A stretch of DNA of 64,000 nucleotides, from NCBI GenBank assembly GCA_029906195.1, contig JARWSJ010000002.1, forward strand, positions 930,001 through 994,000. The letters run 5' to 3'. The stretch comes from Chitinophagaceae bacterium 26-R-25. Lineage in GTDB: Bacteria; Bacteroidota; Bacteroidia; Chitinophagales; Chitinophagaceae. Positions within the stretch are counted from its first letter, which is position 1; each line of letters starts with the position of its first letter. Positions 1 through 64,000 of the stretch are shown in pieces. The notes under the pieces are model-generated. The model did no database searches. It was given only the letters and a program-made list of their open reading frames with translations, and had not been told where the DNA came from. The position numbers and the translations under genes are program-made.

Positions 1-895
1 GTAGCAACACAAACAGGCCAATAATGCCAAACATCCAGACAAATTGAATTTGGCCGCCACTGTAAACACCATTTTTCCATTCGGAATATAAATGCCATTT
101 CTTCATCTGGTGAAGAAAAACTTCTGGTTTGTATACTGCTTCTTCTGCGTGAACCTGGCGCAGTTTAACGTCTTTAATTTTGTCGGAAAGCTTTTCTATG
201 TCTACGTTATCTGAAACCTGTGCAAATAGTTGAAATGAATTGTTCTTCCAGGGATTGGATGTTTTTTCGTCCCATTCTTGATCGTCAATGTATAACTGCC
301 AGGGTGCAATGAATGAAAGGTCCTTGAAGTCTGCATTGTAAGGAATGTCTTCGTAAACGCCGGTAACTTTTACATTTAGTTTGTTGTCGAGCTTCATCAT
401 TTTGTTCACAGGCTCTTCATCGCCGAAAACAGCTTTTGCAGCCGATGCAGACAAGATAATGGAATTGGCATTCTGTAAACCTGTGCGACTGCCTTTAATC
501 ATTTTTAGCGATAGCATATCCGGCGTTTGCGGCTCCATGAATATGCCTGACTTTGTCAATTTTTTTTCACCGGTTGACAAGACATGTTCGCCTATCCACG
601 AAGCCATTGAAATATACTTGAAGTCGCCGCTGTATTCTTTTCTTAACTGATCACCTAACACGTAGGGGACAGAGGATTGTGTTCCTTTATCGCCGTTGAA
701 TGTCTGATGCTGCATCACTTTTACGATGCGGTCATAGTTGTCGTGATTTTTGTTGAATGACAATTCATCCCATATCCATAATCCAATCAGCATTGCCACC
801 GCCATTCCCACAGAGAGTCCGGCGATGTTGATAATTGAAAAAGCTTTGCTCTTCATTAAATTTCTCCAGGCTACTGTTAAATAGTTTCTAAGCAT
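1..895 (-). CDS. MacB/FtsX-type ABC transporter permease, partial
   Basis: The reading frame is open from the ATG at 895 to the left edge (298 codons), so the C-terminal part is missing. The start MLRNYLTVAWRNLMKSKAFS, followed at about residues 21-43 by a hydrophobic helix containing AGLSVGMAVAMLIGLWIW, is the standard N-terminus of Bacteroidota MacB/FtsX-like permeases. A long soluble stretch follows that fits the periplasmic MacB core domain, and a second membrane helix begins at the window edge (VWMFGIIGLFVLL). Family members work with a cytoplasmic ATPase in export or mechanotransmission across the envelope. The substrate cannot be told, and no ATPase partner lies on the visible side. 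The family call is firm, the role open. Confidence 0.9.
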   Translation of the reverse strand, partial: MLRNYLTVAWRNLMKSKAFSIINIAGLSVGMAVAMLIGLWIWDELSFNKNHDNYDRIVKVMQHQTFNGDKGTQSSVPYVLGDQLRKEYSGDFKYISMASWIGEHVLSTGEKKLTKSGIFMEPQTPDMLSLKMIKGSRTGLQNANSIILSASAAKAVFGDEEPVNKMMKLDNKLNVKVTGVYEDIPYNADFKDLSFIAPWQLYIDDQEWDEKTSNPWKNNSFQLFAQVSDNVDIEKLSDKIKDVKLRQVHAEEAVYKPEVFLHQMKKWHLYSEWKNGVYSGGQIQFVWMFGIIGLFVLL

Positions 896-1087
896 GAGTT
901 TCGTTTTAAGGTCAACAGCAATAATTGCAATTTATCTTGAACAGAGTGTTGTTAATACAGCACATCAAAAAGCAATGATGCTGCCAGTTTGTTAACCTCT
1001 TGTTTTTCAGAAAATTGCAGGGAGAAAGTGAAGGGCTTATGTGCAAAAGTGAACGTACGGTGTGCGGTTTTGATACAGGAAGAGCAG

Positions 1088-1195
1088 GAATTAGAAATTA
1101 GGAGTTAGGAATTGGAAGGGTGCTTCAACTCTACAGCATATCTTCATTTGAACTGTGCCAATTCTAATTCCTAATTCCTAATTTCTAATTCCTAA
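1088..1195. repeat. Inverted repeat, TTAGGAATTAG family
   Basis: The left arm (1088-1116) and right arm (1158-1195) are complementary arrays of a unit like TTAGGAATTAG. The TAG stop of the hydrolase gene (1185-1187) and its last residues LRN are encoded inside the right arm. The arm strand read by that gene carries TAG. Confidence 0.85.
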
Positions 1196-2102
1196 GTTTG
1201 TTCACCTTCATCCAATCAAAACATCTGTCCATCCATTCATCAGAAGTGTTTTTTCTGTGGAGGCCAAAGCCGTGGCCACCGGTTTGATAGATGTGTAACT
1301 CAGCAGGGATGTGGTTTGTAAGTAATGCTTCGTAAAACAAAGTACTGTTTAACGGATTTACTACATCGTCGTCGCTTGCATGTACGAGAAAGGTCGGTGG
1401 TGTTTTTGACGTGACTTGTAATTCGTTTGAGTACTCTTTAATTTTTTCCGGTGAAGGATTTTTGCCAATCAACTGGTCCCTTGAACCGATATGTCCATAA
1501 GCATCATTGAAACTGATTACCGGGTAGATAAGAATCATGAAATCGGGGCGCAGATTGGTATGCTCTTTATTGTCAATTACTGACTTCGTGAAATGCGTGC
1601 CAGCGGTGGATGCGAGATGCCCACCTGCGGAGAAGCCCATTATGCCCACATGAGCAGGATTGATGTTCCATTTTGCAGCGCTGTCCCTTACTGTTTTGAT
1701 CGCTTGTTGTGCATCCTGCAAAGGGCCTATTTCTTTGTTCTGCATAGCGTTTTCATTTGGCAGGCGGTATTTCAAAACAAATGCGGTAATGCCTTTTTTG
1801 TTGAACTCTTTTGCAATGGCTGCACCTTCATGGTCAGCCGCTACGATCCAGTAACCACCGCCGGGGCAAATTACCACTGCTGTTCTGTTGGCATCCTGCT
1901 TTTCCGGAATATAGGCGGTAAGTGTAGGAACGGTGATTTTGCTGATGCGCAAAATACCACCTTCGGTTTCAGACACCTCTTCATTTTTAACGGGTTTGCT
2001 TCCCGGTATAACGTCCTTGTATAAGTTAAAAGTTGTTTGTGCTTTCACGGTTGTAAGTATAATCAGTTGTGCAATAAGTACGAGCAAAATGTTTCTTATC
2101 AT
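1185..2102 (-). CDS. Secreted alpha/beta hydrolase, esterase type
   Basis: 305 aa with a signal peptide (residues 1-21, ending TVKA). The alpha/beta hydrolase signatures are visible: oxyanion-hole segment VVICPGGGY near residue 80, nucleophile elbow GFSAGGH with Ser158, acid in SDDDVVNP near residues 244-246, and His277 in GGHGFG. The GGGY oxyanion motif fits the BD-FAE / acetyl-xylan-esterase-like family common in Bacteroidota, which removes acyl groups from plant polysaccharides in the periplasm. It is divergent from the PQQ dehydrogenase at 2167, and no carbohydrate gene adjoins it. The last residues and the stop lie in an intergenic inverted repeat. The precise substrate is unknown. Confidence 0.85.
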   Translation of the reverse strand: MIRNILLVLIAQLIILTTVKAQTTFNLYKDVIPGSKPVKNEEVSETEGGILRISKITVPTLTAYIPEKQDANRTAVVICPGGGYWIVAADHEGAAIAKEFNKKGITAFVLKYRLPNENAMQNKEIGPLQDAQQAIKTVRDSAAKWNINPAHVGIMGFSAGGHLASTAGTHFTKSVIDNKEHTNLRPDFMILIYPVISFNDAYGHIGSRDQLIGKNPSPEKIKEYSNELQVTSKTPPTFLVHASDDDVVNPLNSTLFYEALLTNHIPAELHIYQTGGHGFGLHRKNTSDEWMDRCFDWMKVNKLRN

Positions 2103-2166
2103 AATGGCGATGGTTGGTAATTGCGAAAGTTATTTCTATTTTTCGATAACGGATAAAACGATTAAA

Positions 2167-4347
2167 ATGCCCCACAAAATAAAGAAAATTGACCGCGGAA
2201 CAATCAGTGTTTTTTTGAGAGTTATCATTGTTGTTTTTCCTTTCTTTTCCTGTCGTCAAAGCGCTGAAAAATATACAAAGTGGAGCATTTACGGAGGTGG
2301 GCCCGAAGGTATTCGATACTCATCGCTTACGCAGATTGATACCGGCAATGTTGAACAGTTGCAGCCGGTTTGGGAATTTCATTCCGGCGATGCTGATACT
2401 GTTAGCCATTCGCAGATACAATGCAATCCAATAATTATAGACACTGTTTTATATGGAACAACGCCTCAGCAAAAACTCTTTGCCATCAATGCGGCAACCG
2501 GAAAAGAATTGTGGCGATTTGATCCTGCAGAGGGTTTTAAAAATGATGCGATTCATTTTATTTTGAACAACACTCGTGGCATTTGTTTTTGGCAAGAGGG
2601 AAACGACAAACGGATTTTTTTTACCGCCGGGTCTTACTTGCATGCAATTGATGCGCAAACCGGAAAACTGGTTACCTCGTTTGGCAACAAAGGAAAAATT
2701 GATTTGCATGAAGGGCTGGGCCGAGATGTAAAGGATCTCTTCATTACTTATACTTCTCCGGGCGCCATCTATAAAAACCTTATCATCATGGGTTCGCGTG
2801 TTTCGGAAGATGCAGATGCCGCGCCCGGACATATACGGGCATACGACACGAAAACAGGTAAGCAGGCATGGATATTTCACACGATTCCACAACCAGGCGA
2901 ACCCGGTTACGAAAGCTGGGATGATCCGAATGCATGGAAACATATCGGCGGCGCCAATTGCTGGAGCGGGTTTACATTGGATGAAAAGCGGGGAATTGTA
3001 TTTGCCTCCACGGGTTCCGCTTCTTATGACTTTTATGGTGGTATGCGCAAGGGCGCAAATCTGTATGCAGATTGCATTCTCGCCTTAGACGCAGCAACAG
3101 GAAAATTGAAATGGCACTATCAATACATTCATCACGACGTGTGGGACAAGGACCTGCCAACACCGCCAGCATTGGTAACAGTAAAGAGAGGTGGAAAAGA
3201 TATTGATGCGATTGCCCAGCCTACAAAAACAGGAACAGTGTTTGTGCTTGATAGGGAGACAGGCAAGCCATTATTTCCGGTGGAAGAAACACCGGTGAAT
3301 ACGCAGACGGAATTGGCGGGAGAAAAATTGTATCCCACACAGCCAATTCCTTCATTGCCGAAACCTTTTGCCCGACAGGATTTCAATGAAAGTGATGTAA
3401 ATGATCTGATCGATACGAGCGAACAGCGGTCAATAAAAGAGCAACTCGCTCAATTGGATAAGGGCCACATTTTTACACCACCCGGCAAAAAAGGAACAGT
3501 CATTTTTCCCGGCTATGATGGCGGAGCGGAGTGGGGAGGACCTGCATACGATCCACAAACGGGATTGCTGTATGTGAATGCGAATGAAATGCCATGGATA
3601 TTAAAACTGGTGGACGTAAAAGCAAAAGCTTCACATGAAACATGGATAGACGCAGGCAAAAGATTGTACACACAGAACTGCATGAAATGCCATGGCACAA
3701 ACAGGGAGGGCAGCGGCAACTACCCGTCTTTGTTGAATGTAAAGGATAAATACACATTCGATCAATTCTCCACCTTGCTGCAAAGCGGCAGAAGAATGAT
3801 GCCTTCGTTCGCACAATTGACTGCCGGAGAACGCGCCGCCATTGCCTCCTTCATTTTGGATATAAAGAAGGATCAGGCAAAAAAATTTGTTGCTCCCGCA
3901 CAAGCCATTGATTCCTTTATGCATTTGCCATATTCTGGTACGGGCTACAATAAGTTCCTGACAAAAGATGGTTGGCCGGCGATCAAGCCACCATGGGGAA
4001 CGTTGAATGCCATCGATCTTAACAGCGGCGACATTATATGGAAAATTCCACTGGGTGAAACAGCAAAATTTAAAGAACGCGGCATCATCACCGGTACTGA
4101 AAACTATGGCGGGCCGGTGGTTACAGCCGGTGGCTTGCTTTTCATAGCGGCTACAAGCGATAGCAAGATCCGTGCATTCAATAAAAGAACGGGGCAATTA
4201 TTGTGGGAGGCAAAATTGCCGGCATGCGGTTTTGCAACACCCGCGATCTATAGCATTAATGGCAAACAATACATCGTCATCGCCTGCGGCGGCGGCAAGT
4301 TGGGCAAGCCATCGGGTGATAGTTATGTGGCATTCGGGCTACCATAG
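2167..4347 (+). CDS. PQQ-dependent dehydrogenase with cytochrome c domain, lipoprotein
   Basis: 726 aa from the ATG at 2167. The frame is open further upstream but there it runs antisense through the hydrolase gene. The chosen start gives a lipoprotein signal with lipobox FFSC (Cys29). The eight-bladed PQQ propeller is seen in YGGGPEGIRYSSL, VFVLDRETGKPLF, GAEWGGPAYDP and the C-terminal ACGFATPAI / ACGGGKLG segment typical of membrane glucose-dehydrogenase-like enzymes. A haem c domain is inserted late, with CMKCH at residues 505-509 and a likely Met ligand near residue 545 (RMMPSF). It would oxidise a sugar or alcohol in the periplasm and pass electrons to the respiratory chain. No PQQ-synthesis genes are in view, so cofactor scavenging is possible. 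Confidence 0.9.
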   Translation: MPHKIKKIDRGTISVFLRVIIVVFPFFSCRQSAEKYTKWSIYGGGPEGIRYSSLTQIDTGNVEQLQPVWEFHSGDADTVSHSQIQCNPIIIDTVLYGTTPQQKLFAINAATGKELWRFDPAEGFKNDAIHFILNNTRGICFWQEGNDKRIFFTAGSYLHAIDAQTGKLVTSFGNKGKIDLHEGLGRDVKDLFITYTSPGAIYKNLIIMGSRVSEDADAAPGHIRAYDTKTGKQAWIFHTIPQPGEPGYESWDDPNAWKHIGGANCWSGFTLDEKRGIVFASTGSASYDFYGGMRKGANLYADCILALDAATGKLKWHYQYIHHDVWDKDLPTPPALVTVKRGGKDIDAIAQPTKTGTVFVLDRETGKPLFPVEETPVNTQTELAGEKLYPTQPIPSLPKPFARQDFNESDVNDLIDTSEQRSIKEQLAQLDKGHIFTPPGKKGTVIFPGYDGGAEWGGPAYDPQTGLLYVNANEMPWILKLVDVKAKASHETWIDAGKRLYTQNCMKCHGTNREGSGNYPSLLNVKDKYTFDQFSTLLQSGRRMMPSFAQLTAGERAAIASFILDIKKDQAKKFVAPAQAIDSFMHLPYSGTGYNKFLTKDGWPAIKPPWGTLNAIDLNSGDIIWKIPLGETAKFKERGIITGTENYGGPVVTAGGLLFIAATSDSKIRAFNKRTGQLLWEAKLPACGFATPAIYSINGKQYIVIACGGGKLGKPSGDSYVAFGLP

Positions 4348-4366
4348 CGGCGAATCGCATTCGCCC
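4348..4366. repeat. Short palindrome directly after the PQQ gene stop
   Basis: GGCGAAT-CGC-ATTCGCC is a near-perfect palindrome that starts one base after the TAG stop. A related core occurs in the hairpin at 23657-23706. Confidence 0.75.
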
Positions 4367-4406
4367 AAGCAACAGTTGAGAATTGAGAATTGAGCGTTAT
4401 TGGTTG

Positions 4407-5213
4407 TTACGTGTGTTCGCCAGACAGCGTTTCATAACGACGAACAGTTACTTGCGAAACACCACTGGCTACCGGCAGCTGGCTACTGGCCACTCCCAGT
4501 TTACCCAATGTTTTACCATATTTCAAACTCATTTTCTTCCAATAATTTTTAAAACTATTGCCACCTGCTTTGAATAATTTTTTGTGTGCAAACCAAACGA
4601 CTAAAGTAGTGGAAAAGAAAAATAGTTTGTAGAACCATTTTCTCCATCGCTTTCCAAAATCAGTTTTGCCTTCAACGATTGTTGACATGCGTTCCATTTG
4701 AAAAGTGATGTGATAAGCTTCGTCGATCAGTATGTCGGTGCAGATTTGTTTTAGCAAGGTGCAGTTGCTTGCGTCTTTCAGCGATTGGTAAAATATTTGC
4801 GCAGTGCTTTCTACTACAATAACAGTAAGCGTCCACAGCTCCATGCTGGTATTGAAGTATCTTATTTTTCTAAACAAAGAATCGCCCCAATCGTGCCTGA
4901 TTCTATTTTCTCCAATGGCATCAATATACAGGCCAAGATTATTCCCATGCTTCTGTTCTTCCCTGATAAATAATTTTACGGCTTCAATATAATCGGGGTC
5001 GTTAATTGAATGGGCATACTTCGTGGAGGCCCTTAACAAATTGCTGCCATCAGACGTTTCCCCGAGTTGCCAGGCTTGCAGTGAATAAATTATCGAGCGG
5101 ATCTGTTTTTCTGTAATGTTGGGCTCAAGACTCCAATCAACCCTGTATTGTGTTGCATTTTGGCGGAAATGCGCAATCCATTCTTTGCTGTTCATTTGTG
5201 TTGTTTTGTGCAT
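4407..5213 (-). CDS. Ferritin-like di-iron protein
   Basis: 268 aa (a start at Met7, 5195, is also possible). The iron-ligand pattern of the ferritin-like fold is complete: Glu52, then Glu86-x-x-His89 (REEQKH), Glu135 (VVEST), Glu165-x-x-His168 (DEAYH). Between them lie four amphipathic helices. A basic, aromatic, partly hydrophobic segment (about residues 188-212) could touch the membrane. The enzyme activity is unknown; the fold includes oxygenases, peroxidases and desaturases. From about residue 240 the protein is encoded by an intergenic repeat (VASSQLPVASGVSQ...), so the family domain ends near residue 238 and the tail is probably a read-through extension. It is convergent with the PQQ gene. 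Confidence 0.75.
   Translation of the reverse strand: MHKTTQMNSKEWIAHFRQNATQYRVDWSLEPNITEKQIRSIIYSLQAWQLGETSDGSNLLRASTKYAHSINDPDYIEAVKLFIREEQKHGNNLGLYIDAIGENRIRHDWGDSLFRKIRYFNTSMELWTLTVIVVESTAQIFYQSLKDASNCTLLKQICTDILIDEAYHITFQMERMSTIVEGKTDFGKRWRKWFYKLFFFSTTLVVWFAHKKLFKAGGNSFKNYWKKMSLKYGKTLGKLGVASSQLPVASGVSQVTVRRYETLSGEHT
4463..4495. repeat. CTGGCTACTGGCCACTGGC-family repeat inside the 3' end of a gene
   Basis: The same words occur in both arms of the intergenic inverted repeat at 16046-16232. Here they lie inside the 3' end of the ferritin-like gene and are translated. Confidence 0.8.
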
Positions 5214-5345
5214 TTAAAAGTACTTTGAAAAACAAAGTAAAATGAAAAAAACTTTGTTTCATAGCATTTGTTTGATTTTAAATGTTCTTTAAGAATATGT
5301 TGTAGAAAACATTAACCAGACGTAGAAATTTGGGGCTGCCCGTAC

Positions 5346-5366
5346 AGACAAGGCATTGCCTTGTCT
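5346..5366. repeat. AGACAAGGCA palindrome
   Basis: A perfect palindrome with 10-bp arms around one central base, in the 227-base gap between the divergent ferritin-like and SnoaL-like genes. The same word makes up the hairpin at 59940-59997. Confidence 0.9.
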
Positions 5367-5440
5367 CTACCATTTTCAAATTAACTGGTATGATTTTTTC
5401 CGCGTAAATCTTTGCATTGTTCATTAAAAAAACTTTTATC

Positions 5441-5800
5441 ATGACTACAAAACAAATTGCCCAAAAATTGGCGGACTATTGCCGCGAAGGCGAATTTGAA
5501 AAAGCACAAAAAGAGCTTTATTCAAAAGATGTGATAAGCATTGAGGCTGAAGCCTCAGCGGGTTTTGATAAAGAAACAAAGGGACTGGATAAAATAATTG
5601 AGAAGGGACATAAATTTCAATCAATGGTGCAAGAGGCACATGGAGTAACGGTATCTGATCCGCTTATATCAGGTAACTCTATTGCATTTGTACTGGATAT
5701 GGATATGACGATGAAAGGCCGTAACCGTGAGAAGATGTCAGAGCTTTGCGTTTATCACGTGAAAGACGGAAAGATAGTTTCTGAGCAGTTTTATATGTAA
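5441..5800 (+). CDS. SnoaL-like (NTF2-fold) protein
   Basis: 119 aa from the ATG at 5441 (MTTKQIAQKL). The frame opens earlier at 5417, but those codons sit right after the probable promoter AATCTTTGC. The layout is a helical N-terminus with a short YCREGEFEKAQKELYSKD segment, then strands VIAFVLDMDMTMKGR-like and a C-terminal LCVYHVKDGKIVSEQFYM, as in SnoaL-like proteins of about 120 aa. Some of these are small enzymes, but most are of unknown role. It is a single gene with an inverted repeat just downstream. Confidence 0.8.
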   Translation: MTTKQIAQKLADYCREGEFEKAQKELYSKDVISIEAEASAGFDKETKGLDKIIEKGHKFQSMVQEAHGVTVSDPLISGNSIAFVLDMDMTMKGRNREKMSELCVYHVKDGKIVSEQFYM

Positions 5801-5813
5801 AGAAAACGCAAAG

Positions 5814-5889
5814 TGCTTAACGCCTAACGCCTAACGCTTAACGCAGCGTGCTGCACCCTGCGTTAAGCGTTAGGCGTTGAGCATTAAGC
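5814..5889. repeat. Inverted repeat, CTTAACGC family
   Basis: The left arm (5814-5846) is a tandem array of 7-bp units such as CTAACGC and TTAACGC. The right arm (5858-5889) is the complementary array. The same family is found at 49722-49756 (one arm) and 52898-53031 (both arms). TAA is carried on the strand entering each arm. Confidence 0.9.
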
Positions 5890-5993
5890 ATTGAGCAGCA
5901 ACCTAGCTGTTAGTCAGTTATTTTCCTGCCGGTGAAAAAGATAGCTTTTATGGTTAGTTTTTTGTATTTTAAGGAAAACCAATACAAAAAACA

Positions 5994-6590
5994 ATGCAAA
6001 AAACATTAATGGTTTTTGCCTCCCTGTTAACCTTAAATCTCACTGCTCCTGCCCAATCCAAACATGAGGTAAGTTTAGGATTCGGCTTTGGTACTACTAA
6101 CGAAGCTAACGACGCTGCTTCAACAACAATGACAGAATTTTTTACTGCCCTTTTCCTGCTCGACAGTTATTCAGAAGATGTGAAATATTCAGCTGCCTGG
6201 CACGTTGGTTACAAAACTTTTCTTACGAAAAAGCAGAAACTTGCCGTGGGAGCAACTTTTGCTTACCAAAGTGTGAAGGGCAATTATTCCTACAGCGGCG
6301 AAAAGGCCGGCGACGTTCGAAGAAATTTTTACACAATCGCTGCTGAAGCGGATTACCGCTACATTAAAAAAGAGAAGTTTCATTTGTATTCCGGGTTTGG
6401 TTTGGGGTACACATTTGGTAATGAAACGCTTACGCCTATTTCAGGAAGTGAACAGAAAACAACTACCGGCAATTTTGATTTCCAGATCATTGGCATTGGT
6501 GCGAGATATGGCAGCAATGTGGGTGGCTTCATGGAACTGGGCTTTGGCTATAAGGGCATAATTTGTGCAGGGTTCTTCTTTAGAAGATAA
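5994..6590 (+). CDS. Small outer-membrane beta-barrel protein
   Basis: 198 aa with a signal peptide (MQKTLMVFASLLTLNLTAPAQ). The rest shows alternating hydrophobic and polar strands with glycine- and aromatic-rich turns (VSLGFGFGTTNE, WHVGYKTFLTKKQKLAVGATFAYQ, YSGFGLGYTFGNE, MELGFGYKGIICAGFFFRR). The terminal aromatic residue is typical of outer-membrane barrels recognised by the Bam machinery. The size fits an eight-stranded OmpW/OmpX-like barrel of the Bacteroidota 'outer membrane beta-barrel' class. Its function is unknown. It stands alone, 30 bases before a small conserved-looking gene on the same strand. Confidence 0.8.
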   Translation: MQKTLMVFASLLTLNLTAPAQSKHEVSLGFGFGTTNEANDAASTTMTEFFTALFLLDSYSEDVKYSAAWHVGYKTFLTKKQKLAVGATFAYQSVKGNYSYSGEKAGDVRRNFYTIAAEADYRYIKKEKFHLYSGFGLGYTFGNETLTPISGSEQKTTTGNFDFQIIGIGARYGSNVGGFMELGFGYKGIICAGFFFRR

Positions 6591-6621
6591 TTTTCTAATT
6601 CACTTTTAAAAAGAACTCCCT

Positions 6622-6837
6622 ATGAGTCAGGCATTTGTAAGAGAAAATGAAGGGCAATGGTTAAATGATGTAGCACCCACTTTAAACGCTCTGATCGTTT
6701 ATTTAACGAGAGAAAATAATGGCATAAGAGTTTATGAAAAAAGGAATTATGCAGATGCGAAAGGCAGGCTGATCCATGAGATGAACAACGGCCTGTCTTA
6801 CGCAAAAGATATTGATGGAAAATGGGAGATTTTGTGA
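6622..6837 (+). CDS. Small protein of unknown function, 71 aa
   Basis: 71 aa starting MSQAFVRENEGQWLNDVAPT and ending GLSYAKDIDGKWEIL, with no signal peptide or membrane segment. It follows the barrel gene by 31 bases on the same strand. I recall similar short proteins with an N-terminal MSQAFV and an ENNGIRVYE segment in other Bacteroidota, so it is probably a real conserved gene, but no function is known to me. The compact, charged composition suggests a cytoplasmic protein. Confidence 0.7.
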   Translation: MSQAFVRENEGQWLNDVAPTLNALIVYLTRENNGIRVYEKRNYADAKGRLIHEMNNGLSYAKDIDGKWEIL

Positions 6838-6904
6838 AAAGTTTCCTATATTAGATTACTTGACTTGACTTGATATATTGTAGTACTCAAAAAACTAAAA
6901 CCCA

Positions 6905-7408
6905 ATGGTCCGATTCGTATTGATCTGCGTGTGTGGGTTATTGTATGCCTGCACGGGCAACTCCCAGGTAATAAAGGGGACGTATGCCATTAAGAATTTA
7001 GAAACGGGAATGTACCTGCGTGTGAAGGATGCCAATGCGGATAATGGCACTCCTTTAGTTGCATATTCACCGGTAAAATGGAAATGCGTAACATGGGATT
7101 TTCAGCATGTGGATGGACAAACATACCAGCTGAAAAATCTATTTACCAACAAGACGTTTCAGCCTTGCGCAAGTGCATGCAACGGTGCGGCGCTTGAACA
7201 GCAGCCTTTGACGCTTGATCAACTCACACAGGAATACGAGTTTATTCCGGTGCAGAACAATGTGTACATGATAAAATTGAAAGGAACTGATTTGTACCTG
7301 ACGCCTTCTGACAGAGACGGCACGGTGAACAGTAAGATCATTTTATCAAAGTATGATAACTCCACCTTGCAGTGGTGGACACTACGCGAACAGAATCCAG
7401 ATATTTAA
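6905..7408 (+). CDS. Ricin-type beta-trefoil (RICIN) lipoprotein
   Basis: 167 aa. A short hydrophobic N-terminus ends in the lipobox LYAC (Cys16), so it is probably an outer-membrane lipoprotein. The remainder is one beta-trefoil: three repeats with YAIKNLETGMYLRVKD, YQLKNLFTNKTFQP and YMIKLKGTDLYLTPS, each followed by a Q-x-W-like element (TWDFQ, EYEFIP, LQWWTLRE). Ricin-type lectins bind sugars, often galactose or xylose. It carries no enzyme domain and has no carbohydrate gene beside it, so it may be a stand-alone surface binder. A strong terminator follows. Confidence 0.75.
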   Translation: MVRFVLICVCGLLYACTGNSQVIKGTYAIKNLETGMYLRVKDANADNGTPLVAYSPVKWKCVTWDFQHVDGQTYQLKNLFTNKTFQPCASACNGAALEQQPLTLDQLTQEYEFIPVQNNVYMIKLKGTDLYLTPSDRDGTVNSKIILSKYDNSTLQWWTLREQNPDI

Positions 7409-7434
7409 TACACCATTGAACAGCTTCAAATGAT

Positions 7435-7466
7435 AAAGCCCGTAAGTGAATAGTTACGGGCTTTTC
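7435..7466 (+). terminator. Rho-independent terminator after the ricin-type lectin gene
   Basis: A perfect 11-bp stem AAAGCCCGTAA / TTACGGGCTTT with an 8-base loop, the 3' arm ending in a T run. It lies 26 bases after the stop codon. Confidence 0.9.
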
Positions 7467-7528
7467 TAATTTTTTTGCCATGTAAAATCACCATTTATCG
7501 TATTATAATAAATGTTAATTTTATTTTC

Positions 7529-10500
7529 ATGAACCTTTCTTCCAGGCAAAAAAAATGGACCATCATTCTATTGATTCCCTTTGCACTTTTGTTTATCCTG
7601 GGAGGCATTTTACATTACCTCATCGCTTTTAAAGTAAAGGATATTGCCAAATATGCCGTGTATAAAGAGTCTGATGGCGTGTATTCATTTGATGCATCTT
7701 CCATAGATGTTTCCATTTGGAAGAAGACGATCGTTCTCAAGAATTGCCGGCTGGTTTGTAATGATACGGCTAACGTTGTAACCAGTTATTCTGCCAGGAT
7801 TCCCGAGGTATATTTCAGGCTTCAATCCGTGAGAAAATTATTGTTCAATAAACAGGTTGCGATTGACAGCATGTCCATTGCGATGCCTCAGGTCGATATC
7901 AGGTCGCATAAAATGGAAGCAATAGATAATAAACCCATCAGCTTCCATGCATCGCAAATAATAGATGTTTTGCACAAAATGGTAGCATCACTTCAGGTAA
8001 GAAGTTTCAATATCAGGGACGCCTCTCTTTCTTACCTCACCACTAAAACAGGTGTTCCGTTTCAAAGCGATCATATCAATTTTTATATCAGCAATTTTTC
8101 TAAAAAAGATAAGGAGAAGAAATATCTTTTTTCGTCTGATGATATTGATATGTACATCACAGATCAACACTGGAAATTGCCGGACGGGATACATGAAGTA
8201 GCTTTCAAAAAATTACATTTTTCCGGAAAGAATCAATACTTCGAACTGGATTCTTGCGTGCTTAAAACAAGGGCTACGCCAGAACACGCAGGCATTGTGA
8301 TAGCAACCGACAAATTGTTTTTCAACTCAAAAAACTTACAGAACGTTTATCAAAACAATTCGCTTGAAATAGACACGCTCAATTGTATTCATCCTGTGTT
8401 GAGCATGGAGACATCACAAAAGAAAGGGCACGATACCACGAGGGCCGTTTCCAATGCATTGCAAAGACTTTTCGAAAGTGTGAATTTTAAGTACCTCAGC
8501 ATTGTGGATGGGCAGGTGTTGCAAAATGGAATTGGAAATACAAACCCAACATATGGCACACGCAAGGCCAACATCCTCGTCTATAATCTTGACTATAACG
8601 CAAACAGGAAAGAACCGTTAACAACGGATAGCGTAAAGTTGCGGCTGAGCGAAATAGCATTTATATCTAAAGACAGTATGCAGCGACTCGATATCAATGA
8701 TTTTTATTTCAATAAAAACGAGTTGATCATGTACCAGGCTGCTTATAGCCCTACGGAAAAAAATAATAACAGTAAAGGGTTGAGCTTCAAAACACCTGCG
8801 TTGCGCATAGACAACATCAGCATTTCTGATTTGCTGAATGAAAAGTTGAAGGGAACGAAGGCGCGGTTGTATGCTCCGCATTTTACGATGTTTGATAAAA
8901 CACCTGCAACAAAAGGCAATCCTGGTCGTCCAAATAGCATGGATAATTTCTACAAGGTATTGCATGGTTTGCACGATATGATAGACGTGGATACTTTCCA
9001 GGTTATTAACGGTGAATTGCGCTATGACATTAGCCGCAATTCAACTCATTCAACGATGAAAAATCTGAATGCGACTATTTTATTGCAAAAACTTTTTGAC
9101 AGCGATTCTTTAGTTGATATCAAACGCTCAATGCCGGAACTCACTGTTGGCGAAATAAATCTGTCGTCACCCAAAATGAAATTGAATGCGAGACAATACA
9201 GATTTAAGGGAACACATCGCCACAACTGGGCCAAATCATTTGAGCTTCACTTGAAAAATAATACATCGGTAAAAGGGCAAGACTTGTATTGGGAAATTTT
9301 CGACTGGGATTTGCTGGCCAATCACCACATCATTTCATTTGAGTATTTAAAGGCAGATAAACTGATTGTTGATAATGAGTCGACTGTCACCGCAGCTAGA
9401 AAGAATACTACGGCTAAGAAATTACCAGTCATAACGATCCGTCGTTTGGATATAGATACTCTTTTGGTGGAAAAGAAAATGAAAAACGGAGGAGACATAA
9501 AACTTACCGGCAGAAATATTTGCCTGGATGACATTGCTTCAAAAGAGAATTATATGGTGTGGGGAAACATGGTGGCAGATTTTAGTAATATCCATCTTGC
9601 AAATTCCAACATGAATGTAAAGGTTGATAAGTTTAGCATCAATAACGAATATCAAAATGAGATGCATGGTGTTTCGATTAAAACTACTAAGGAAGGACAA
9701 TCAACAAGCATCTCAATTCCACTGGCAATTATTAAAACGCAGATACATTCCAGCAGTATAAAGCAGGCTGATATAAGCGAGATTGTTGTTAATAACGCGA
9801 AGGCGAATATTCACGCAAAGTCAACGGATTTCGACAAGGAGGGTAAGAGAAATTTTAAAGTGCCTCTTGATCTGACCGCAGCAAAGGTTATGGTAAACAA
9901 TGCTACTGTAAATTATGTTGCAGAAAATATTGCAGATTCAATGACGGTAAATTGTAAGCTGGACATGAATCTGAAGGACCTTATAACTTCAAAGGAGGGA
10001 GACACAAAATTAACTTACGGCCTCGCCGTTGTTACTGTTAAGGATGCACAAATGAAGAGGGGATTGCTGGATGTGCAGGTGCCTTTGGCCGCTCTTATTA
10101 CAACCAATGGAAGAGGCAAATTGAATAGTGAAAATCAATTGCAGGTAAACAGTGGACTGCAGGTTAAGTGGCAGAATGTTTCTGTAAAAACACAAAAAGG
10201 AGATAGTGCCTCATTGGCAATAAATAAATTGACCGGTTCGTACACCGACAGTCATTTTACTTCTCATCCTGCAGAAAAGCAATCCATTCAAGCATTACTG
10301 AACCGGGCCACGATCAGTAACGGAAATATGGTTTACAAGGGCAAGACAAACACTGTGAATGTTGGCTCGATAAAATGGAATGAATTGTCAGATAAATTAA
10401 CCGTGAAGGATTTTAGCATGATGCCAAACCTAAACCGCGATTCAGCATTTAAAGAAGGCAACTGGCAGGCAGATTATCTCACGCTGAACGGAAAAGAATT

Positions 10501-11359
10501 GAGTGTTGAAGGTGTGCAGTGGAAAAGAACGAAAGGAGATTCATCAATAGTCATCAGAAACATAACGTTGGATAGTTTAATGCTCGCCACTGCCCGCGAC
10601 AAGCGTCTGCCATTTAAGCACGGTGTTGAAAAGCCAATGCCGACAATGCTTATACAAAACCTTCCACTCAGGGTAGATGTCGATACAATACGCGTGAAAA
10701 ACAGTCATGTAGAAGTGCATGAGATATCGAAAGTGACCAACAAGGAAGGTGTAATTCCCATTGACAATATCAATGCGGTGATCACTAATTTTTCCAATTA
10801 CAACAATAGCAACGATAGTTTGACCATTTATGCAAGCGCGGATATTTTTGGCGGCACCATCAGGCACTTTCATTATAAAGAGTCTTATGGTGACTCGCTC
10901 TCTGCATTTAGTGTAAGGGTTGCGTTATCGCCATTGCGTTTGCCTGGATTAACAACAGCAGTGATGCCTCTTAGTGGTGTAAAAGTTAATGATGGCAATT
11001 CCGACACACTGTTTGCTTCATGGGTGGGCAACAAATACGCAGCTGTGGGTGATATGAACTTCTATTACGACAAACTGAAAATTGAATTGCTGGACCCGAA
11101 AGACTTCAGTCATCACAGCCTGAAAATAAGAATTGAAAATATGCTCGCAGGCGTGCTGATCAAAAAGAGCAACAATAAAAATTCCAGGACTTTTTTTGTT
11201 CGCGACAGGGAAAAATTTGTTTTTAACTATTGGGTAAAAACCTGTCTGAGCGGCCTGCTCACCAGTGTTGGCATGAAGAAGAACAAAAAGTATTTGAGGG
11301 AATACAACTCGAGTAAGGAGAAGTATTCGCTGCCTGCGGCGTACAGAGTGACTGAATAA
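7529..11359 (+). CDS. Very large membrane-anchored AsmA-like protein
   Basis: 1276 aa from the ATG at 7529; the open frame from 7475 adds 18 unlikely residues that include the end of the terminator region. A basic N-terminus (MNLSSRQKKW) is followed by one membrane helix (about residues 9-31, ILLIPFALLFILGGILHYLIAF), then about 1200 residues of beta-rich, periodic sequence with many short strands of the type DSLxLxxVxVxN. This resembles the AsmA / DUF748 group, thought to form long lipid-carrying grooves across the periplasm. The C-terminus is basic and has a hydrophobic stretch (VKTCLSGLLTSVGMKK). The last residues VTE and the TAA stop lie in an inverted repeat. The family assignment is by general pattern only. 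Confidence 0.55.
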   Translation: MNLSSRQKKWTIILLIPFALLFILGGILHYLIAFKVKDIAKYAVYKESDGVYSFDASSIDVSIWKKTIVLKNCRLVCNDTANVVTSYSARIPEVYFRLQSVRKLLFNKQVAIDSMSIAMPQVDIRSHKMEAIDNKPISFHASQIIDVLHKMVASLQVRSFNIRDASLSYLTTKTGVPFQSDHINFYISNFSKKDKEKKYLFSSDDIDMYITDQHWKLPDGIHEVAFKKLHFSGKNQYFELDSCVLKTRATPEHAGIVIATDKLFFNSKNLQNVYQNNSLEIDTLNCIHPVLSMETSQKKGHDTTRAVSNALQRLFESVNFKYLSIVDGQVLQNGIGNTNPTYGTRKANILVYNLDYNANRKEPLTTDSVKLRLSEIAFISKDSMQRLDINDFYFNKNELIMYQAAYSPTEKNNNSKGLSFKTPALRIDNISISDLLNEKLKGTKARLYAPHFTMFDKTPATKGNPGRPNSMDNFYKVLHGLHDMIDVDTFQVINGELRYDISRNSTHSTMKNLNATILLQKLFDSDSLVDIKRSMPELTVGEINLSSPKMKLNARQYRFKGTHRHNWAKSFELHLKNNTSVKGQDLYWEIFDWDLLANHHIISFEYLKADKLIVDNESTVTAARKNTTAKKLPVITIRRLDIDTLLVEKKMKNGGDIKLTGRNICLDDIASKENYMVWGNMVADFSNIHLANSNMNVKVDKFSINNEYQNEMHGVSIKTTKEGQSTSISIPLAIIKTQIHSSSIKQADISEIVVNNAKANIHAKSTDFDKEGKRNFKVPLDLTAAKVMVNNATVNYVAENIADSMTVNCKLDMNLKDLITSKEGDTKLTYGLAVVTVKDAQMKRGLLDVQVPLAALITTNGRGKLNSENQLQVNSGLQVKWQNVSVKTQKGDSASLAINKLTGSYTDSHFTSHPAEKQSIQALLNRATISNGNMVYKGKTNTVNVGSIKWNELSDKLTVKDFSMMPNLNRDSAFKEGNWQADYLTLNGKELSVEGVQWKRTKGDSSIVIRNITLDSLMLATARDKRLPFKHGVEKPMPTMLIQNLPLRVDVDTIRVKNSHVEVHEISKVTNKEGVIPIDNINAVITNFSNYNNSNDSLTIYASADIFGGTIRHFHYKESYGDSLSAFSVRVALSPLRLPGLTTAVMPLSGVKVNDGNSDTLFASWVGNKYAAVGDMNFYYDKLKIELLDPKDFSHHSLKIRIENMLAGVLIKKSNNKNSRTFFVRDREKFVFNYWVKTCLSGLLTSVGMKKNKKYLREYNSSKEKYSLPAAYRVTE

Positions 11360-11452
11360 CTGAATGACTGAATAACTGAATGCCTGAATTTCTATTTTGC
11401 AGTATAATGTTCAAGCACTCAGTTATTCAGTTATTGAGTTATTCAGTTATTA
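11350..11452. repeat. Inverted repeat, TAACTGAA 8-mer family
   Basis: The left arm (11350-11387) reads ACTGAATAACTGAATGACTG and the right arm (11416-11452) is its complement. The stops of both convergent genes are inside: TAA of the AsmA-like gene (11357-11359) and TGA of the GAF gene (11443-11445, minus strand). Confidence 0.95.
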
Positions 11453-12600
11453 TTCCTGGCAAATGAACACCTGAACGAAATACGGTTGTCTTCATTCTTC
11501 AACTCATACATTCCTCCGTGAAGTTCAATCCTGTTGAGGATCGTATTGAAAGTGAGACTTTGCTCTTCAAGTAATTCGATGCTGTTGTTTATTGAGCTGC
11601 AATCAATTTTTATATTAATGGATTGTGTAGGGTCGATATAAATAATGGCCTCTACTTTGTCGCCGTTGCAGGAAAGCATTTCAAGGAATTGTACTGTAAT
11701 GCGGAATATATTCAATGCAAGGTCAGAAGGAATATTTGTTGCTCTGTCCTTCCATTTCATTTGAACGTCAAACCACGGCTTCCTGTTTAGCTGCAGTAAA
11801 AAATCAGAAAGAATGTCTTCAAGATCAATACAGGGTACATTGATGGGATTGAATGATTTCGACAGTTTGCGCATTTCATCTACAAGGGAACCCAGTTGCC
11901 TTTTTGCTTTTTGCACATAGGGTGCGCTGGCCGAATCTGTGTCTTCTGCAACATTAAGATACATAAGGCAGGAGGCAACAATTTGCGCGAAATTTTCATG
12001 CAGTTCTATTCCTATCAATTGACGCTCTTTTTCCTGTTCGTTCAAAGTACGCTGCAAAGTTTTTCTTTCGATATCAATTAAGGCATCTGCCTTTTTTAAG
12101 ATCAGGGCGTTTCTTTTTCTCAGCTCCAGTAATTTGGTCACTTGCAATGAGATTATTTCCATTGCCCGAATCTGCTCATTGTCAAAAGAAAGTTCCCTCG
12201 AATCGCAAACACAAACAGTTCCAATGTTATAGCCGTTAGAAGAAACGATGGGCGTGCCCGCATAAAAGCGAATGAAGGCGCCTCCCGTTACTGCCGGGTT
12301 GCCGGCAAATCGTTCATCCAATGTTGCATTGGGAACAACAAGTGTGTCTTTTTGAAGTATTGTATGGGAACAAAATGAAAGGTCGCGTGGCACTTCTGTT
12401 CTGCTGCTGCCCACACTGGCTTTGTACCATTGGCGGTCCTTATCAATGAACGAAATGGCTGCATAAGTGCAGTGGGTAATTTGCTTGACGAGCTCTGAGA
12501 GATCGTCGAACTCTTTCTCAGGAGGCGTATACATAATGTTGTAAGCCTCAAGCTCCGATAAACGTATTTCTTCATCAAGTGGCAGGTGTGCCTTTCTCAT
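11443..12600 (-). CDS. GAF sensor with HisKA_3-type helix and degenerate ATPase domain
   Basis: 385 aa, cytoplasmic. A GAF domain spans about residues 25-160 (ITHCTYAAISFIDKDRQWYK ... GTVCVCDSRE). A helical DHp-like segment follows, with EKERQLIGIELHENFAQIV resembling the HisKA_3 phospho-acceptor region (His201). The C-terminal ~130 residues sit where a HATPase_c domain should be, but the N box (FRITVQFLEML) lacks the Asn/His pattern and no DxGxG motif is seen (DCSSINNSIELL stands instead). It may sense a small molecule or redox state and act as a pseudokinase or partner. The last residues NNN and the stop lie in the convergent inverted repeat. Confidence 0.75.
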   Translation of the reverse strand: MRKAHLPLDEEIRLSELEAYNIMYTPPEKEFDDLSELVKQITHCTYAAISFIDKDRQWYKASVGSSRTEVPRDLSFCSHTILQKDTLVVPNATLDERFAGNPAVTGGAFIRFYAGTPIVSSNGYNIGTVCVCDSRELSFDNEQIRAMEIISLQVTKLLELRKRNALILKKADALIDIERKTLQRTLNEQEKERQLIGIELHENFAQIVASCLMYLNVAEDTDSASAPYVQKAKRQLGSLVDEMRKLSKSFNPINVPCIDLEDILSDFLLQLNRKPWFDVQMKWKDRATNIPSDLALNIFRITVQFLEMLSCNGDKVEAIIYIDPTQSINIKIDCSSINNSIELLEEQSLTFNTILNRIELHGGMYELKNEDNRISFRCSFARNNN

Positions 12601-12620
12601 AGATGTTGGAGTTGGATTAC

Positions 12621-12628
12621 CAAAAATA
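12621..12628 (-). promoter_or_regulatory. -7 box TATTTTTG of the GAF gene
   Basis: An exact TAnnTTTG match on the minus strand, 20 bases before the ATG at 12600. Confidence 0.6.
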
Positions 12629-12661
12629 ACTGAAAAGACGTTTGGATGGTTCTATGTGGAA

Positions 12662-12755
12662 AACTGAATAACTGAATAACTGAGTGTTGGAAGGCCATAG
12701 TGCAAAATCAAAAATCAACCATTCAATTATTCAGTTAATCAGTTATTCAGTTATT
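12662..12755. repeat. Inverted repeat, TAACTGAA family, between divergent genes
   Basis: The arms at 12662-12684 and 12721-12755 have the same orientation as the other copies, although no gene ends here: the flanking GAF and VOC genes are divergent. Confidence 0.9.
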
Positions 12756-13038
12756 TGCCTTCGTAGAAAATATTCCCCACCAATTCCCTTTGATTAACCG
12801 GGAAATTGAATAACTTTAGAGACGTCGGTTGTGGTTTGATCCTTCCATTATAAATCAGCAAAGAACTCACTTGATCATGATATAGCTTTGATTGGTTGAA
12901 GAATGCACTTCACGCCACAACACCATTTGTAAACCTTTCATTGCCGGAAGTTAGTCGGTTGCCATATGATATGAAGCTTATGCTTGATTTTGTGTGTTGA
13001 ACGAATAATTGTCTGCGTGATACTAAAACCATCTCTTT
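12756..13038. other. Gene-free stretch upstream of the VOC gene
   Basis: I see no credible gene. A near-match to the -7 box (TGATTTTG) lies around 12980-12990, which could serve the gene at 13039. Nothing else was recognised. Confidence 0.4.
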
Positions 13039-13428
13039 ATGCCAGGACCTGCTTTTACGACTTACGGCCTCACGCACATCGCACTTGCTGTAAAGAATGT
13101 GCAGCAATCAGTAGATTTTTATGAAAAAGTTTTTGGCGCTTACGTCATGCACAGCACACCTAACTGGGCCCAGGTGCAAACGCCCGGGGCAAACGACATT
13201 ATTGTGTTCGAGGAAAACAAGGAGCTCGCCGGAAAGAACAATTGCGGCATCATGCATTTTGGTTTTCGCCTTACCAATGCCAACGAAATTAAAAAGGTAA
13301 CAGATGTGCTTTCAACGGTAAATGCGCCCATTGTTGAGCAAGGTGAATTTGTGCCGGGCGAACCTTTTGTGTACTTCAAAGATCCGGATGGATATACGGT
13401 GGAAGTGTGGTACGAAAACGAAGAGTAA
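13039..13428 (+). CDS. Glyoxalase/VOC-superfamily protein
   Basis: 129 aa, one complete VOC (vicinal oxygen chelate) domain pair. LTHIALAVKNVQQSVDFYEK gives the first metal-ligand position (His13), MHFGFRL gives His73, and DPDGYTVEVWYENEE gives Glu122, so three likely metal ligands are present. VOC proteins include glyoxalase I, fosfomycin-resistance enzymes and dioxygenases, and the sequence alone does not tell which applies. It is cytoplasmic and has no operon partner. The stop codon TAA is the first element of a long inverted repeat shared with the convergent bestrophin gene. Confidence 0.85.
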   Translation: MPGPAFTTYGLTHIALAVKNVQQSVDFYEKVFGAYVMHSTPNWAQVQTPGANDIIVFEENKELAGKNNCGIMHFGFRLTNANEIKKVTDVLSTVNAPIVEQGEFVPGEPFVYFKDPDGYTVEVWYENEE

Positions 13429-13612
13429 TTGAAAATTGAAAGTTGAAAGTTGAAAATGATGGGAACGCAGATTTTCATGATTTTCATGATTGTCATGATT
13501 TGAAATTTTGATAAATGCATATGTATCAAATAAACAATCTTAATAAATCTTGACAATCATGAAAATCAGCGTTCCATTTTCAATTTTCAACTTTCAATTT
13601 TCAATTAATTAA
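13428..13612. repeat. Nested two-family inverted repeat between convergent genes
   Basis: The outer arms are TTGAAAATTGAAAG arrays (13429-13456 and 13573-13606). The inner arms start GGAACGCAGATTTTCATGAT (13460-13502) and end with the complement, finishing at about 13573. The stops of the VOC gene (13426-13428) and the bestrophin gene (13609-13611) border the outer arms. Confidence 0.9.
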
Positions 13613-14508
13613 AGCACATATTCCCCGCCATGCATTGTCGGTTCTGGTGCTGGAATTTTTGATTCTCCGAGCATTTGAAGAAGATTGATTTCTATGTTGC
13701 GTGTGATGCTGTTTAGCGGAACGCATTCGGGAGCAATTTCAAATGGGTTCATAATGGCCATGCCACTAATATGCGTTGTATGAAACACAAAACCCAATAC
13801 CCATCCCAGTAGAATTGCCCACGGACCAGCGTTTTCAGACGCTGTAACTGTTACACAAACAACGAGCAGCCAAATAAACAAACGGGTGAAGTAAATATAA
13901 TTGGTAGGGAAAACCGTGTTGTTGATGCGTTCTGATTTTCCCATATGATCACAAAAGTTTTGCAGCAAACTATTTATTTGAATAAAGCGAAATCCATCGA
14001 TTAGTTGATGGTCCGATAATCGTTGTATATCCGCCGCCTGAAGGTCGAGAATGGCACTAGGTATGTTGACAAACGGTTTTACTTTTAATGCGTCTTCTTC
14101 TGAAAGAAATTTCTTGTACTCATCATCATGCACTTTTCTAAGACTTGTTTTCAGCGCGTACAAAAAGCCGATGTGTCTTAATATCATTCTTCGCACCAGG
14201 ATGGTTTTGCCTTCATCATCTGAAGTATAAGAAAGAAGATGTCGCGTCCATGACCTGGAATCGTTTACAATGCCACCCCAGATAATTCTTGCTTCCCACC
14301 ACCTGCTGTAAGCCTGGTTATTGTTAAATGCAATAAAGAACGCCATCGCTGTTCCCATCAGCGTTGTAACCATCGCGGGAATACGAATTTGCGGCGTAAG
14401 ATATATGTCAACATAGTAAGCAAAGGCGCAAAGGCTGATCATTATAAGATCTACCTTCCACGTAAGCTTGACGATTCTATACAGTGTAAGATTCTGTTTG
14501 AGCAGCAT
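13609..14508 (-). CDS. Bestrophin-family anion channel (UPF0187)
   Basis: 299 aa. N-terminal membrane helices (about residues 18-37, LIMISLCAFAYYVD, and 44-58, MVTTLMGTAMAFFIAFN) are followed by the family signature NNQAYSRWWEARIIWGGIVN. A second helical pair lies at about residues 205-255 (RLFIWLLVVCVTVTASENAG, WAILLGWVLGFVFHTTHISG). The ending EIAPECVPLNSITRNIEINLLQ matches bacterial bestrophins, which form pentameric chloride channels in the inner membrane. The length is normal for the family (about 300 aa). It probably helps ion or osmotic balance. It is convergent with the VOC gene. Confidence 0.9.
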   Translation of the reverse strand: MLLKQNLTLYRIVKLTWKVDLIMISLCAFAYYVDIYLTPQIRIPAMVTTLMGTAMAFFIAFNNNQAYSRWWEARIIWGGIVNDSRSWTRHLLSYTSDDEGKTILVRRMILRHIGFLYALKTSLRKVHDDEYKKFLSEEDALKVKPFVNIPSAILDLQAADIQRLSDHQLIDGFRFIQINSLLQNFCDHMGKSERINNTVFPTNYIYFTRLFIWLLVVCVTVTASENAGPWAILLGWVLGFVFHTTHISGMAIMNPFEIAPECVPLNSITRNIEINLLQMLGESKIPAPEPTMHGGEYVL

Positions 14509-14541
14509 TGGTAGTGCTTTTAGTAAGAAGCTAAAATATTG

Positions 14542-14647
14542 AAAAGTAAAAAATCAAAAGTAAAAATTCAAAAATGTGCACGCTCAAAAAAGAATGCTAT
14601 TTCACGTGAATGACGGCCTTTTTTACTTTTGAATTTTTACTTTTGAC
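14542..14647. repeat. Inverted repeat, AAAAGTAAAAATTC family
   Basis: The left arm (14542-14574) and right arm (14619-14647) are complementary and separated by 44 bases that include a short TTCACGTGAA palindrome. The stop of the barrel gene (14652-14654) lies just beyond the right arm. Confidence 0.85.
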
Positions 14648-14651
14648 TTCA

Positions 14652-15923
14652 TCAAAATACCTCGCTTGCCCCAAAATAGAATCCGGATGAGTTCTGACCA
14701 AACGCATAATCTATCGACATGTTCATTTTTGCTTTTTTATTGAATAAGAAACGTAAACCAACGCCACCTGCAGGTTTTAAGTAGTCAAATAAATTAACGT
14801 TAGCGTCTTTGTTAGTTGTTGTAATTGCACTGCCAAACACAACGCCACTGATCAGCTGATTGCACATAATGGGAAAGCGATATTCAGCCTCCATGTCCAC
14901 CAACTGCTCGCCTCTAAAGCGTCCGTTCGTATAACCGCGACCACTCCTGCTTCTCTGATCGTACCCAATAGCGGGCAGGGCGAGGTAAGGAACATCACCA
15001 CCTGTCACAAAATTTCCGATCACCCAAACACCAAGTACATGCTGGTTTTTATTCGGAATAATTTTTTTGAATGCTCTAAACTCTGCCCACAGGACAGAGC
15101 TGGATTTATCACTGCCCAGCCAGGTAGGGTTTGTGCGAAAATTCAGGTTTGCAAACATTCCCTTTTCAGTGTTAACCATATTGTCCCGCGTGTCGTACAT
15201 AAGGTTTAAGCTCACACCCATCATCGTGTAGTGGGTAGGGTTGAAGCCATGCTTCATGCTGTAAGTATAGTGGCTGGTATATTTTTTTACTGTGCTTACT
15301 GTGTCAAGGCTAAGATCGTGGATATGATCGTAAGTGTCCAGGTGAATGCCCGGACCTACATAAAAGCCATTGCCTACCGACCATGAAGCGGTTTGGTGTA
15401 GTTTGAAATAATTGAACGTCATCGGTTGGGCAAGCGAATCCGTTGGCATCGTTTGACCGTTGAAGTTGATCTTGTTGACGATAGCACCTTCCGGCGCATT
15501 TGTTCCCAACCCGTAAGTTGGTTCCGAATATTTAAAGTAGCGCCAATCTCCCGAAAGGAATATCTTACTCTTGTTTAAGTAAATGTTGTTGCGCAGAAAA
15601 ATCAGGACCTGGGCCTTGGTGGTGTATTGTACATTGGCCTGGAAGGCAGAAATTTTAGAGCCAGGTACCTGGAAAGCTCCCTGCCCGGTTATGCCAAATA
15701 CAAATCCTGTGGTGGGAGATGAGTTGAACACTGGCGCCACAAATATGGCAGAGTTTTTTGGTTTTTTAGGCTTCATGTTAAACAAACTTCTGGCCACATC
15801 TGAAAGGTCCCGGGGTGCACACGTATCCGCGCCTTCAAATGCATAGGAGACGGACGGTGAGCTAGTCAAAAAAAACAAAAGACAGTTAGCAATAAAGACG
15901 TTCTTTCCTAAGGTAAAAATCAT
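14652..15923 (-). CDS. BamA/surface-antigen-type outer-membrane barrel protein
   Basis: 423 aa from the ATG at 15923; the open frame begins at 16025, but the shorter form gives a proper signal peptide (MIFTLGKNVFIANCLLFFLT...SYAFEG). There are no POTRA domains. The protein is one barrel like the C-terminal 'surface antigen' domain of Omp85 proteins: FVAPVFNSSPTTGFVFGITGQ at the start, GVSLNLMYDTRDNMVNTEKGMFANL (the NxxxPxxG-like turn), YDQRSRSGRGYTNGRFRGEQLVDMEAEYR, and a C-terminal strand ending YFGASEVF. RGYTNGRFRGEQ corresponds to the VRGF/Y-type L6 region of Omp85 barrels. Its client is unknown. Confidence 0.85.
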   Translation of the reverse strand: MIFTLGKNVFIANCLLFFLTSSPSVSYAFEGADTCAPRDLSDVARSLFNMKPKKPKNSAIFVAPVFNSSPTTGFVFGITGQGAFQVPGSKISAFQANVQYTTKAQVLIFLRNNIYLNKSKIFLSGDWRYFKYSEPTYGLGTNAPEGAIVNKINFNGQTMPTDSLAQPMTFNYFKLHQTASWSVGNGFYVGPGIHLDTYDHIHDLSLDTVSTVKKYTSHYTYSMKHGFNPTHYTMMGVSLNLMYDTRDNMVNTEKGMFANLNFRTNPTWLGSDKSSSVLWAEFRAFKKIIPNKNQHVLGVWVIGNFVTGGDVPYLALPAIGYDQRSRSGRGYTNGRFRGEQLVDMEAEYRFPIMCNQLISGVVFGSAITTTNKDANVNLFDYLKPAGGVGLRFLFNKKAKMNMSIDYAFGQNSSGFYFGASEVF

Positions 15924-16045
15924 AATGATTGATGCTGGTTTTAAATCAGGTATCACTACCCAGGGCAATACAAAGGCTAACAATGGAAAGTCGTAAATGT
16001 TCATTGTCAGGTGGTTTGGCGGCAAAATAACTGACTGCGCTAAAC

Positions 16046-16232
16046 AAGTAGCCGGTAGCCAGAATGCAAGTAGCCAGTGGCGGCATAGTCTATTCGATTA
16101 ATGACGCAATTTTTTTAAATGAATCGTCAATAGATTTTCATCGTTTGTGAAACAATAAATCAAAAGAAAATAAGGACAGCAGCACACAAACACCGGAATC
16201 CGGCCACTGGCCACTGGCTACTGGCCGCTTGC
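16046..16232. repeat. Inverted repeat, GGCTACTGGCCACTGGC family, between divergent genes
   Basis: The left arm (16046-16083, AAGTAGCCGGTAGCCAG...) pairs with the right arm (16195-16232, GGCCACTGGCTACTGGCC). The spacer is 111 bases. TAG lies on the strand entering each arm. Words of this family also form the translated tail of the ferritin-like gene. Confidence 0.85.
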
Positions 16233-16392
16233 TTTTCCCAAATCAAATTCCCCTCATCCTTGTTTCTTTGCCCCAGTCTCTTATCTTCGTGATGGATACA
16301 GAAAGCTTGCTTATGAGACTGCCAATGGCTGATACTCTGATTGTCGCGTATATGCAGGTGTTTCCGGCTCCTATCCCCTTATTTACTTTATT

Positions 16393-17997
16393 ATGAAGCA
16401 TTTAGTTATTGTAATCGCCATACTGGGTTTTGGACGTTCTACCTATAGCCAGCAAACTACCAACTCGCTGCTTTCAGATCTTAACGATGCTATCACACAA
16501 GCCCCCCAATATGATGATGCAAAACTGAAATCTATCAAAGCCCTTAAAATAGACCTCGCAAAAAAAGATAACAATACCGCGGAGTATAGATTTTTCGTGT
16601 ATTCGAGATTGTATGATGAATATAAAATATTCAAATATGATTCTGCGTACAATTATTCAAAAAAATTGCTCGATGCTGCTTACCAGTTGAACGATCAGTC
16701 GAAGGTGAATTACGCGAAAATCAAACAGGGTTTTATCCTGCTATCATCTGGGATGTTTAAGGAGGCTTATGATTCATTAAAGAGAATCGACATTTCCCAT
16801 TTACCCGATACTTCGAAAGCTGAATACTATTCGTTGATGGCAAGATATTATTATGACCTTGCCGATTACGACAATGATATTTACCACACACCCGAGTATA
16901 ATAAGAAAGGCAACGAATACCTGGACTCTGCCTTCAACTATTACGACACGACCAATTTTGAGTACTTATATTTTAAGGGATTAAAAGACATACGCTCCAA
17001 TAATCGCCCACATGCCCTGATCAATTTCAAAAAGATCATGAGCAATCCGAACTTAAGTTATCATGAAATTGCGCTGACGGCGTCCACGCTCAGTGATATC
17101 TATATACAAAATGGACAAATAGATACCGCGACCGCTCTATTGGTGAAAGCTGCAATCGCAGATATTAAATCTTCCACGAAAGAAACGGCTGCCATTTTCA
17201 ATCTTGCCTCCATATTATTTAAGCAGGGCGATTTGAAGAACGCGTCGACATATATCGAAAGAGCAATCAACGATGCCGTGTTTTACGGCGCACGCCAGCG
17301 AAAGGTGCAGGTAAGCGCGATCCTGCCATTGATCGAAGGTGAGAAGATAAGCCGGGTAGAAAACCAAAAGAAAACATTAATTACCTATAGCGCCATCGCC
17401 ACATTATTATTAATAGCATTGGTAACATTAATAGTAATTGTGTTCCGCCAGTTGGCAAAATTGAAAGCTGCGGAAAAAATAATCATGGCGGCAAATGCAA
17501 AACAACAGGAAATCAATACCAAACTTTTAGAGGCCAATAAGATCAAAGAAGAATACATCGGCTATTTCTTCAACGGCAACTCAGAGTTCTTCACTAAAAT
17601 TGAACGTTTTAAAAAATCGGTTGAGCAAAAGATCGCCGAGCGAAAACTGGAAGAGATAAAATTCCTGGTGAACAACATCAATCTTAAAAAAGAAAAAGAA
17701 GAGCTGTTGAAAAACTTCGACAAGGTTTTCCTGAAACTGTTTCCAAATTTCATAGATGAGTTCAATGCGTTGTTTGCCGATGAAGACAAAATGAAACTAA
17801 AAGACAACGAACTGCTAAACACCGATCTTAGAATTTTTGCTTTGATAAGAATGGGTATTCATGACAATGAAAAGATCGCCCAGATTTTGGAATACTCCGT
17901 TAACACTATCAATACTTACAAAACAAAAATTAAAAACAAATCTTTGGTTCCAAACGAAGACTTTGAACACCGCATTATGGACATAAAGACGGTATAA
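16393..17997 (+). CDS. SusR-like membrane regulator with TPR region and C-terminal HTH
   Basis: 534 aa. A signal-like N-terminus (1-19) is followed by a periplasmic TPR region (about 25-315, e.g. ATALLVKAAIADIKSS, LKNASTYIERAINDAV), a membrane helix (about 328-350), a coiled coil, and a cytoplasmic domain ending in a LuxR/GerE-like helix-turn-helix (HDNEKIAQILEYSVNTINTY, about 491-517). Length and layout match SusR of Bacteroides and related DUF6377 proteins, which sense oligosaccharides in the periplasm and activate sus genes. It lies directly upstream of SusC/SusD with alpha-glucan hydrolases, as expected. Its own promoter is not obvious. The gene name is not assigned because this is similarity by eye. 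Confidence 0.8.
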   Translation: MKHLVIVIAILGFGRSTYSQQTTNSLLSDLNDAITQAPQYDDAKLKSIKALKIDLAKKDNNTAEYRFFVYSRLYDEYKIFKYDSAYNYSKKLLDAAYQLNDQSKVNYAKIKQGFILLSSGMFKEAYDSLKRIDISHLPDTSKAEYYSLMARYYYDLADYDNDIYHTPEYNKKGNEYLDSAFNYYDTTNFEYLYFKGLKDIRSNNRPHALINFKKIMSNPNLSYHEIALTASTLSDIYIQNGQIDTATALLVKAAIADIKSSTKETAAIFNLASILFKQGDLKNASTYIERAINDAVFYGARQRKVQVSAILPLIEGEKISRVENQKKTLITYSAIATLLLIALVTLIVIVFRQLAKLKAAEKIIMAANAKQQEINTKLLEANKIKEEYIGYFFNGNSEFFTKIERFKKSVEQKIAERKLEEIKFLVNNINLKKEKEELLKNFDKVFLKLFPNFIDEFNALFADEDKMKLKDNELLNTDLRIFALIRMGIHDNEKIAQILEYSVNTINTYKTKIKNKSLVPNEDFEHRIMDIKTV

Positions 17998-18523
17998 AAT
18001 GCTTATATCGGATTGAAAACAGGCTAAAATAGCGTTATATATAAAAAAGAATAATATGTAGTTAAGGTTTTGATATTCAATTGCTTAATTTCTATATAAC
18101 CCTCATTTTAGCAAATATTTCTTATAGTCAGAGCATATAAATTGGTTTCGCTTTTTTCCCGCTATTATTTTGACCTCGTGAACATGACTAACGACTTGTT
18201 CGCGGATTTTATACCGATTGCTTAAACCATAAATCAACATACACTTTCTCTTATTGATTTGTTTGTTTACTCCTTCGGTACAAGATTGATTCGAAATTTA
18301 TTACTTCCTTTTTAAAGCTTCCTTGAAAAGCTGTAACCAAAAATGCTTGTTTATGACTAAAAAACTATCGGGTTTTCCACATCATTATTTTTCCTTTTTT
18401 GTTGATCGAACGTTAAGTAGCTAAATCATGTTCCGGTGATCGGAACAAGTTGCGCTATTTAATAGTTTATTCTCAAAACAATCTGCATTACGACATATTT
18501 AAACTTTTTAAACAATCCTAATT
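17998..18523 (+). promoter_or_regulatory. 526-base control region of PUL 1
   Basis: There is no gene. The A+T-rich region between the regulator and SusC must contain the PUL promoter. No exact TAnnTTTG box was found. A 19-base inverted repeat at 18429-18447 is the clearest site. Confidence 0.6.
18429..18447. promoter_or_regulatory. Candidate operator of PUL 1
   Basis: TGTTCCG-GTGAT-CGGAACA is a perfect 7-bp inverted repeat with a 5-base spacer, 76 bases upstream of the SusC start. It does not belong to the intergenic repeat families. It may be the binding site of the adjacent SusR-like regulator; this is inference from position and symmetry. Confidence 0.5.
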
Positions 18524-21500
18524 ATGCTTACAAAACGATTGCTACAACAGATGCTATGCGGTTTTATGTGTCTGTTTCTTGTAAATCTTGCAAGGGCACA
18601 GAGCAAAACCGTAACCGGTACTATTACCGACGAGAAAGGCGCACCATTGGCCGGTGCCACCGTTAAAGAAAAAGGCTCCTCTTCTGGAACAAATACCAAC
18701 GCGACAGGTTTGTTCTCCCTCACTGTACCTAGTTCCGCAACAACATTAGTTATCACTTATATAGGGTATGATCAACAGGAAATTTCTATTAAAAACAAAA
18801 CAGCGGTTGCCATTTCACTGCAGCCAAATAAATCAAGCCTCAACGAAGTAGTGGTAGTGGGTTATGGCACCCAAAAGCGAAAAGATGTAACGGGGTCCGT
18901 TGTATCCGTAAAAGGTGATGTTTTTAAAGACCAGCCGGTAACCAATGTTACTGAGGCTTTACAGGGTAGAGCTGCCGGGGTGGAAGTAATTAAAAGTTCA
19001 GGTGCGCCGGATGCACAACCGCTTATCCTTATACGTGGTACAGCATCTCTTCACCAACCTAATCCTCTTTACATTGTGGACGGAGTGCGTACAGATGGAA
19101 CGAACCTTAACCCTCAGGATGTGGCTTCTGTAGAAGTTTTGAAAGATGCAAGTGCAGCAGCCATTTATGGTTCTGCAGCAGCGGGCGGTGTAATTTTGAT
19201 CACGACAAAAAAAGGCGCTTCGCAAAGACCTACCGTTAACTTCAACGCACGCTATGGTGTTTCTCAACCAAAGCTGGTGAAGATGCTTGACAGAAATGAC
19301 TGGATCAAGCTGCAAAACATTATTCACCCTACTTACTTTAAAGGTGCTACACAAACAGATACCCTTGCAAATACAGACTGGGTGGATGAATTGTATCGCA
19401 ATGGTAACGAGCAGAACTATAACTTGTCTGTTTCAGGTTCTTCTCCTAATGTGAACTACCTGGCTTCGGGTTTCTACAATGGTCAGAAAGGTATTTACAT
19501 TAACAACTTCTCAAACATTGGCGGAGCACGCGTAAATACAGATTTTAAATTGGGCAACTACGTTAAAATAGGAGAGCAGGTAGCTGTTTCTCAACGCAGA
19601 ACTGCACCTCCAGTTGGTAGCGAAGCGCAACTGCACAACGCACCTTTCCGTACACAACCAATCATTCCGGTGCACAATAGCTGGGATAATTCATGGGGAA
19701 CATTGCCTCCCGGTTACCCTGCCATACAGTTTGGTGGTCCAAACCCAGTAGGCGCGGTAAACTCTGCAATGGCGCAAAACTTTAAAAACAATTTCCAGGG
19801 TAACGTATATGGCGAGGTGAAACTCCCATGGTACCTGACTTTCAGAACCAACCTTGGTTATGGCTACTATAACGAAACAAACGACTATTACCAGGCTCCT
19901 TATAACTTTGGTCCGGTTAACAGCGCCACCAACTTCCTGGATAAAACTTCTATCGTTAGTTCATCATTGCTGACCAACTATCTGTTATCGTTCGACCACA
20001 CTTTTGGCAAACATAACATCAGTGCATTGGTTGGTTACGAGCAAATCAAAAGTATTTACAACTACATAGAGGCAAACCAAAGCATGATTGGTTTACCGGG
20101 ATATTCTTTCATTCAAACGTCTCAAAGTAACACTACTGTTCATGGTAAATACGATGCGAACGGCTTGATCAAATCTCAGTTTGCAAGATTGAACTACAAC
20201 TACAACGGTAAATATTATGTGTCTGCATCAGTAAGGCAAGACGCCAATTTCTTGGTGTTTGGTCCGGGCAAACAGAAAGGTGTGTTCCCTGCATTTTCTG
20301 CCGGTTGGAACATCAGCGAAGAAGATTTCTGGAAACCAATTTCCAACGCTGTTAATCTTTTAAAGATCAGAGGCAGCTATGGTTCGCTGGGTAACAGTGC
20401 CATCAATCCATATTCTTTTGCTGCTTCTTACAGCAAGTTTACAGGCGCCGGTTATAATGCGCTGGGTGGACAAAACTTTGCACCGGGTGCTCCACTTGTT
20501 ATTGCAAACTCTTTGAACGCAATCCCTAACCCTAACCTTCACTGGGAAACTGTATACGAAACCAACTTAGGTATCGATGGAGAAGCGTTGAACAGCCACT
20601 TGTATTTTACAGTTGAATGGTACAACAAGAAAACAAAAGACATGTTGTACGCGCTGAAAATGCCAGTGAGTGCCGGTTACACTTCACCATACTTCGTGAA
20701 CATCGGTTCTGTACAAAACAAGGGTGTTGATCTTTTGATCGGTTACAGAAACAAAGCCGGAGAGTTCAACTACGATGTAAGCTTCAATGCAGGTTTCAAC
20801 AACAACAAAGTGCTTGATCTATCAGGCATTCCAAACGATCAGTTGTTTGATGGCGTGAACTACTACAGCAATGGTGATGCGGGCTTTAACGTAATGCCAA
20901 ACCAAAACCTTACTGTAACAAAAGCAGGACTTCCGTTTGGTTCATTCTACGGTTATAAAGTAGTGGGCATGTTTAAAACAGACCAGGAAGCTGCTGCAGC
21001 GACTGCACAACCTGGTGCAAAAGCTGGCGACCTTATCTATGCGCACGATGCTAAAAATGGTAACGTAGTATCAGAAGCTGACAAACAAGTGCTGGGCAAC
21101 CCTAATCCTAAAATGGTCTATGGAGCAACCGTTCGCGTGAACTGGAAAGGTATTGATGTAGCGATGTTGTTCAATGGTGTTGCGGGCGTACAACTTTTCA
21201 ATGGTGTAAAAGCGTATGAAATGTATCCATGGGCAGATGGTAACACCACCAGCCAGGTATTTGGTGCTTCATTCCTAGGCAGCAACCAGCTTACAGGACA
21301 ACCTCGTATTGGTTACATCAATCCAGCAAATGCCAATCAATTCATTTTGGATCCAAACGGTAACTATACAAAAGTGAATAGCTACTTCGTAGAAAATGGC
21401 AGCTACCTGAAATTGAAGAACCTGCAGATCGGTTATACATTCTCTAATGCTTTGATGGACAAAATAAGAATGAGAAGTGCAAGAGTATTCGTGATGGCAA

Positions 21501-21679
21501 ACAACCTGTTCACCATTACAAAATACTCAGGTCTTGATCCTGAGCTTGGCACAGGGTTCTCTATGGCACAACAACAAGGATATGTAGGCGGTATCACAGT
21601 TACTACAAGAGGTGTAGATGCAGTATCGCAATATCCTCAGGCAAAAATTTGGTCAGTAGGTCTTGACCTGACTTTCTAA
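18524..21679 (+). CDS. SusC/RagA-family TonB-dependent transporter (PUL 1)
   Basis: 1051 aa. Signal peptide to about residue 25 (NLARAQ), carboxypeptidase-regulatory-like beta-sandwich (about 28-105, VTGTITDEKGAPLAGATVKE), TonB box and SusC signature NEVVVVGYGTQKRKDVTGSV near residue 112, plug domain to about 230 (YIVDGVRTDG, AAIYGSAAAGGVILITTKKG), then a 22-stranded barrel ending YPQAKIWSVGLDLTF. The length is usual for SusC (about 1000-1100). It would import glucan oligosaccharides across the outer membrane, with the SusD lid encoded 32 bases downstream. It is probably controlled by the SusR-like protein. Confidence 0.97.
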   Translation: MLTKRLLQQMLCGFMCLFLVNLARAQSKTVTGTITDEKGAPLAGATVKEKGSSSGTNTNATGLFSLTVPSSATTLVITYIGYDQQEISIKNKTAVAISLQPNKSSLNEVVVVGYGTQKRKDVTGSVVSVKGDVFKDQPVTNVTEALQGRAAGVEVIKSSGAPDAQPLILIRGTASLHQPNPLYIVDGVRTDGTNLNPQDVASVEVLKDASAAAIYGSAAAGGVILITTKKGASQRPTVNFNARYGVSQPKLVKMLDRNDWIKLQNIIHPTYFKGATQTDTLANTDWVDELYRNGNEQNYNLSVSGSSPNVNYLASGFYNGQKGIYINNFSNIGGARVNTDFKLGNYVKIGEQVAVSQRRTAPPVGSEAQLHNAPFRTQPIIPVHNSWDNSWGTLPPGYPAIQFGGPNPVGAVNSAMAQNFKNNFQGNVYGEVKLPWYLTFRTNLGYGYYNETNDYYQAPYNFGPVNSATNFLDKTSIVSSSLLTNYLLSFDHTFGKHNISALVGYEQIKSIYNYIEANQSMIGLPGYSFIQTSQSNTTVHGKYDANGLIKSQFARLNYNYNGKYYVSASVRQDANFLVFGPGKQKGVFPAFSAGWNISEEDFWKPISNAVNLLKIRGSYGSLGNSAINPYSFAASYSKFTGAGYNALGGQNFAPGAPLVIANSLNAIPNPNLHWETVYETNLGIDGEALNSHLYFTVEWYNKKTKDMLYALKMPVSAGYTSPYFVNIGSVQNKGVDLLIGYRNKAGEFNYDVSFNAGFNNNKVLDLSGIPNDQLFDGVNYYSNGDAGFNVMPNQNLTVTKAGLPFGSFYGYKVVGMFKTDQEAAAATAQPGAKAGDLIYAHDAKNGNVVSEADKQVLGNPNPKMVYGATVRVNWKGIDVAMLFNGVAGVQLFNGVKAYEMYPWADGNTTSQVFGASFLGSNQLTGQPRIGYINPANANQFILDPNGNYTKVNSYFVENGSYLKLKNLQIGYTFSNALMDKIRMRSARVFVMANNLFTITKYSGLDPELGTGFSMAQQQGYVGGITVTTRGVDAVSQYPQAKIWSVGLDLTF

Positions 21680-21711
21680 GCTCACTTTTCAATTTTTAAA
21701 AATTAATTACA

Positions 21712-23538
21712 ATGATTAGAAAAATATATACAGCAATACTGGGAGTGAGCCTTCTGGCAGGATGTACGAAGGATCCTTCAAATGTATCACCTACAGACCA
21801 GTATTCTACAAGCAACTATCCGGCTTCCATCAACGATTTGAATAGTGTTTTGGCTTCGTGTTATTCCAACATGCGTGATGCCGGTTATCTCGGATTTCAC
21901 TTTTTGCCAAAGGCACTTTCCAACAGCATGCATTGCGTGGATGCTATTTACGACGGCGATCCGGGTTGGAATGAAATGGCGAAAAACAATCTCTCCATAT
22001 CTAACCAATACGCGGCGGAAGCATGGCAGGTGTTGTTTACAGGCGTAAAAAACTGTAACGTGACATTGAAAGCCGCAGACTTTTATGCAACCAATTATTC
22101 TAAAGGAAATGACGGAGCGGATATAGATGCGATCAGAGGACAGGCGTATACTTTGCGTGCTTATTATTACATGCAATTGGAGTGCTTGTTTGGCGAAAGC
22201 TATATCACCACAACAGGTGGTGGCGATAAAAGAGGTGTTCCTATTTTCGACAAAGTGCCTTCTTCGTTAGATAGCACAGCCGTTCCACGCAGTACTGTTA
22301 AGGCAGTGTGGGACCTCGTGAAAAGCGACCTGCAAAAAGCAGCAACCTTGCTGAAAGGTAAAGTTTGGACAGGCGACGAAAGAGGTAAAGCTTCTGAGTG
22401 GACTGCGAAAGGCTTGCTGGGTAAGGCTTATATCTATACCCAAGATTGGGCCAATGCAAAAACTACACTGGAAGATGTGATCACACACAGCGGCAAAAGC
22501 CTGATGTCTTACACAAAATACAGAGATGCATTTGTTGGAAACGGTGCCAATGAATTCAACGAAGAATCACTGTTTGAGTTGAATATCGATCCAGACGCAA
22601 AAGGTAACTATGGTGTATACGGAGACAACATCAACGCTACAAGTATTAACGGTTTGATCTGGTGTCCATGGAACCTTGGTCCTGACGGAACCGAAGGCGG
22701 CTCCCAACCAATGGGCTATGGTAACGAAATTTTCCACGACAGAAGTGTGGTTCGTTTCGGTTACACTTTAGGATCTTACACACTTGTAGACAACCCAAAT
22801 TTTAATTCATCCAAACCTGCTGCTTTCGACAATCCTAAGAAAATAATGGATCCTACTTACAAAACAAAAGCTGTTGCGGCAAGAAGCAATCTCACAGTGG
22901 ATCCACGCCTGTATGTTGCCGGTTTACAACCTTGGGTAGACTCCGTAAAACCTGATGGCAAAACTTGGTATCCTGTTAGTATGCCAGGCTTCTTTGCAGG
23001 CCAGACAAACAGATACGGTTTCAGTGTTAGAAAAAATGCAGTGATCTATAACAACATCAACAACCAGGGACCTGCAGATGGCGCTAACTTTTATCTGCTG
23101 CGCTTAGCAGACGTGTACCTGTTGTATGCAGAGGCGTTGCACAATTCAGGCTCAGATGCGACAGCCCTTGAGTACCTGAACAAAGTGAAACGCAGAGCCT
23201 ATAGTTTACCGGTAGATGCAGTGTCTGCAATTGACTACAAATCATTCACGGATGTAACTCCTGCGAATTCTGCAAACGATCCTGTACTTGGCCATAACCC
23301 GCTATACTACGAGCGTTGGGCCGAATTGTACAACGAAGGTTCATGGTGGTTCGACGTATGCCGCTGGAGAATTGGCAAAACAGAAGCCGATTTTTATCAG
23401 ACCGCTTTGAATGTACATGAAGGTACATTGTCAAGCCAGTGGAGTGATGCAAAATCTTACGTATGGCCAATTCCAATAACTGAGATCAACTCTAATCCTA
23501 AGATTACGAGTGCAGATCAAAATCCGGGATACAACTAA
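21712..23538 (+). CDS. SusD/RagB-family surface glycan-binding lipoprotein (PUL 1)
   Basis: 608 aa with lipobox LLAGC (Cys18). The SusD fold is shown by NDLNSVLASCYSNMRDAG, the TPR helices IRGQAYTLRAYYYMQLECLFGE and AKGLLGKAYIYTQDWANAKT, and the C-terminal FYLLRLADVYLLYAEALHNSG ... ERWAELYNEGSWWFDVCRW ... VWPIPITEINSNPKI. It forms the lid of the SusC transporter and binds the polysaccharide at the cell surface. It is 32 bases after SusC and surely co-transcribed with it. A hairpin 35 bases after the stop may reduce read-through into the GH71 gene. Confidence 0.96.
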   Translation: MIRKIYTAILGVSLLAGCTKDPSNVSPTDQYSTSNYPASINDLNSVLASCYSNMRDAGYLGFHFLPKALSNSMHCVDAIYDGDPGWNEMAKNNLSISNQYAAEAWQVLFTGVKNCNVTLKAADFYATNYSKGNDGADIDAIRGQAYTLRAYYYMQLECLFGESYITTTGGGDKRGVPIFDKVPSSLDSTAVPRSTVKAVWDLVKSDLQKAATLLKGKVWTGDERGKASEWTAKGLLGKAYIYTQDWANAKTTLEDVITHSGKSLMSYTKYRDAFVGNGANEFNEESLFELNIDPDAKGNYGVYGDNINATSINGLIWCPWNLGPDGTEGGSQPMGYGNEIFHDRSVVRFGYTLGSYTLVDNPNFNSSKPAAFDNPKKIMDPTYKTKAVAARSNLTVDPRLYVAGLQPWVDSVKPDGKTWYPVSMPGFFAGQTNRYGFSVRKNAVIYNNINNQGPADGANFYLLRLADVYLLYAEALHNSGSDATALEYLNKVKRRAYSLPVDAVSAIDYKSFTDVTPANSANDPVLGHNPLYYERWAELYNEGSWWFDVCRWRIGKTEADFYQTALNVHEGTLSSQWSDAKSYVWPIPITEINSNPKITSADQNPGYN

Positions 23539-23573
23539 TCAATACCAACGGAGGTGTTCTAACAACAACTTAC

Positions 23574-23611
23574 ATAAACTATGCGGAGTCGAAAGGCTTC
23601 GTATAGTTTAT
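23574..23611 (+). terminator. Hairpin after SusD of PUL 1, possible attenuating terminator
   Basis: ATAAACTAT-G-CG / CG-T-ATAGTTTAT forms a long stem around a GTCGAAAG-type loop. The T run (seven bases) follows about 10 bases later, so the terminator may be partial. Confidence 0.55.
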
Positions 23612-23656
23612 ACCTGAATTTTTTTGTTCTACTGAAAAGAAATATTGACCAACATT

Positions 23657-23706
23657 TAGGGACGTGTGTAATGGTTTGCATCGCGGGCGAATGCGATTCG
23701 TCCCTA
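23657..23706. repeat. Nested palindrome TAGGGACG...CGTCCCTA
   Basis: The outer 8-bp arms enclose an inner ATCGC...GCGAT stem. It lies in the SusD-GH71 gap. The inner core GGGCGAATGCGATTCG resembles the palindrome at 4348-4366. Confidence 0.75.
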
Positions 23707-23731
23707 CGGAACCCTTATTATCAAACTTATT

Positions 23732-25366
23732 ATGCAGAAAACAACAGTACATACGGTTAGCATTGTCATGATGGTTGTAGCATTGTGTTGCTGCATAATA
23801 TTACAATCCTGTGCGCAAGACAATCTCAAAAATGCTGCGGCATTGAGTTTGCCCATCACCAATAAAAAAATGGTCATCGCACATTGCATGACAAACATTA
23901 TTCGATATAAAGGACACAAGTTTGAAGACAGCTGTGATCCTGATTATTACTCACCCAAAGGAAATGTCTCCGCACCCATCGGCGGCCTCACGCAAGTGGT
24001 GCCCATGAATGATCGCTTACTCAAAGATGCATCCCTGGACGAAGCGGTGGAATTTGAAATGCGCACAGCCATTAAATCCGGTATCGACGGGTTTCAATTT
24101 TATTACACGCTATACAACGATTCCTGGGACGACATCATCAAGGCATACTTTCGCGTAGCCGATGCAAAAAATATTGATTTTAAATTAGCACTCTGTATCT
24201 CTCATCCCTCCGGTTCCACAGAAGATAAAAAAATACAGGAGTTTGCAAAACGCATCAATGGCATCTTGGATGCTGTTGGCCGAAATAACTCGCACTGGCT
24301 GCGTACCCCGGATGGTCGCCTTGTTGTGTACTTGTGGTACGGCGAGCAGATCGCGGATATTCCTGCCAACCTCAAAGGCAAGCCGGAGCAGTATTACATG
24401 GCCAATGCCTTTAAGAAATTAGGCGATGCCGTAAATGAAAAATTTGCATGCATTTATTGCATCAACGAAAATATTACCAAACAAAAACTGAATCGTGTGC
24501 TTGATTATTTTCCTGCTGTGTGGATATGGACACTTCCATACAAGGAGCAGGGATATATTGGAAATCTTGTTGCAGACGAGTGTAAAAAAAGAGACAGAAC
24601 CTTTGAAGGGTCAACCTTTAATGATTTTTATACATCCAAACTTTTAAAGCGTGGCACATGGGATATGTTTCACGATGTGCAGGATGCCGTGAATGCGGGC
24701 ATGGAAAATGTGGAGCGCAAATATGTTGCTACCGGCCTCTCTTATAATTTCAGGAGTTTATTTGAATTCGGAATAAAAAGGGAAGCTTCCGTAATAAACA
24801 TCATCACCTGGAACGATTATCCCGAAGGACACCACATAGCACCAGAGATCAATCATAATGATGGTTTCGCCATCCTCCTGAATTATTACAAGGGCGTTTG
24901 GAAACAACAACCCTTCTATAAAGATGAAGATGTGATCGTATCATTTTTCAAAAAATACAAGCACGATGTAACGCCAAAACCTTTTGACATACCGGTAGTT
25001 TCTTTCGAAGAAAACGGTGTGTCACTGGCCTCTGAAGATGCGATAGAAGTTGTGACGATATTGAAAGACAAGGCATCACTAAATGTAAATGGTAAAATAC
25101 TAGACGTGCCTGCAGGCTTCGCTGTGACTCGTTTTCCGCAAAATGCAGGTGCTGTTACCGCAGCTATCATTAGAAATGGGTTAGAAGTAAAAAAGTTTAC
25201 AACACCTGAGTGGATAACTGATAAACCCTATCGTTCGGATAGGATCACCTACAGTTACAGCAGCGAATTTGGTAAATATTACAAAAGTATTTTTGGTGAT
25301 CTGCCACCCATTTATTCGATGGAATACAATGCAGATTCCACGCGTTTGAATACGGGAAGAAATTGA
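23732..25366 (+). CDS. GH71-like glycoside hydrolase (possible endo-alpha-1,3-glucanase), lipoprotein
   Basis: 544 aa with lipobox LQSC (Cys27). After the anchor comes a TIM-barrel-like enzyme: MVIAHCMTNIIRYKG, EFEMRTAIKSGIDGFQFYYT near residue 115, WLRTPDGRLVVYLWYGEQ, and near residue 360 NIITWNDYPEGHHIAPEI, which recalls the WND-GESHYIGP motif of GH71. GH71 enzymes cleave alpha-1,3-glucan (mutan, fungal wall glucan). A small C-terminal beta domain follows (about 430-500, VSFEENGVSLASEDAIE). Its place next to a GH97 and a SusR-like regulator supports an alpha-glucan substrate. The family is recalled from motifs only; another clan-A family is possible. Confidence 0.65.
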   Translation: MQKTTVHTVSIVMMVVALCCCIILQSCAQDNLKNAAALSLPITNKKMVIAHCMTNIIRYKGHKFEDSCDPDYYSPKGNVSAPIGGLTQVVPMNDRLLKDASLDEAVEFEMRTAIKSGIDGFQFYYTLYNDSWDDIIKAYFRVADAKNIDFKLALCISHPSGSTEDKKIQEFAKRINGILDAVGRNNSHWLRTPDGRLVVYLWYGEQIADIPANLKGKPEQYYMANAFKKLGDAVNEKFACIYCINENITKQKLNRVLDYFPAVWIWTLPYKEQGYIGNLVADECKKRDRTFEGSTFNDFYTSKLLKRGTWDMFHDVQDAVNAGMENVERKYVATGLSYNFRSLFEFGIKREASVINIITWNDYPEGHHIAPEINHNDGFAILLNYYKGVWKQQPFYKDEDVIVSFFKKYKHDVTPKPFDIPVVSFEENGVSLASEDAIEVVTILKDKASLNVNGKILDVPAGFAVTRFPQNAGAVTAAIIRNGLEVKKFTTPEWITDKPYRSDRITYSYSSEFGKYYKSIFGDLPPIYSMEYNADSTRLNTGRN

Positions 25367-25384
25367 AAATTGGTGCATTCCGTA

Positions 25385-25405
25385 GAGACGCGTTGAACGC
25401 GTCTC
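25385..25405. repeat. GAGACGCGTT palindrome
   Basis: A perfect palindrome with 10-bp arms around one base, just after the GH71-like gene. Confidence 0.9.
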
Positions 25406-25420
25406 CTGAAAACAATATAA

Positions 25421-25481
25421 GCCACAGAAAACACAGAGAAATGGGTGAAATACCCTCTGTTCCTCATTGTCCCTCTGTGGC
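25421..25481. repeat. Inverted repeat, CCACAGAG family
   Basis: GCCACAGAAAACACAGAG on the left pairs with CCCTCTGTGGC on the right, including an inner GGGTGAAATACCC hairpin. Other members lie at 28214-28360 and 57999-58140. Confidence 0.8.
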
Positions 25482-25514
25482 AATAGAAAGAATGATTGAA
25501 AAAATAAAACAGAT

Positions 25515-27632
25515 ATGCGATTAATGAAGACTTGTGTTTTCTTTTTGTGCATTGCCTTTCTACAAAGATCAATGGCCCAGAAAGCAACCACATTAAATGC
25601 CGGGATGGACAGAGTGAAATTGGAGTTCGTACTTAATGAATCCGGAACACCCAACTATGCCGTTTATTTTAACCAGAAACAAATTGTAAAACCATCATCA
25701 CTTGGTTTTGCATTGAGCGATGACAGTATGTTTTACAAAGATTTTGAATTGCTGGGCAGTGAAAAGAAAACGGTAGATGAAACCTGGAAACCTGTGTGGG
25801 GCGAGGTGAATCAAATAAGGAACAACTACGAAGAACTCACCGTGCACCTGAAACACAAAGGAGCAACGAGCAGGTATCTTGATATTGTTTTCAGGGTATT
25901 TGCAGATGGCGTAGGTTTTCGTTACGTTTTTCCAAATCAGGCAGGTCTCAAATATTTTATAGTCACCAATGAGTTCACGCATTTCAATTTAACGGGCGAT
26001 CATAAAGCTTTTTGGATTCCCGGGGATTACGACACGAATGAATATCCATACACGACTTCAAAGCTTAGCGAAGTCGATGCATGGAAGCTCGCCACAACAG
26101 CAACAGATATTGCCGTTCGTGATGCTCCCGATCAATACGCAGTACAAACACCCTTGATGATGAAGACAAGTGACGGTTTGTACATTAACATTCATGAAGC
26201 GGCACTGTCTGGCTATCCTGCGATGCAATTGCATGTTGACAGAAGCTCGAGTAGTTTGTCATCCAACCTTGTGCCTGATGCAGTGGGTAACAAAGCGTTT
26301 TTGCATGCGCCATTCAAAACACCATGGCGCACAATTATTGTAAGCGATAAAGCCGCAGATATTTTAGCATCCAAACTTATTCTTAACCTCAATGATCCCT
26401 CGGTTATCCAGGATCCTTCATGGATCAAGCCAATGAAGTTTGTGGGCGTTTGGTGGGAAATGCAGATCGGCAAAAGCACATGGCGGTATTCCGAATATGC
26501 AGACAGTACTGACGCGAATGACAAACTAATTCCCAATGGCAGACATGGCGCCAATACGGAAAATGTAAAGCGGTACATCGATTTTGCTTCAAAAAATGGA
26601 ATCGGCGGTGTGCTGGTAGAAGGCTGGAACACAGGCTGGGAAGACTGGTTCGGTAACTGGAAAGAAGATGTTTTTGATTTTGTAACACCGTACCCTGATT
26701 TTGATTTAAAAGAAATTACCGCCTATGCCGCTTCCAGAAATGTAAAAATGATCATGCACAATGAAACGTCTGGTTCTGCTACAAACTATGAAAGGCAGAT
26801 GGACACTGCATTCCGCTTTATGAATAAGTTCGGCTACACTTCTGTAAAAACAGGTTATGTAGGAAAAATAATTCCACGTGGTGAACATCATGATGGCCAA
26901 TGGATGGTGAATCACTACGAGCGTGTGGCCAAAAAAGGAGTGGAGTACAAGGTAATGGTTGATATGCATGAGCCGCCGAGACCTACAGGTATGCAACGCA
27001 CTTATCCTAACTGGCTCGCTTGCGAAGCCGGTCGTGGTAATGAATACAACGCTTTTAGCAAAGGAAATGCGCCGGAGCACGAAACCATTATGCCGTTTAC
27101 CCGGCTCATGGGCGGTCCGATGGATTATACACCCGGTATTTTTAAACTAAAAAATTATTCTCCCGAAGATCCCACAAGGCAGGTGCACACAACACTTGCA
27201 AAGCAAATGGCCCTCTACATCACAATGTATAGTCCAGTGCAAATGGTATCTGATCTTTTGGAAAACTATGAAGCAAAACCTGATGCGTTCCAGTTTATAA
27301 AAGATGTTCCGGTAGATTGGGATGACAGTAAAATTTTGGAAGCTGAGCCGGGTGACTATATCACCATAGCACGCAAGGAAAAGGGAAAAGACAACTGGTT
27401 CATTGGAGCGATTACAGATGAAAATGCAAGAACCACAAGTATTTCTCTTGATTTTCTTGACAAAGGAAAAAAATACATAGCCATTGTTTACGCGGACGGG
27501 GATAAAGCAGACTGGAAAGACAACCCTGAATCATATAAGATACAAAAGCTGAAAGTAGATGCTAAAACCAAACTAAACCTTAAACTCGCTGCCGGTGGCG
27601 GCGCTGCAATAAGTATTATGCCAGGTAACTAA
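25515..27632 (+). CDS. GH97 alpha-glucosidase, SusB type (inverting)
   Basis: 705 aa with a signal peptide (to about residue 21, RSMAQ). The N-terminal beta-supersandwich is followed by a TIM barrel and a C-terminal beta domain, as in SusB. The catalytic motifs are HNETSG (Glu417), DMHEPPRPTG (Glu486) and EAGRGNEY (Glu510). The spacing of 69 and 24 residues equals that of SusB Glu439, Glu508 and Glu532, which marks the inverting alpha-glucosidase branch and not the retaining alpha-galactosidase one. It would release glucose from alpha-gluco-oligosaccharides in the periplasm. It is the last gene of PUL 1 and a terminator follows. The start could be Met1 or Met4. Confidence 0.95.
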   Translation: MRLMKTCVFFLCIAFLQRSMAQKATTLNAGMDRVKLEFVLNESGTPNYAVYFNQKQIVKPSSLGFALSDDSMFYKDFELLGSEKKTVDETWKPVWGEVNQIRNNYEELTVHLKHKGATSRYLDIVFRVFADGVGFRYVFPNQAGLKYFIVTNEFTHFNLTGDHKAFWIPGDYDTNEYPYTTSKLSEVDAWKLATTATDIAVRDAPDQYAVQTPLMMKTSDGLYINIHEAALSGYPAMQLHVDRSSSSLSSNLVPDAVGNKAFLHAPFKTPWRTIIVSDKAADILASKLILNLNDPSVIQDPSWIKPMKFVGVWWEMQIGKSTWRYSEYADSTDANDKLIPNGRHGANTENVKRYIDFASKNGIGGVLVEGWNTGWEDWFGNWKEDVFDFVTPYPDFDLKEITAYAASRNVKMIMHNETSGSATNYERQMDTAFRFMNKFGYTSVKTGYVGKIIPRGEHHDGQWMVNHYERVAKKGVEYKVMVDMHEPPRPTGMQRTYPNWLACEAGRGNEYNAFSKGNAPEHETIMPFTRLMGGPMDYTPGIFKLKNYSPEDPTRQVHTTLAKQMALYITMYSPVQMVSDLLENYEAKPDAFQFIKDVPVDWDDSKILEAEPGDYITIARKEKGKDNWFIGAITDENARTTSISLDFLDKGKKYIAIVYADGDKADWKDNPESYKIQKLKVDAKTKLNLKLAAGGGAAISIMPGN

Positions 27633-27678
27633 TAGTTGATTCGTACAAGATGTTAAAGCTGTTAACACTCTTAAAACG

Positions 27679-27722
27679 GCCATTGATATAAGATTTCTAT
27701 CTTTTTTCAATGGCATTTTTTT
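27679..27722 (+). terminator. Terminator of PUL 1
   Basis: GCCATTGA (27679-27686) pairs with TCAATGGC (27707-27714) around an inner AAGAT/ATCTT hairpin, followed by a run of eight Ts. It lies 46 bases after the GH97 stop. Confidence 0.8.
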
Positions 27723-27725
27723 TGG

Positions 27726-28163
27726 ACAAGCTGATGCAATCTGGTTAGGCCATGACCCTATCCGAGCGGGGAATGATGGGTTATTTCGCTTTTTGACTAC
27801 ATTTTTTGAGAAAATAATCCATCTGATTTTCGTTGGGCTTCATATGATTTTCGTCATGAAATCCATTGTGGTAGCGGATTGTAAGACTCGAGAGCCCGTT
27901 TTGGCATCATGAACCGGAGAAAAACTTGGTTTAGAAAGTCCTCCGCCGCGTACTACTTTTACATTGTGAACGGAACGAAGGGGTTGAAGAGAGAGAAAAG
28001 AAGAAGATTCCGGACACAGTAGCAGAGAAAAAGCAAAAAGGCTGCTACACTAACAAAAGAGATTTTTACGAATTTTTCATATGGCAAGCAATCGTTAGAG
28101 GTCAGCTGTTTCTACAGAGGGCCCTTTTTTTTACACAGAGTTTTTTAGTTTTTAGCATAATGA
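27726..28163 (+). other. Gene-free region ending in an orphan terminator; possible non-coding RNA
   Basis: I find no protein gene on either strand over about 440 bases. A hairpin GTAGCAG (28019-28025) / CTGCTAC (28042-28048) is present, and the region ends in a strong terminator although no gene runs into it. No known RNA (tmRNA, RNase P, SRP, 6S) was recognised, and no exact -7 box was found. It could be a small RNA gene or a decayed remnant. Confidence 0.35.
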
Positions 28164-28191
28164 AGCCGGCTTCTTTTGGAGCCGGTTTTTT
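28164..28191 (+). terminator. Orphan rho-independent terminator
   Basis: AAGCCGGCT / AGCCGGTTT stem with a T-rich loop and a run of six Ts. The nearest upstream gene ends more than 500 bases away behind its own terminator. Confidence 0.8.
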
Positions 28192-28213
28192 GTTTGCTGC
28201 TGCTGCGTCTTTT

Positions 28214-28360
28214 TAACCACAGAGGAAACAGAGGTTTTTTTCACGGGGGAAAGGAGATTTTTGATACGCTCTCCTTCTCCTCGGTTTTCGTGAGTAACTA
28301 TTAGTTTCGAAGCATGTCCTCCGTTCCTCTGTGGAGAAAACTCCGTGAACTCTGTGGTTC
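28214..28360. repeat. Inverted repeat, AACCACAGAGG family
   Basis: The left arm (28214-28255, AACCACAGAGGAAACAGAGG) and right arm (28319-28360, ending CTCTGTGGTT) are complementary with about 63 bases between. It is the same family as at 57999-58140. Confidence 0.9.
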
Positions 28361-28410
28361 AAAAAGCGGTAGCCAGAATTGATCGCACTCCGTACATTAC
28401 TCAACATTCT

Positions 28411-28418
28411 TACCTTTG
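28411..28418 (+). promoter_or_regulatory. -7 box TACCTTTG of the methyltransferase gene
   Basis: An exact TAnnTTTG box 18 bases before the GTG start at 28437, which supports that start. Confidence 0.65.
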
Positions 28419-28436
28419 ACGCACTAAAACATTCAG

Positions 28437-29807
28437 GTGTCAACATTACCCACTGCATTACTATCATCCCTCAAAGGTTTGCCCGGTTACGATGAACAGG
28501 CGTTTACACAAGTCCATGCATCTGGCCGGAAGATCACTTCGGTAAGAATAAATCCCGCAAAAGCATTCGATGTTCACGAACATAGTTTTGACGTAGAGTC
28601 GAAAATTCCATGGACCTCGAACGGTTATTATTTAAAGCAAAGACCTTCATTCACTTTGGACCCGCTGTTGCATGCAGGCGCTTACTACGTGCAGGAAGCT
28701 TCCAGTATGTTTTTAGAACAGGCCCTGCGACAAACCGCAGACATGTCACAATCCTTAAAAGTATTGGATCTCTGTGCCGCTCCCGGTGGAAAATCTACTT
28801 TGATACAGTCCGTTATTTCAAATGAAAGTTTGCTCATAAGCAATGAAGTAATCAAAACAAGAGCCAATATTCTTGCGGAAAACATCACGAAATGGGGTGC
28901 AGAAAATGTGGTGGTTACCAATAACGATCCCAAGGATTTTGCGAAGCTGGAAAATTATTTCGACATCATCGTAATAGATGCGCCATGCAGCGGAAGCGGG
29001 TTGTTTCGCCGCGATGCCGATGCGATAGGAGAGTGGAGTGAAGCCAATGTGCAACTCTGCAGCCAGCGCCAGCAAAGGATCATAGCCGATGTTTTACCGG
29101 CGCTTAAGCAAGGCGGCATTTTAATTTATTCCACCTGTTCCTATTCAAAAGATGAAGACGAAGCCATTGCGGACTGGATGATCGACGAATTCAACATGAA
29201 AAGTTTGCAGTTGGCAACAGAACCGGAATGGAACATCGTCGAAGCGCTAAGTGATAAACACAAAGCTTACGGATACAGATTTTATCCGGATAAAGTAAAA
29301 GGCGAAGGCCTCTTTATAGCGTGCATGGAAAAACAGGAAAGTGACGGGGGCGAAGTAGCGTTTCCGAAAAAATCAAAACTGGAAAAACTATCAAAGAGTG
29401 AAATCGCCATTGCTGAAAAATGGATCAGGGACGACGCCGGAATTTCTATTTTAAAATGGAAAGAACTGGCATTGGCGCTTCCGTCGCATTTTGTACAGGA
29501 TATCGACCTGTTGCAGCAATCATTGTATATTAAGCAGGCTGGTGTTGCTTTGGGGCAAATCACTCCAAAAGAATTAATACCTGAACATTCACTTGCCGTT
29601 AGCAATTTATTAAGTAATAATATTCCTGTCGTTGACGTTACATTAGATGAGGCGCTGCAATATCTGCGAAAGGCCGATTTTAAGCTTGATTCCGATGGTA
29701 AGGGTTGGACTGTTTTGCAATACAAAAGCAGAAATCTGGGCTTTATAAAACTATTGCAGAACCGATTAAACAATTATTATCCGAAAGAGTGGAGAATTTT
29801 GAAGTGA
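28437..29807 (+). CDS. RsmF-type RNA (cytosine-5) methyltransferase
   Basis: 456 aa starting at GTG (28437); the -7 box just upstream excludes earlier starts. It is a NOL1/NOP2/Sun-family SAM enzyme: motif I LDLCAAPGGKS near residue 105, motif IV DAPCSGSG with Cys184, motif VI STCSYS with Cys234 (the two cysteines of the m5C mechanism). The C-terminal part (about 310-456) matches the RsmF/YebU-like extension with a PUA-like fold (KQAGVALGQITPKELIPEHSLA). It would methylate a cytosine of 16S rRNA. It stands as a single gene in the cytoplasm. Confidence 0.92.
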   Translation: MSTLPTALLSSLKGLPGYDEQAFTQVHASGRKITSVRINPAKAFDVHEHSFDVESKIPWTSNGYYLKQRPSFTLDPLLHAGAYYVQEASSMFLEQALRQTADMSQSLKVLDLCAAPGGKSTLIQSVISNESLLISNEVIKTRANILAENITKWGAENVVVTNNDPKDFAKLENYFDIIVIDAPCSGSGLFRRDADAIGEWSEANVQLCSQRQQRIIADVLPALKQGGILIYSTCSYSKDEDEAIADWMIDEFNMKSLQLATEPEWNIVEALSDKHKAYGYRFYPDKVKGEGLFIACMEKQESDGGEVAFPKKSKLEKLSKSEIAIAEKWIRDDAGISILKWKELALALPSHFVQDIDLLQQSLYIKQAGVALGQITPKELIPEHSLAVSNLLSNNIPVVDVTLDEALQYLRKADFKLDSDGKGWTVLQYKSRNLGFIKLLQNRLNNYYPKEWRILK

Positions 29808-29883
29808 GTGATAAAATTGGTGCTTAATTTGTACGATGTTCACAAAGATTATTCATATTTGCACGGTTTAAAACAACTATAAC

Positions 29884-30900
29884 ATGAGGTTTTTTCTGAA
29901 CGTATTCCTTTTGATCCTAATATCCGGAGCCTCTTTTGCTCAATCTGGTGATTTGATGGTTGGAGGCACTTCGCCTAATCTATATGTGGAGCACACTGTA
30001 GTGGCGAAGGAAAACTGGTACAGCATCGGCAGGTTGTATAACATTAGCCCGAAAGAAATTGCTCCTTTTAATAGTGCCTCAATGGACAAAGCATTGAGCA
30101 TTGGCGAACAAATAAAAATTCCACTTACTGCCGCAAATTTTTCGCAGGATGGCCAAAAGGCTGGTGACGAGGTTTTTGTTCCTGTCTATCATGTCGTAGC
30201 GGAAAAAGAATGGATGTATCGCATAAGCACCAATTACAATAAAGTTCCCACTGCATATATTGAAAAATGGAATGGCATTACAAATGATCAGCTGAAAGCA
30301 GGTATGAAACTGGTCGTAGGATACCTGAAAGTAAAGCCCGGTCAGAGTGCATTAGCTGCAAAAGGATCTACAACGATGAAGACCGAAACTGCGACAGTTG
30401 TTGAAGCAAAACCCACCACTACTCAAGGCTCAAACGGTGCAGTAGCAGCAACCACAACTGCAGCACAACAGTCAGGTATAACAAAAACTGAAGATAAAAA
30501 GCCCGAAACTGTTGTAGAAAAAACTACTCCGGTAACGGTTACAGAAAACAAACCTGTTACAGTCGCGTCTACTGAAACTCCATCCAATGTCGATTTCAAA
30601 GGTGGTTATTTTAAATCTCAATTTGACAATGGAGGTAAAAACTCTTCCGGTTCTGCGGCTATTTTCCGTAGCACGAGTGGTTGGAGCGATGGCAAATACT
30701 ACGCTTTAATGAACAATGTGCCTGTTGGTACCATCGTTAAGGTGAGCAATACTTCTAACAATAAAATTGTGTACGCAAAAGTGCTCGGCAATCTTGCTGA
30801 CATAAAAGAAAACAGCGGCCTCGCAATCCGCATCAGCAACGCTGCAGCAGCAGAACTTGGTGCAGGCGAAAATAAGTTCAGCGCTGCGATTGCGTATTAA
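29884..30900 (+). CDS. Secreted protein with two LysM domains and an RlpA-like domain
   Basis: 338 aa with a signal peptide (ends ASFAQ, residue 20). LysM 1 (about 33-80, HTVVAKENWYSIGRLYNISP) and LysM 2 (about 104-150, YHVVAEKEWMYRISTNYNKVP) bind peptidoglycan. A Thr/Glu/Lys-rich linker (about 155-235) leads to a C-terminal double-psi beta-barrel (about 245-335, YYALMNNVPVGTIVKVSNTSN ... GLAIRISNAAAAELG), as in RlpA and expansin-like proteins. The likely role is in the cell wall or division septum. The RlpA catalytic Asp/His pair is not clearly seen, so lytic activity is doubtful. A near-match -7 box (CATATTTG) is about 20 bases upstream. Confidence 0.85.
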   Translation: MRFFLNVFLLILISGASFAQSGDLMVGGTSPNLYVEHTVVAKENWYSIGRLYNISPKEIAPFNSASMDKALSIGEQIKIPLTAANFSQDGQKAGDEVFVPVYHVVAEKEWMYRISTNYNKVPTAYIEKWNGITNDQLKAGMKLVVGYLKVKPGQSALAAKGSTTMKTETATVVEAKPTTTQGSNGAVAATTTAAQQSGITKTEDKKPETVVEKTTPVTVTENKPVTVASTETPSNVDFKGGYFKSQFDNGGKNSSGSAAIFRSTSGWSDGKYYALMNNVPVGTIVKVSNTSNNKIVYAKVLGNLADIKENSGLAIRISNAAAAELGAGENKFSAAIAY

Positions 30901-30930
30901 TAATTGAATAACTGAATTATTGGATAATTG

Positions 30931-30958
30931 AAAGGTTGAAGAGATTCAACCTTTTTTT
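30931..30958 (+). terminator. Terminator of the LysM gene
   Basis: A perfect 10-bp stem AAAGGTTGAA / TTCAACCTTT with a GAGA tetraloop, followed by Ts. It lies inside the left part of a larger inverted repeat. Confidence 0.9.
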
Positions 30959-30996
30959 ATGCTTACAAGCATTCTCAAATCGCTCCAGCGTTTTTT

Positions 30997-31144
30997 ACCA
31001 CTAAGGCACTAAGGGCACTAAGGTTCACTAAGATAGTTCGAATATTAAAGACTCCTTAGTGGAACTTAGTGTACTGAGTGCCTTAGTGGTAATACTAAGA
31101 TGCAGAGCATCTCCTCTCTTCTTTTGCTCTATAATTCAATTATT
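30997..31144. repeat. Inverted repeat, CACTAAGG family, with outer AATTGAATAA arms
   Basis: The inner arms are ACCACTAAGGCACTAAGG (30997-31032) and CCTTAGTGGT (31053-31090). An outer left arm TAATTGAATAACTGAATTAT starts at the LysM gene stop (30898-30920) and pairs with ATAATTCAATTATTA at 31129-31144. Another CACTAAGG array starts at 57930. Confidence 0.85.
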
Positions 31145-31176
31145 ACCCTTACTTTGCTTAACCGTTTTTTACTGCT

Positions 31177-34100
31177 ATGAGGTGCTTGTCTGTCATATTA
31201 TTCCTGCAAATACTTTTTTGTTGCGACCTGTTTTCGCAGGGAACGCAGTATCGGTTTTCCCGGATAGACATTCGCAATGGGTTGTCTAACAACCAGATTA
31301 ATAGCATATTGCGTGATGACAAGGGTTTTATGTGGTTTGGTACATCTTCTGGATTGAACAGGTATGATGGCTATAAATTCAAAGTTTTCAAGCATATTAT
31401 CAGTGACTCGACTTCGATTGGCAACGATATCATCTCTAGGATATGGGAAGGGCCGGATAATAAAATTTGGGTGCAGGCCAGGGACCATATCAATTTTTAT
31501 GACAGGGAAACCGAAACCTTTAGCAGAGACGAGAAATTGTATTTCGCCAAAATAGGTATTCCTGATTCTGCAATTGATGATATAAAGAAAGATAAAAAAG
31601 GCTATTACTGGTTTGTTCATACAACAGCGGGGCTTTTAAGGTACGATAGCAAAACAGAAAAGAGTATTCACTTCACACATACCAACAACGACGAGACAAC
31701 AATATGTGATAACAATGTGACGGCTTTTGCTGAGAATGGCGCCGGTGATTTCTGGATCATTCATGGCAATGGTGTGATGGAGAAAATGGACGGCAAAACA
31801 AATAAGGTAGTTTATCGCAACGGCTTGCTGGTGCCATACTTTTCTGGCAACAGCGATTTTCAGATTTTCATAGATGCCCAGGATGAGCTGTGGTGCTACG
31901 TTACAACGGTGTCAAATGGGGTGTTTCATTTCAATCCTTCGCAAAATAAACTCACGCACATCAGCAAAGAGTCTTCGCCACAACTGAACAACAACATTAT
32001 CAATGGGGTTACGCAGGATGGCGACGGGCTGGTATGGATATGTACAGATCACGGAGGTATCAACATTTACAATAAAGAGAACAACAGCATTCGTTACCTG
32101 ATTAACAACGAAGATGACGACAAAACCATCGCACAAAATGCCATCACCGCTGTGTACCGCGATAGCAGCGGTATTATTTGGGCCGGCACTTATAAGCAGG
32201 GTGTAAGTTACTATAGAGAAAATATCATCAAGTTTCCTTTGTTTCGTCACCAGCCTTCAAATCCTACGAGCTTAAGTTATGATGACGTGAACCGTTTTGT
32301 GGAAGATGTTAAAGGCAATATCTGGATAGGAACAAACGGCGGAGGCTTAATTTATTTCAACAGGCAAACGAATCAGTTTACACGCTACACGCACAGCAAT
32401 TCCAACCCAAACAGCATTGGTAATGATGTGATCGTAAGCCTTTGGATAGATCAAGATCAAAAGCTTTGGATAGGTTCTTATTACGGCGGATTGGATTGTT
32501 TTGATGGGAAAAATTTCGTTCACTACAAGCACAATGAAGCAGACCCAGCAAGCATTTCAGACGATCGCATCTGGGAGATTTTTGAAGACAGTAAACAGCG
32601 GCTTTGGATCGGTACTTTAGGAAACGGCATCGATTTGTTTGACAGGAATACAAAGACATTTACGCATCATCGCAAGTCAGATGGTTATCTTCAGACGAAC
32701 TACATTGCTGCGATCACTGAAGACAGAGCCGGAAATATTTGGTTTGGCACAGACGCCGGCATTGATGTGCTGGACAACAAGACCTCAAAATTTATTCATC
32801 TCTCACACAATGACAATGGCACAAGCCTCAGCAACAATTTTGTAATGACGCTTTTGCAGGATAGCCGCGGAATGATATGGGCCGGAAGCAGTGAGGGAAT
32901 AACCATCTTCGATATCGATCGCAAAGTGGTAAAGATATTAAGAGTAAGCGATGGTCTGCCGGATAACAATATCCTCAACATACTCGAAGACAACAATCAC
33001 AATGTATGGATAAGTACAAGGAATGGCATTTGCAAAATATCCATATCAGGAAATAGCACAAAGGACTACGCGTATCGTTTCCAAAACTTTGACGAACAGG
33101 ATGGTTTGCAGGGCAGAGAATTCAATGAAAACGCGGCACTGAAAACCAAGAAAGGAGAGCTGATGTTTGGTGGTGCAAATGGGTTCAATCTATTTGATCC
33201 GTCGAACATACAAACAAACAAATCGGTACCCGCAATTGCTTTTACAGATTTCCTATTGTTCAACAAAACAATTGCCGTTGGTGAAAAAGTAGGCAAACAC
33301 GTTGTGCTGGATAAATCAATCAGTGAAACGAAGCAGATCATTTTAAAGCACAATGAAAATGTTTTCTCCATTGAGTTTGCGGCATTGAGTTATTCCAATA
33401 CCGAGAAGAGCCAGTACATGTATATGCTCGAGGGCTTCGATAAGGAATGGACAATAACGGATGGTAAGAACAGGAAGGCGACTTATACCAACCTTAGCCC
33501 GGGCACTTACACATTCAAGGTGAAAGCATCGAATGATGATGGCGTTTGGAACGAGAAGGGCATTACAATGACAATAAAAGTATTGCCGCCTTTCTGGAAA
33601 ACACCATTGGCATATCTTCTTTATTTACTGGTAATCGGAGGCGTATTGTACTTCGCACGATTCAGGATTTTACAAAGGGCAAGAACAAAATTTGCGCTCG
33701 AGCAGGAGCGTCACCAGGCGCAACGGTTACATGAGTTGGACATGTTGAAGATTAAATTCCTAACCAACGTGAGCCATGAATTCAGAACACCATTGTCCCT
33801 GATACTAACGCCGCTCGAACGAATGTTGAAGTTCAGTGGTGATGATGAAAAGAAACAACTGCAACTCATTTACCGCAATGCAAGAAGATTGCTGAATCTT
33901 GTAAACCAGCTCCTCGATTTTCGTAAAATGGAAGTAAAGGAACTGAAGCTGCAAACAAGGCAGGGCGATATCGTTCAATTCATGAAAGACATTGCACAAT
34001 CATTTACTGACCTTGCTGATAAGAAAAACATCAGGTTTTCTGTTACAACCAACGTTGAACATTTCATTACTTTTTTTGATCACGATAAAATAGAACGCAT

Positions 34101-35343
34101 TCTTTTCAACCTGCTTTCAAATGCTTTCAAATTCACCCCTGAGAATAAGACAGTAGACGTAAGCGTGCTGTTAAAAGCAATCCATGCAGACAACGCAACA
34201 CATCTTTTAACGGTGACGGTAAATGACACCGGTATCGGCATGGAGAATGACAAGAAAGAAAAAATATTTGACAGATTTTTTCAAAATGAAATACCGGGCA
34301 CATTAATAAACCAGGGAAGTGGGATAGGGCTAGCCATTACAAAAGAATTTGTGAAACTGCACAACGGTAGCATTTCAGTCCATAGCATTTTAGGCGAAGG
34401 CAGCACTTTTGAAGTGGCATTGCCATTGAAGGAAGTGGTACACGCACCTGTGCACATCGAAGAAAACATAATCAGCGAAGTGGTTGCGGTAAATGGAAAC
34501 AACAAACACATTGAGACAGAACAGCATATTGTTCCGGCGGAAATAGAAATCCAGGAAGAAGAAGTAAAGGGAAATTCATTTTCAAAGAAGCCGACCGTGT
34601 TATTGGTTGAAGACAATGATGATTTCCGGTTTTACCTGAAGGACAACCTTCGCGAACACTTTAATATACTGGAAGCAGAAAATGGAAAAGTGGGCTGGCA
34701 AAAAGCGTTGGCATCGCATCCCGAGCTTGTAGTGAGCGACATCTCCATGCCGGTGATGGATGGAATAGAACTATGTAAAAAGCTTAAAGCCGATAAAAGA
34801 ACGGCGCACATTCCTGTGATATTGCTAACAGCTCTAACAGGAGAAGACCAGCAATTACGCGGCCTGGAAACGGGGGCCAATGATTACATGACCAAACCTT
34901 TCAATTTTGAAATTCTTCAATCGCGCATAAAGAACTTATTATCGTTGCAAACAAAAATGCGGAAAACTTACCAAAAGCAAATGGAGGTAAAACCGGCCGA
35001 CGTTGAGATAAGTTCTCCGGATGAAAAGTTCTTAACACAGGCATTGGAGGTAGTAGAAAAAAATATTTCCAATCCAGACTTCTCCGTAGAAGATTTGAGC
35101 AAGGCGATGTTCATGAGTCGTGTGGCGCTTTACAAAAAGCTCCTCACGTTAAGCGGTAAAAGCCCGATCGATTTCATCAGGGATATCAGATTAAAACGGG
35201 CCGCCCAACTTTTAGAAAAATCCAAAATGACGGTTTCAGAAATAGCTTATGAGGTTGGTTTTAACGATCCTAAGTATTTCGCCAAGTACTTCAAGAAAGA
35301 GTTTGGAGTTACGCCGTCTGCATATGCGAGAACTAATAACTGA
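31177..35343 (+). CDS. Hybrid two-component system regulator (HTCS) of PUL 2
   Basis: 1388 aa in one chain. Signal peptide (1-20); two-component-regulator propeller repeats (about 25-690, e.g. WFGTSSGLNRYDGYKF, IWIGTNGGGLIYFNRQTN); Y_Y_Y domain (about 715-795, YMLEGFDKEWTITDGKNRKATYTNLSPG); membrane helix (about 808-828); HisKA with His867 (NVSHEFRTPLSL); HATPase_c (GIGMENDKKEKIFDRFF, GSGIGLAI); receiver domain with Asp1188 (VVSDISMPVMDG); AraC-type HTH (about 1290-1388). All catalytic residues are present. HTCS proteins bind oligosaccharides in the periplasm and activate the adjacent PUL, here GH31-SusC-SusD-GH2. The RIC-Rrf2 genes lie between on the other strand. Confidence 0.95.
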   Translation: MRCLSVILFLQILFCCDLFSQGTQYRFSRIDIRNGLSNNQINSILRDDKGFMWFGTSSGLNRYDGYKFKVFKHIISDSTSIGNDIISRIWEGPDNKIWVQARDHINFYDRETETFSRDEKLYFAKIGIPDSAIDDIKKDKKGYYWFVHTTAGLLRYDSKTEKSIHFTHTNNDETTICDNNVTAFAENGAGDFWIIHGNGVMEKMDGKTNKVVYRNGLLVPYFSGNSDFQIFIDAQDELWCYVTTVSNGVFHFNPSQNKLTHISKESSPQLNNNIINGVTQDGDGLVWICTDHGGINIYNKENNSIRYLINNEDDDKTIAQNAITAVYRDSSGIIWAGTYKQGVSYYRENIIKFPLFRHQPSNPTSLSYDDVNRFVEDVKGNIWIGTNGGGLIYFNRQTNQFTRYTHSNSNPNSIGNDVIVSLWIDQDQKLWIGSYYGGLDCFDGKNFVHYKHNEADPASISDDRIWEIFEDSKQRLWIGTLGNGIDLFDRNTKTFTHHRKSDGYLQTNYIAAITEDRAGNIWFGTDAGIDVLDNKTSKFIHLSHNDNGTSLSNNFVMTLLQDSRGMIWAGSSEGITIFDIDRKVVKILRVSDGLPDNNILNILEDNNHNVWISTRNGICKISISGNSTKDYAYRFQNFDEQDGLQGREFNENAALKTKKGELMFGGANGFNLFDPSNIQTNKSVPAIAFTDFLLFNKTIAVGEKVGKHVVLDKSISETKQIILKHNENVFSIEFAALSYSNTEKSQYMYMLEGFDKEWTITDGKNRKATYTNLSPGTYTFKVKASNDDGVWNEKGITMTIKVLPPFWKTPLAYLLYLLVIGGVLYFARFRILQRARTKFALEQERHQAQRLHELDMLKIKFLTNVSHEFRTPLSLILTPLERMLKFSGDDEKKQLQLIYRNARRLLNLVNQLLDFRKMEVKELKLQTRQGDIVQFMKDIAQSFTDLADKKNIRFSVTTNVEHFITFFDHDKIERILFNLLSNAFKFTPENKTVDVSVLLKAIHADNATHLLTVTVNDTGIGMENDKKEKIFDRFFQNEIPGTLINQGSGIGLAITKEFVKLHNGSISVHSILGEGSTFEVALPLKEVVHAPVHIEENIISEVVAVNGNNKHIETEQHIVPAEIEIQEEEVKGNSFSKKPTVLLVEDNDDFRFYLKDNLREHFNILEAENGKVGWQKALASHPELVVSDISMPVMDGIELCKKLKADKRTAHIPVILLTALTGEDQQLRGLETGANDYMTKPFNFEILQSRIKNLLSLQTKMRKTYQKQMEVKPADVEISSPDEKFLTQALEVVEKNISNPDFSVEDLSKAMFMSRVALYKKLLTLSGKSPIDFIRDIRLKRAAQLLEKSKMTVSEIAYEVGFNDPKYFAKYFKKEFGVTPSAYARTNN

Positions 35344-35560
35344 GTAACTGAATAACTGAATAACTGAATGGTTTCAATACATTGGATCGGGACTGTTAGA
35401 GGCATTTCTCATGTTTAACGAAGCTTCGACAAGCTCAGCTTGACAGCCTTAGCGGAATGTCAGGCTGAGCTTGTCGAAGCCTTCTGCTTACTTTGTGTTT
35501 TTCATTGCTATCAGAGTTTCCAACATTAAAACCTTCAGTTATTCAGTTTATTCAGTTATT
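35335..35560. repeat. Nested inverted repeat, TAACTGAA arms around a CTTCGACAAGCTCAG palindrome
   Basis: The outer arms at 35335-35371 and 35532-35560 hold the stop codons of both convergent genes (TGA of HTCS at 35341-35343, TAA of RIC at 35556-35558). Inside, 35421-35446 pairs with 35458-35482 (GGCTTCGACAAGCTCAGCCT type). Confidence 0.95.
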
Positions 35561-36281
35561 GCTTCTCCATCTGCACCGCTTTCGGGAACAGGATATTGTT
35601 TTCAAGGTGTATATGCTGATACAGGTCGCCGACAAATTCTTCTAATTTTTTGAAATAAAGGTTGTGGCTATTACATGCATTTGCCGGAATAGTAAAGTTG
35701 CTGGTCAGTTCTTTTATTTTTCTCACCAATTCGCCTGCAGCATTGTGATCATCTTCCATTACGGAAATTGGTTGTTGAACAGTACTGAAACTTCCACATC
35801 CCGCTGCTCCTGTATTTTGCTGCTCAAGTTGTTTAATAAATGGAAACAGGATCATTTCTTCTTTTTTCATGTGCGTGTGCAATTCTTCCAGTAGCTCCAT
35901 TACATGATGTCTCAGCAGTGGCAGGTAGCTAAAGCGTTCGCCATGTTTATAAGCGACCCTGTTGCTCAGTTCGTCCAGTAGTTGGGTACTCTCTCTTACA
36001 TATTTGTGGTGCACATTCACAATGTAATCAGCAAGGAAAGAAGACGGCCAACTGTCGAAGTCGTGTTGCGCCGTTCCTACATTTACTGTTTCAGATTTGT
36101 CCAGCGCCTCTTTTACCAGGTCAACATCCAGCCCCGCCGCTTCAGCAGCTTCTTCAACTGTTTTCTTTCCACCGCAACAAAAATCGATACCGAGTTTTTT
36201 AAAAACTTCTGCTTTGCGGTAATCTCTGCGGGCCATTTCACCAACTGTTTCCTGTTTTGTTTCTAATGAACTGTAGCTCAT
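35556..36281 (-). CDS. ric: Iron-sulfur cluster repair di-iron protein (RIC / ScdA / YtfE)
   Basis: 241 aa. An N-terminal ScdA domain with the vicinal cysteines GIDFCCGGKKT (Cys35, Cys36) is followed by a hemerythrin-like domain (about 85-235) with the di-iron histidine and glutamate pattern: HHKYVRE, LLRHHVMELLEELHTHMKKEE, MEDDHNAAGE, YQHIHLENNILFPKA. RIC proteins repair Fe-S clusters damaged by nitric oxide or peroxide in the cytoplasm. The length is normal. It lies 59 bases downstream of an Rrf2 regulator on the same strand, and both share a 24-base upstream repeat, which suggests joint control. The final codon-stop is in an inverted repeat. Confidence 0.95.
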   Translation of the reverse strand: MSYSSLETKQETVGEMARRDYRKAEVFKKLGIDFCCGGKKTVEEAAEAAGLDVDLVKEALDKSETVNVGTAQHDFDSWPSSFLADYIVNVHHKYVRESTQLLDELSNRVAYKHGERFSYLPLLRHHVMELLEELHTHMKKEEMILFPFIKQLEQQNTGAAGCGSFSTVQQPISVMEDDHNAAGELVRKIKELTSNFTIPANACNSHNLYFKKLEEFVGDLYQHIHLENNILFPKAVQMEKQ

Positions 36282-36303
36282 AATATGTAAGTTTAATTTT
36301 AAA

Positions 36304-36327
36304 TAAGGATGTTTTTGTCTTTTATTG
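36304..36327 (-). promoter_or_regulatory. 24-base direct repeat upstream of ric, candidate Rrf2 operator
   Basis: Identical over 24 bases to 36810-36833 in front of the Rrf2 gene; the core is AAGGATGTTTTTGTCTTT, an imperfect inverted repeat. It lies 22 bases upstream of the ric ATG. Confidence 0.65.
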
Positions 36328-36340
36328 TATCAAAAAAATT

Positions 36341-36778
36341 TTAATCGATTTTCAGGAATGCTTTTCCGGTTTGCAGGGAAACTGCCATATCCTTGATGGT
36401 CATTCCGGAGAGCATTTGTTTGATATTGTTTCTGATGGACGCATATTTATTATGTAAAGGACAAGGTTCCGTTTCGGAGCAGGCTTTAAGACCCAGGCCA
36501 CATTTCGATAAAACTTCCTTTCCTTCGATTGCTTCAACCAGGGCGATCATTGGTTGTTTTAGTTGTTCTGCGGTCATGTAAAAGCCACCATTTACTCCTT
36601 TTTGGGAGCTAAGCAAATGGTTCCTGGTAAGTATCTGTAAAATTTTTGCAGTAAAATGTCTTGGCGCCTCAATGTTCTCGCAAATTTCTTCAATGCCCGT
36701 TTTCTCCGTTTTATCACTTTGAGAAGCGATGTAAACGGCCGCCCTTATCCCGTATTCACATGTTTTTGAAAAAAGCAT
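36341..36778 (-). CDS. Rrf2-family Fe-S transcription regulator (NsrR-like)
   Basis: 145 aa from the ATG at 36778 (MLFSKTCEYGIRAAVYIA, the usual Rrf2 start). An upstream Met at 36796 would lie inside the -7 box at 36794-36801. Winged helix at residues 1-80 (PRHFTAKILQILTRNHLLSS, KGVNGGFYM). Three cysteines follow (Cys93, Cys100, Cys106 in KCGLGLKACSETEPC), the spacing used to hold a Fe-S cluster in IscR and NsrR. It probably senses NO or iron-sulfur status and represses itself and ric through the shared repeat. It is divergent from the GH31 gene of PUL 2. Confidence 0.92.
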   Translation of the reverse strand: MLFSKTCEYGIRAAVYIASQSDKTEKTGIEEICENIEAPRHFTAKILQILTRNHLLSSQKGVNGGFYMTAEQLKQPMIALVEAIEGKEVLSKCGLGLKACSETEPCPLHNKYASIRNNIKQMLSGMTIKDMAVSLQTGKAFLKID

Positions 36779-36793
36779 TGATCGAAGTTTTAG

Positions 36794-36801
36794 CAAAGGT
36801 A
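36794..36801 (-). promoter_or_regulatory. -7 box TACCTTTG of the Rrf2 gene
   Basis: An exact TAnnTTTG box 15 bases before the ATG. The 24-base repeat lies just upstream, between the -7 and the expected -33 region, a good place for a repressor. Confidence 0.7.
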
Positions 36802-36809
36802 GGGGGAAT

Positions 36810-36833
36810 TAAGGATGTTTTTGTCTTTTATTG
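36810..36833 (-). promoter_or_regulatory. 24-base direct repeat upstream of the Rrf2 gene, candidate operator
   Basis: The second copy of the repeat at 36304-36327, with 24 of 24 bases the same. It lies 8 bases upstream of the -7 box. Confidence 0.7.
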
Positions 36834-36837
36834 AAAA

Positions 36838-36940
36838 AATAACTGAATAACTGAATAACTGAGTAACCGAGGAGTCCGATAGTGTAAGTGACATTTCGAA
36901 CTGGAAACTTCAGTTATTCAGTCATTCAGTTATTCAGTTC
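36838..36940. repeat. Inverted repeat, TAACTGAA family, between divergent genes
   Basis: The arms are at 36838-36872 and 36908-36940 in the usual orientation. It separates the Rrf2 promoter from the GH31 control region. No gene ends here. Confidence 0.9.
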
Positions 36941-36953
36941 TTGGGTGGTCAAA

Positions 36954-37019
36954 TGTTAAGCCGGTAAAATAATTAATTAAAAATCAAATAATTACGCAGT
37001 CGCTCTCTCCCGGTTAACA
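36954..37019. promoter_or_regulatory. Possible control site upstream of the GH31 gene
   Basis: TGTTAAGCCGG (36954-36964) and CCGGTTAACA (37010-37019) are near-complementary halves 45 bases apart, 108 bases before the GH31 start. An HTCS binding site is conceivable, but the evidence is weak. The rest of the gap shows no clear box. Confidence 0.3.
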
Positions 37020-37126
37020 TTTTTACCCCTAATCGTAAACAATCAGCTTACCTCCCTAAAAAGTTTTCGGATGATATTCGGGTCGTCTTTCATTGCGAAA
37101 GAGGAACTAATAAAACTTGTGATAAA

Positions 37127-40003
37127 ATGATTGTTTTGCCTGTTAGAAAAGTAGCATTGCTTTGCGTCCTTTCTTTTTTGGTTGCTATAAATGTATCTGC
37201 ACAGCAACCCGTTTTAGAAAAATTACAGAACGGCATTACCATAAATTTTTCCGCGCCCAACGATGAAGGTGTCAATAAACTTTCCCTGTATGTGATCAAC
37301 GATAACATTATCAGGGTGGTGGCAACTCCATTAAACGGATCGGAGACAGACAAAAGCCTGATGTTACAGGACAACCTACCCAACAACAAGAACTCGAATT
37401 GGAATGTAACAAACAATGAAAACGAAGTCATTGTAAAGACGGCTGCTATCCAGGCCCTGGTTTCCCTCAAAACGGGAAAAGTGATTTTCAAGGACCTTTC
37501 CGGTAATATTTTATTGCAGGAAAAAGATAACAGCCGCCACTTCAGGCATGTGGTTTACGAAGGACAACCGCTCTATGAAACGCAGCAGGCGTTCACTTTA
37601 AAAAACGATGAGGCTACTTACGGTCTTGGTCAGCACCAGAGTGATGTAATGAATTATCGCGGTCAGCAGGTGTTTTTGTGGCAAAACAATACCGAGGTAG
37701 CAGTACCATTTTTAGTGTCCAGCAATAACTATGGTATTCTTTGGGACAATAATTCACTAACGACTGCAGGAGATGTTCGCCCACTGATGCCATTGTCTGC
37801 TTTGAAATTGTATTCAAAAGAAGGTGATAACGGATGGCTGACGGCAACATACGGACATCACAACAGCCCGTACAAACAATTTGCCGTTAGGGCAGAATCT
37901 GATATCGACTATACTTTCCTGAATGACATTAAAAAAGCGCCGGAAGGATTTTTTGCTTTGAACAACGGGCTGGTAACATGGGAAGGTGCAGTAGAATCAG
38001 GCATGACAGGTTTGCATCAGTTTCATGTGAAATCTGCGGGGTATGTAAAGATTTGGATAAACAACCAATTGCTCTTCAATCGCTGGAGACAACCGTGGAA
38101 CCCGGGAGATGTGTTGCTGCCGTTGCAAATGGAGAAAGGCGTTAAGTACAATATTAAAATTGAATGGCAACCGGATGGAAACGACAGCTATTTGTCTGTA
38201 AAATGGCAAGCGCCTGTTCCAGAGGCACAGCAGAATGATTTTGCTTTTGTTTCGAATGCAGGTAAAAAGATTGATTACTATTTCATCAACGGAAAAAACC
38301 TGGATGAAGTAATAAGCGGTTATCGTTACCTCACTGGAAAGGCGATCATGTTGCCAAAGTGGGCATGGGGCTTATGGCAAAGTCGTGAACGCTACAAAAC
38401 ACAACAAGAACTTTTAGATGTGGTGGCAGAGTTCAGAAAAAGAAAAATTCCACTGGACAACATCGTGCAGGACTGGAGCTATTGGAAGCAAGATGATTGG
38501 GGCAGCCAACAGTTTGACAGCTCACGTTTTCCCGATGTCACAGGAATGATCAAAACATTGCACGCCGAGAACACGCACTTTATGATCTCTGTTTGGCCGA
38601 AATTTTATGAAGGCATTCCTGCGTACAAACAGTTCAATGCAAACGGATGGTTATATAAAAGAAACGTAGCGGACAGACAACGCGACTGGATTGCACAAGG
38701 ATATGTATCAACTTTCTATGACGCTTTCAATGCAGATGCACGCAAGGGATTCTGGGATTTGCTCAATAAAAAATTGTATTCAAAAGGCGTTGATGCATGG
38801 TGGATGGATGCAAGTGAGCCGGATATTTTGTCGAACGTAAGTCCTGAAAAAAGAATAGAACAAATGCAGCCAACCGCTGCAGGCCCCGCTGCGCAATACT
38901 TAAACGCGTATCCTCTTGAGAATGCAAAAGGCATTTATGAAGGACAGCGTGACGCCGACCCTAACAAAAGAAGTTTCATTTTAACGCGTTCCGGTTTTGC
39001 AGGATCACAACGCTATGGTGCTGTAATATGGAGTGGCGATATAGCTGCACGCTGGCACGACATGAAAGATCAGATTGCTGCAGGATTGAATTTCTCGTTG
39101 TCCGGACTTCCTTACTGGAGCATGGATATAGGTGGCTTTGCCGTTGAAAAAAAATATGAGCATGCGCAAGGCGAGGACCTTGAAGAATGGCGCGAGCAAA
39201 TGACACGCTGGTACCAGTTTGGTGCTTTCTGTCCGCTGTTTCGTGTGCATGGTCAGTTTCCGTACCGTGAAATTTACAATGTAGCACCCGAAACACACCC
39301 AGCATACAAAAGCATGTTATACTACGATCACCTGCGGTACAGATTAATGCCTTACATCTATTCTTTCGCAGGAAAAATTTATCAGGATGACTATACCCCA
39401 ATGCGCGCATTGGTGATGGATTTCAATACTGATCCAAAAGTTAAAAATATTGGCGACCAGTTTATGTTCGGTCCTTCATTGCTCGTAAGTCCGGTACTGG
39501 AATACAAAGCAACGAGCCGCAATGTATATCTGCCTCAGGGCAACGGTTGGTATAATTTCTACACCGGAAAATATGAAGACGGCGGCCAAACCATCAATGC
39601 CGATGCGCCTTACGAACGTGTTCCGTTATATGTAAGAGAAGGCTCGATTGTACCTGTTGGTCCTGCGCTGCAATTTACTTCTGAAAAACCTGCGACTGTA
39701 ATTACGCTGTATGTATACACAGGAAAAGACGGCAGCTTCACTTTGTATGAAGATGATGGGTTGAAATACAATTACGAGAAAGGTGCATTTGCAAACATTC
39801 CTATCACTTACAATGAAGGCGATGGAACGCTTACCATTGGCGAAAGAAGCGGCACATTCGATGGCATGTTGAAGAAGAGAACCTTCAATATAAAATGGAT
39901 CGGCAAAAACAATGCACAGGCATTTGACGCCGACGCGAAAGGCGACGAGAGCGTGACGTACACGGGGAAGAAGGTTGTGGTGAAGAAGAAAATAACTGAA
40001 TGA
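37127..40003 (+). CDS. GH31 glycosidase with PA14 insert, alpha-xylosidase type
   Basis: 958 aa with a signal peptide (to about residue 25, NVSAQ). The GH31 N-terminal beta-sandwich is interrupted by a PA14 domain (about 255-365, WEGAVESGMTGLHQFHVKSAGYVKIWINNQLL), as in the Bacteroides ovatus xyloglucan alpha-xylosidase. In the TIM barrel, the nucleophile is Asp561 in WWMDASEPD and the acid/base is Asp638 in WSGDIAARW. The C-terminal beta domains carry LYVREGSIVPVGP. It would remove non-reducing alpha-xylose (or glucose) from oligosaccharides. It is the first gene of PUL 2. The final residues ITE and the stop lie in a TAACTGAA array. Confidence 0.9.
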   Translation: MIVLPVRKVALLCVLSFLVAINVSAQQPVLEKLQNGITINFSAPNDEGVNKLSLYVINDNIIRVVATPLNGSETDKSLMLQDNLPNNKNSNWNVTNNENEVIVKTAAIQALVSLKTGKVIFKDLSGNILLQEKDNSRHFRHVVYEGQPLYETQQAFTLKNDEATYGLGQHQSDVMNYRGQQVFLWQNNTEVAVPFLVSSNNYGILWDNNSLTTAGDVRPLMPLSALKLYSKEGDNGWLTATYGHHNSPYKQFAVRAESDIDYTFLNDIKKAPEGFFALNNGLVTWEGAVESGMTGLHQFHVKSAGYVKIWINNQLLFNRWRQPWNPGDVLLPLQMEKGVKYNIKIEWQPDGNDSYLSVKWQAPVPEAQQNDFAFVSNAGKKIDYYFINGKNLDEVISGYRYLTGKAIMLPKWAWGLWQSRERYKTQQELLDVVAEFRKRKIPLDNIVQDWSYWKQDDWGSQQFDSSRFPDVTGMIKTLHAENTHFMISVWPKFYEGIPAYKQFNANGWLYKRNVADRQRDWIAQGYVSTFYDAFNADARKGFWDLLNKKLYSKGVDAWWMDASEPDILSNVSPEKRIEQMQPTAAGPAAQYLNAYPLENAKGIYEGQRDADPNKRSFILTRSGFAGSQRYGAVIWSGDIAARWHDMKDQIAAGLNFSLSGLPYWSMDIGGFAVEKKYEHAQGEDLEEWREQMTRWYQFGAFCPLFRVHGQFPYREIYNVAPETHPAYKSMLYYDHLRYRLMPYIYSFAGKIYQDDYTPMRALVMDFNTDPKVKNIGDQFMFGPSLLVSPVLEYKATSRNVYLPQGNGWYNFYTGKYEDGGQTINADAPYERVPLYVREGSIVPVGPALQFTSEKPATVITLYVYTGKDGSFTLYEDDGLKYNYEKGAFANIPITYNEGDGTLTIGERSGTFDGMLKKRTFNIKWIGKNNAQAFDADAKGDESVTYTGKKVVVKKKITE

Positions 40004-40153
40004 CTGAATGACTGAATAACTGATGGGTGTTCTGGATTACTACTGAGTTGTTAGTTGTTCGTTGTTAGTTGTTAGGCTTTACGTGCGACATTCCCTAACA
40101 ACTAACAACTAGCAACTAGCAACTAGCAACTAACAACTAACAACTAACAACTA
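39990..40153. repeat. Composite repeat: half TAACTGAA array plus TAGTTGTTAG inverted repeat
   Basis: A single TAACTGAA arm (39990-40024) begins at the GH31 stop with no right-hand partner. It is followed by an inverted repeat of the unit GTTGTTA (40045-40077) and its complement, an array of AACTAAC and AACTAGC units (40094-40153). Confidence 0.9.
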
Positions 40154-40204
40154 CTTACTACTACTAATACTCATTTTTAATTACACTTAAACGTAAAACT
40201 TGCT

Positions 40205-43200
40205 ATGACGAAAAGAAAACTCAACCAGCGATTGGTGTTTATGCTTTGTGCATTCATCACCACACTGCTGTTTAGCGAAAGTAGTTTTGCACAAAACGCC
40301 GCACTGCGAAAAATAACAGGCTCGGTCGTAGATGCAAAAACCTCACAAGGAATTTCCACTGCTACAATTCTTATCAAAGGCTCAACGAGAGGAGCCGCCA
40401 CAGATGACAAAGGAAATTTCTCCATTGAAGTGGCCGATGGAAGCGTACTACAAATTAGCCACTTAGGATATGCCGCGAAAGAAATAAAGGTAACGGCTGC
40501 AACAAACAATATCAAGATAGAACTGGATCAAAACCAAAGCAACATGGATGAAGTTGTGGTGGTAGGTTATGGCAGCCAGAAAAAGAAAGTGGTAACCGGT
40601 GCTGTGAGCAGCGTGAAGGGTGCCGCTTTGGAAAGCAATCACAGCATCTCTACGCTTGATGCATTGCAGGGACAAGCGCCTGGCGTGGTTGTTTCATCAA
40701 CGTCCGGACAGCCTGGTGATGCGCCTAAAATTACCATCAGAGGTAAAGGTACTACCGGTGATGCTGGCCCGCTTTATGTAGTAGATGGTATGCCAACAAC
40801 AGATATCTCTTATCTTAATCCCGCAGACATCGAGTCGATGGACATTTTGAAAGATGCTGCATCTTCTGCGATCTACGGTACGCAAGCCGCAAACGGTGTT
40901 GTACTTGTAACAACAAAACGCGGAAAGTCCGGCAGAAAATCGCTGACCTTCGACGCATTTTACGGATGGCAGAATCCTGCGAAAAAATTAGCATTGCTCG
41001 ATGCAAAAGAGTACGCCATCATCATGAATGAAGAGGCGATCAACTCCGGCAGAGGGCCATACTACTTCTACTCCCAAAAACAAATAGACACAATGGGTGC
41101 TGGCACAGACTGGCAAAAAGAAGCCACTGTGAAAAATGCAGCGACACAGAATTACAATCTTACTTACTCAGGCGGTAATGATGTGTCTGTTTTTTCAACA
41201 GGCCTGTCCTATCAAAAACAACAGGGTGTAATTGGATTGCCTGGCAAATCATTTTATGAGAGAGTAAGTTTCAGAATTAATTCAGAGCACAAAGTGTACA
41301 AAGACATCATCAAAGTTGGTGAGAATCTAACCTATACACACTCTAACCAAAACGGTATCGGAACAGGAAATATTTATGGCAACTCAATGCGTGCCATTTT
41401 GAACGCAAGTCCCGTGTTTCCTGTACACAACGCCGATGGCAGCTACGGCAGGTCCTGGCAGGCAAGCGAAGCAAACCCAGTAGCAGTAATGGATGTAAGC
41501 TACAATAACCAAACTGTGTACGATCGCATTTTTGGTAATTTGTATGGCGAAGTTGCTATTGTAAGAGGTTTGAAATTCCGCAGTGATTTTGGTATTGATC
41601 TTTCTTACAACACTTATCAAAAATTTACTCCGATCTATAACCTGAGTTCAAATTTTGTAAATAGCTCTACTATAGCTGCACAGGAAATGTATAAAAACTA
41701 TACGTGGAACTGGGACAATACTTTGAACTACACAAATACATTTGGCCTGCACAACATTAATATAGTAGTAGGTACAAGTGCAAAAGAGTCTTCTTTGTTT
41801 AATGTGAGAGGAAGCGGAACCGGAATTACTACTATTGCTGATTTCGACCACGCGATTCTTTCAAACATCACACAGGGAACAGCAAAAGTATCCGGTATGT
41901 CAGCTTCTCCATATGCACTCAATTCTTATTTCGGCAGAGTTAACTATAACTATAACGAAAAATATTTGCTGACTGCAATTGTTCGCCAGGATGGATCTTC
42001 ACGGTTTGGTACGAACAATAAATGGGCAACCTTTCCTTCAGTGTCTGCGGGTTGGGTAGTGACCAATGAAGATTTCTTCAAAACAAAAGCAATCAACTTC
42101 CTGAAAATTCGCGCAGGCTGGGGAAGAAATGGTAACGACAGAATTCCAGACTTTAAAGCATTGTCAACCCTTACAACAACCAACCTTGGTTATTACTTCG
42201 GAGGTGTGAGTAACACTGTTATTTCAACTGGTGCCGCTCCGGGTGCCATTCCAAATCCAAATCTTAAATGGGAAACATCTGAGCAAACAGATATCGGATT
42301 TGATATGACTTTCTTAAAGCATTTCAACTTCAACTTCGATTATTACAACAAGAAAACAAAGGATTGGCTGGTACAAGTGCCGGTTCCTGATTTAGTGGGA
42401 ACAGGCGCTCCATTCATCAATGGTGGAAACGTGGTAAACAAAGGCGTGGAGCTTGCTTTGAACTATCAAAACAAAATTGGTGAAGTGACATTCAACGTTG
42501 GAGGCAACATTGCGTTCAACAAGAACAATGTGCTGGAAGTAGTAACAGCGGATGGCATTATGCATGGAGCCAACAACGTGCTATCATCTACCACGCCAGA
42601 ATTTTATCGCGTGCAATCTGGTCACCCAATCGGTTATTTCTGGGGATATAAAACGGCTGGCATCTTCCAGAATGAAAAAGAGGTTAATGATTATACTGGC
42701 AAAAACGGTTTGATTCAACCAAATGCAAAACCTGGCGACGTTCGCTTTGCTGATCTTAACAAAGATGGCGTGCTTGATGACAAAGATAAAACACAGATCG
42801 GCAGCCCGATTCCAACCAACACTTATGGTGTAAACCTTTCTGCGTCTTACAAAGGATTTGATCTTTCTATCCAACTGAGCGGTGCCGGCGGTTACCAGGT
42901 AGTGGATGGTGTAAGAGCGATCGATGCATTTTACAATAACTATTCTACTGACATCCTGAACAGATGGACAGGAGAGGGAACATCAAACAAATTGCCAAGA
43001 GTAACAATGGGCGATGAGTTGAATAAAAACTGGGGCAACTTCTCTGATCTGTATGTTCACAATGCGTCGTTCATGCGTGTAAAAAGCATCAACCTTGGAT
43101 ATGACTTGAAAAGGTTAATGAAGAATGTGCCTATGCAACAATGCCGCTTGTATGTGTCTGCATTGAACTTGTATACGTTCACACATTACCACGGCATCGA

Positions 43201-43318
43201 TCCTGAAGTTGGTTATGGCAACACAGAAGCTGATAACAATGTATGGTCATCCGGTATTGACATCGGCCGTTATCCAACACCAAGAACAATTTTGGTAGGA
43301 TTGAACGTGAGACTTTAA
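40205..43318 (+). CDS. SusC/RagA-family TonB-dependent transporter (PUL 2)
   Basis: 1037 aa. Signal peptide to about residue 30 (SESSFAQ), carboxypeptidase-regulatory-like domain (about 37-115, ITGSVVDAKTSQGISTATIL), SusC signature DEVVVVGYGSQKKKVVTGAV near residue 117, plug (YVVDGMPTTDISYLNPADIE, AIYGTQAANGVVLVTTKRG), and a barrel ending YPTPRTILVGLNVRL. It imports oligosaccharides together with the SusD protein encoded 149 bases downstream. The gap between them is larger than in PUL 1 and holds an inverted repeat, so their levels may differ. Confidence 0.97.
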   Translation: MTKRKLNQRLVFMLCAFITTLLFSESSFAQNAALRKITGSVVDAKTSQGISTATILIKGSTRGAATDDKGNFSIEVADGSVLQISHLGYAAKEIKVTAATNNIKIELDQNQSNMDEVVVVGYGSQKKKVVTGAVSSVKGAALESNHSISTLDALQGQAPGVVVSSTSGQPGDAPKITIRGKGTTGDAGPLYVVDGMPTTDISYLNPADIESMDILKDAASSAIYGTQAANGVVLVTTKRGKSGRKSLTFDAFYGWQNPAKKLALLDAKEYAIIMNEEAINSGRGPYYFYSQKQIDTMGAGTDWQKEATVKNAATQNYNLTYSGGNDVSVFSTGLSYQKQQGVIGLPGKSFYERVSFRINSEHKVYKDIIKVGENLTYTHSNQNGIGTGNIYGNSMRAILNASPVFPVHNADGSYGRSWQASEANPVAVMDVSYNNQTVYDRIFGNLYGEVAIVRGLKFRSDFGIDLSYNTYQKFTPIYNLSSNFVNSSTIAAQEMYKNYTWNWDNTLNYTNTFGLHNINIVVGTSAKESSLFNVRGSGTGITTIADFDHAILSNITQGTAKVSGMSASPYALNSYFGRVNYNYNEKYLLTAIVRQDGSSRFGTNNKWATFPSVSAGWVVTNEDFFKTKAINFLKIRAGWGRNGNDRIPDFKALSTLTTTNLGYYFGGVSNTVISTGAAPGAIPNPNLKWETSEQTDIGFDMTFLKHFNFNFDYYNKKTKDWLVQVPVPDLVGTGAPFINGGNVVNKGVELALNYQNKIGEVTFNVGGNIAFNKNNVLEVVTADGIMHGANNVLSSTTPEFYRVQSGHPIGYFWGYKTAGIFQNEKEVNDYTGKNGLIQPNAKPGDVRFADLNKDGVLDDKDKTQIGSPIPTNTYGVNLSASYKGFDLSIQLSGAGGYQVVDGVRAIDAFYNNYSTDILNRWTGEGTSNKLPRVTMGDELNKNWGNFSDLYVHNASFMRVKSINLGYDLKRLMKNVPMQQCRLYVSALNLYTFTHYHGIDPEVGYGNTEADNNVWSSGIDIGRYPTPRTILVGLNVRL

Positions 43319-43321
43319 GAG

Positions 43322-43444
43322 AACGAACGCTGATTGTCAAGATTGTCAAGATTTTTCAAGATTCGAATTTCTGAATACACAAGAAAAGTGAAGATTAAAA
43401 GAGATCATGACAAATCATGAAAATCATGAAAATCTGCGTTCCGT
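43322..43444. repeat. Inverted repeat, GGAACGCAGATTTTCATGA family
   Basis: The left arm (43322-43362) is GAACGCTGATTGTCAAG-like and the right arm (43404-43444) is TCATGAAAATCTGCGTTCC. It is the same module as the inner arms at 13460-13573, and a half copy follows the cystathionine beta-synthase stop at 56453-56495. It lies between SusC and SusD. Confidence 0.9.
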
Positions 43445-43467
43445 ATTAACGAACAAAAAAATAACAG

Positions 43468-45048
43468 ATGAAACTCAATAATAAAATTTTTATAGCCCTT
43501 GTGGCAATCGTTGCACTTGCATCGTGCAAGAAAAGCTTTCTTGAAAAAACGCCTGTCGATGCTATTGCGCAGGAAGATTTTTATAAAACACCAGATGATG
43601 CTTTCAAAGCATTGGTGGCATCATACAATGTGTTGGACCTAACGGGTTATGGCAACATTGTGCTTAGCTCAGAGATCACGTCCGACGATTGTTTCGGCGG
43701 TGGTGGGTTGGCTGACAATGGTCCAAGACAGTGGGATAAGTTCCAGGATTATACCAACCTGAATTCAGATGCGTGGAAGAAATACTACCAGGGCATTTAC
43801 AGAGCCAATGTGCTTCTTTCTCAAATGGACAATGTAAATTTTGGAACAACACCGGAATTGAAAAGTCAGTATTTGGGTGAGACCTACTTCCTGAGAGCTT
43901 ACTATTATTTTGATTTGGTGCGCATGTTTGGTAATGTGCCTTTGCTTATAAAGCCGATTGAGGGTAGTAATTACTACATACCACAATCTTCTGCTGACAG
44001 CGTGTACCGCTTGATTGCATCAGACCTTAAACAAGCAATTACATTGTTAACGCCTTCTGCGGTTGGTTATTCTTCCATTAAAGCAACTGACTACGGCCGT
44101 GCCACAAAATGGGCCGCAGAAGCATTGATGGCAAGAGTGTATTTGTATTATACAGGGTATTACTCAAAGCCAGATCTGATGGGCGTTTTTACAAAACAAG
44201 ATGCAACTGCTGCTGTAGAGGACGTGATCAAAAACAGTGGATATGGTTTGGTTGACAAGTTTGCAAACTTGTGGAGACCAGCATCAGGAACGAGTTTCGC
44301 GGGACAAAACAACAAAGAAGGTGTCTTCGTAATTCAATATACGGATCAGGGTAAGGGAGATTGGAACAAGCAAAACGGTAATCGCTTCCAGGTAATGGTG
44401 GGCCTTCGCAACCAGGCACTGGGCAACTATTACAAAGGTTGGGGCATAGCAACAGTGAACAATGCATTGTGGAACGCTTACGATGCAACTGACACCAGGA
44501 GAGGAAGCTCTATTATTTCAATTGCCGATGAACACCTGACTTACACAGTGGGCGATCAATATCAATACACAGGTTATTTCTGGAAAAAATATGCGCCGGT
44601 AAATGACGCATCAAGGCCGGACGCAAACGGCGGCGATTTTCAAATTGATAACTATGATAACTACGTTGCCATCCGCTTTGCAGATGTATTGCTGATGGGA
44701 GCAGAGTTAAATCTTGCAACAGACCTTGGGAAAGCGCAAGGCTATTACGACCAGATCAGGGACAGGGCTTACGGTGATGCATTGCACAGAAAAACATTGA
44801 CATCCGATGCTGCAGGCTTGAATCTTGTGATGAACGAACGCAGACTGGAACTTGCTCTTGAAGGCCAGCGTTACTGGGATCTGTTAAGACAAGGATTGGA
44901 TGCAACCAAACAAGCCATAGACAACACAACCGGCGGCACTGATTTCAACGTTAGCTTCCGCAAGGAAACGAAAGGTTTGTTTGCTATTCCTGAAGCACAG
45001 ATAGGATTGTCAAACGGAACATTAACGCAAAATGCGGGATGGAATTAA
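43468..45048 (+). CDS. SusD/RagB-family surface glycan-binding lipoprotein (PUL 2)
   Basis: 526 aa with lipobox ALASC (Cys20). SusD features are KSFLEKTPVDAIAQEDFYKTPDDA at the N-terminus, the TPR helix YLGETYFLRAYYYFDLVRMFGNVPLL, WAAEALMARVYLYYTGYY, and the C-terminal YVAIRFADVLLMGAELNLA ... VMNERRLELALEGQRYWDLLRQG ... LFAIPEAQI. The length is normal. It caps the SusC transporter and binds glycan at the surface. It is followed 166 bases later by a lipoprotein in the SusE position. Confidence 0.96.
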   Translation: MKLNNKIFIALVAIVALASCKKSFLEKTPVDAIAQEDFYKTPDDAFKALVASYNVLDLTGYGNIVLSSEITSDDCFGGGGLADNGPRQWDKFQDYTNLNSDAWKKYYQGIYRANVLLSQMDNVNFGTTPELKSQYLGETYFLRAYYYFDLVRMFGNVPLLIKPIEGSNYYIPQSSADSVYRLIASDLKQAITLLTPSAVGYSSIKATDYGRATKWAAEALMARVYLYYTGYYSKPDLMGVFTKQDATAAVEDVIKNSGYGLVDKFANLWRPASGTSFAGQNNKEGVFVIQYTDQGKGDWNKQNGNRFQVMVGLRNQALGNYYKGWGIATVNNALWNAYDATDTRRGSSIISIADEHLTYTVGDQYQYTGYFWKKYAPVNDASRPDANGGDFQIDNYDNYVAIRFADVLLMGAELNLATDLGKAQGYYDQIRDRAYGDALHRKTLTSDAAGLNLVMNERRLELALEGQRYWDLLRQGLDATKQAIDNTTGGTDFNVSFRKETKGLFAIPEAQIGLSNGTLTQNAGWN

Positions 45049-45214
45049 TGTCAAGTCAAAAAGAAAAGGTCAAAATTCAAAAGCCGTTAATAAAGTTCTG
45101 GCACCAAGTAGTTCAAACTAAACGAAAGTTTTCAATTTATAAAACGCCTTGCTAAACGGAGTTTCAATCTCCCAAAAAAATGGGGAGGCCGGGGTGAGGT
45201 TCAAAAAGATCAAA

Positions 45215-46018
45215 ATGAAAAACGTATATATATTCTCAATCGCTGTGATCATGAGCGCTTTTGCTGCATGTTCGCCAAGCGAAAAAAGAGTGGAATTGCC
45301 TGCAATCATCGATAAGTCGCAATTGAAATTTAGTGTAACGCAAAATCCAGGTCATGATAACATCGCTTATCTGAATAGTGAAACGCCAAATGCAAGTCCT
45401 TCGTGGGCCTTTGGTACATCATTCTCTACCCGTGTGAAAGATACGGTACTATTGCCTTTTGGAGGTAGCAACACAATTAAATACGGTGTTATTTCCGGTG
45501 GTGGTTTCGTGCAGGATTCTGTAAAGATCAATGTTACCAAAAACGACAATGAGTTTTTCGCAAATCCAAACTGGAACCTTTTAACCAACGGACAAGCAGG
45601 TAAAACATGGGTGCTTGATATGGTGAATCCAATGGGTTTCTACGGATTGGATTGGGGCAAAGGCGGCTCCGGTGACTGGTCATGGGAACCGGACCTGGCA
45701 AGCAACTCATGGATTATGCCAAGCAGAGATTATGGTGAAATTAAGTTTGACCTGAACGGCAACTTCAACTACACCAAGATATCAAAAGATGCAAGCGGAA
45801 ATGCCTCTACTTGTGTAGGGACCTTCTCTTATGATTTTGCAAACAAGATGATCAATTTGAACGGATGCGAGTTATTGTTCGGCGGAGATTATCACAGTGC
45901 AGTGGCAAACTGGAACTCCGTTAAAGTGATCCGTTTAACAGCAAATGAAGTTGTATTAGGCGTTATAAGAACTGTTGACCCTTGTTATTTGGGATTCAGG
46001 TTTAAGCCGAAACCGTAG
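45215..46018 (+). CDS. SusE-position surface lipoprotein, probable glycan-binding protein
   Basis: 267 aa from the ATG at 45215; the frame is open from 45149, but that stretch includes a GGGGAGG palindrome and gives no signal peptide. The lipobox is FAAC (Cys19). An Ig/PKD-like domain (about 35-115, LPFGGSNTIKYGVISGGGFVQDS) leads to a C-terminal beta-sandwich rich in exposed aromatics (WVLDMVNPMGFYGLDWGKGG, WSWEPDLASNSWIMPSRDYG). This organisation is usual for surface glycan-binding proteins encoded after SusD. No catalytic motif was recognised. Binding specificity is unknown. It is probably the last gene before the Fic insertion. Confidence 0.75.
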   Translation: MKNVYIFSIAVIMSAFAACSPSEKRVELPAIIDKSQLKFSVTQNPGHDNIAYLNSETPNASPSWAFGTSFSTRVKDTVLLPFGGSNTIKYGVISGGGFVQDSVKINVTKNDNEFFANPNWNLLTNGQAGKTWVLDMVNPMGFYGLDWGKGGSGDWSWEPDLASNSWIMPSRDYGEIKFDLNGNFNYTKISKDASGNASTCVGTFSYDFANKMINLNGCELLFGGDYHSAVANWNSVKVIRLTANEVVLGVIRTVDPCYLGFRFKPKP

Positions 46019-46120
46019 GCAATTGAAAATTTAAAATTGAAAGTTGAAAATTGCTCCTACTTGTTGACGAGTATTCGAAAAAGCGAACAACTTTCAATTT
46101 TCCACTTTCAATTCTCAATC
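46019..46120. repeat. Inverted repeat, TTGAAAATTGAAAG family
   Basis: The left arm (46019-46052) begins right after the stop at 46018, and the right arm is 46088-46120. It is the same family as the outer arms at 13429-13606. Confidence 0.9.
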
Positions 46121-46157
46121 ATATTCGGGCGTCTCTTTTTAATTACTATAAGCAAGC

Positions 46158-46209
46158 AAGCATCCGGTGGTGTCGGGCGAAAGCTTCGAAGGCCATCGGA
46201 TTGCTTTTT
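46158..46209 (+). terminator. Probable terminator before the Fic gene
   Basis: AAGC-ATCCGGTGG (46158-46170) pairs with CCATCGGAT-TGCTT (46193-46206), ending in a T run of five. It would end the first part of PUL 2. Confidence 0.55.
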
Positions 46210-46291
46210 GAATGAAGAAAGTTTTTAGGTCTGAATCTGTAAGGTGTCTTTTGGTGCACGTTCTTGATGTTCATATAGAAGTTGCGGCTCG

Positions 46292-46328
46292 CCAGACCTG
46301 ACAGGTTTTTAAAACCTGTTAGGTCTGG
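46292..46328. repeat. Palindrome CCAGACCTGACAGG / CCTGTTAGGTCTGG
   Basis: Near-perfect 18-base arms. The two arms differ at one position, so one strand carries TGA and the other TAA at the same place. It lies upstream of the Fic promoter. Confidence 0.9.
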
Positions 46329-46382
46329 GTGCAACACCGAGCGAAAAGCATAAGGGCTGTTTAATAAGATTGAAATAGCGTA

Positions 46383-46390
46383 TATATTTG
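46383..46390 (+). promoter_or_regulatory. -7 box TATATTTG of the Fic gene
   Basis: An exact TAnnTTTG box 54 bases before the ATG at 46445, so the Fic gene probably has its own promoter inside PUL 2. Confidence 0.6.
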
Positions 46391-46444
46391 TGTTAGACCG
46401 TTATCTTAACCCTGGAACAACTGACATCTTAATTTAAGACTGAC

Positions 46445-47002
46445 ATGAAAAACATAGATAAGAAAAGTTTAGAAAATGCCTACCGCTTGTTTGAAAGTGG
46501 TGACATAAAAAAAATAGAAGTCGGCACCACCAAAAGCTTGCAGGATTTACACAAATATCTGTTTGACGGACTTTTCGATTTTGCAGGAAAAATACGAACA
46601 CAAAATATCTCAAAAGGAGGGTTCAGGTTCGCAACGGCTTTGTATTTGAACGAGATTTTGGCAAAAGTGGAGTTAATGCCGGAAAACACCTTTAAGGAAA
46701 TTATTGCCAAATATGTGGAAATGAATATTGCTCATCCTTTCATGGAAGGCAATGGACGTACTATGCGCATCTGGCTGGATATGGTCTTAAAAGCAAATTT
46801 GAAAAAAGTAGTGAACTGGCAATTTGTGGACAAGACGCTTTACTTACAGGCAATGGAACGCAGCCCTATCAACGATTTGGAATTGAGAACACTGCTTTTC
46901 GAGAATTTGACAGATGAGATAGATAACCGGGAAATTATTTTCAAAGGCATAGATCAATCGTATTACTATGAGGGATATGAAAAACAAGATGATGATCTGT
47001 AG
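46445..47002 (+). CDS. Class III Fic protein (AMP-transferase) with built-in inhibition motif
   Basis: 185 aa. The Fic active site [12 protein letters not shown] is complete, with catalytic His97, and a flap region precedes it ([14 protein letters not shown]). The C-terminus carries SYYYEG (Ser172, Glu176), which fits the inhibitory S-x-x-x-E-(G/N) motif of class III Fic proteins such as NmFic, where the Glu blocks ATP until the protein changes its oligomeric state or modifies itself. No antitoxin gene is next to it, as expected for class III. It probably adenylylates a cytoplasmic target. It sits inside PUL 2 with its own promoter and palindromes on both sides, so it looks like an inserted module. 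Confidence 0.92.
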
Positions 47003-47033
47003 TTCAATCGTTGGAGGGGAATTCTCAGGCCTC

Positions 47034-47096
47034 GGTTCGTGTCCCCACGAACCGAAATGAAAATCGAACAACAAATGGTTCGTGGGGACACGAACC
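47034..47096. repeat. Inverted pair of GGTTCGTGTCCCCACGAACC
   Basis: Two 20-base arms (47034-47053 and 47077-47096) are exact reverse complements. Each arm is itself a small hairpin (GGTTCGTG/CACGAACC). Unlike the other families, it carries no stop triplets. Confidence 0.9.
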
Positions 47097-47155
47097 ATGG
47101 CACTTAGCATAACCAAAATGCTCTAACCGCTCCAACATCGATAAACAAACAAAAT

Positions 47156-49579
47156 ATGAATCTCCCATTGATTAAAAAACTCTCTTTTATAATGGCGCTT
47201 TTTATTTCTGCGGCTTCACTTGCGCAGACGAAAAGCACGACCTCTTTCAACAGCAACTGGAAGTTTTATCTAGGTAATGCTACTGATGTTCAGGCGGCAA
47301 CTTTTAACGATGCTTCATGGAGGTCTTTGGATCTTCCGCACGATTGGAGCATTGAATTGCCTTTTGACTCTACAAGCCCCACTGGTACCGGCGGAGGAGC
47401 GCTGAGAGGCGGATTGGGCTGGTACAGAAAAACATTTACAGTGCCCGCTACTTCACAAGGCAAAAAAGTGTTCATCGATTTTGATGGCGTATACATGAAC
47501 AGTGAAGTTTTCATCAATGGACATTCATTGGGAGTAAGACCAAATGGTTTCATCTCTTTCCGCTATGATCTTACTCCTTATCTGCATTACGGCAATGAGA
47601 AAAACATTATTGCCGTGAAAGTAGATAATTCAAAGCAGCCAAATTCGCGCTGGTACAGTGGTTCGGGCATTTACAGGAATGTATGGCTCACTACCGTTAA
47701 CGATATTTTTGTGGACCAGTGGGGAACACATGTGTCGACTCCGCAAGTGGATAATCAATCCGCAAAAGTTGTTTTAACGACCACGGTTAAGAATGCAAAA
47801 CCTGAAAACGGAATCGTTCTGGTGAAAACGTCCCTCTACGATGCTGCCTCCAAAGTTGTCGGGACAAGCAGCAACAATATTGCAGTTCCGCTAAAAGGTA
47901 CCACAAATACAACACAACAATTTTCGATTACAAAACCCAATCTTTGGTCAGTCGACAGACCTTATTTGTACAAGGCCGTAACGCAAATTGTAGAAAACGG
48001 AAAGGTGATTGATGAGTACACCACAAATTTTGGTGTTCGCTATTTCACCTTCGATGTAGATAAAGGGTTTTTCCTCAACGGAAAACATCTGAAAATCCGC
48101 GGCGTTTGTGATCATCATGATCTTGGATGTTTAGGAGCGGCTATCAATACAAGAGCGTTGGAAAGACAATTGCAAATACTAAAAGACATGGGTTGCAATG
48201 CTATCAGAACATCGCACAATCCACCGGCACCGGAGCTTTTGGAGCTTTGTGACAGAATGGGTTTTGTTGTGATGGATGAAGCTTTTGACATGTGGAAGAA
48301 AGAAAAAAATCCGTACGACTATCATTTGTATTGGGATGAATGGCACAAGAAGGATTTAGCTGACCAGGTAATGCGTGACCGCAATCACCCTTCTGTTTTT
48401 ATTTGGAGCGTGGGTAATGAGATTATGGAACAGTGGGATAAAGACGGCGATACACTGGGTGCAGGCATTCTTCGCGAGTTGGTCGGTATCGTAAAATCGC
48501 TGGATGATTCGAGGCCGACCGTTACAGCAAACAACGAACCTGGTAATTATAATGCGCTGCTGAAAACGAATGCCACAGACCTCATTGGTTACAACTATCA
48601 TCATAAGGATTGGGATTCTGCTATCATCAAATGGTACCGCAAGCCGTTCATTGTAACGGAGTCAGTGTCTGCATTGCAAACACGAGGACATTATGATATG
48701 CCATCTGATAGCATTCGTCGCTGGCCGCAGCAATGGGACAAACCCCTGACAGATGCAAACGCAGATCTCACTTGTTCTGCCTATGAAAACTGCGCTACTC
48801 CATGGGGTTCTACACACGAGGAAACTTTGAAGGTCTTTGAAAAATTGGATCATGTTTCGGGTATGTTCATCTGGACAGGCTTTGACTATATCGGCGAACC
48901 AACGCCGTACCCCTGGCCCGCACGCAGTTCATACTTTGGAATCATCGATTTGGCAGGCTTTCCCAAAGATTCGTACTATCTCTATCAAAGCGTTTGGACA
49001 GATAAACCAGTGCTACACATTCTGCCGCATTGGAACTGGAAGCCCGGCCAAACGATTGACGTGTGGGCATACTATAACAACGCCGACGAAGTGGAATTAT
49101 TCGTGAATGGAAAATCCCTGGGCGTTAAAAAGAAAACAGGAGATGATCTGCATGTAATGTGGTGCACTACTTTCGTACCGGGCACATTAAAAGCTGTATC
49201 TCGCAAAAACGGAAAAATAGTTTTAACCAGGGAAGTAAGAACTGCTGGCACTCCGGCAAAAATTACTTTGGTGGTGGACAGAAAATCCATCAAATCCGGC
49301 GACGGCCTTTCTTTTGTAACGGTTCGTGTAGAAGACAAAGATGGTAACCTTGTTCCTGATGCTTCCAATGATGTACAGTTCAAGCTCTCCGGAGGTGCAT
49401 CCATTGCAGGTGTTGACAACGGTTGCCAGACCAGCATGGAGTCATTTAAAGCCAACCACAGAACGGCTTTCAATGGTCTTTGTTTAGCAGTCGTAAAACC
49501 TGCTAAAGCAGGAAAAGTTACGCTTACTGCCACTTCTCGGGGATTAAGTTCAGCAACAGTGAATATTGACGTGAAATAG
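47156..49579 (+). CDS. GH2 beta-galactosidase (PUL 2)
   Basis: 807 aa with a signal peptide (to about residue 23, AASLAQ). Sugar-binding jelly roll (about 30-190, DLPHDWSIELPF, GWYRKTFTVP), Ig-like domain, TIM barrel with acid/base Glu422 in SVGNEIMEQW and nucleophile Glu502 in FIVTESVSAL, then a DUF4982-like domain (about 620-690) and a C-terminal Ig domain (about 705-805, VDRKSIKSGDGLSFVTVRVEDKDGN). This layout is found in beta-galactosidases of plant-glycan PULs. In a xyloglucan setting it would remove beta-galactose so that the GH31 can release xylose. It is separated from the lipoprotein gene by the Fic insertion and is followed by a strong terminator. Confidence 0.95.
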   Translation: MNLPLIKKLSFIMALFISAASLAQTKSTTSFNSNWKFYLGNATDVQAATFNDASWRSLDLPHDWSIELPFDSTSPTGTGGGALRGGLGWYRKTFTVPATSQGKKVFIDFDGVYMNSEVFINGHSLGVRPNGFISFRYDLTPYLHYGNEKNIIAVKVDNSKQPNSRWYSGSGIYRNVWLTTVNDIFVDQWGTHVSTPQVDNQSAKVVLTTTVKNAKPENGIVLVKTSLYDAASKVVGTSSNNIAVPLKGTTNTTQQFSITKPNLWSVDRPYLYKAVTQIVENGKVIDEYTTNFGVRYFTFDVDKGFFLNGKHLKIRGVCDHHDLGCLGAAINTRALERQLQILKDMGCNAIRTSHNPPAPELLELCDRMGFVVMDEAFDMWKKEKNPYDYHLYWDEWHKKDLADQVMRDRNHPSVFIWSVGNEIMEQWDKDGDTLGAGILRELVGIVKSLDDSRPTVTANNEPGNYNALLKTNATDLIGYNYHHKDWDSAIIKWYRKPFIVTESVSALQTRGHYDMPSDSIRRWPQQWDKPLTDANADLTCSAYENCATPWGSTHEETLKVFEKLDHVSGMFIWTGFDYIGEPTPYPWPARSSYFGIIDLAGFPKDSYYLYQSVWTDKPVLHILPHWNWKPGQTIDVWAYYNNADEVELFVNGKSLGVKKKTGDDLHVMWCTTFVPGTLKAVSRKNGKIVLTREVRTAGTPAKITLVVDRKSIKSGDGLSFVTVRVEDKDGNLVPDASNDVQFKLSGGASIAGVDNGCQTSMESFKANHRTAFNGLCLAVVKPAKAGKVTLTATSRGLSSATVNIDVK

Positions 49580-49596
49580 ATTAAATAGTATTTTAC

Positions 49597-49635
49597 AAAA
49601 AGTGCGGTGGGATTTATTTTCACCGCACTTTTTAA
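49597..49635 (+). terminator. Terminator of PUL 2
   Basis: A perfect 13-bp stem AAAAAGTGCGGTG / CACCGCACTTTTT with an 11-base loop, 17 bases after the GH2 stop. Confidence 0.92.
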
Positions 49636-49721
49636 ATTAATAATTGGTAATTAAAAATTAATAAAGCGACATTCTTGGCTTAATGCCTATCCCTTAAGGC
49701 AGCCACCTCGTCGTGGGCATT

Positions 49722-49756
49722 CTACGTTCTGCGTTCAGCATTAAGCGTTAAGCATT
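49722..49756. repeat. Single arm of the GCGTTAAGC family
   Basis: One array of GTTCTGCGTTCAGCATTAAG-type units without a clear left partner. The -7 box of the YdcF gene starts on its last base. Confidence 0.75.
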
Positions 49757-49763
49757 ACTTTTG
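49756..49763 (+). promoter_or_regulatory. -7 box TACTTTTG of the YdcF gene
   Basis: An exact TAnnTTTG match 18 bases before the ATG at 49782. It overlaps the alternative TTG start at 49761, which is therefore unlikely. Confidence 0.65.
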
Positions 49764-49781
49764 CTCCATAATCAACCTTGC

Positions 49782-50534
49782 ATGTTCTTCATTCTCTCGA
49801 AACTCCTTACTGTATTCATTGATCCAACGGCATGGCTGATATTGGTTGTCATATTAGCTGCGTTTCTTAAAAAAGGCAAATGGAAAAAGAGGGCAACTAT
49901 TTTTGCGATCGTTCTATTCATCTTTTTTACGAATGGCGTCATCTACAGTCTCGTCATCAATGCGTGGCAACCTTCGCCCGTAACGCTCACAAAGAAATAT
50001 AGTGCCGGTATCATCCTCGGCGGCTTTACTATTTTTGATGCAAAAGGAAAAGGCTACCTCTCGGCAACTTCAGATAGATTCGTAGCTACTTCCACACTCT
50101 ATCATTCTGGGATTATAAACAAGATTATTGTCTCCGGCGGCGATGGCTCCATTAACCAGGAAAACCCCAAAGAAGCAGATTTTGCAAAATACATGTTTAT
50201 ACAAAATGGGGTTAAAGAGGCAGATGTGTTTGCGGAATCCCGTTCGCGCAACACATTTGAAAATGCGATGTTTTCAAAACGGATGCTTGACTCCTTACAT
50301 TTGCAGCCGCCGTATGTGTTGATTACATCTGCATGTCACATGCCAAGGGCAGAAGGCGTCTTTAGAAAAGCGGGGCTTGATATTGATATTTATCCATGCG
50401 CTTATCAAACGGTTAAAAGTCGTTTTTCTTTTGGTGATTATATCATTCCAGGCATTGATAATCTTGTGCAATGGCGCATTTTTTTAAGAGAGTTTGTTGG
50501 ATATTGGATGTACAAAGTCACTGGGAAATTGTAA
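49782..50534 (+). CDS. YdcF/ElyC-family membrane protein (DUF218)
   Basis: 250 aa. Two N-terminal membrane helices (about 14-30, PTAWLILVVILAAFL, and 38-58, ATIFAIVLFIFFTNGVIYSLV) are followed by a DUF218 domain: GIILGGFTIFDAKGKG, SGIINKIIVSGGDGSINQENPKEAD, ESRSRNTFENAMFSKRML, VLITSACHMPRAEGVFRKAGL. Members such as ElyC and SanA act in envelope biogenesis, probably on lipid carriers, and have a nucleotide-like pocket. The start was chosen because the -7 box covers the earlier one. A GNAT gene follows 35 bases later on the same strand and is probably co-transcribed. Confidence 0.9.
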   Translation: MFFILSKLLTVFIDPTAWLILVVILAAFLKKGKWKKRATIFAIVLFIFFTNGVIYSLVINAWQPSPVTLTKKYSAGIILGGFTIFDAKGKGYLSATSDRFVATSTLYHSGIINKIIVSGGDGSINQENPKEADFAKYMFIQNGVKEADVFAESRSRNTFENAMFSKRMLDSLHLQPPYVLITSACHMPRAEGVFRKAGLDIDIYPCAYQTVKSRFSFGDYIIPGIDNLVQWRIFLREFVGYWMYKVTGKL

Positions 50535-50569
50535 ACAAACGGCAATTTGAAAAGCATAAATCGTGAAGA

Positions 50570-51067
50570 ATGATAAGCATTGAAAAAATAACAGATCACA
50601 ATGGACTCGATCTTTTCCTGCAACTCACAAAAGAATATCTTCTGGAGTTGGGAGAAGATTTGTCATTTCAATCGGTGCAGTCAGAATTAGAAGATCCCTT
50701 ATTAAAATATGGTCCGCCCAAAGGCTTGATATTGATGTCCTTTATGGATGGCGAGGTTGCCGGATGTATCGCGCTTCAGGCTATTTTGCCGCACTATCAT
50801 TTATCAGCTGCCGCCGACAGAAGCAAATATTGTGAAATGAAACGCATGTATGTTAAACCTGCATTCAGGAAACACGGCATTGGAAATATCCTTGTGGAAG
50901 AAATTCTAAAAGAGGCCAAACAGCTAGGCTACACGCACATGTGGCTCGACACCTTAAGCAGAATGCAACCGGCCATTAATTTATACAAACGTCACGGGTT
51001 TAACACCATCGAACCGTATTACCACAATCCGCTGCCGGGTGTGATTTTCATGGAGGCGGAGGTGTGA
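50570..51067 (+). CDS. GNAT-family N-acetyltransferase
   Basis: 165 aa, one GNAT domain. The acetyl-CoA-binding motif A is seen in MYVKPAFRKHGIGNILVEEIL (the R-x-x-G-x-G/A form is RKHGIG), with the preceding strand AGCIALQAILP and the C-terminal LYKRHGFNTIEPYYHNP. The substrate is unknown. It is 35 bases after the YdcF gene. Its TGA stop is at the edge of an inverted repeat shared with the convergent YigZ gene. Confidence 0.88.
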   Translation: MISIEKITDHNGLDLFLQLTKEYLLELGEDLSFQSVQSELEDPLLKYGPPKGLILMSFMDGEVAGCIALQAILPHYHLSAAADRSKYCEMKRMYVKPAFRKHGIGNILVEEILKEAKQLGYTHMWLDTLSRMQPAINLYKRHGFNTIEPYYHNPLPGVIFMEAEV

Positions 51068-51222
51068 TAATTTGATAATTTGAAGATTTGAGAATTTGAA
51101 AATGCTTGAGGTCGGTCATTGTTATTAATAAATTATCAACCTTTAAAGCTGCCATTAATAAACAACTAATGTTACATCGAACGAATTTTCAAATTAGCAC
51201 ATTTTCAAATTTTCAAATTTTC
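51065..51222. repeat. Inverted repeat, AATTTGATAATTTGAA family
   Basis: The left arm (51065-51103) starts at the GNAT stop, and the right arm (51183-51222) contains the TGA stop of YigZ (51213-51215, minus strand). Confidence 0.9.
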
Positions 51223-51818
51223 TTCACTTCCACATTCCGCAACTCCTCCAATTTGTACACCACTTCTTGCAGTCGCGTTTTAGGAATGCCTATAATCAAA
51301 TGACTGAATAATTGAATTTCCTGTTTAATGATCGTGCAGCCTGTTTGTTTAACGATCATCATTACATCGTTCATACAGGTATAATCGAAATCAACTTTGT
51401 AAGATACCTCTACAGGCCTTTGGGAAATGGGCAGGACCTGCAAAACCAATGAGGCGGCGGTTTTGTAAGCGTTGATCAAACCGGGCACACCCAATAATGT
51501 GCCGCCAAAATAGCGAACGACAACAACAAGTGTGTTCACGAGTTGTTTACTATCGATCTGACCAAGAATAGGTTTACCCGCCGTTCCGGAAGGCTCGCCG
51601 GCATCGCTTACTCGAAAATTATTGCCATCCAACCCGAGGCGGTAAGCAAAGCAATGGTGAGAAGCTTTGGGATGTTCTTTTTTCAGCTCAGCTAATTTTG
51701 CTTTGAAATCGTCCGCATCTTTAATAGGAAAAGCATAGGCAATAAACTTGCTTCCTTTGTCCTTGTATTCCGCAACGGCTGATTTGTCGATAGTATAATA
51801 AAATTCCTGGTCGCTCAT
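51213..51818 (-). CDS. YigZ/IMPACT-family protein (UPF0029)
   Basis: 201 aa. The N-terminal UPF0029 domain (about 15-125) has SKFIAYAFPIKDADDFKAKL, ASHHCFAYRLG, SDAGEPSGTAGKPIL and VVVVRYFGGTLLGVPGLINAYK, the family's conserved core. A ferredoxin-like C-terminal domain follows (about 140-198). Members are linked to translation control and nucleotide or RNA binding; the biochemical function is unsettled. The gene begins 6 bases after the ribD stop, so the two are one operon. It ends inside an inverted repeat. Confidence 0.93.
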   Translation of the reverse strand: MSDQEFYYTIDKSAVAEYKDKGSKFIAYAFPIKDADDFKAKLAELKKEHPKASHHCFAYRLGLDGNNFRVSDAGEPSGTAGKPILGQIDSKQLVNTLVVVVRYFGGTLLGVPGLINAYKTAASLVLQVLPISQRPVEVSYKVDFDYTCMNDVMMIVKQTGCTIIKQEIQLFSHLIIGIPKTRLQEVVYKLEELRNVEVKKI

Positions 51819-51824
51819 GTTTGG

Positions 51825-52877
51825 TTAAAAAGATCTGCTGTTATTAGTAAAGAAATCGACTCTGTCAGTAAGCAACCTGAGTTCATCGGTTTTTAGGGCG
51901 TTTGTTAATGATGGAGCATTTATGCCCTCATCAATCATCAATGTTTCGTTCGTAATTATTCTTGCTTCATCCCAATATCCTTCATCAATAAAAGATTGCA
52001 GGAGACGGGTTCCGCCTTCGATCAGCACACTTTGAATTTGCAATTGATACAATGCATTTGCAATCTGGTGAACAATGCTTACATCCTCGGTGATTTGATA
52101 ATACCCGGTGTTTCCTGTTTGCGAATGCTTGTTTTTATTGAAAATAATTGTTCGAACAGAATTGTCTAAAATATGGTGCGTTGCCGGCACTCTAAGTTCC
52201 ATGTCAAGAAATATCCTCACTGGATCTGCGCCTTTCCACAACCGCGTGGTAAGAGAAGGGTTGTCGTGAAATGCGGTGTTGGTGCCCACCATAATCGAAG
52301 CTTCTTCACTTCTCCATTTGTGCACCAGACGATTTGAAAAATCATTGCTGATATTGATTCGTCTAAAATCCGAACCTCCGATTTTCCCATTGTTGCTCTG
52401 CGCCCATTTTAAAATAATGTAGGGGCGATGCTGCATATGAAAAGTAAAAAAGCGTTTGTTAAGTTCCTCGCATTCATTTTCCAAAATACCTGTAGTTACT
52501 TCAACACCTGCACCGAGCAATTTCTCAATTCCTTTTCCATCCACCTGTTTAAAAGGATCGCGGCAGCCGACAACTACTTTGGGAATGCGTTCATGAATGA
52601 TCCTGTCTGCACAAGGTGGGGTTTTGCCATAATGCGCACAGGGTTCGAGCGAAACATAAATGGTACTTTGGGGAATCAGATGTTTGTCCCGTTCGTTTAC
52701 AGAATTAATGCAATTCACTTCCGCATGTGCCTGGCCATACACCTGGTGAAAGCCTTCTCCAATGATCCGGCCCTCATGCACAAGCACAGAACCCACCATA
52801 GGGTTGGGAGCTACATGCCCGGTGCCATTTTTTGCCAGTTCAATACAGCGATGCATATATGTTTCGTGGGAGGTCAT
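51825..52877 (-). CDS. ribD: Bifunctional riboflavin-biosynthesis deaminase/reductase RibD
   Basis: 350 aa. The N-terminal cytidine-deaminase-like domain has the zinc site HAEVNC (His51, Glu53) and PCAHYGKTPPCAD (Cys80, Cys89). The C-terminal reductase domain (about 150-350) has YIILKWAQSNNGKIGG, IMVGTNTAFHDNPSLTTRLW and SVLIEGGTRLLQSFI. Together they convert the product of GTP cyclohydrolase II through deamination and NADPH reduction in the cytoplasm. The length is normal. It has its own -7 box 10 bases upstream and is followed by yigZ. It is divergent from prmC. Confidence 0.96.
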   Translation of the reverse strand: MTSHETYMHRCIELAKNGTGHVAPNPMVGSVLVHEGRIIGEGFHQVYGQAHAEVNCINSVNERDKHLIPQSTIYVSLEPCAHYGKTPPCADRIIHERIPKVVVGCRDPFKQVDGKGIEKLLGAGVEVTTGILENECEELNKRFFTFHMQHRPYIILKWAQSNNGKIGGSDFRRINISNDFSNRLVHKWRSEEASIMVGTNTAFHDNPSLTTRLWKGADPVRIFLDMELRVPATHHILDNSVRTIIFNKNKHSQTGNTGYYQITEDVSIVHQIANALYQLQIQSVLIEGGTRLLQSFIDEGYWDEARIITNETLMIDEGINAPSLTNALKTDELRLLTDRVDFFTNNSRSF

Positions 52878-52887
52878 TGTAGATGGG

Positions 52888-52895
52888 CAAAGATA
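52888..52895 (-). promoter_or_regulatory. -7 box TATCTTTG of ribD
   Basis: An exact TAnnTTTG box only 10 bases from the ATG, so the 5' leader must be a few bases at most. Confidence 0.7.
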
Positions 52896-52897
52896 AG

Positions 52898-53031
52898 GGT
52901 TAATGCTTAACGCCTAATGCTTAACGCTTAACGCAGAACGCCAAGTCGCTGATTGTGGCGCAAGCTGTTCGATTGGCAGCAAAATGATGCTCTGAAACCG
53001 CGTTAGGCCTTAGGCGTTCTGCGTTCTGCAT
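52898..53031. repeat. Inverted repeat, CTTAACGC family, between divergent promoters
   Basis: The left arm (52898-52942) and right arm (52999-53031) fill the space between the -7 boxes of ribD and prmC. No gene ends here. Confidence 0.9.
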
Positions 53032-53038
53032 TTCCCCC

Positions 53039-53046
53039 TATCTTTG
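53039..53046 (+). promoter_or_regulatory. -7 box TATCTTTG of prmC
   Basis: An exact TAnnTTTG box that ends 4 bases before the ATG at 53051. This implies a leaderless transcript, since the next Met is near residue 31. Confidence 0.65.
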
Positions 53047-53050
53047 AATC

Positions 53051-53911
53051 ATGACGCTTAACGACCATCAGCAACAACTGTTTTCGCTCCTTTCAGGCGT
53101 GTACGATCCACGCGAAGCCGCAAATATTGCCGATTGGGTAATGGAGAACATTACGGGCTGGAAGAAGATTGACCGCGTTGTAAACAAACATGTGGATCTT
53201 TCTGCCACACAAATGGCAAAACTGGAGCAGGTAAGCGATGATCTTTTGAAGCATCGCCCTGTGCAATATGCTTTGGGCGAAGCATGGTTCTATGGAATGA
53301 AATTTTATGTGAACGAGTCTGTGCTTATTCCAAGGCCTGAAACGGAAGAATTGGTAGAGTGGGTGACGAATGATTTTCGAAACAAACAGCGGGAAGGTTT
53401 TTCCATTTTGGATATCGGTTCGGGAAGTGGTTGTATTCCAATTGCGATCAAAAAAAATATCGCATGGGTTGAGGTGAGCAGTTGCGATGTAAGCGAAGCT
53501 GCATTACATGTTGCCAGGCAAAACGCCACAACACTGAATGCCGATGTACAGTTTCATCAACTCGATTTTTTGAATGCGGCAAACTGGCCAAAACTTGGAA
53601 TGTTTGATATGATCGTAAGCAATCCGCCTTACATTCCAAATGAAGAAATAGTGGAAATGGAAAAACATGTCGTTGATTTCGAACCACATTTGGCATTGTT
53701 TGTTGAAAAGGAAAATCCTCTCATTTTTTATAAGGCGATTGCAGATTTTTCCACACAACATTTGAAAACAAAAGGCACTATTTACATGGAAACACATATG
53801 GCGCTTGCAAATGAAGTGGCTGCCCTGTTTACCAATGAGCTATTCGAAACAGTGGAAATAAGGCAAGATCTGCAGGGTAAAGACAGGATGGTGAAAGCTG
53901 TCAGAAAATGA
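53051..53911 (+). CDS. prmC: Release-factor glutamine methyltransferase PrmC (HemK)
   Basis: 286 aa. The N-terminal helical domain (1-75) is followed by ALGEAWFYGMKFYVNESVLIPRPETEELVEW, SAM motif I ILDIGSGSGCIPIAI and the catalytic NPPY motif at Asn191 (SNPPYIPNEE). The order and length match PrmC, which methylates the glutamine of the GGQ motif in peptide release factors RF1 and RF2. It is cytoplasmic and essential or nearly so in many bacteria. The start is fixed by the -7 box only 4 bases before it. Confidence 0.95.
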   Translation: MTLNDHQQQLFSLLSGVYDPREAANIADWVMENITGWKKIDRVVNKHVDLSATQMAKLEQVSDDLLKHRPVQYALGEAWFYGMKFYVNESVLIPRPETEELVEWVTNDFRNKQREGFSILDIGSGSGCIPIAIKKNIAWVEVSSCDVSEAALHVARQNATTLNADVQFHQLDFLNAANWPKLGMFDMIVSNPPYIPNEEIVEMEKHVVDFEPHLALFVEKENPLIFYKAIADFSTQHLKTKGTIYMETHMALANEVAALFTNELFETVEIRQDLQGKDRMVKAVRK

Positions 53912-54022
53912 TAAAAAGCAACGGGAGAAAGCGCTTGTTGTTTATTTTTCACTTAAATTACAATACCTAAAACTCGCTGTTGCAAATACATATTCCTCTT
54001 ACAAAATGTGGTTTTGAAGTAA

Positions 54023-56341
54023 ATGATTGAAGAAAAATTATCGGTAGAACAACTGGTCTGGCAATCTCCTGTTGCGATAGCTATATTGCGCGGGCCGGAT
54101 TATATTGTTGAGCATGCAAACGATCTCTACCTAGAAGTGGTAGATAAAAAAGCAGATCAACTTATCAATAAGTCTTTGTTTGATGGCCTTCCTGAGTTGG
54201 TCAACCAAAATATAAAACCTTTGCTGGACAGTGTTATCACAACCGCCGTTGCTTATCATGGAAACGAGTTTGAAGTTGATCTTGTGAGGAAGGGGAACAG
54301 GGAAAAAGTTTATTTCAACTTTGTTTATCAGCCGCTTCGTAACAGCAAAGGCATTGTGGACAGGATAGTGGTGGTGGCAACCGATGTTACCAAAAATGTG
54401 AAGGAGTCGCATGCCTTGCAAGAAAGTGGAAAACAGTTCCGCAGCCTGGTAATGCAATCGACTATTGCCATGGGAATCCTGAGAGGAAGGGAGTTGAGAG
54501 TGGAGCTGATAAACCCCGCGATGCTGACGATTTGGCAAAAGGAAGAAAGCGAAGTGCTTGGCAAAACATTGTTGGAAATATTTCCCAAGCTCAAAGATCA
54601 GCGCTTCCCCCAACTGCTGATGAATGTTTATGATAGTGGTGTCACATATAGTGAGACGGAAGGCGTCGGATATGTTGATTTAAAAAATCACATTGCTAAA
54701 TACTATTTCGATTTTACCTATGCACCGCTTTTCGAAAAGGATGGTGTAACCGTCGAAGGGATAATGATGACGTTAAACAATGTGACGGACAAGGTAGCAG
54801 CGAGATTAAAAGCTGAAGAGAATGAAAAACGTCTGCGCCTTGCTATAAAGGCCACTAACCTCGGCACCTTTGATCTTAACCTGCTGGAAAATTATCATGG
54901 TGACATTTCACCAAGGCTGAAAGAAATTTTTGGATTTGATATAGATGCGAACATAACCCGCGTACATCTTTTTGACCAGGTACTTCCCGAAGACACGAAG
55001 ATCGTAAGCGAGGCCCATCGCGTTGCCAGGGAAACAGGGAGACTGAGTTATGAGGTACGTATCAGACATCAGGATGGAAGCATTCACTGGATAAAAGCAA
55101 GCGGCGAAATGTTGTACGATAACGCCAAAACGCCAGTACATTTTTTGGGAACAGTAATGGATATCACCGAAAGTAAACTCATGGTGGAATTCTTACGTGA
55201 AAGCGAAGAACGTTTCCGCACAATGGCAAACACTGCTCCTGTCAAAATCTGGGTGGCCGATACAAACGGAAAATTTACATTTCTAAATAGACAATGGTTG
55301 TCATTCACTGGTAGATCGCTTGATGAAGAGTTGGGTGATGGCTGGCAGGAAGACATTCATTTGCTGGAGCGCGAAAGGGTATTGGAGGAATACACCGCAC
55401 ATTTCAACGAACGCACACCCTTTACCATTGAATTTAAAATGAAAAGGCATGACGGCGCTTACAGATGGGTGGCTAATTCAGGCGTGCCAAGATATACGCC
55501 GGAAGGACTTTTTGAGGGGTACATCGGTTCGTGCATGGATATACAGGCAACCAAGCTCGCTCACGAGGATCTTGAAAGAATAGTGGCGGAGCGTACAAGG
55601 GATTTGCAGGAAGCCAATGACCAGCTGGAAAAGTCAAATGCGCAACTGGAGCAGTTCGCATATGTATCCAGTCATGACTTGCAGGAGCCTTTGCGTAAAA
55701 TTCAAACCTTCTCTGATCTTGTGTTGCAAAAAATAGATGAACCCGGTTTTGATGGAAAACTTTATATTCAGAAAGTGATTTCATCTGCTGGAAGAATGTC
55801 TGTGCTGATAGAGGATCTTCTGAATTTTTCACGCATCAATAAAACAGATGACAAGTTTGAAACTGTTGATCTCAATAAGGTGCTGGAGAACGTGGTAAAT
55901 GATTTTGAGGTACTGGTCGATCAAAAACATGCGACGGTCATCAAAGGTTTAATGCCTCGCATCAACGCCATTCCCATTCAGATGAATCAGTTGTTCTTTA
56001 ATCTGATTGGAAACGCGTTGAAGTTTTCAGACAAACATCCTGTTATCGAAATCTCAGCGAGGGTTCTGCCACGCGAAGAGTTGAAGTCATATCCTCTATT
56101 GCAAAGCAGTAATCGCAATTATGTTGAACTAACTTTTAAAGATGACGGAATTGGTTTTGATCAGGCATATGCCGAACAGATTTTTTTGATTTTTCAGCGC
56201 TTAAATGAAAAGAAAAAATACACCGGTACCGGCATCGGTTTGGCTGTTTGTAAAAAGATCGTAGAGAACCACAACGGCGTAATTAAAGCCGAAGGCAAAC
56301 GCGGCGTAGGAGCGAAGTTCACAATAGTGCTACCAGAGTAG
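54023..56341 (+). CDS. Multi-PAS sensor histidine kinase
   Basis: 772 aa with no membrane helix, so a cytoplasmic sensor. About four PAS domains: 1 (10-125), 2 (140-260), 3 (275-390, with PAC-like VRIRHQDGSIHWIKASGEM), 4 (395-515, WVADTNGKFTFLNRQWLSFTG). A coiled coil (AERTRDLQEANDQLEKSN) leads to HisKA with His551 (YVSSHDLQEPLRKIQTFS) and HATPase_c (NQLFFNLIGNALKFS, FKDDGIGFDQAYAEQIF, GTGIGLAVCKKIVENHNG). All kinase motifs are intact. No response regulator is adjacent, so it is an orphan. Such kinases in Bacteroidota resemble light or redox sensors; the signal is unknown. Confidence 0.94.
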   Translation: MIEEKLSVEQLVWQSPVAIAILRGPDYIVEHANDLYLEVVDKKADQLINKSLFDGLPELVNQNIKPLLDSVITTAVAYHGNEFEVDLVRKGNREKVYFNFVYQPLRNSKGIVDRIVVVATDVTKNVKESHALQESGKQFRSLVMQSTIAMGILRGRELRVELINPAMLTIWQKEESEVLGKTLLEIFPKLKDQRFPQLLMNVYDSGVTYSETEGVGYVDLKNHIAKYYFDFTYAPLFEKDGVTVEGIMMTLNNVTDKVAARLKAEENEKRLRLAIKATNLGTFDLNLLENYHGDISPRLKEIFGFDIDANITRVHLFDQVLPEDTKIVSEAHRVARETGRLSYEVRIRHQDGSIHWIKASGEMLYDNAKTPVHFLGTVMDITESKLMVEFLRESEERFRTMANTAPVKIWVADTNGKFTFLNRQWLSFTGRSLDEELGDGWQEDIHLLERERVLEEYTAHFNERTPFTIEFKMKRHDGAYRWVANSGVPRYTPEGLFEGYIGSCMDIQATKLAHEDLERIVAERTRDLQEANDQLEKSNAQLEQFAYVSSHDLQEPLRKIQTFSDLVLQKIDEPGFDGKLYIQKVISSAGRMSVLIEDLLNFSRINKTDDKFETVDLNKVLENVVNDFEVLVDQKHATVIKGLMPRINAIPIQMNQLFFNLIGNALKFSDKHPVIEISARVLPREELKSYPLLQSSNRNYVELTFKDDGIGFDQAYAEQIFLIFQRLNEKKKYTGTGIGLAVCKKIVENHNGVIKAEGKRGVGAKFTIVLPE

Positions 56342-56345
56342 TGAG

Positions 56346-56452
56346 TAATAACTGAATAACTGAGTAGCTGAATAACTGAGTGGTTCAATTTCTATTTTGC
56401 CCTACATCTTTCAACCATTCAGTTATTCAGTCATTCAGTTATTCAGTTATTA
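56346..56452. repeat. Inverted repeat, TAACTGAA family, between convergent genes
   Basis: The left arm (56346-56383) follows the kinase stop by four bases, and the right arm (56413-56452) faces the cystathionine beta-synthase gene. A half copy of the GGAACGCAGATTTTCATGA family (56453-56495) fills the rest up to that gene's stop. Confidence 0.92.
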
Positions 56453-56494
56453 AAAAATCAGGGAAAATCAGTCAAATCAGCGTCATCTGCGTGC

Positions 56495-57853
56495 TCACTT
56501 CCCCAGCGCATTGATCACATCATACTTTGTCACGATGTGGTAGTTGCCTGCTTCATCTTTGCTAAGCACTGCACCGTTTTCTTTATTGATCAATGTACCA
56601 AGTTTTTCAACTGGTGTGTTGAAATCAACAATCGGAAATGCGTGCTCAATCACCTCCTGAATTTTTGCATTCTTGATATCGGGATTAGAAAACACTTTTT
56701 GGAACAAACCGTTTTCGCTTATTGATCCTGCAATGTTGCCATTGTCAAAAACAGGGATGTGCTCAATGTCGTATTTCTTCATCATTTCAACCGCCTCCGC
56801 AACTGTATTTGTCGGCTGAATAGAAACGAGTTTTTGCGTATTCTTTCTACCGTTGACAATGTCTTTAAAAGATTTTACATCAAGAAAACCACGCTCCATC
56901 ATCCACTGGTCGTTATAAATTTTACCTACATAACGACTGCCATGGTCATGGAAAATACAGACCACCAGGTCATCTTTTTTCAACTTGTCTTTCAGTTGCA
57001 TCAAACCCTGCAAGCAGCTGCCGGCACTATATCCGCAGAACAGTCCTTCTTCTTTTGCAATGCGCCTCGCCATCACTGCACCATCTTTGTCGGTCACTTG
57101 TTCAAAGCGATCAATCACACCCATGTCATAATTATCCGGAACGAAGTCTTCACCAAATCCTTCAGATACATACGGGTGAACTTCATTCATGTCCACCTCG
57201 CCGGTGTTGAAGAATTTTGTAAGCAGCGAGCCGTATACGTCAATCGCCCACACTTGAATGGCAGGATTTTTTTCTTTCAGGTACATTGCTGTACCGGTAA
57301 CAGTTCCGCCCGTTCCTGCAGTACAAACAAGATGGGTGATCTTGCCTTCCGTTTGTTCCCAGATTTCAGGACCTGTGCTTTCATAGTGTGCCAATCTGTT
57401 AGCAAGGTTATCGTATTGATTGCAATGGAAAGAATTGGGAATTTCTTTTGCCAGCCTTCTTGCGATGGAATAATAGCTGCGCGGATCTTCGGGCTCAACG
57501 TTTGTAGGACAAACAATCACTTCTGCACCAACAGCTTTCAGTATATCCATCTTCTCTTTTGACTGTTTATCAGTAGTAGTGAAAATACATTTGTAACCTT
57601 TTACACAGGCTGCCAAAGCAAGTCCCATACCGGTGTTACCACTTGTGCACTCAATGATGGTGCCGCCTGGTTTAAGTTTGCCCTCTTTCTCTGCCACTTC
57701 TATCATTTTAATAGCCATACGGTCTTTAATAGAGTTGCCCGGATTAAAATAGTCAACTTTAGCCAGCACAGTCGCAGGAATATCTTTCGTGATCTTGTTA
57801 AGCTTAATGAGCGGAGTATTGCCAATCGTTTCGAGAATATTATTTAGCCACAT
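56495..57853 (-). CDS. Cystathionine beta-synthase-type PLP enzyme with CBS pair
   Basis: 452 aa from the ATG at 57853 (MWLNNILETIGNTPLIKLNK, the family's usual start); the frame is open to 57904, but those residues have no counterpart. The fold-II PLP domain has Lys43 in NPGNSIKDRMAIK, the substrate loop ECTSGNTGMGLALA and the phosphate loop CTAGTGGTVTGTAM. Two C-terminal CBS domains (about 335-452, TVAEAVEMMKKYDIEHIPVFD, VVDFNTPVEKLG-like) may bind adenosyl ligands. It would make cystathionine from homocysteine and serine, or cysteine from O-acetylserine; the sequence alone does not separate the two. No sulfur genes adjoin. Confidence 0.9.
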   Translation of the reverse strand: MWLNNILETIGNTPLIKLNKITKDIPATVLAKVDYFNPGNSIKDRMAIKMIEVAEKEGKLKPGGTIIECTSGNTGMGLALAACVKGYKCIFTTTDKQSKEKMDILKAVGAEVIVCPTNVEPEDPRSYYSIARRLAKEIPNSFHCNQYDNLANRLAHYESTGPEIWEQTEGKITHLVCTAGTGGTVTGTAMYLKEKNPAIQVWAIDVYGSLLTKFFNTGEVDMNEVHPYVSEGFGEDFVPDNYDMGVIDRFEQVTDKDGAVMARRIAKEEGLFCGYSAGSCLQGLMQLKDKLKKDDLVVCIFHDHGSRYVGKIYNDQWMMERGFLDVKSFKDIVNGRKNTQKLVSIQPTNTVAEAVEMMKKYDIEHIPVFDNGNIAGSISENGLFQKVFSNPDIKNAKIQEVIEHAFPIVDFNTPVEKLGTLINKENGAVLSKDEAGNYHIVTKYDVINALGK

Positions 57854-57929
57854 GGTATAAATCGTTTTGGTAAAGTTAGTTGTTTTGGCTTGTTGAGAGA
57901 GCATGAAGAGATGCTTCGCATCTTTTTTA

Positions 57930-58166
57930 CCACTAAGACACTAAGGGCACAAAGCCTCACTAAGATTTTTTAATGAAGAATTAACGTCAATTGTTTAAAC
58001 ACGGAGATAACAGAGTTTTTTTCACAGAGCGAAGGAGATTTGTGTACCGTTCTTCCTTTCCCTCATCAATTCACGAATTACATTTATTTTGGAGCAACTC
58101 CTCCTTTCCTCTGTGAAAAAAACTCCTTCACTCTGTGGTTAAAAGACTTTTAGTGAAGCTGAGTGT
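57930..58166. repeat. Nested inverted repeats, CACTAAGG and CACAGAG families
   Basis: The outer CACTAAG array begins at 57930 with its partner CTTTTAGTG near 58147. Inside, 57999-58040 (ATAACAGAG...CACAGAG) pairs with 58099-58140 (CTCTGTG...CTCTGTGGTT). A small AGATGC/GCATCT hairpin with a T run precedes it (57909-57928). Confidence 0.85.
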
Positions 58167-58208
58167 AAGTTGTTTTTTCGGGAGATTTTGTAATTTCAAA
58201 AATCTTTC

Positions 58209-58225
58209 TATTTTTGCGATCGCAA
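58209..58225 (+). promoter_or_regulatory. -7 box TATTTTTG overlapped by palindrome TTGCGATCGCAA
   Basis: An exact TAnnTTTG match at 58209-58216. A perfect 12-bp palindrome (58214-58225) covers its last three bases and the expected start of transcription. It could be the promoter and operator of rtcB-prfH. Confidence 0.5.
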
Positions 58226-58526
58226 TTTTTTACTAAAACCTAAACACCAAGTGGAGGGTTTTAAATATGCTTGAACAATAACTACATATCATCGTTGGCA
58301 TTTTTTCGGTTTGAATCGAAACAGGAAGCTTTTTGCTCATAAATAAGTTTCGAAAGAATTTTCCGGAACATAACATCTTTTCGCCAACACAATCAATCAA
58401 AAAGAATTTTTAATTAACACAACGCGATTGTGCGTAGATGCTTTTTGCTTCCGGCAAACAGAAGGTTAACCCTTTGCCCGGAACAAGTAAGCTCATGCCG
58501 GGGCAATCCGGTAATCATTTACAAAA
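58226..58526 (+). promoter_or_regulatory. About 300-base leader before rtcB with a hairpin
   Basis: There is no gene. If transcription starts near 58225, the mRNA has a long leader. A hairpin TTCCGG-CAAA (58449-58458) / TTTG-CCCGGAA (58473-58483) with a 14-base loop lies 44 bases before the rtcB start, followed by CCGG-rich sequence. It could regulate the operon; no known riboswitch was recognised. Confidence 0.4.
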
Positions 58527-59936
58527 ATGAAAACTGTAATACAATTAAAAGAACTAAGCAAGCTGGGATACACGACGGACGTAGGTCGCAGCCTTGCGAT
58601 CAATATTATTTCAAAGCATTGCAAACACGAAACAAAAGAAGACGTGGTCAATGTTTTAAAGAATATACAAGAGCAACCGCAATCGTGGTTGAAAAACGAA
58701 ACATGGAGCAAACTGGCGGAATATTTTTGCCCCGACACGGATGAAGAAACTTTTCAGGTGCATGCATTAAAACATCAGAACGATGCAGCTTCACTTAAGG
58801 TTTATGGTGGCAAACACATCGACACAAATGCGAAACAACAAATGGCAACAGCACTTGCATTGCCCGTTGCTTTACAAGGCGCTTTAATGCCGGATGCGCA
58901 TGGCGGCTATGGTTTGCCGATAGGCGGTGTATTGGCTACTAACAATGCAGTAATTCCATATGCTGTTGGTGTTGACATTGGGTGTAGAATGTCGCTCAGC
59001 ATTTTTAGTGAAAACGAAAAGTACGTGAAACGATACGAGTATCAAATAAAGGAAGCGTTGAGAGACCATACACACTTCGGAATGGAAGGAAGCCTGGATT
59101 ATCGAAACGAACATGAAGTGCTTGACAGCCATTTGTTTCAGCAAACAGAGCTATTGCGAACCCTGCACGGAAAGGCGGCAAGACAACTGGGCACATCTGG
59201 TAGTGGCAATCACTTTGTAGAGTTCGGTTCCATTGAACTGTATGAAAACAATATGCTGAATCTTCCTGCTGGAAATTATTTGGCGCTGTTGTCACACTCC
59301 GGTTCAAGAGGATTAGGTGTCGCTGTTGCAATGTACTATACACAGCTTGCGATGGATGTATGCAAGCTTCCTTCTGAAGCTAAAAATCTTGCATGGCTGG
59401 ATATGAGTTCAGAAGCGGGACAGGAATACTGGATGAGCATGTCATTGGCCGGTGAGTATGCAAAAGCGAGTCATGATTGTATTCACGCAAATCTTGCAAA
59501 AGCTTTGGGACTGCAGACTTTAGCGAAGGTGGAGAACCATCACAACTTCGCATGGAAGGAAACATTGCAGGATGGCCGCGAAGCGATCGTGCATCGCAAA
59601 GGTGCAACGCCCGCGCACAAGGGCGAAGCCGGTATAATTCCCGGGAGCATGATCTCGCCAGGCTACCTGGTAAGTGGAAAAGGTGTTGCTGCGGCACTCA
59701 ATTCTGCTTCACATGGAGCGGGTCGTGCCATGTCCAGAAAAAAAGCAAAAGAATCTTTTACAAATTCCGCTTTAAAGAAAATGCTGGCTGATCATGGTGT
59801 CTCTTTGATTGGTGGCAGCATCGAAGAAGCGCCGGGAGCGTACAAAGACATCGACACAATCATGGGTGCACAAACAGATTTGGTTGACATACACGGAAAA
59901 TTCATGCCCGCAATTGTGCGCATGAACAAGGAATAG
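58527..59936 (+). CDS. rtcB: RNA ligase RtcB, RtcB2 type paired with PrfH
   Basis: 469 aa. RtcB motifs in order: MPDAHGGYGLPIGGVLA, GVDIGCRM (metal-binding Cys), LGTSGSGNHFVEFG (metal His), LLSHSGSRGLG, VENHHNFAW, RKGATPAHKGE, and SHGAGRAMSR with His396 as the GMP-attached residue, then LIGGSIEEAPGAYKDI. It joins RNA ends bearing 2',3'-cyclic phosphate (or 3'-phosphate) and 5'-OH using GTP and Mn. The gene before prfH is typical of the RtcB2-PrfH pair, reported to repair ribosomes cut in the decoding centre. A hairpin lies between the two genes. A long leader precedes it. Confidence 0.95.
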   Translation: MKTVIQLKELSKLGYTTDVGRSLAINIISKHCKHETKEDVVNVLKNIQEQPQSWLKNETWSKLAEYFCPDTDEETFQVHALKHQNDAASLKVYGGKHIDTNAKQQMATALALPVALQGALMPDAHGGYGLPIGGVLATNNAVIPYAVGVDIGCRMSLSIFSENEKYVKRYEYQIKEALRDHTHFGMEGSLDYRNEHEVLDSHLFQQTELLRTLHGKAARQLGTSGSGNHFVEFGSIELYENNMLNLPAGNYLALLSHSGSRGLGVAVAMYYTQLAMDVCKLPSEAKNLAWLDMSSEAGQEYWMSMSLAGEYAKASHDCIHANLAKALGLQTLAKVENHHNFAWKETLQDGREAIVHRKGATPAHKGEAGIIPGSMISPGYLVSGKGVAAALNSASHGAGRAMSRKKAKESFTNSALKKMLADHGVSLIGGSIEEAPGAYKDIDTIMGAQTDLVDIHGKFMPAIVRMNKE

Positions 59937-59939
59937 AAC

Positions 59940-59997
59940 GTAGAGACAAGGCAATGCCTTGTCTTTTCAGCAGACAAGGCAATGCCCTGTCTCTACG
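59940..59997. repeat. GTAGAGACAAGGCAATGCC hairpin between rtcB and prfH
   Basis: GTAGAGACAAGGCAATGCCTTGTC is followed by its partner GACAAGGCAATGCCCTGTCTCTAC. It belongs to the same family as 5346-5366. The frame of prfH is open through the second half, with an ATG at 59982. Confidence 0.92.
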
Positions 59998-60011
59998 AAA
60001 AACAAAAAACA

Positions 60012-60629
60012 ATGGACAATTTAATTTACATACAAATTTCATCCGGACGTGGTCCTGCGGAATGCGAAAGGGTTGTTGCCAAAGTGCAACAACTCTTATT
60101 AAAAGAAGCGGTAGTGAGATCATTGTCTGTAACCGTAATCGATAAAACAAACGGTCAGATAAATGGCACCTTGCAATCAACTTTGTTGCAGGTGCAGGGC
60201 GAGAATTTGAAAGGTTTTGTAAACGAATGGGAGGGAACCATTCAATGGATAGGAAAGAGCCCGTACAGAAAATTTCACAAGCGCAAGAACTGGTTTGTAA
60301 GCGTGCAGGCATTTTCGCCGTCGAAGGAGATTGCCTTTGATGCAAAAGAAGTGGAATTCAAAACCTGTCGCGCTTCCGGCCCCGGCGGACAAAATGTAAA
60401 CAAAACGGAAACGGCGGTTAGGGCAACTCATATTGCATCTGGTATTAGCGTAATGGCCAGCGATACAAGATCGCAGCACCAGAATAAAAAGCTTGCTTTG
60501 GAACGGTTGCAACTAAAAATAAAAGCGTGGCAAATGGAAGAGCAAATGAATAACATTGAAGCGCAGTGGAGCCAGCATACAAGTTTGAAGAGGGGAGATG
60601 CGGTGAAGGTTTTGACGGGCGACCTGTAA
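60012..60629 (+). CDS. prfH: Peptide chain release factor H (PrfH)
   Basis: 205 aa from the ATG at 60012 (MDNLIYIQISSGRGPAECER). An in-frame ATG at 59982 exists but lies inside the hairpin repeat. It is short, with only the catalytic domain and lacking the codon-recognition domain of RF1/RF2. The GGQ motif is at residues 125-127 in CRASGPGGQNVNKTETAVRA, followed by the conserved SDTRSQHQNKKLALERL. PrfH releases peptides from ribosomes whose decoding centre has been cut by a toxin such as a colicin-type nuclease, before RtcB2 reseals the rRNA. It is a cytoplasmic operon partner of rtcB. Confidence 0.95.
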   Translation: MDNLIYIQISSGRGPAECERVVAKVQQLLLKEAVVRSLSVTVIDKTNGQINGTLQSTLLQVQGENLKGFVNEWEGTIQWIGKSPYRKFHKRKNWFVSVQAFSPSKEIAFDAKEVEFKTCRASGPGGQNVNKTETAVRATHIASGISVMASDTRSQHQNKKLALERLQLKIKAWQMEEQMNNIEAQWSQHTSLKRGDAVKVLTGDL

Positions 60630-60721
60630 GTCGTTTTACCCAGCATTATAAGGACGCAGCGTTTGCATGGAAATTGAGTGAAGTAGGAGTTAAAATGCTT
60701 GAAAAAATGACTTTCAACGCA

Positions 60722-60729
60722 TATATTTG
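60722..60729 (+). promoter_or_regulatory. -7 box TATATTTG of the delta-60 gene
   Basis: An exact TAnnTTTG box, 25 bases before the ATG at 60755. Confidence 0.65.
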
Positions 60730-60754
60730 GTTTGAACCATTATACAAACCCTCG

Positions 60755-63700
60755 ATGAAACCCTTCCTTGTAACCCTATGCGTCCTTATCACTTCTGTGT
60801 GTTTTGCGCAAACTTCTTTGCGCCCCGATCTTTCTTTCGGGAAAGGGGGAAATGCTTTTATCAATCTTTTCGATTCTGCCTGGAATGGAATGGTTGCAGA
60901 TTTTGATATTGATACAGCAGGAAACACTTATTTCATAGCCAATAAGAACTATAATACTGATGGTGGGAGTTACCTCAGCGACAATATCATTTGTAAAATA
61001 AACAAACGGGGAATATTGGATTCCACTTTTTACGAGAACGGATTCAGAACGCTGGGTTTTGGTGTTTTTTATTTTTCCCGTACCGACTACAGTATTCCAA
61101 CATACTCCCCAAATTTTGTAAGCTTATCTTATGATCAAAAGAGCATTTGGGTTGTCGATTACTCATACTCATACACTCCCGATAACGGCGTGTGTTTAAA
61201 GCTAAAGCTCAACGGTGAACTGGATTCCTCCTTTGGGGTAAATGGCTACAAGCAAATTAGAGTTTCAAATGGCGCAAGAGAAATACGAGCTACACCCGAC
61301 AATGGATTTGTGATAATTGGGCCCAATGGTACCTCCAGCGCACTCAGCGTTGGGGTTACTAAGTTTACCAACGCCGGCAATCGTGATTCCACCTACAACG
61401 GAACAGGCAGTGCCGATTTTGTTATCAATACAAAAGGCAGGGCCAAATACTCCAGCGCAGTTTATTTGCCTTCCGGTGAGGTTTTTATTAGTGGGGCGTT
61501 TGGCACGGGGGTCTTAAACGAGGATTCGGTTTTCGTGGTGAAATTCACTAATAAAGGAAAACCGGACTCAAGTTTTGGAATTAATGGTATTGTCAGAAAT
61601 GGTACGTATGTAGGCAATTGGGTCATAAATGACTACCTGGACAGAATCATGATATTACCTGACTCCTGTGTTATGGTCAACAAATATCGCGGAGGAAGTA
61701 TTGATCAATTCAAGTTTACAAAAAATGGTAAACCTGACACCTCGTTCGCGCCAAATGGGTACAAGCGTTCAAACTTCTTTGCATCCAAAGCATCTAAGCT
61801 CATTGGTCGCTATAAAGATCCATATGATTTGCACTTTTGGATGACAGGCGTAGAGCGTGATTCAAGTCGTTATACCGGCCTTCGTCTAAAACAAGATGGT
61901 AATCTCGACTCAACCTACATTAAAAAATCTTTACCACTTGCCACCTTAGATACAAACGGGTTTCCTGTTTTCGATGAGTTCTCCATAGTCACTGGTGACA
62001 AAATAACAGGAATGGATCTTACAGGACGAAAGATTGGAAAGTTACTTACAAACGGAAATGTTGATTCAAGCTACGCTTCTAATGGAAAGACATTTGTCCA
62101 GCTTAGATCGAGTTATGAGGAGCTGCTTGATATGCAACCTGCTCCTGATGGCAAAATGGTTGGAATAGTTAGAGATGAAGGTTTTTATGACTTTTTTCTT
62201 TTTCGCCTACAGGCAGATGGATCCAAAGACAGCAGTTTTGGTGATAATGGTGCACGGAAGATAGTTGGACAATATGAGCCCACCACCATCCCGTTTCGCG
62301 ACGTTAGCAGTCATTTAGGCAAAATACTCGTCGATAACAAAAAACGGATTCTTACATTTTTCGAAAGAACCGGTTTTCCTGAAGATCATCACCCCATGGA
62401 GAAATTCCATGGATTCATAATCGAACGCTTCGTGGAGAATGGAAATTATGATTCTGCATTTGGAAAAAATGGTCGGGTATCGGTCGCCGATTGGAGCGGG
62501 TTAGAATATAGGTTCGTGAAAGCCATTGTACAACCTGATAACAAAATTTTGCTTCTGTTTACACAAAGTTCGGGATCTGGTGACATAGCCGTGTATCGTT
62601 TAAATGAAGATGGGTCATTTGATCAATCTTTTGGAGTCAATGGAATGGCGGTAATCGACTTCCTTAGCGAGTTTGGAAAAGACGTGTGGTACATTGATGA
62701 ACCTCATGACCAAGCCCAAAATATGGTGCTGCTTAGAGACGGGGCAATTGTAGTTGTAGGGAATGTAGATGATAGTTATTCAAAATACGCAGTAAAACTG
62801 GACAGGTTTGGAAAACTGATCAAGGGAGGTCCAGATAAAGGAAAGGTTACAATAGGAGGTGGTGACGATTATAACGTGCTTTACATGCAAGAAACCGATG
62901 ATGGTAAAATTATGTATGTCTCGACTAATCGAAGTACTCAAAGCAATTGGCAGTGGATCACAGTTAATAGGCTCAACAGAGACCTGACTGCAGATACATC
63001 CTATTTAGCGGGATATCTTTCAAGTTTAGATACGGCAGTCTCTGTTCGTACGTTTCATATAACACATGATGGCACCGTGTTTTTGGGCGGCTATAAAGGC
63101 AGACCAGTTGTTATGAGCTTTCTTCCAAATGGAAAGTTAAACACAACATTGGGAAACAACGGGCTGTACAACTTTTCTGACTGCCTTCCGGATACACTAA
63201 CCAATTCTTATAATTTTAGTAAGGGGTTCGAACATCCTTTAATGTCTATGTTTAAGGACAAAAGAGATCAGTTAATGGTAGGTATTACAGCAGTTCGAAA
63301 TAGGGACCCTGATGTCTTCCTGGCTAATAGAATTATAAATGACACGCCAAAAGTACATTATGGTAGATTGACCTGCTGGTCGAAAAGTTTTTATCCCGGT
63401 AATAATAAAATATTGGTTACAGTAAACGGATGGGTCGATTCATTGACCCGAACATTGTCAGTAGAACCTGAATGCAGCGGAGAAGGATCACTTGTTTATG
63501 TTTTGCCAGTAGGAGATTATCAATTGAAAGCTATATGTGGCGATAGTGTTGTGAGTCAAAGAATATCAATAGTACAAGACAGTTGCGTTAAAAAAGAACT
63601 ATCCTTCTATACGGTACTAGATGGCAATGTTACTTTTTGGACGAGGAGCATGTGCCAGGGATCAAACAAAATAGCAGTTGCAATTAGCAATAAAAAAGAT

Positions 63701-64000
63701 TCTTTAACGCATGTATCAACAGCAGAGCCAAACTGCAATGCGGCCAATGCACTAACTTATTCTTTACAACCGGGAACCTATTTTTACAAAGCCTGGTGCG
63801 GTGCTGATTCCATTGAATCTTTGATAACCATAAAACCAGGTGAATGCAAGAAAAAAGAACTTGTATTTGCAAACCAGCCTGAACCGAGTGGTGTGCATGT
63901 ATTTCCTAATCCTGCACACAATACAATTAAAGTTTCGCTTGATGTGAGTGACGTGGGCACGGCTCGCATCTTAGATTTGAATGGCCGGCTGCTCATTCGC
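60755..64000 (+). CDS. Secreted delta-60 repeat protein with type IX sorting domain, partial
   Basis: The frame is open for 1082 codons to the right edge. Signal peptide (MKPFLVTLCVLITSVCFAQ). The body holds repeated delta-60 elements, e.g. NGELDSSFGVNGYKQI, KGKPDSSFGINGIVRN, DGSKDSSFGDNGARKI, NGNYDSAFGKNGRVSV and DGSFDQSFGVNGMAVI, which build beta-propeller-like folds. Near the end come two tandem ~80-residue modules with paired cysteines (CWSKSFYPGNNKI ... ECSGEGSLVYVLPVGDYQLKAIC; SMCQGSNKI ... NCNAANALTYSLQPGTYFYKAWC). The last residues visible, VHVFPNPAHNTIKVSLDVS, begin a type IX secretion sorting domain. It is exported to the surface or medium; the function is unknown. Only the end of the sorting domain is missing. 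Confidence 0.85.
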   Translation, partial: MKPFLVTLCVLITSVCFAQTSLRPDLSFGKGGNAFINLFDSAWNGMVADFDIDTAGNTYFIANKNYNTDGGSYLSDNIICKINKRGILDSTFYENGFRTLGFGVFYFSRTDYSIPTYSPNFVSLSYDQKSIWVVDYSYSYTPDNGVCLKLKLNGELDSSFGVNGYKQIRVSNGAREIRATPDNGFVIIGPNGTSSALSVGVTKFTNAGNRDSTYNGTGSADFVINTKGRAKYSSAVYLPSGEVFISGAFGTGVLNEDSVFVVKFTNKGKPDSSFGINGIVRNGTYVGNWVINDYLDRIMILPDSCVMVNKYRGGSIDQFKFTKNGKPDTSFAPNGYKRSNFFASKASKLIGRYKDPYDLHFWMTGVERDSSRYTGLRLKQDGNLDSTYIKKSLPLATLDTNGFPVFDEFSIVTGDKITGMDLTGRKIGKLLTNGNVDSSYASNGKTFVQLRSSYEELLDMQPAPDGKMVGIVRDEGFYDFFLFRLQADGSKDSSFGDNGARKIVGQYEPTTIPFRDVSSHLGKILVDNKKRILTFFERTGFPEDHHPMEKFHGFIIERFVENGNYDSAFGKNGRVSVADWSGLEYRFVKAIVQPDNKILLLFTQSSGSGDIAVYRLNEDGSFDQSFGVNGMAVIDFLSEFGKDVWYIDEPHDQAQNMVLLRDGAIVVVGNVDDSYSKYAVKLDRFGKLIKGGPDKGKVTIGGGDDYNVLYMQETDDGKIMYVSTNRSTQSNWQWITVNRLNRDLTADTSYLAGYLSSLDTAVSVRTFHITHDGTVFLGGYKGRPVVMSFLPNGKLNTTLGNNGLYNFSDCLPDTLTNSYNFSKGFEHPLMSMFKDKRDQLMVGITAVRNRDPDVFLANRIINDTPKVHYGRLTCWSKSFYPGNNKILVTVNGWVDSLTRTLSVEPECSGEGSLVYVLPVGDYQLKAICGDSVVSQRISIVQDSCVKKELSFYTVLDGNVTFWTRSMCQGSNKIAVAISNKKDSLTHVSTAEPNCNAANALTYSLQPGTYFYKAWCGADSIESLITIKPGECKKKELVFANQPEPSGVHVFPNPAHNTIKVSLDVSDVGTARILDLNGRLLIR

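Follow-up and report, generated by a model that had tools for sequence, protein, structure and literature searches.

The window, meaning the whole 64,000-nucleotide stretch that was analysed, carries two neighbouring minus-strand genes, rrf2 and ric (Table 1). The rrf2 product matches the Rrf2-family models PF02082 (81.1 bits, cut-off 30) and TIGR00738 (83.9 bits, cut-off 73.3), and the ric product matches TIGR03652 (225.5 bits, cut-off 204.7). For rrf2, the ATG listed in Table 1 is the best choice of start; a longer ORF beginning with TTG would run into the promoter. The 24-base sequence TAAGGATGTTTTTGTCTTTTATTG is present at 36304-36327 upstream of ric and at 36810-36833 upstream of rrf2. 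As reported in a preliminary description of this DNA, the two copies are identical at 24/24 positions and both precede minus-strand genes. In 100 dinucleotide shuffles, the expected number of second copies is 0, even when three mismatches are allowed. The perfect -7 box that the same description placed 8 bases from the 24-mer at rrf2 is likewise present; the flavobacterial sigma-A -7 consensus is TAnnTTTG (PMC9723704).

Table 1. Genes and sequence features around the rrf2 and ric promoters (window positions)
Feature	Position	Strand	Remarks
rrf2, Rrf2-family regulator, 145 aa	36341-36778	-	ATG at 36778; C93, C100, C106 and H109 invariant across homologs
rrf2 operator, predicted	36807-36832	-	26-bp palindrome AATAAAAGACAAAAACATCCTTAATT; 19/22 match to the palindrome of orthologous rrf2 promoters
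rrf2 -7 box TACCTTTG	36794-36801	-	downstream of the operator, by 5 bp from the 26-mer and 8 bases from the 24-mer
ric, iron-sulfur cluster repair di-iron protein (ScdA_N + hemerythrin), 241 aa	35556-36281	-	ATG at 36281
ric operator, predicted	36301-36326	-	26-bp AATAAAAGACAAAAACATCCTTATTT
ric weak -7-like element TAAACTTA, putative, from sequence	36288-36295	-	5 bp downstream of its 26-mer
AATAACTG arrays	11343-11447, 12663-12751, 35339-35367, 36834-36946, 39995-40023, 56351-56455		

Rrf2 homologs were searched in 101 relatives, and their promoters were inspected for a shared motif. The unit recurring in orthologous rrf2 promoters is AATAAAAGAYA-N4-TRTCTTTTATT, or AATAAAAGAY-N6-RTCTTTTATT in its 26-bp form. 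This palindrome is matched at 18/22 or better in 23 of 71 rrf2 upstream regions, whereas shuffled sequences give 0.02 on average and 1 at most, a comparison that is partly circular because the consensus was taken from some of those 71 regions, which does not apply to the later tests. In the window, the 26-bp unit read on the minus strand is AATAAAAGACAAAAACATCCTTAWTT, with the end AATT at rrf2 and TATTT at ric, and the ric operator is also found in both other genomes of the genus (L032, L033). The half-sites are constant in relatives (L031-L034) and the 6-bp centre varies or flips. The 24-base identity is therefore best described as two operator copies that share a common centre. The core had been described as an imperfect dyad of 18-24 bases; the dyad stands, and the operator is larger, at 26 bp. 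Orthologous promoters, in which a lack of the motif had been named as evidence against it, retain the palindrome. A different pattern, AAGGAT-N7-TCYTT with one mismatch, is not more frequent in the window than expected by chance.

In the 6.5-Mb genome from which the window derives, the exact 18-base core is found only at the rrf2 and ric sites. As a genome query with three mismatches this core was rejected, since its 35 matches do not exceed those of the reversed control and are nearly all intragenic. With the palindrome consensus and at most three mismatches, eight places are located. Three lie at rrf2, ric and a qNor-type norB, four are intragenic and one is a weak intergenic position (L138, three mismatches, low-complexity sequence). 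The best intergenic matches are thus those at rrf2, ric and norB. The third site, AATAAAAGACATTTTTATCCTTTATT, lies on another contig and has one mismatch; 266 bp separate it from the qNor-type nitric oxide reductase gene downstream, which has 764 codons, and an exact -7 box, TAATTTTG, follows the operator after 3 bp. The check suggested earlier, a genome search for the motif to see whether nitrosative-stress genes lie behind it, thus has a positive outcome. Neither of the genus's two other genomes has qnorB or, at up to two mismatches, a comparable third site; at that threshold the survey of relatives is noisy, and only sites with at most one mismatch are informative. A 43-codon ORF (MKLRFVFKNPNNTLPNNIDC...; L183, minus strand, about 4130-4000, G000:C1) lies within the 266 nt between the third operator and qnorB and possibly encodes a small protein or leader peptide.

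Across 296 genomes of the family, a hand count gives about 86 sites with at most one mismatch, while the reversed pattern gives 13, with 5 of them in one genome. When 76 of these near-perfect sites were examined, 54 were found to face rrf2 or NO/Fe-S-related genes, in a tally where some sites count for two genes. The targets are rrf2 (28), RIC (9), hemerythrin (5), nos-cluster cytochrome (5) and truncated globin (3) genes, together with genes for qNorB, flavohemoglobin, NorC, azurin-like, CDGSH, cupin and cysteine desulfurase proteins. In one genome (G150) all seven sites precede unrelated genes, which indicates that single matches can be due to chance. Among 296 genomes sampled across the phylum, 25 contain sites, and their targets include rrf2, qNorB, RIC, a NorC-like cytochrome, NirK (scoring above the curated cut-off) and fasciclin-domain genes. 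The last of these, fasciclin-domain lipoprotein genes behind the operator in distant Bacteroidota (L253, L254, L270), are unexpected for an NO regulon. CDGSH iron-sulfur protein and cysteine desulfurase genes lie behind the operator in one genus (L171, L232, L170).

The sites also hold a defined position relative to the promoter. TAnnTTTG starts 10-16 bp downstream of the site in 43 of 94 cases, where about 0.3 are expected, and the gap between operator and -7 box is 3-5 bp in the window and at qnorB. At either spacing, the -33 region would lie under the operator, which fits a repressor.

The window Rrf2 protein is predicted to adopt a winged-helix fold (pLDDT 89), and the model resembles the structures of RsrR, CymR, NsrR and IscR. 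Residues C93, C100, C106 and H109 are invariant in 100/100 homologs. This set is similar to C92, C98, C104 and H107 of E. coli IscR, with a first cysteine gap of X6 rather than X5; H109 aligns with IscR H107 in all 100 homologs, and H107 is the known fourth ligand of IscR. In contrast, E. coli NsrR has no such histidine three residues after the last cysteine. Position 8, at which Streptomyces coelicolor NsrR carries an aspartate as fourth ligand, is glutamate in the window protein and in 77/100 homologs, and otherwise Lys, Gly, Gln or Arg. Glutamate is also found at this position in RsrR of Streptomyces venezuelae, which is the best fold match and, among solved structures, the best sequence match. 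RsrR nevertheless differs from the window protein in its cysteine arrangement, shares about 19% identity with it and is not known to head an NO regulon.

Several family assignments were tried and rejected for this protein. The NCBIfam NsrR equivalog scores 39.9 versus 182 bits, with all 30 homologs matching only weakly, the IscR equivalog scores 42.1 versus 207.6 bits, and the NCBIfam models for RirA and CymR fall far below their cut-offs. In the tree, this Rrf2 family forms its own clade (96/96), but the branch of E. coli NsrR is very long. Additionally, the NsrR operator gATGyAT-N5-ATrCATc with at most three mismatches is absent from both promoters, and its 10 matches in the window compare with 10.8 expected; the operator here is instead AAGAY-N6-RTCTT within the 26-bp palindrome. 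On the other hand, the system shares with the NsrR regulon of Proteobacteria, Bacillus and Streptomyces a regulator of the Rrf2 family with three cysteines that is likely a repressor, and sites before hmp, dnrN/ytfE (RIC), norB and nirK, the NO-detoxification regulon being defined here by operator prediction only. The window Rrf2 would therefore appear to work like NsrR, yet on the features tested it is not classifiable as NsrR.

These similarities bear on which signal the protein senses. The main rival reading holds that Rrf2 binds the sites and senses Fe-S or redox status, in the manner of IscR, RsrR or CymR, rather than NO, with RIC and NorB forming part of an Fe-S stress response. We consider this unlikely. 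It draws on the invariant C-C-C-H set, on the SUF-regulator and IscR models scoring above the NsrR model for the window protein, on RsrR and CymR as the nearest solved folds, and on the cysteine desulfurase and CDGSH genes behind some sites. Against it stands the predicted regulon, most of which is NO-specific (qNorB, NorC, NirK, nos-cluster cytochrome, flavohemoglobin and RIC). Unlike IscR, whose isc operon would be expected nearby, the window rrf2 has ric as its genomic neighbour, not isc or suf genes, and the predicted targets are NO and denitrification genes.

Two lines of evidence address which protein binds the palindrome. First, of the 50 genomes that encode a near Rrf2 homolog, 15 have a site with at most one mismatch, compared with 0 of the 51 others (Fisher 7.6e-6). 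Second, and with the most weight, operator and recognition helix change together. Nine homologs have an altered recognition helix, EHTVGK (T42/G44) instead of the usual EHFIAK or RHFTAK, and the standard operator is missing for all nine (best 15/22). In T42-type genomes a variant operator, AATAAAAGTA-N6-TACTTTTATT, precedes RIC or hemerythrin genes. A search of the 101 genomes with this variant found it once in each of nine genomes, and these are precisely the ones with a T42-type Rrf2. The chance of such an overlap is 1/C(101,9) = 4.8e-13, a value that overstates the independence of these genomes since they share ancestry. The variant site was predicted in G068 and G099 ahead of inspection and then found; there it heads an operon with the order RIC, DUF1858/DUF2249 protein, membrane protein, Fe-S assembly protein (PF01883) and rrf2. 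In other T42-type genomes, RIC and rrf2 lie by their coordinates on the same strand 3-4 kb apart; in G092 the listed variant site stands before a hemerythrin gene, with a weaker copy at the RIC operon, and in G011 rrf2 is on a different contig. For 32 of the 61 F/Y42-type homologs, the upstream 300 bp contain no clear operator; some of these are operon-internal and the rest are unexplained. Given the co-variation of operator and recognition helix, Rrf2 itself is the likely binder of the palindrome. The same genome encodes four more complete Rrf2 proteins, which were rejected for this role, as they lie outside the clade and have no motif in front (best 12-14/22).

The same data weigh on a further alternative, that another NO regulator, for example of the FNR/CRP type (HcpR, NnrR or DNR), binds the palindrome and rrf2 is merely one of its targets. 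The reconstruction of 2005 that defined the NsrR site gATGyAT-N5-ATrCATc assigned Bacteroides to HcpR, a CRP/FNR-type predicted NO/nitrite regulator whose targets include dnrN of B. fragilis (PMC1274295). HcpR thus resembles the present system as a predicted NO/nitrite regulator in Bacteroidota. However, the published consensus sites of the CRP/FNR family, TTGAC-N4-GTCAA and TGTGA-N6-TCACA, are unlike the palindrome (PMC1274295), in 9/9 genomes a different operator accompanies the altered Rrf2 recognition helix, and the sites track the presence of Rrf2, which together make such a binder highly improbable. A non-regulatory origin of the 24-base match, as a local duplication or repeat, might be suggested by the abundant short intergenic repeats of this area and by the shared, weakly constrained 6-bp centre. 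It is already refuted by the conservation of the sites, whose positions are kept in other species while the centres diverge (L032-L034), and by the third copy before norB.

Taken together, both 24-mers are very probably operators of the neighbouring Rrf2 protein, for which the preliminary description had considered them a strong candidate motif: orthologous promoters conserve the palindrome, NO and denitrification genes follow the sites, and operator and recognition helix co-vary, all at the level of sequence. For the whole reading, in which the 24-mers are Rrf2 operators and Rrf2 is an autoregulated NO-sensing repressor of rrf2, ric and norB, we estimate a probability of about 0.78; here repression, the Fe-S cluster and NO as the signal are what we infer. 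We propose that the Fe-S form of an Rrf2 dimer would occupy the palindrome (AATAAAAGAY-N6-RTCYTTWWTT, 26 bp) that immediately precedes the -7 box, cover the -33 region and thereby repress its own gene, ric and the distant qNor-type norB. NO would damage the cluster, causing the protein to leave the DNA, and its release would switch on NO removal by NorB and Fe-S repair by RIC. In other Bacteroidota, the same regulon may extend to truncated globins, flavohemoglobin, hemerythrins, NirK, NorC, and azurin-like and nos-cluster electron carriers. The recurrence of the same palindrome across Bacteroidota points to a switch used against nitric oxide. More tentatively, and at somewhat less than even odds, these proteins may represent an NO-sensing Rrf2 lineage particular to Bacteroidota and without orthology to NsrR. 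It would have its own 26-bp operator and a Cys3-His cluster site like that of IscR, and would have split into paralogs whose recognition helices differ (F42/A44 versus T42/G44) and read different operator codes (GAY/RTC and GTA/TAC, respectively).

Denitrification genes and clade II nosZ occur in many Bacteroidota, and a defined operator would make their NO and denitrification regulons readable from genomes of the phylum. The Rrf2 protein is also a named regulator to delete, and the two operator codes provide a natural pair for studying DNA choice by Rrf2 proteins. Association of rrf2 genes with clade II nosZ has already been noted in sediment metagenomes, in a study that does not describe an operator or regulon (PMC6264515). 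An earlier description of an Rrf2 operator or NO regulon in Bacteroidota was not found in the open-access literature; a subscription paper or RegPrecise entry could exist.

Further features were observed in the operons and around the locus. In one variant-operator operon, the first gene encodes a fusion of RIC with several DUF2249 domains (L301:669-2426), to which four stretches match. Membrane proteins of ~430 aa with no Pfam match have their own operator or lie within RIC operons (L220:4061-5374, L177, L301:3710-5002) and are candidates for an uncharacterised NO-response membrane protein. In the window, the 8-base unit AATAACTG recurs in intergenic repeats, often in facing inverted arrays, with 25 matches against 0.01 expected, and one such array adjoins the rrf2 operator. 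Downstream of ric, a REP-like inverted repeat, GGCTTCGACAAGCTCAGCCTGAC, forms two facing arms at window positions 35422-35481.
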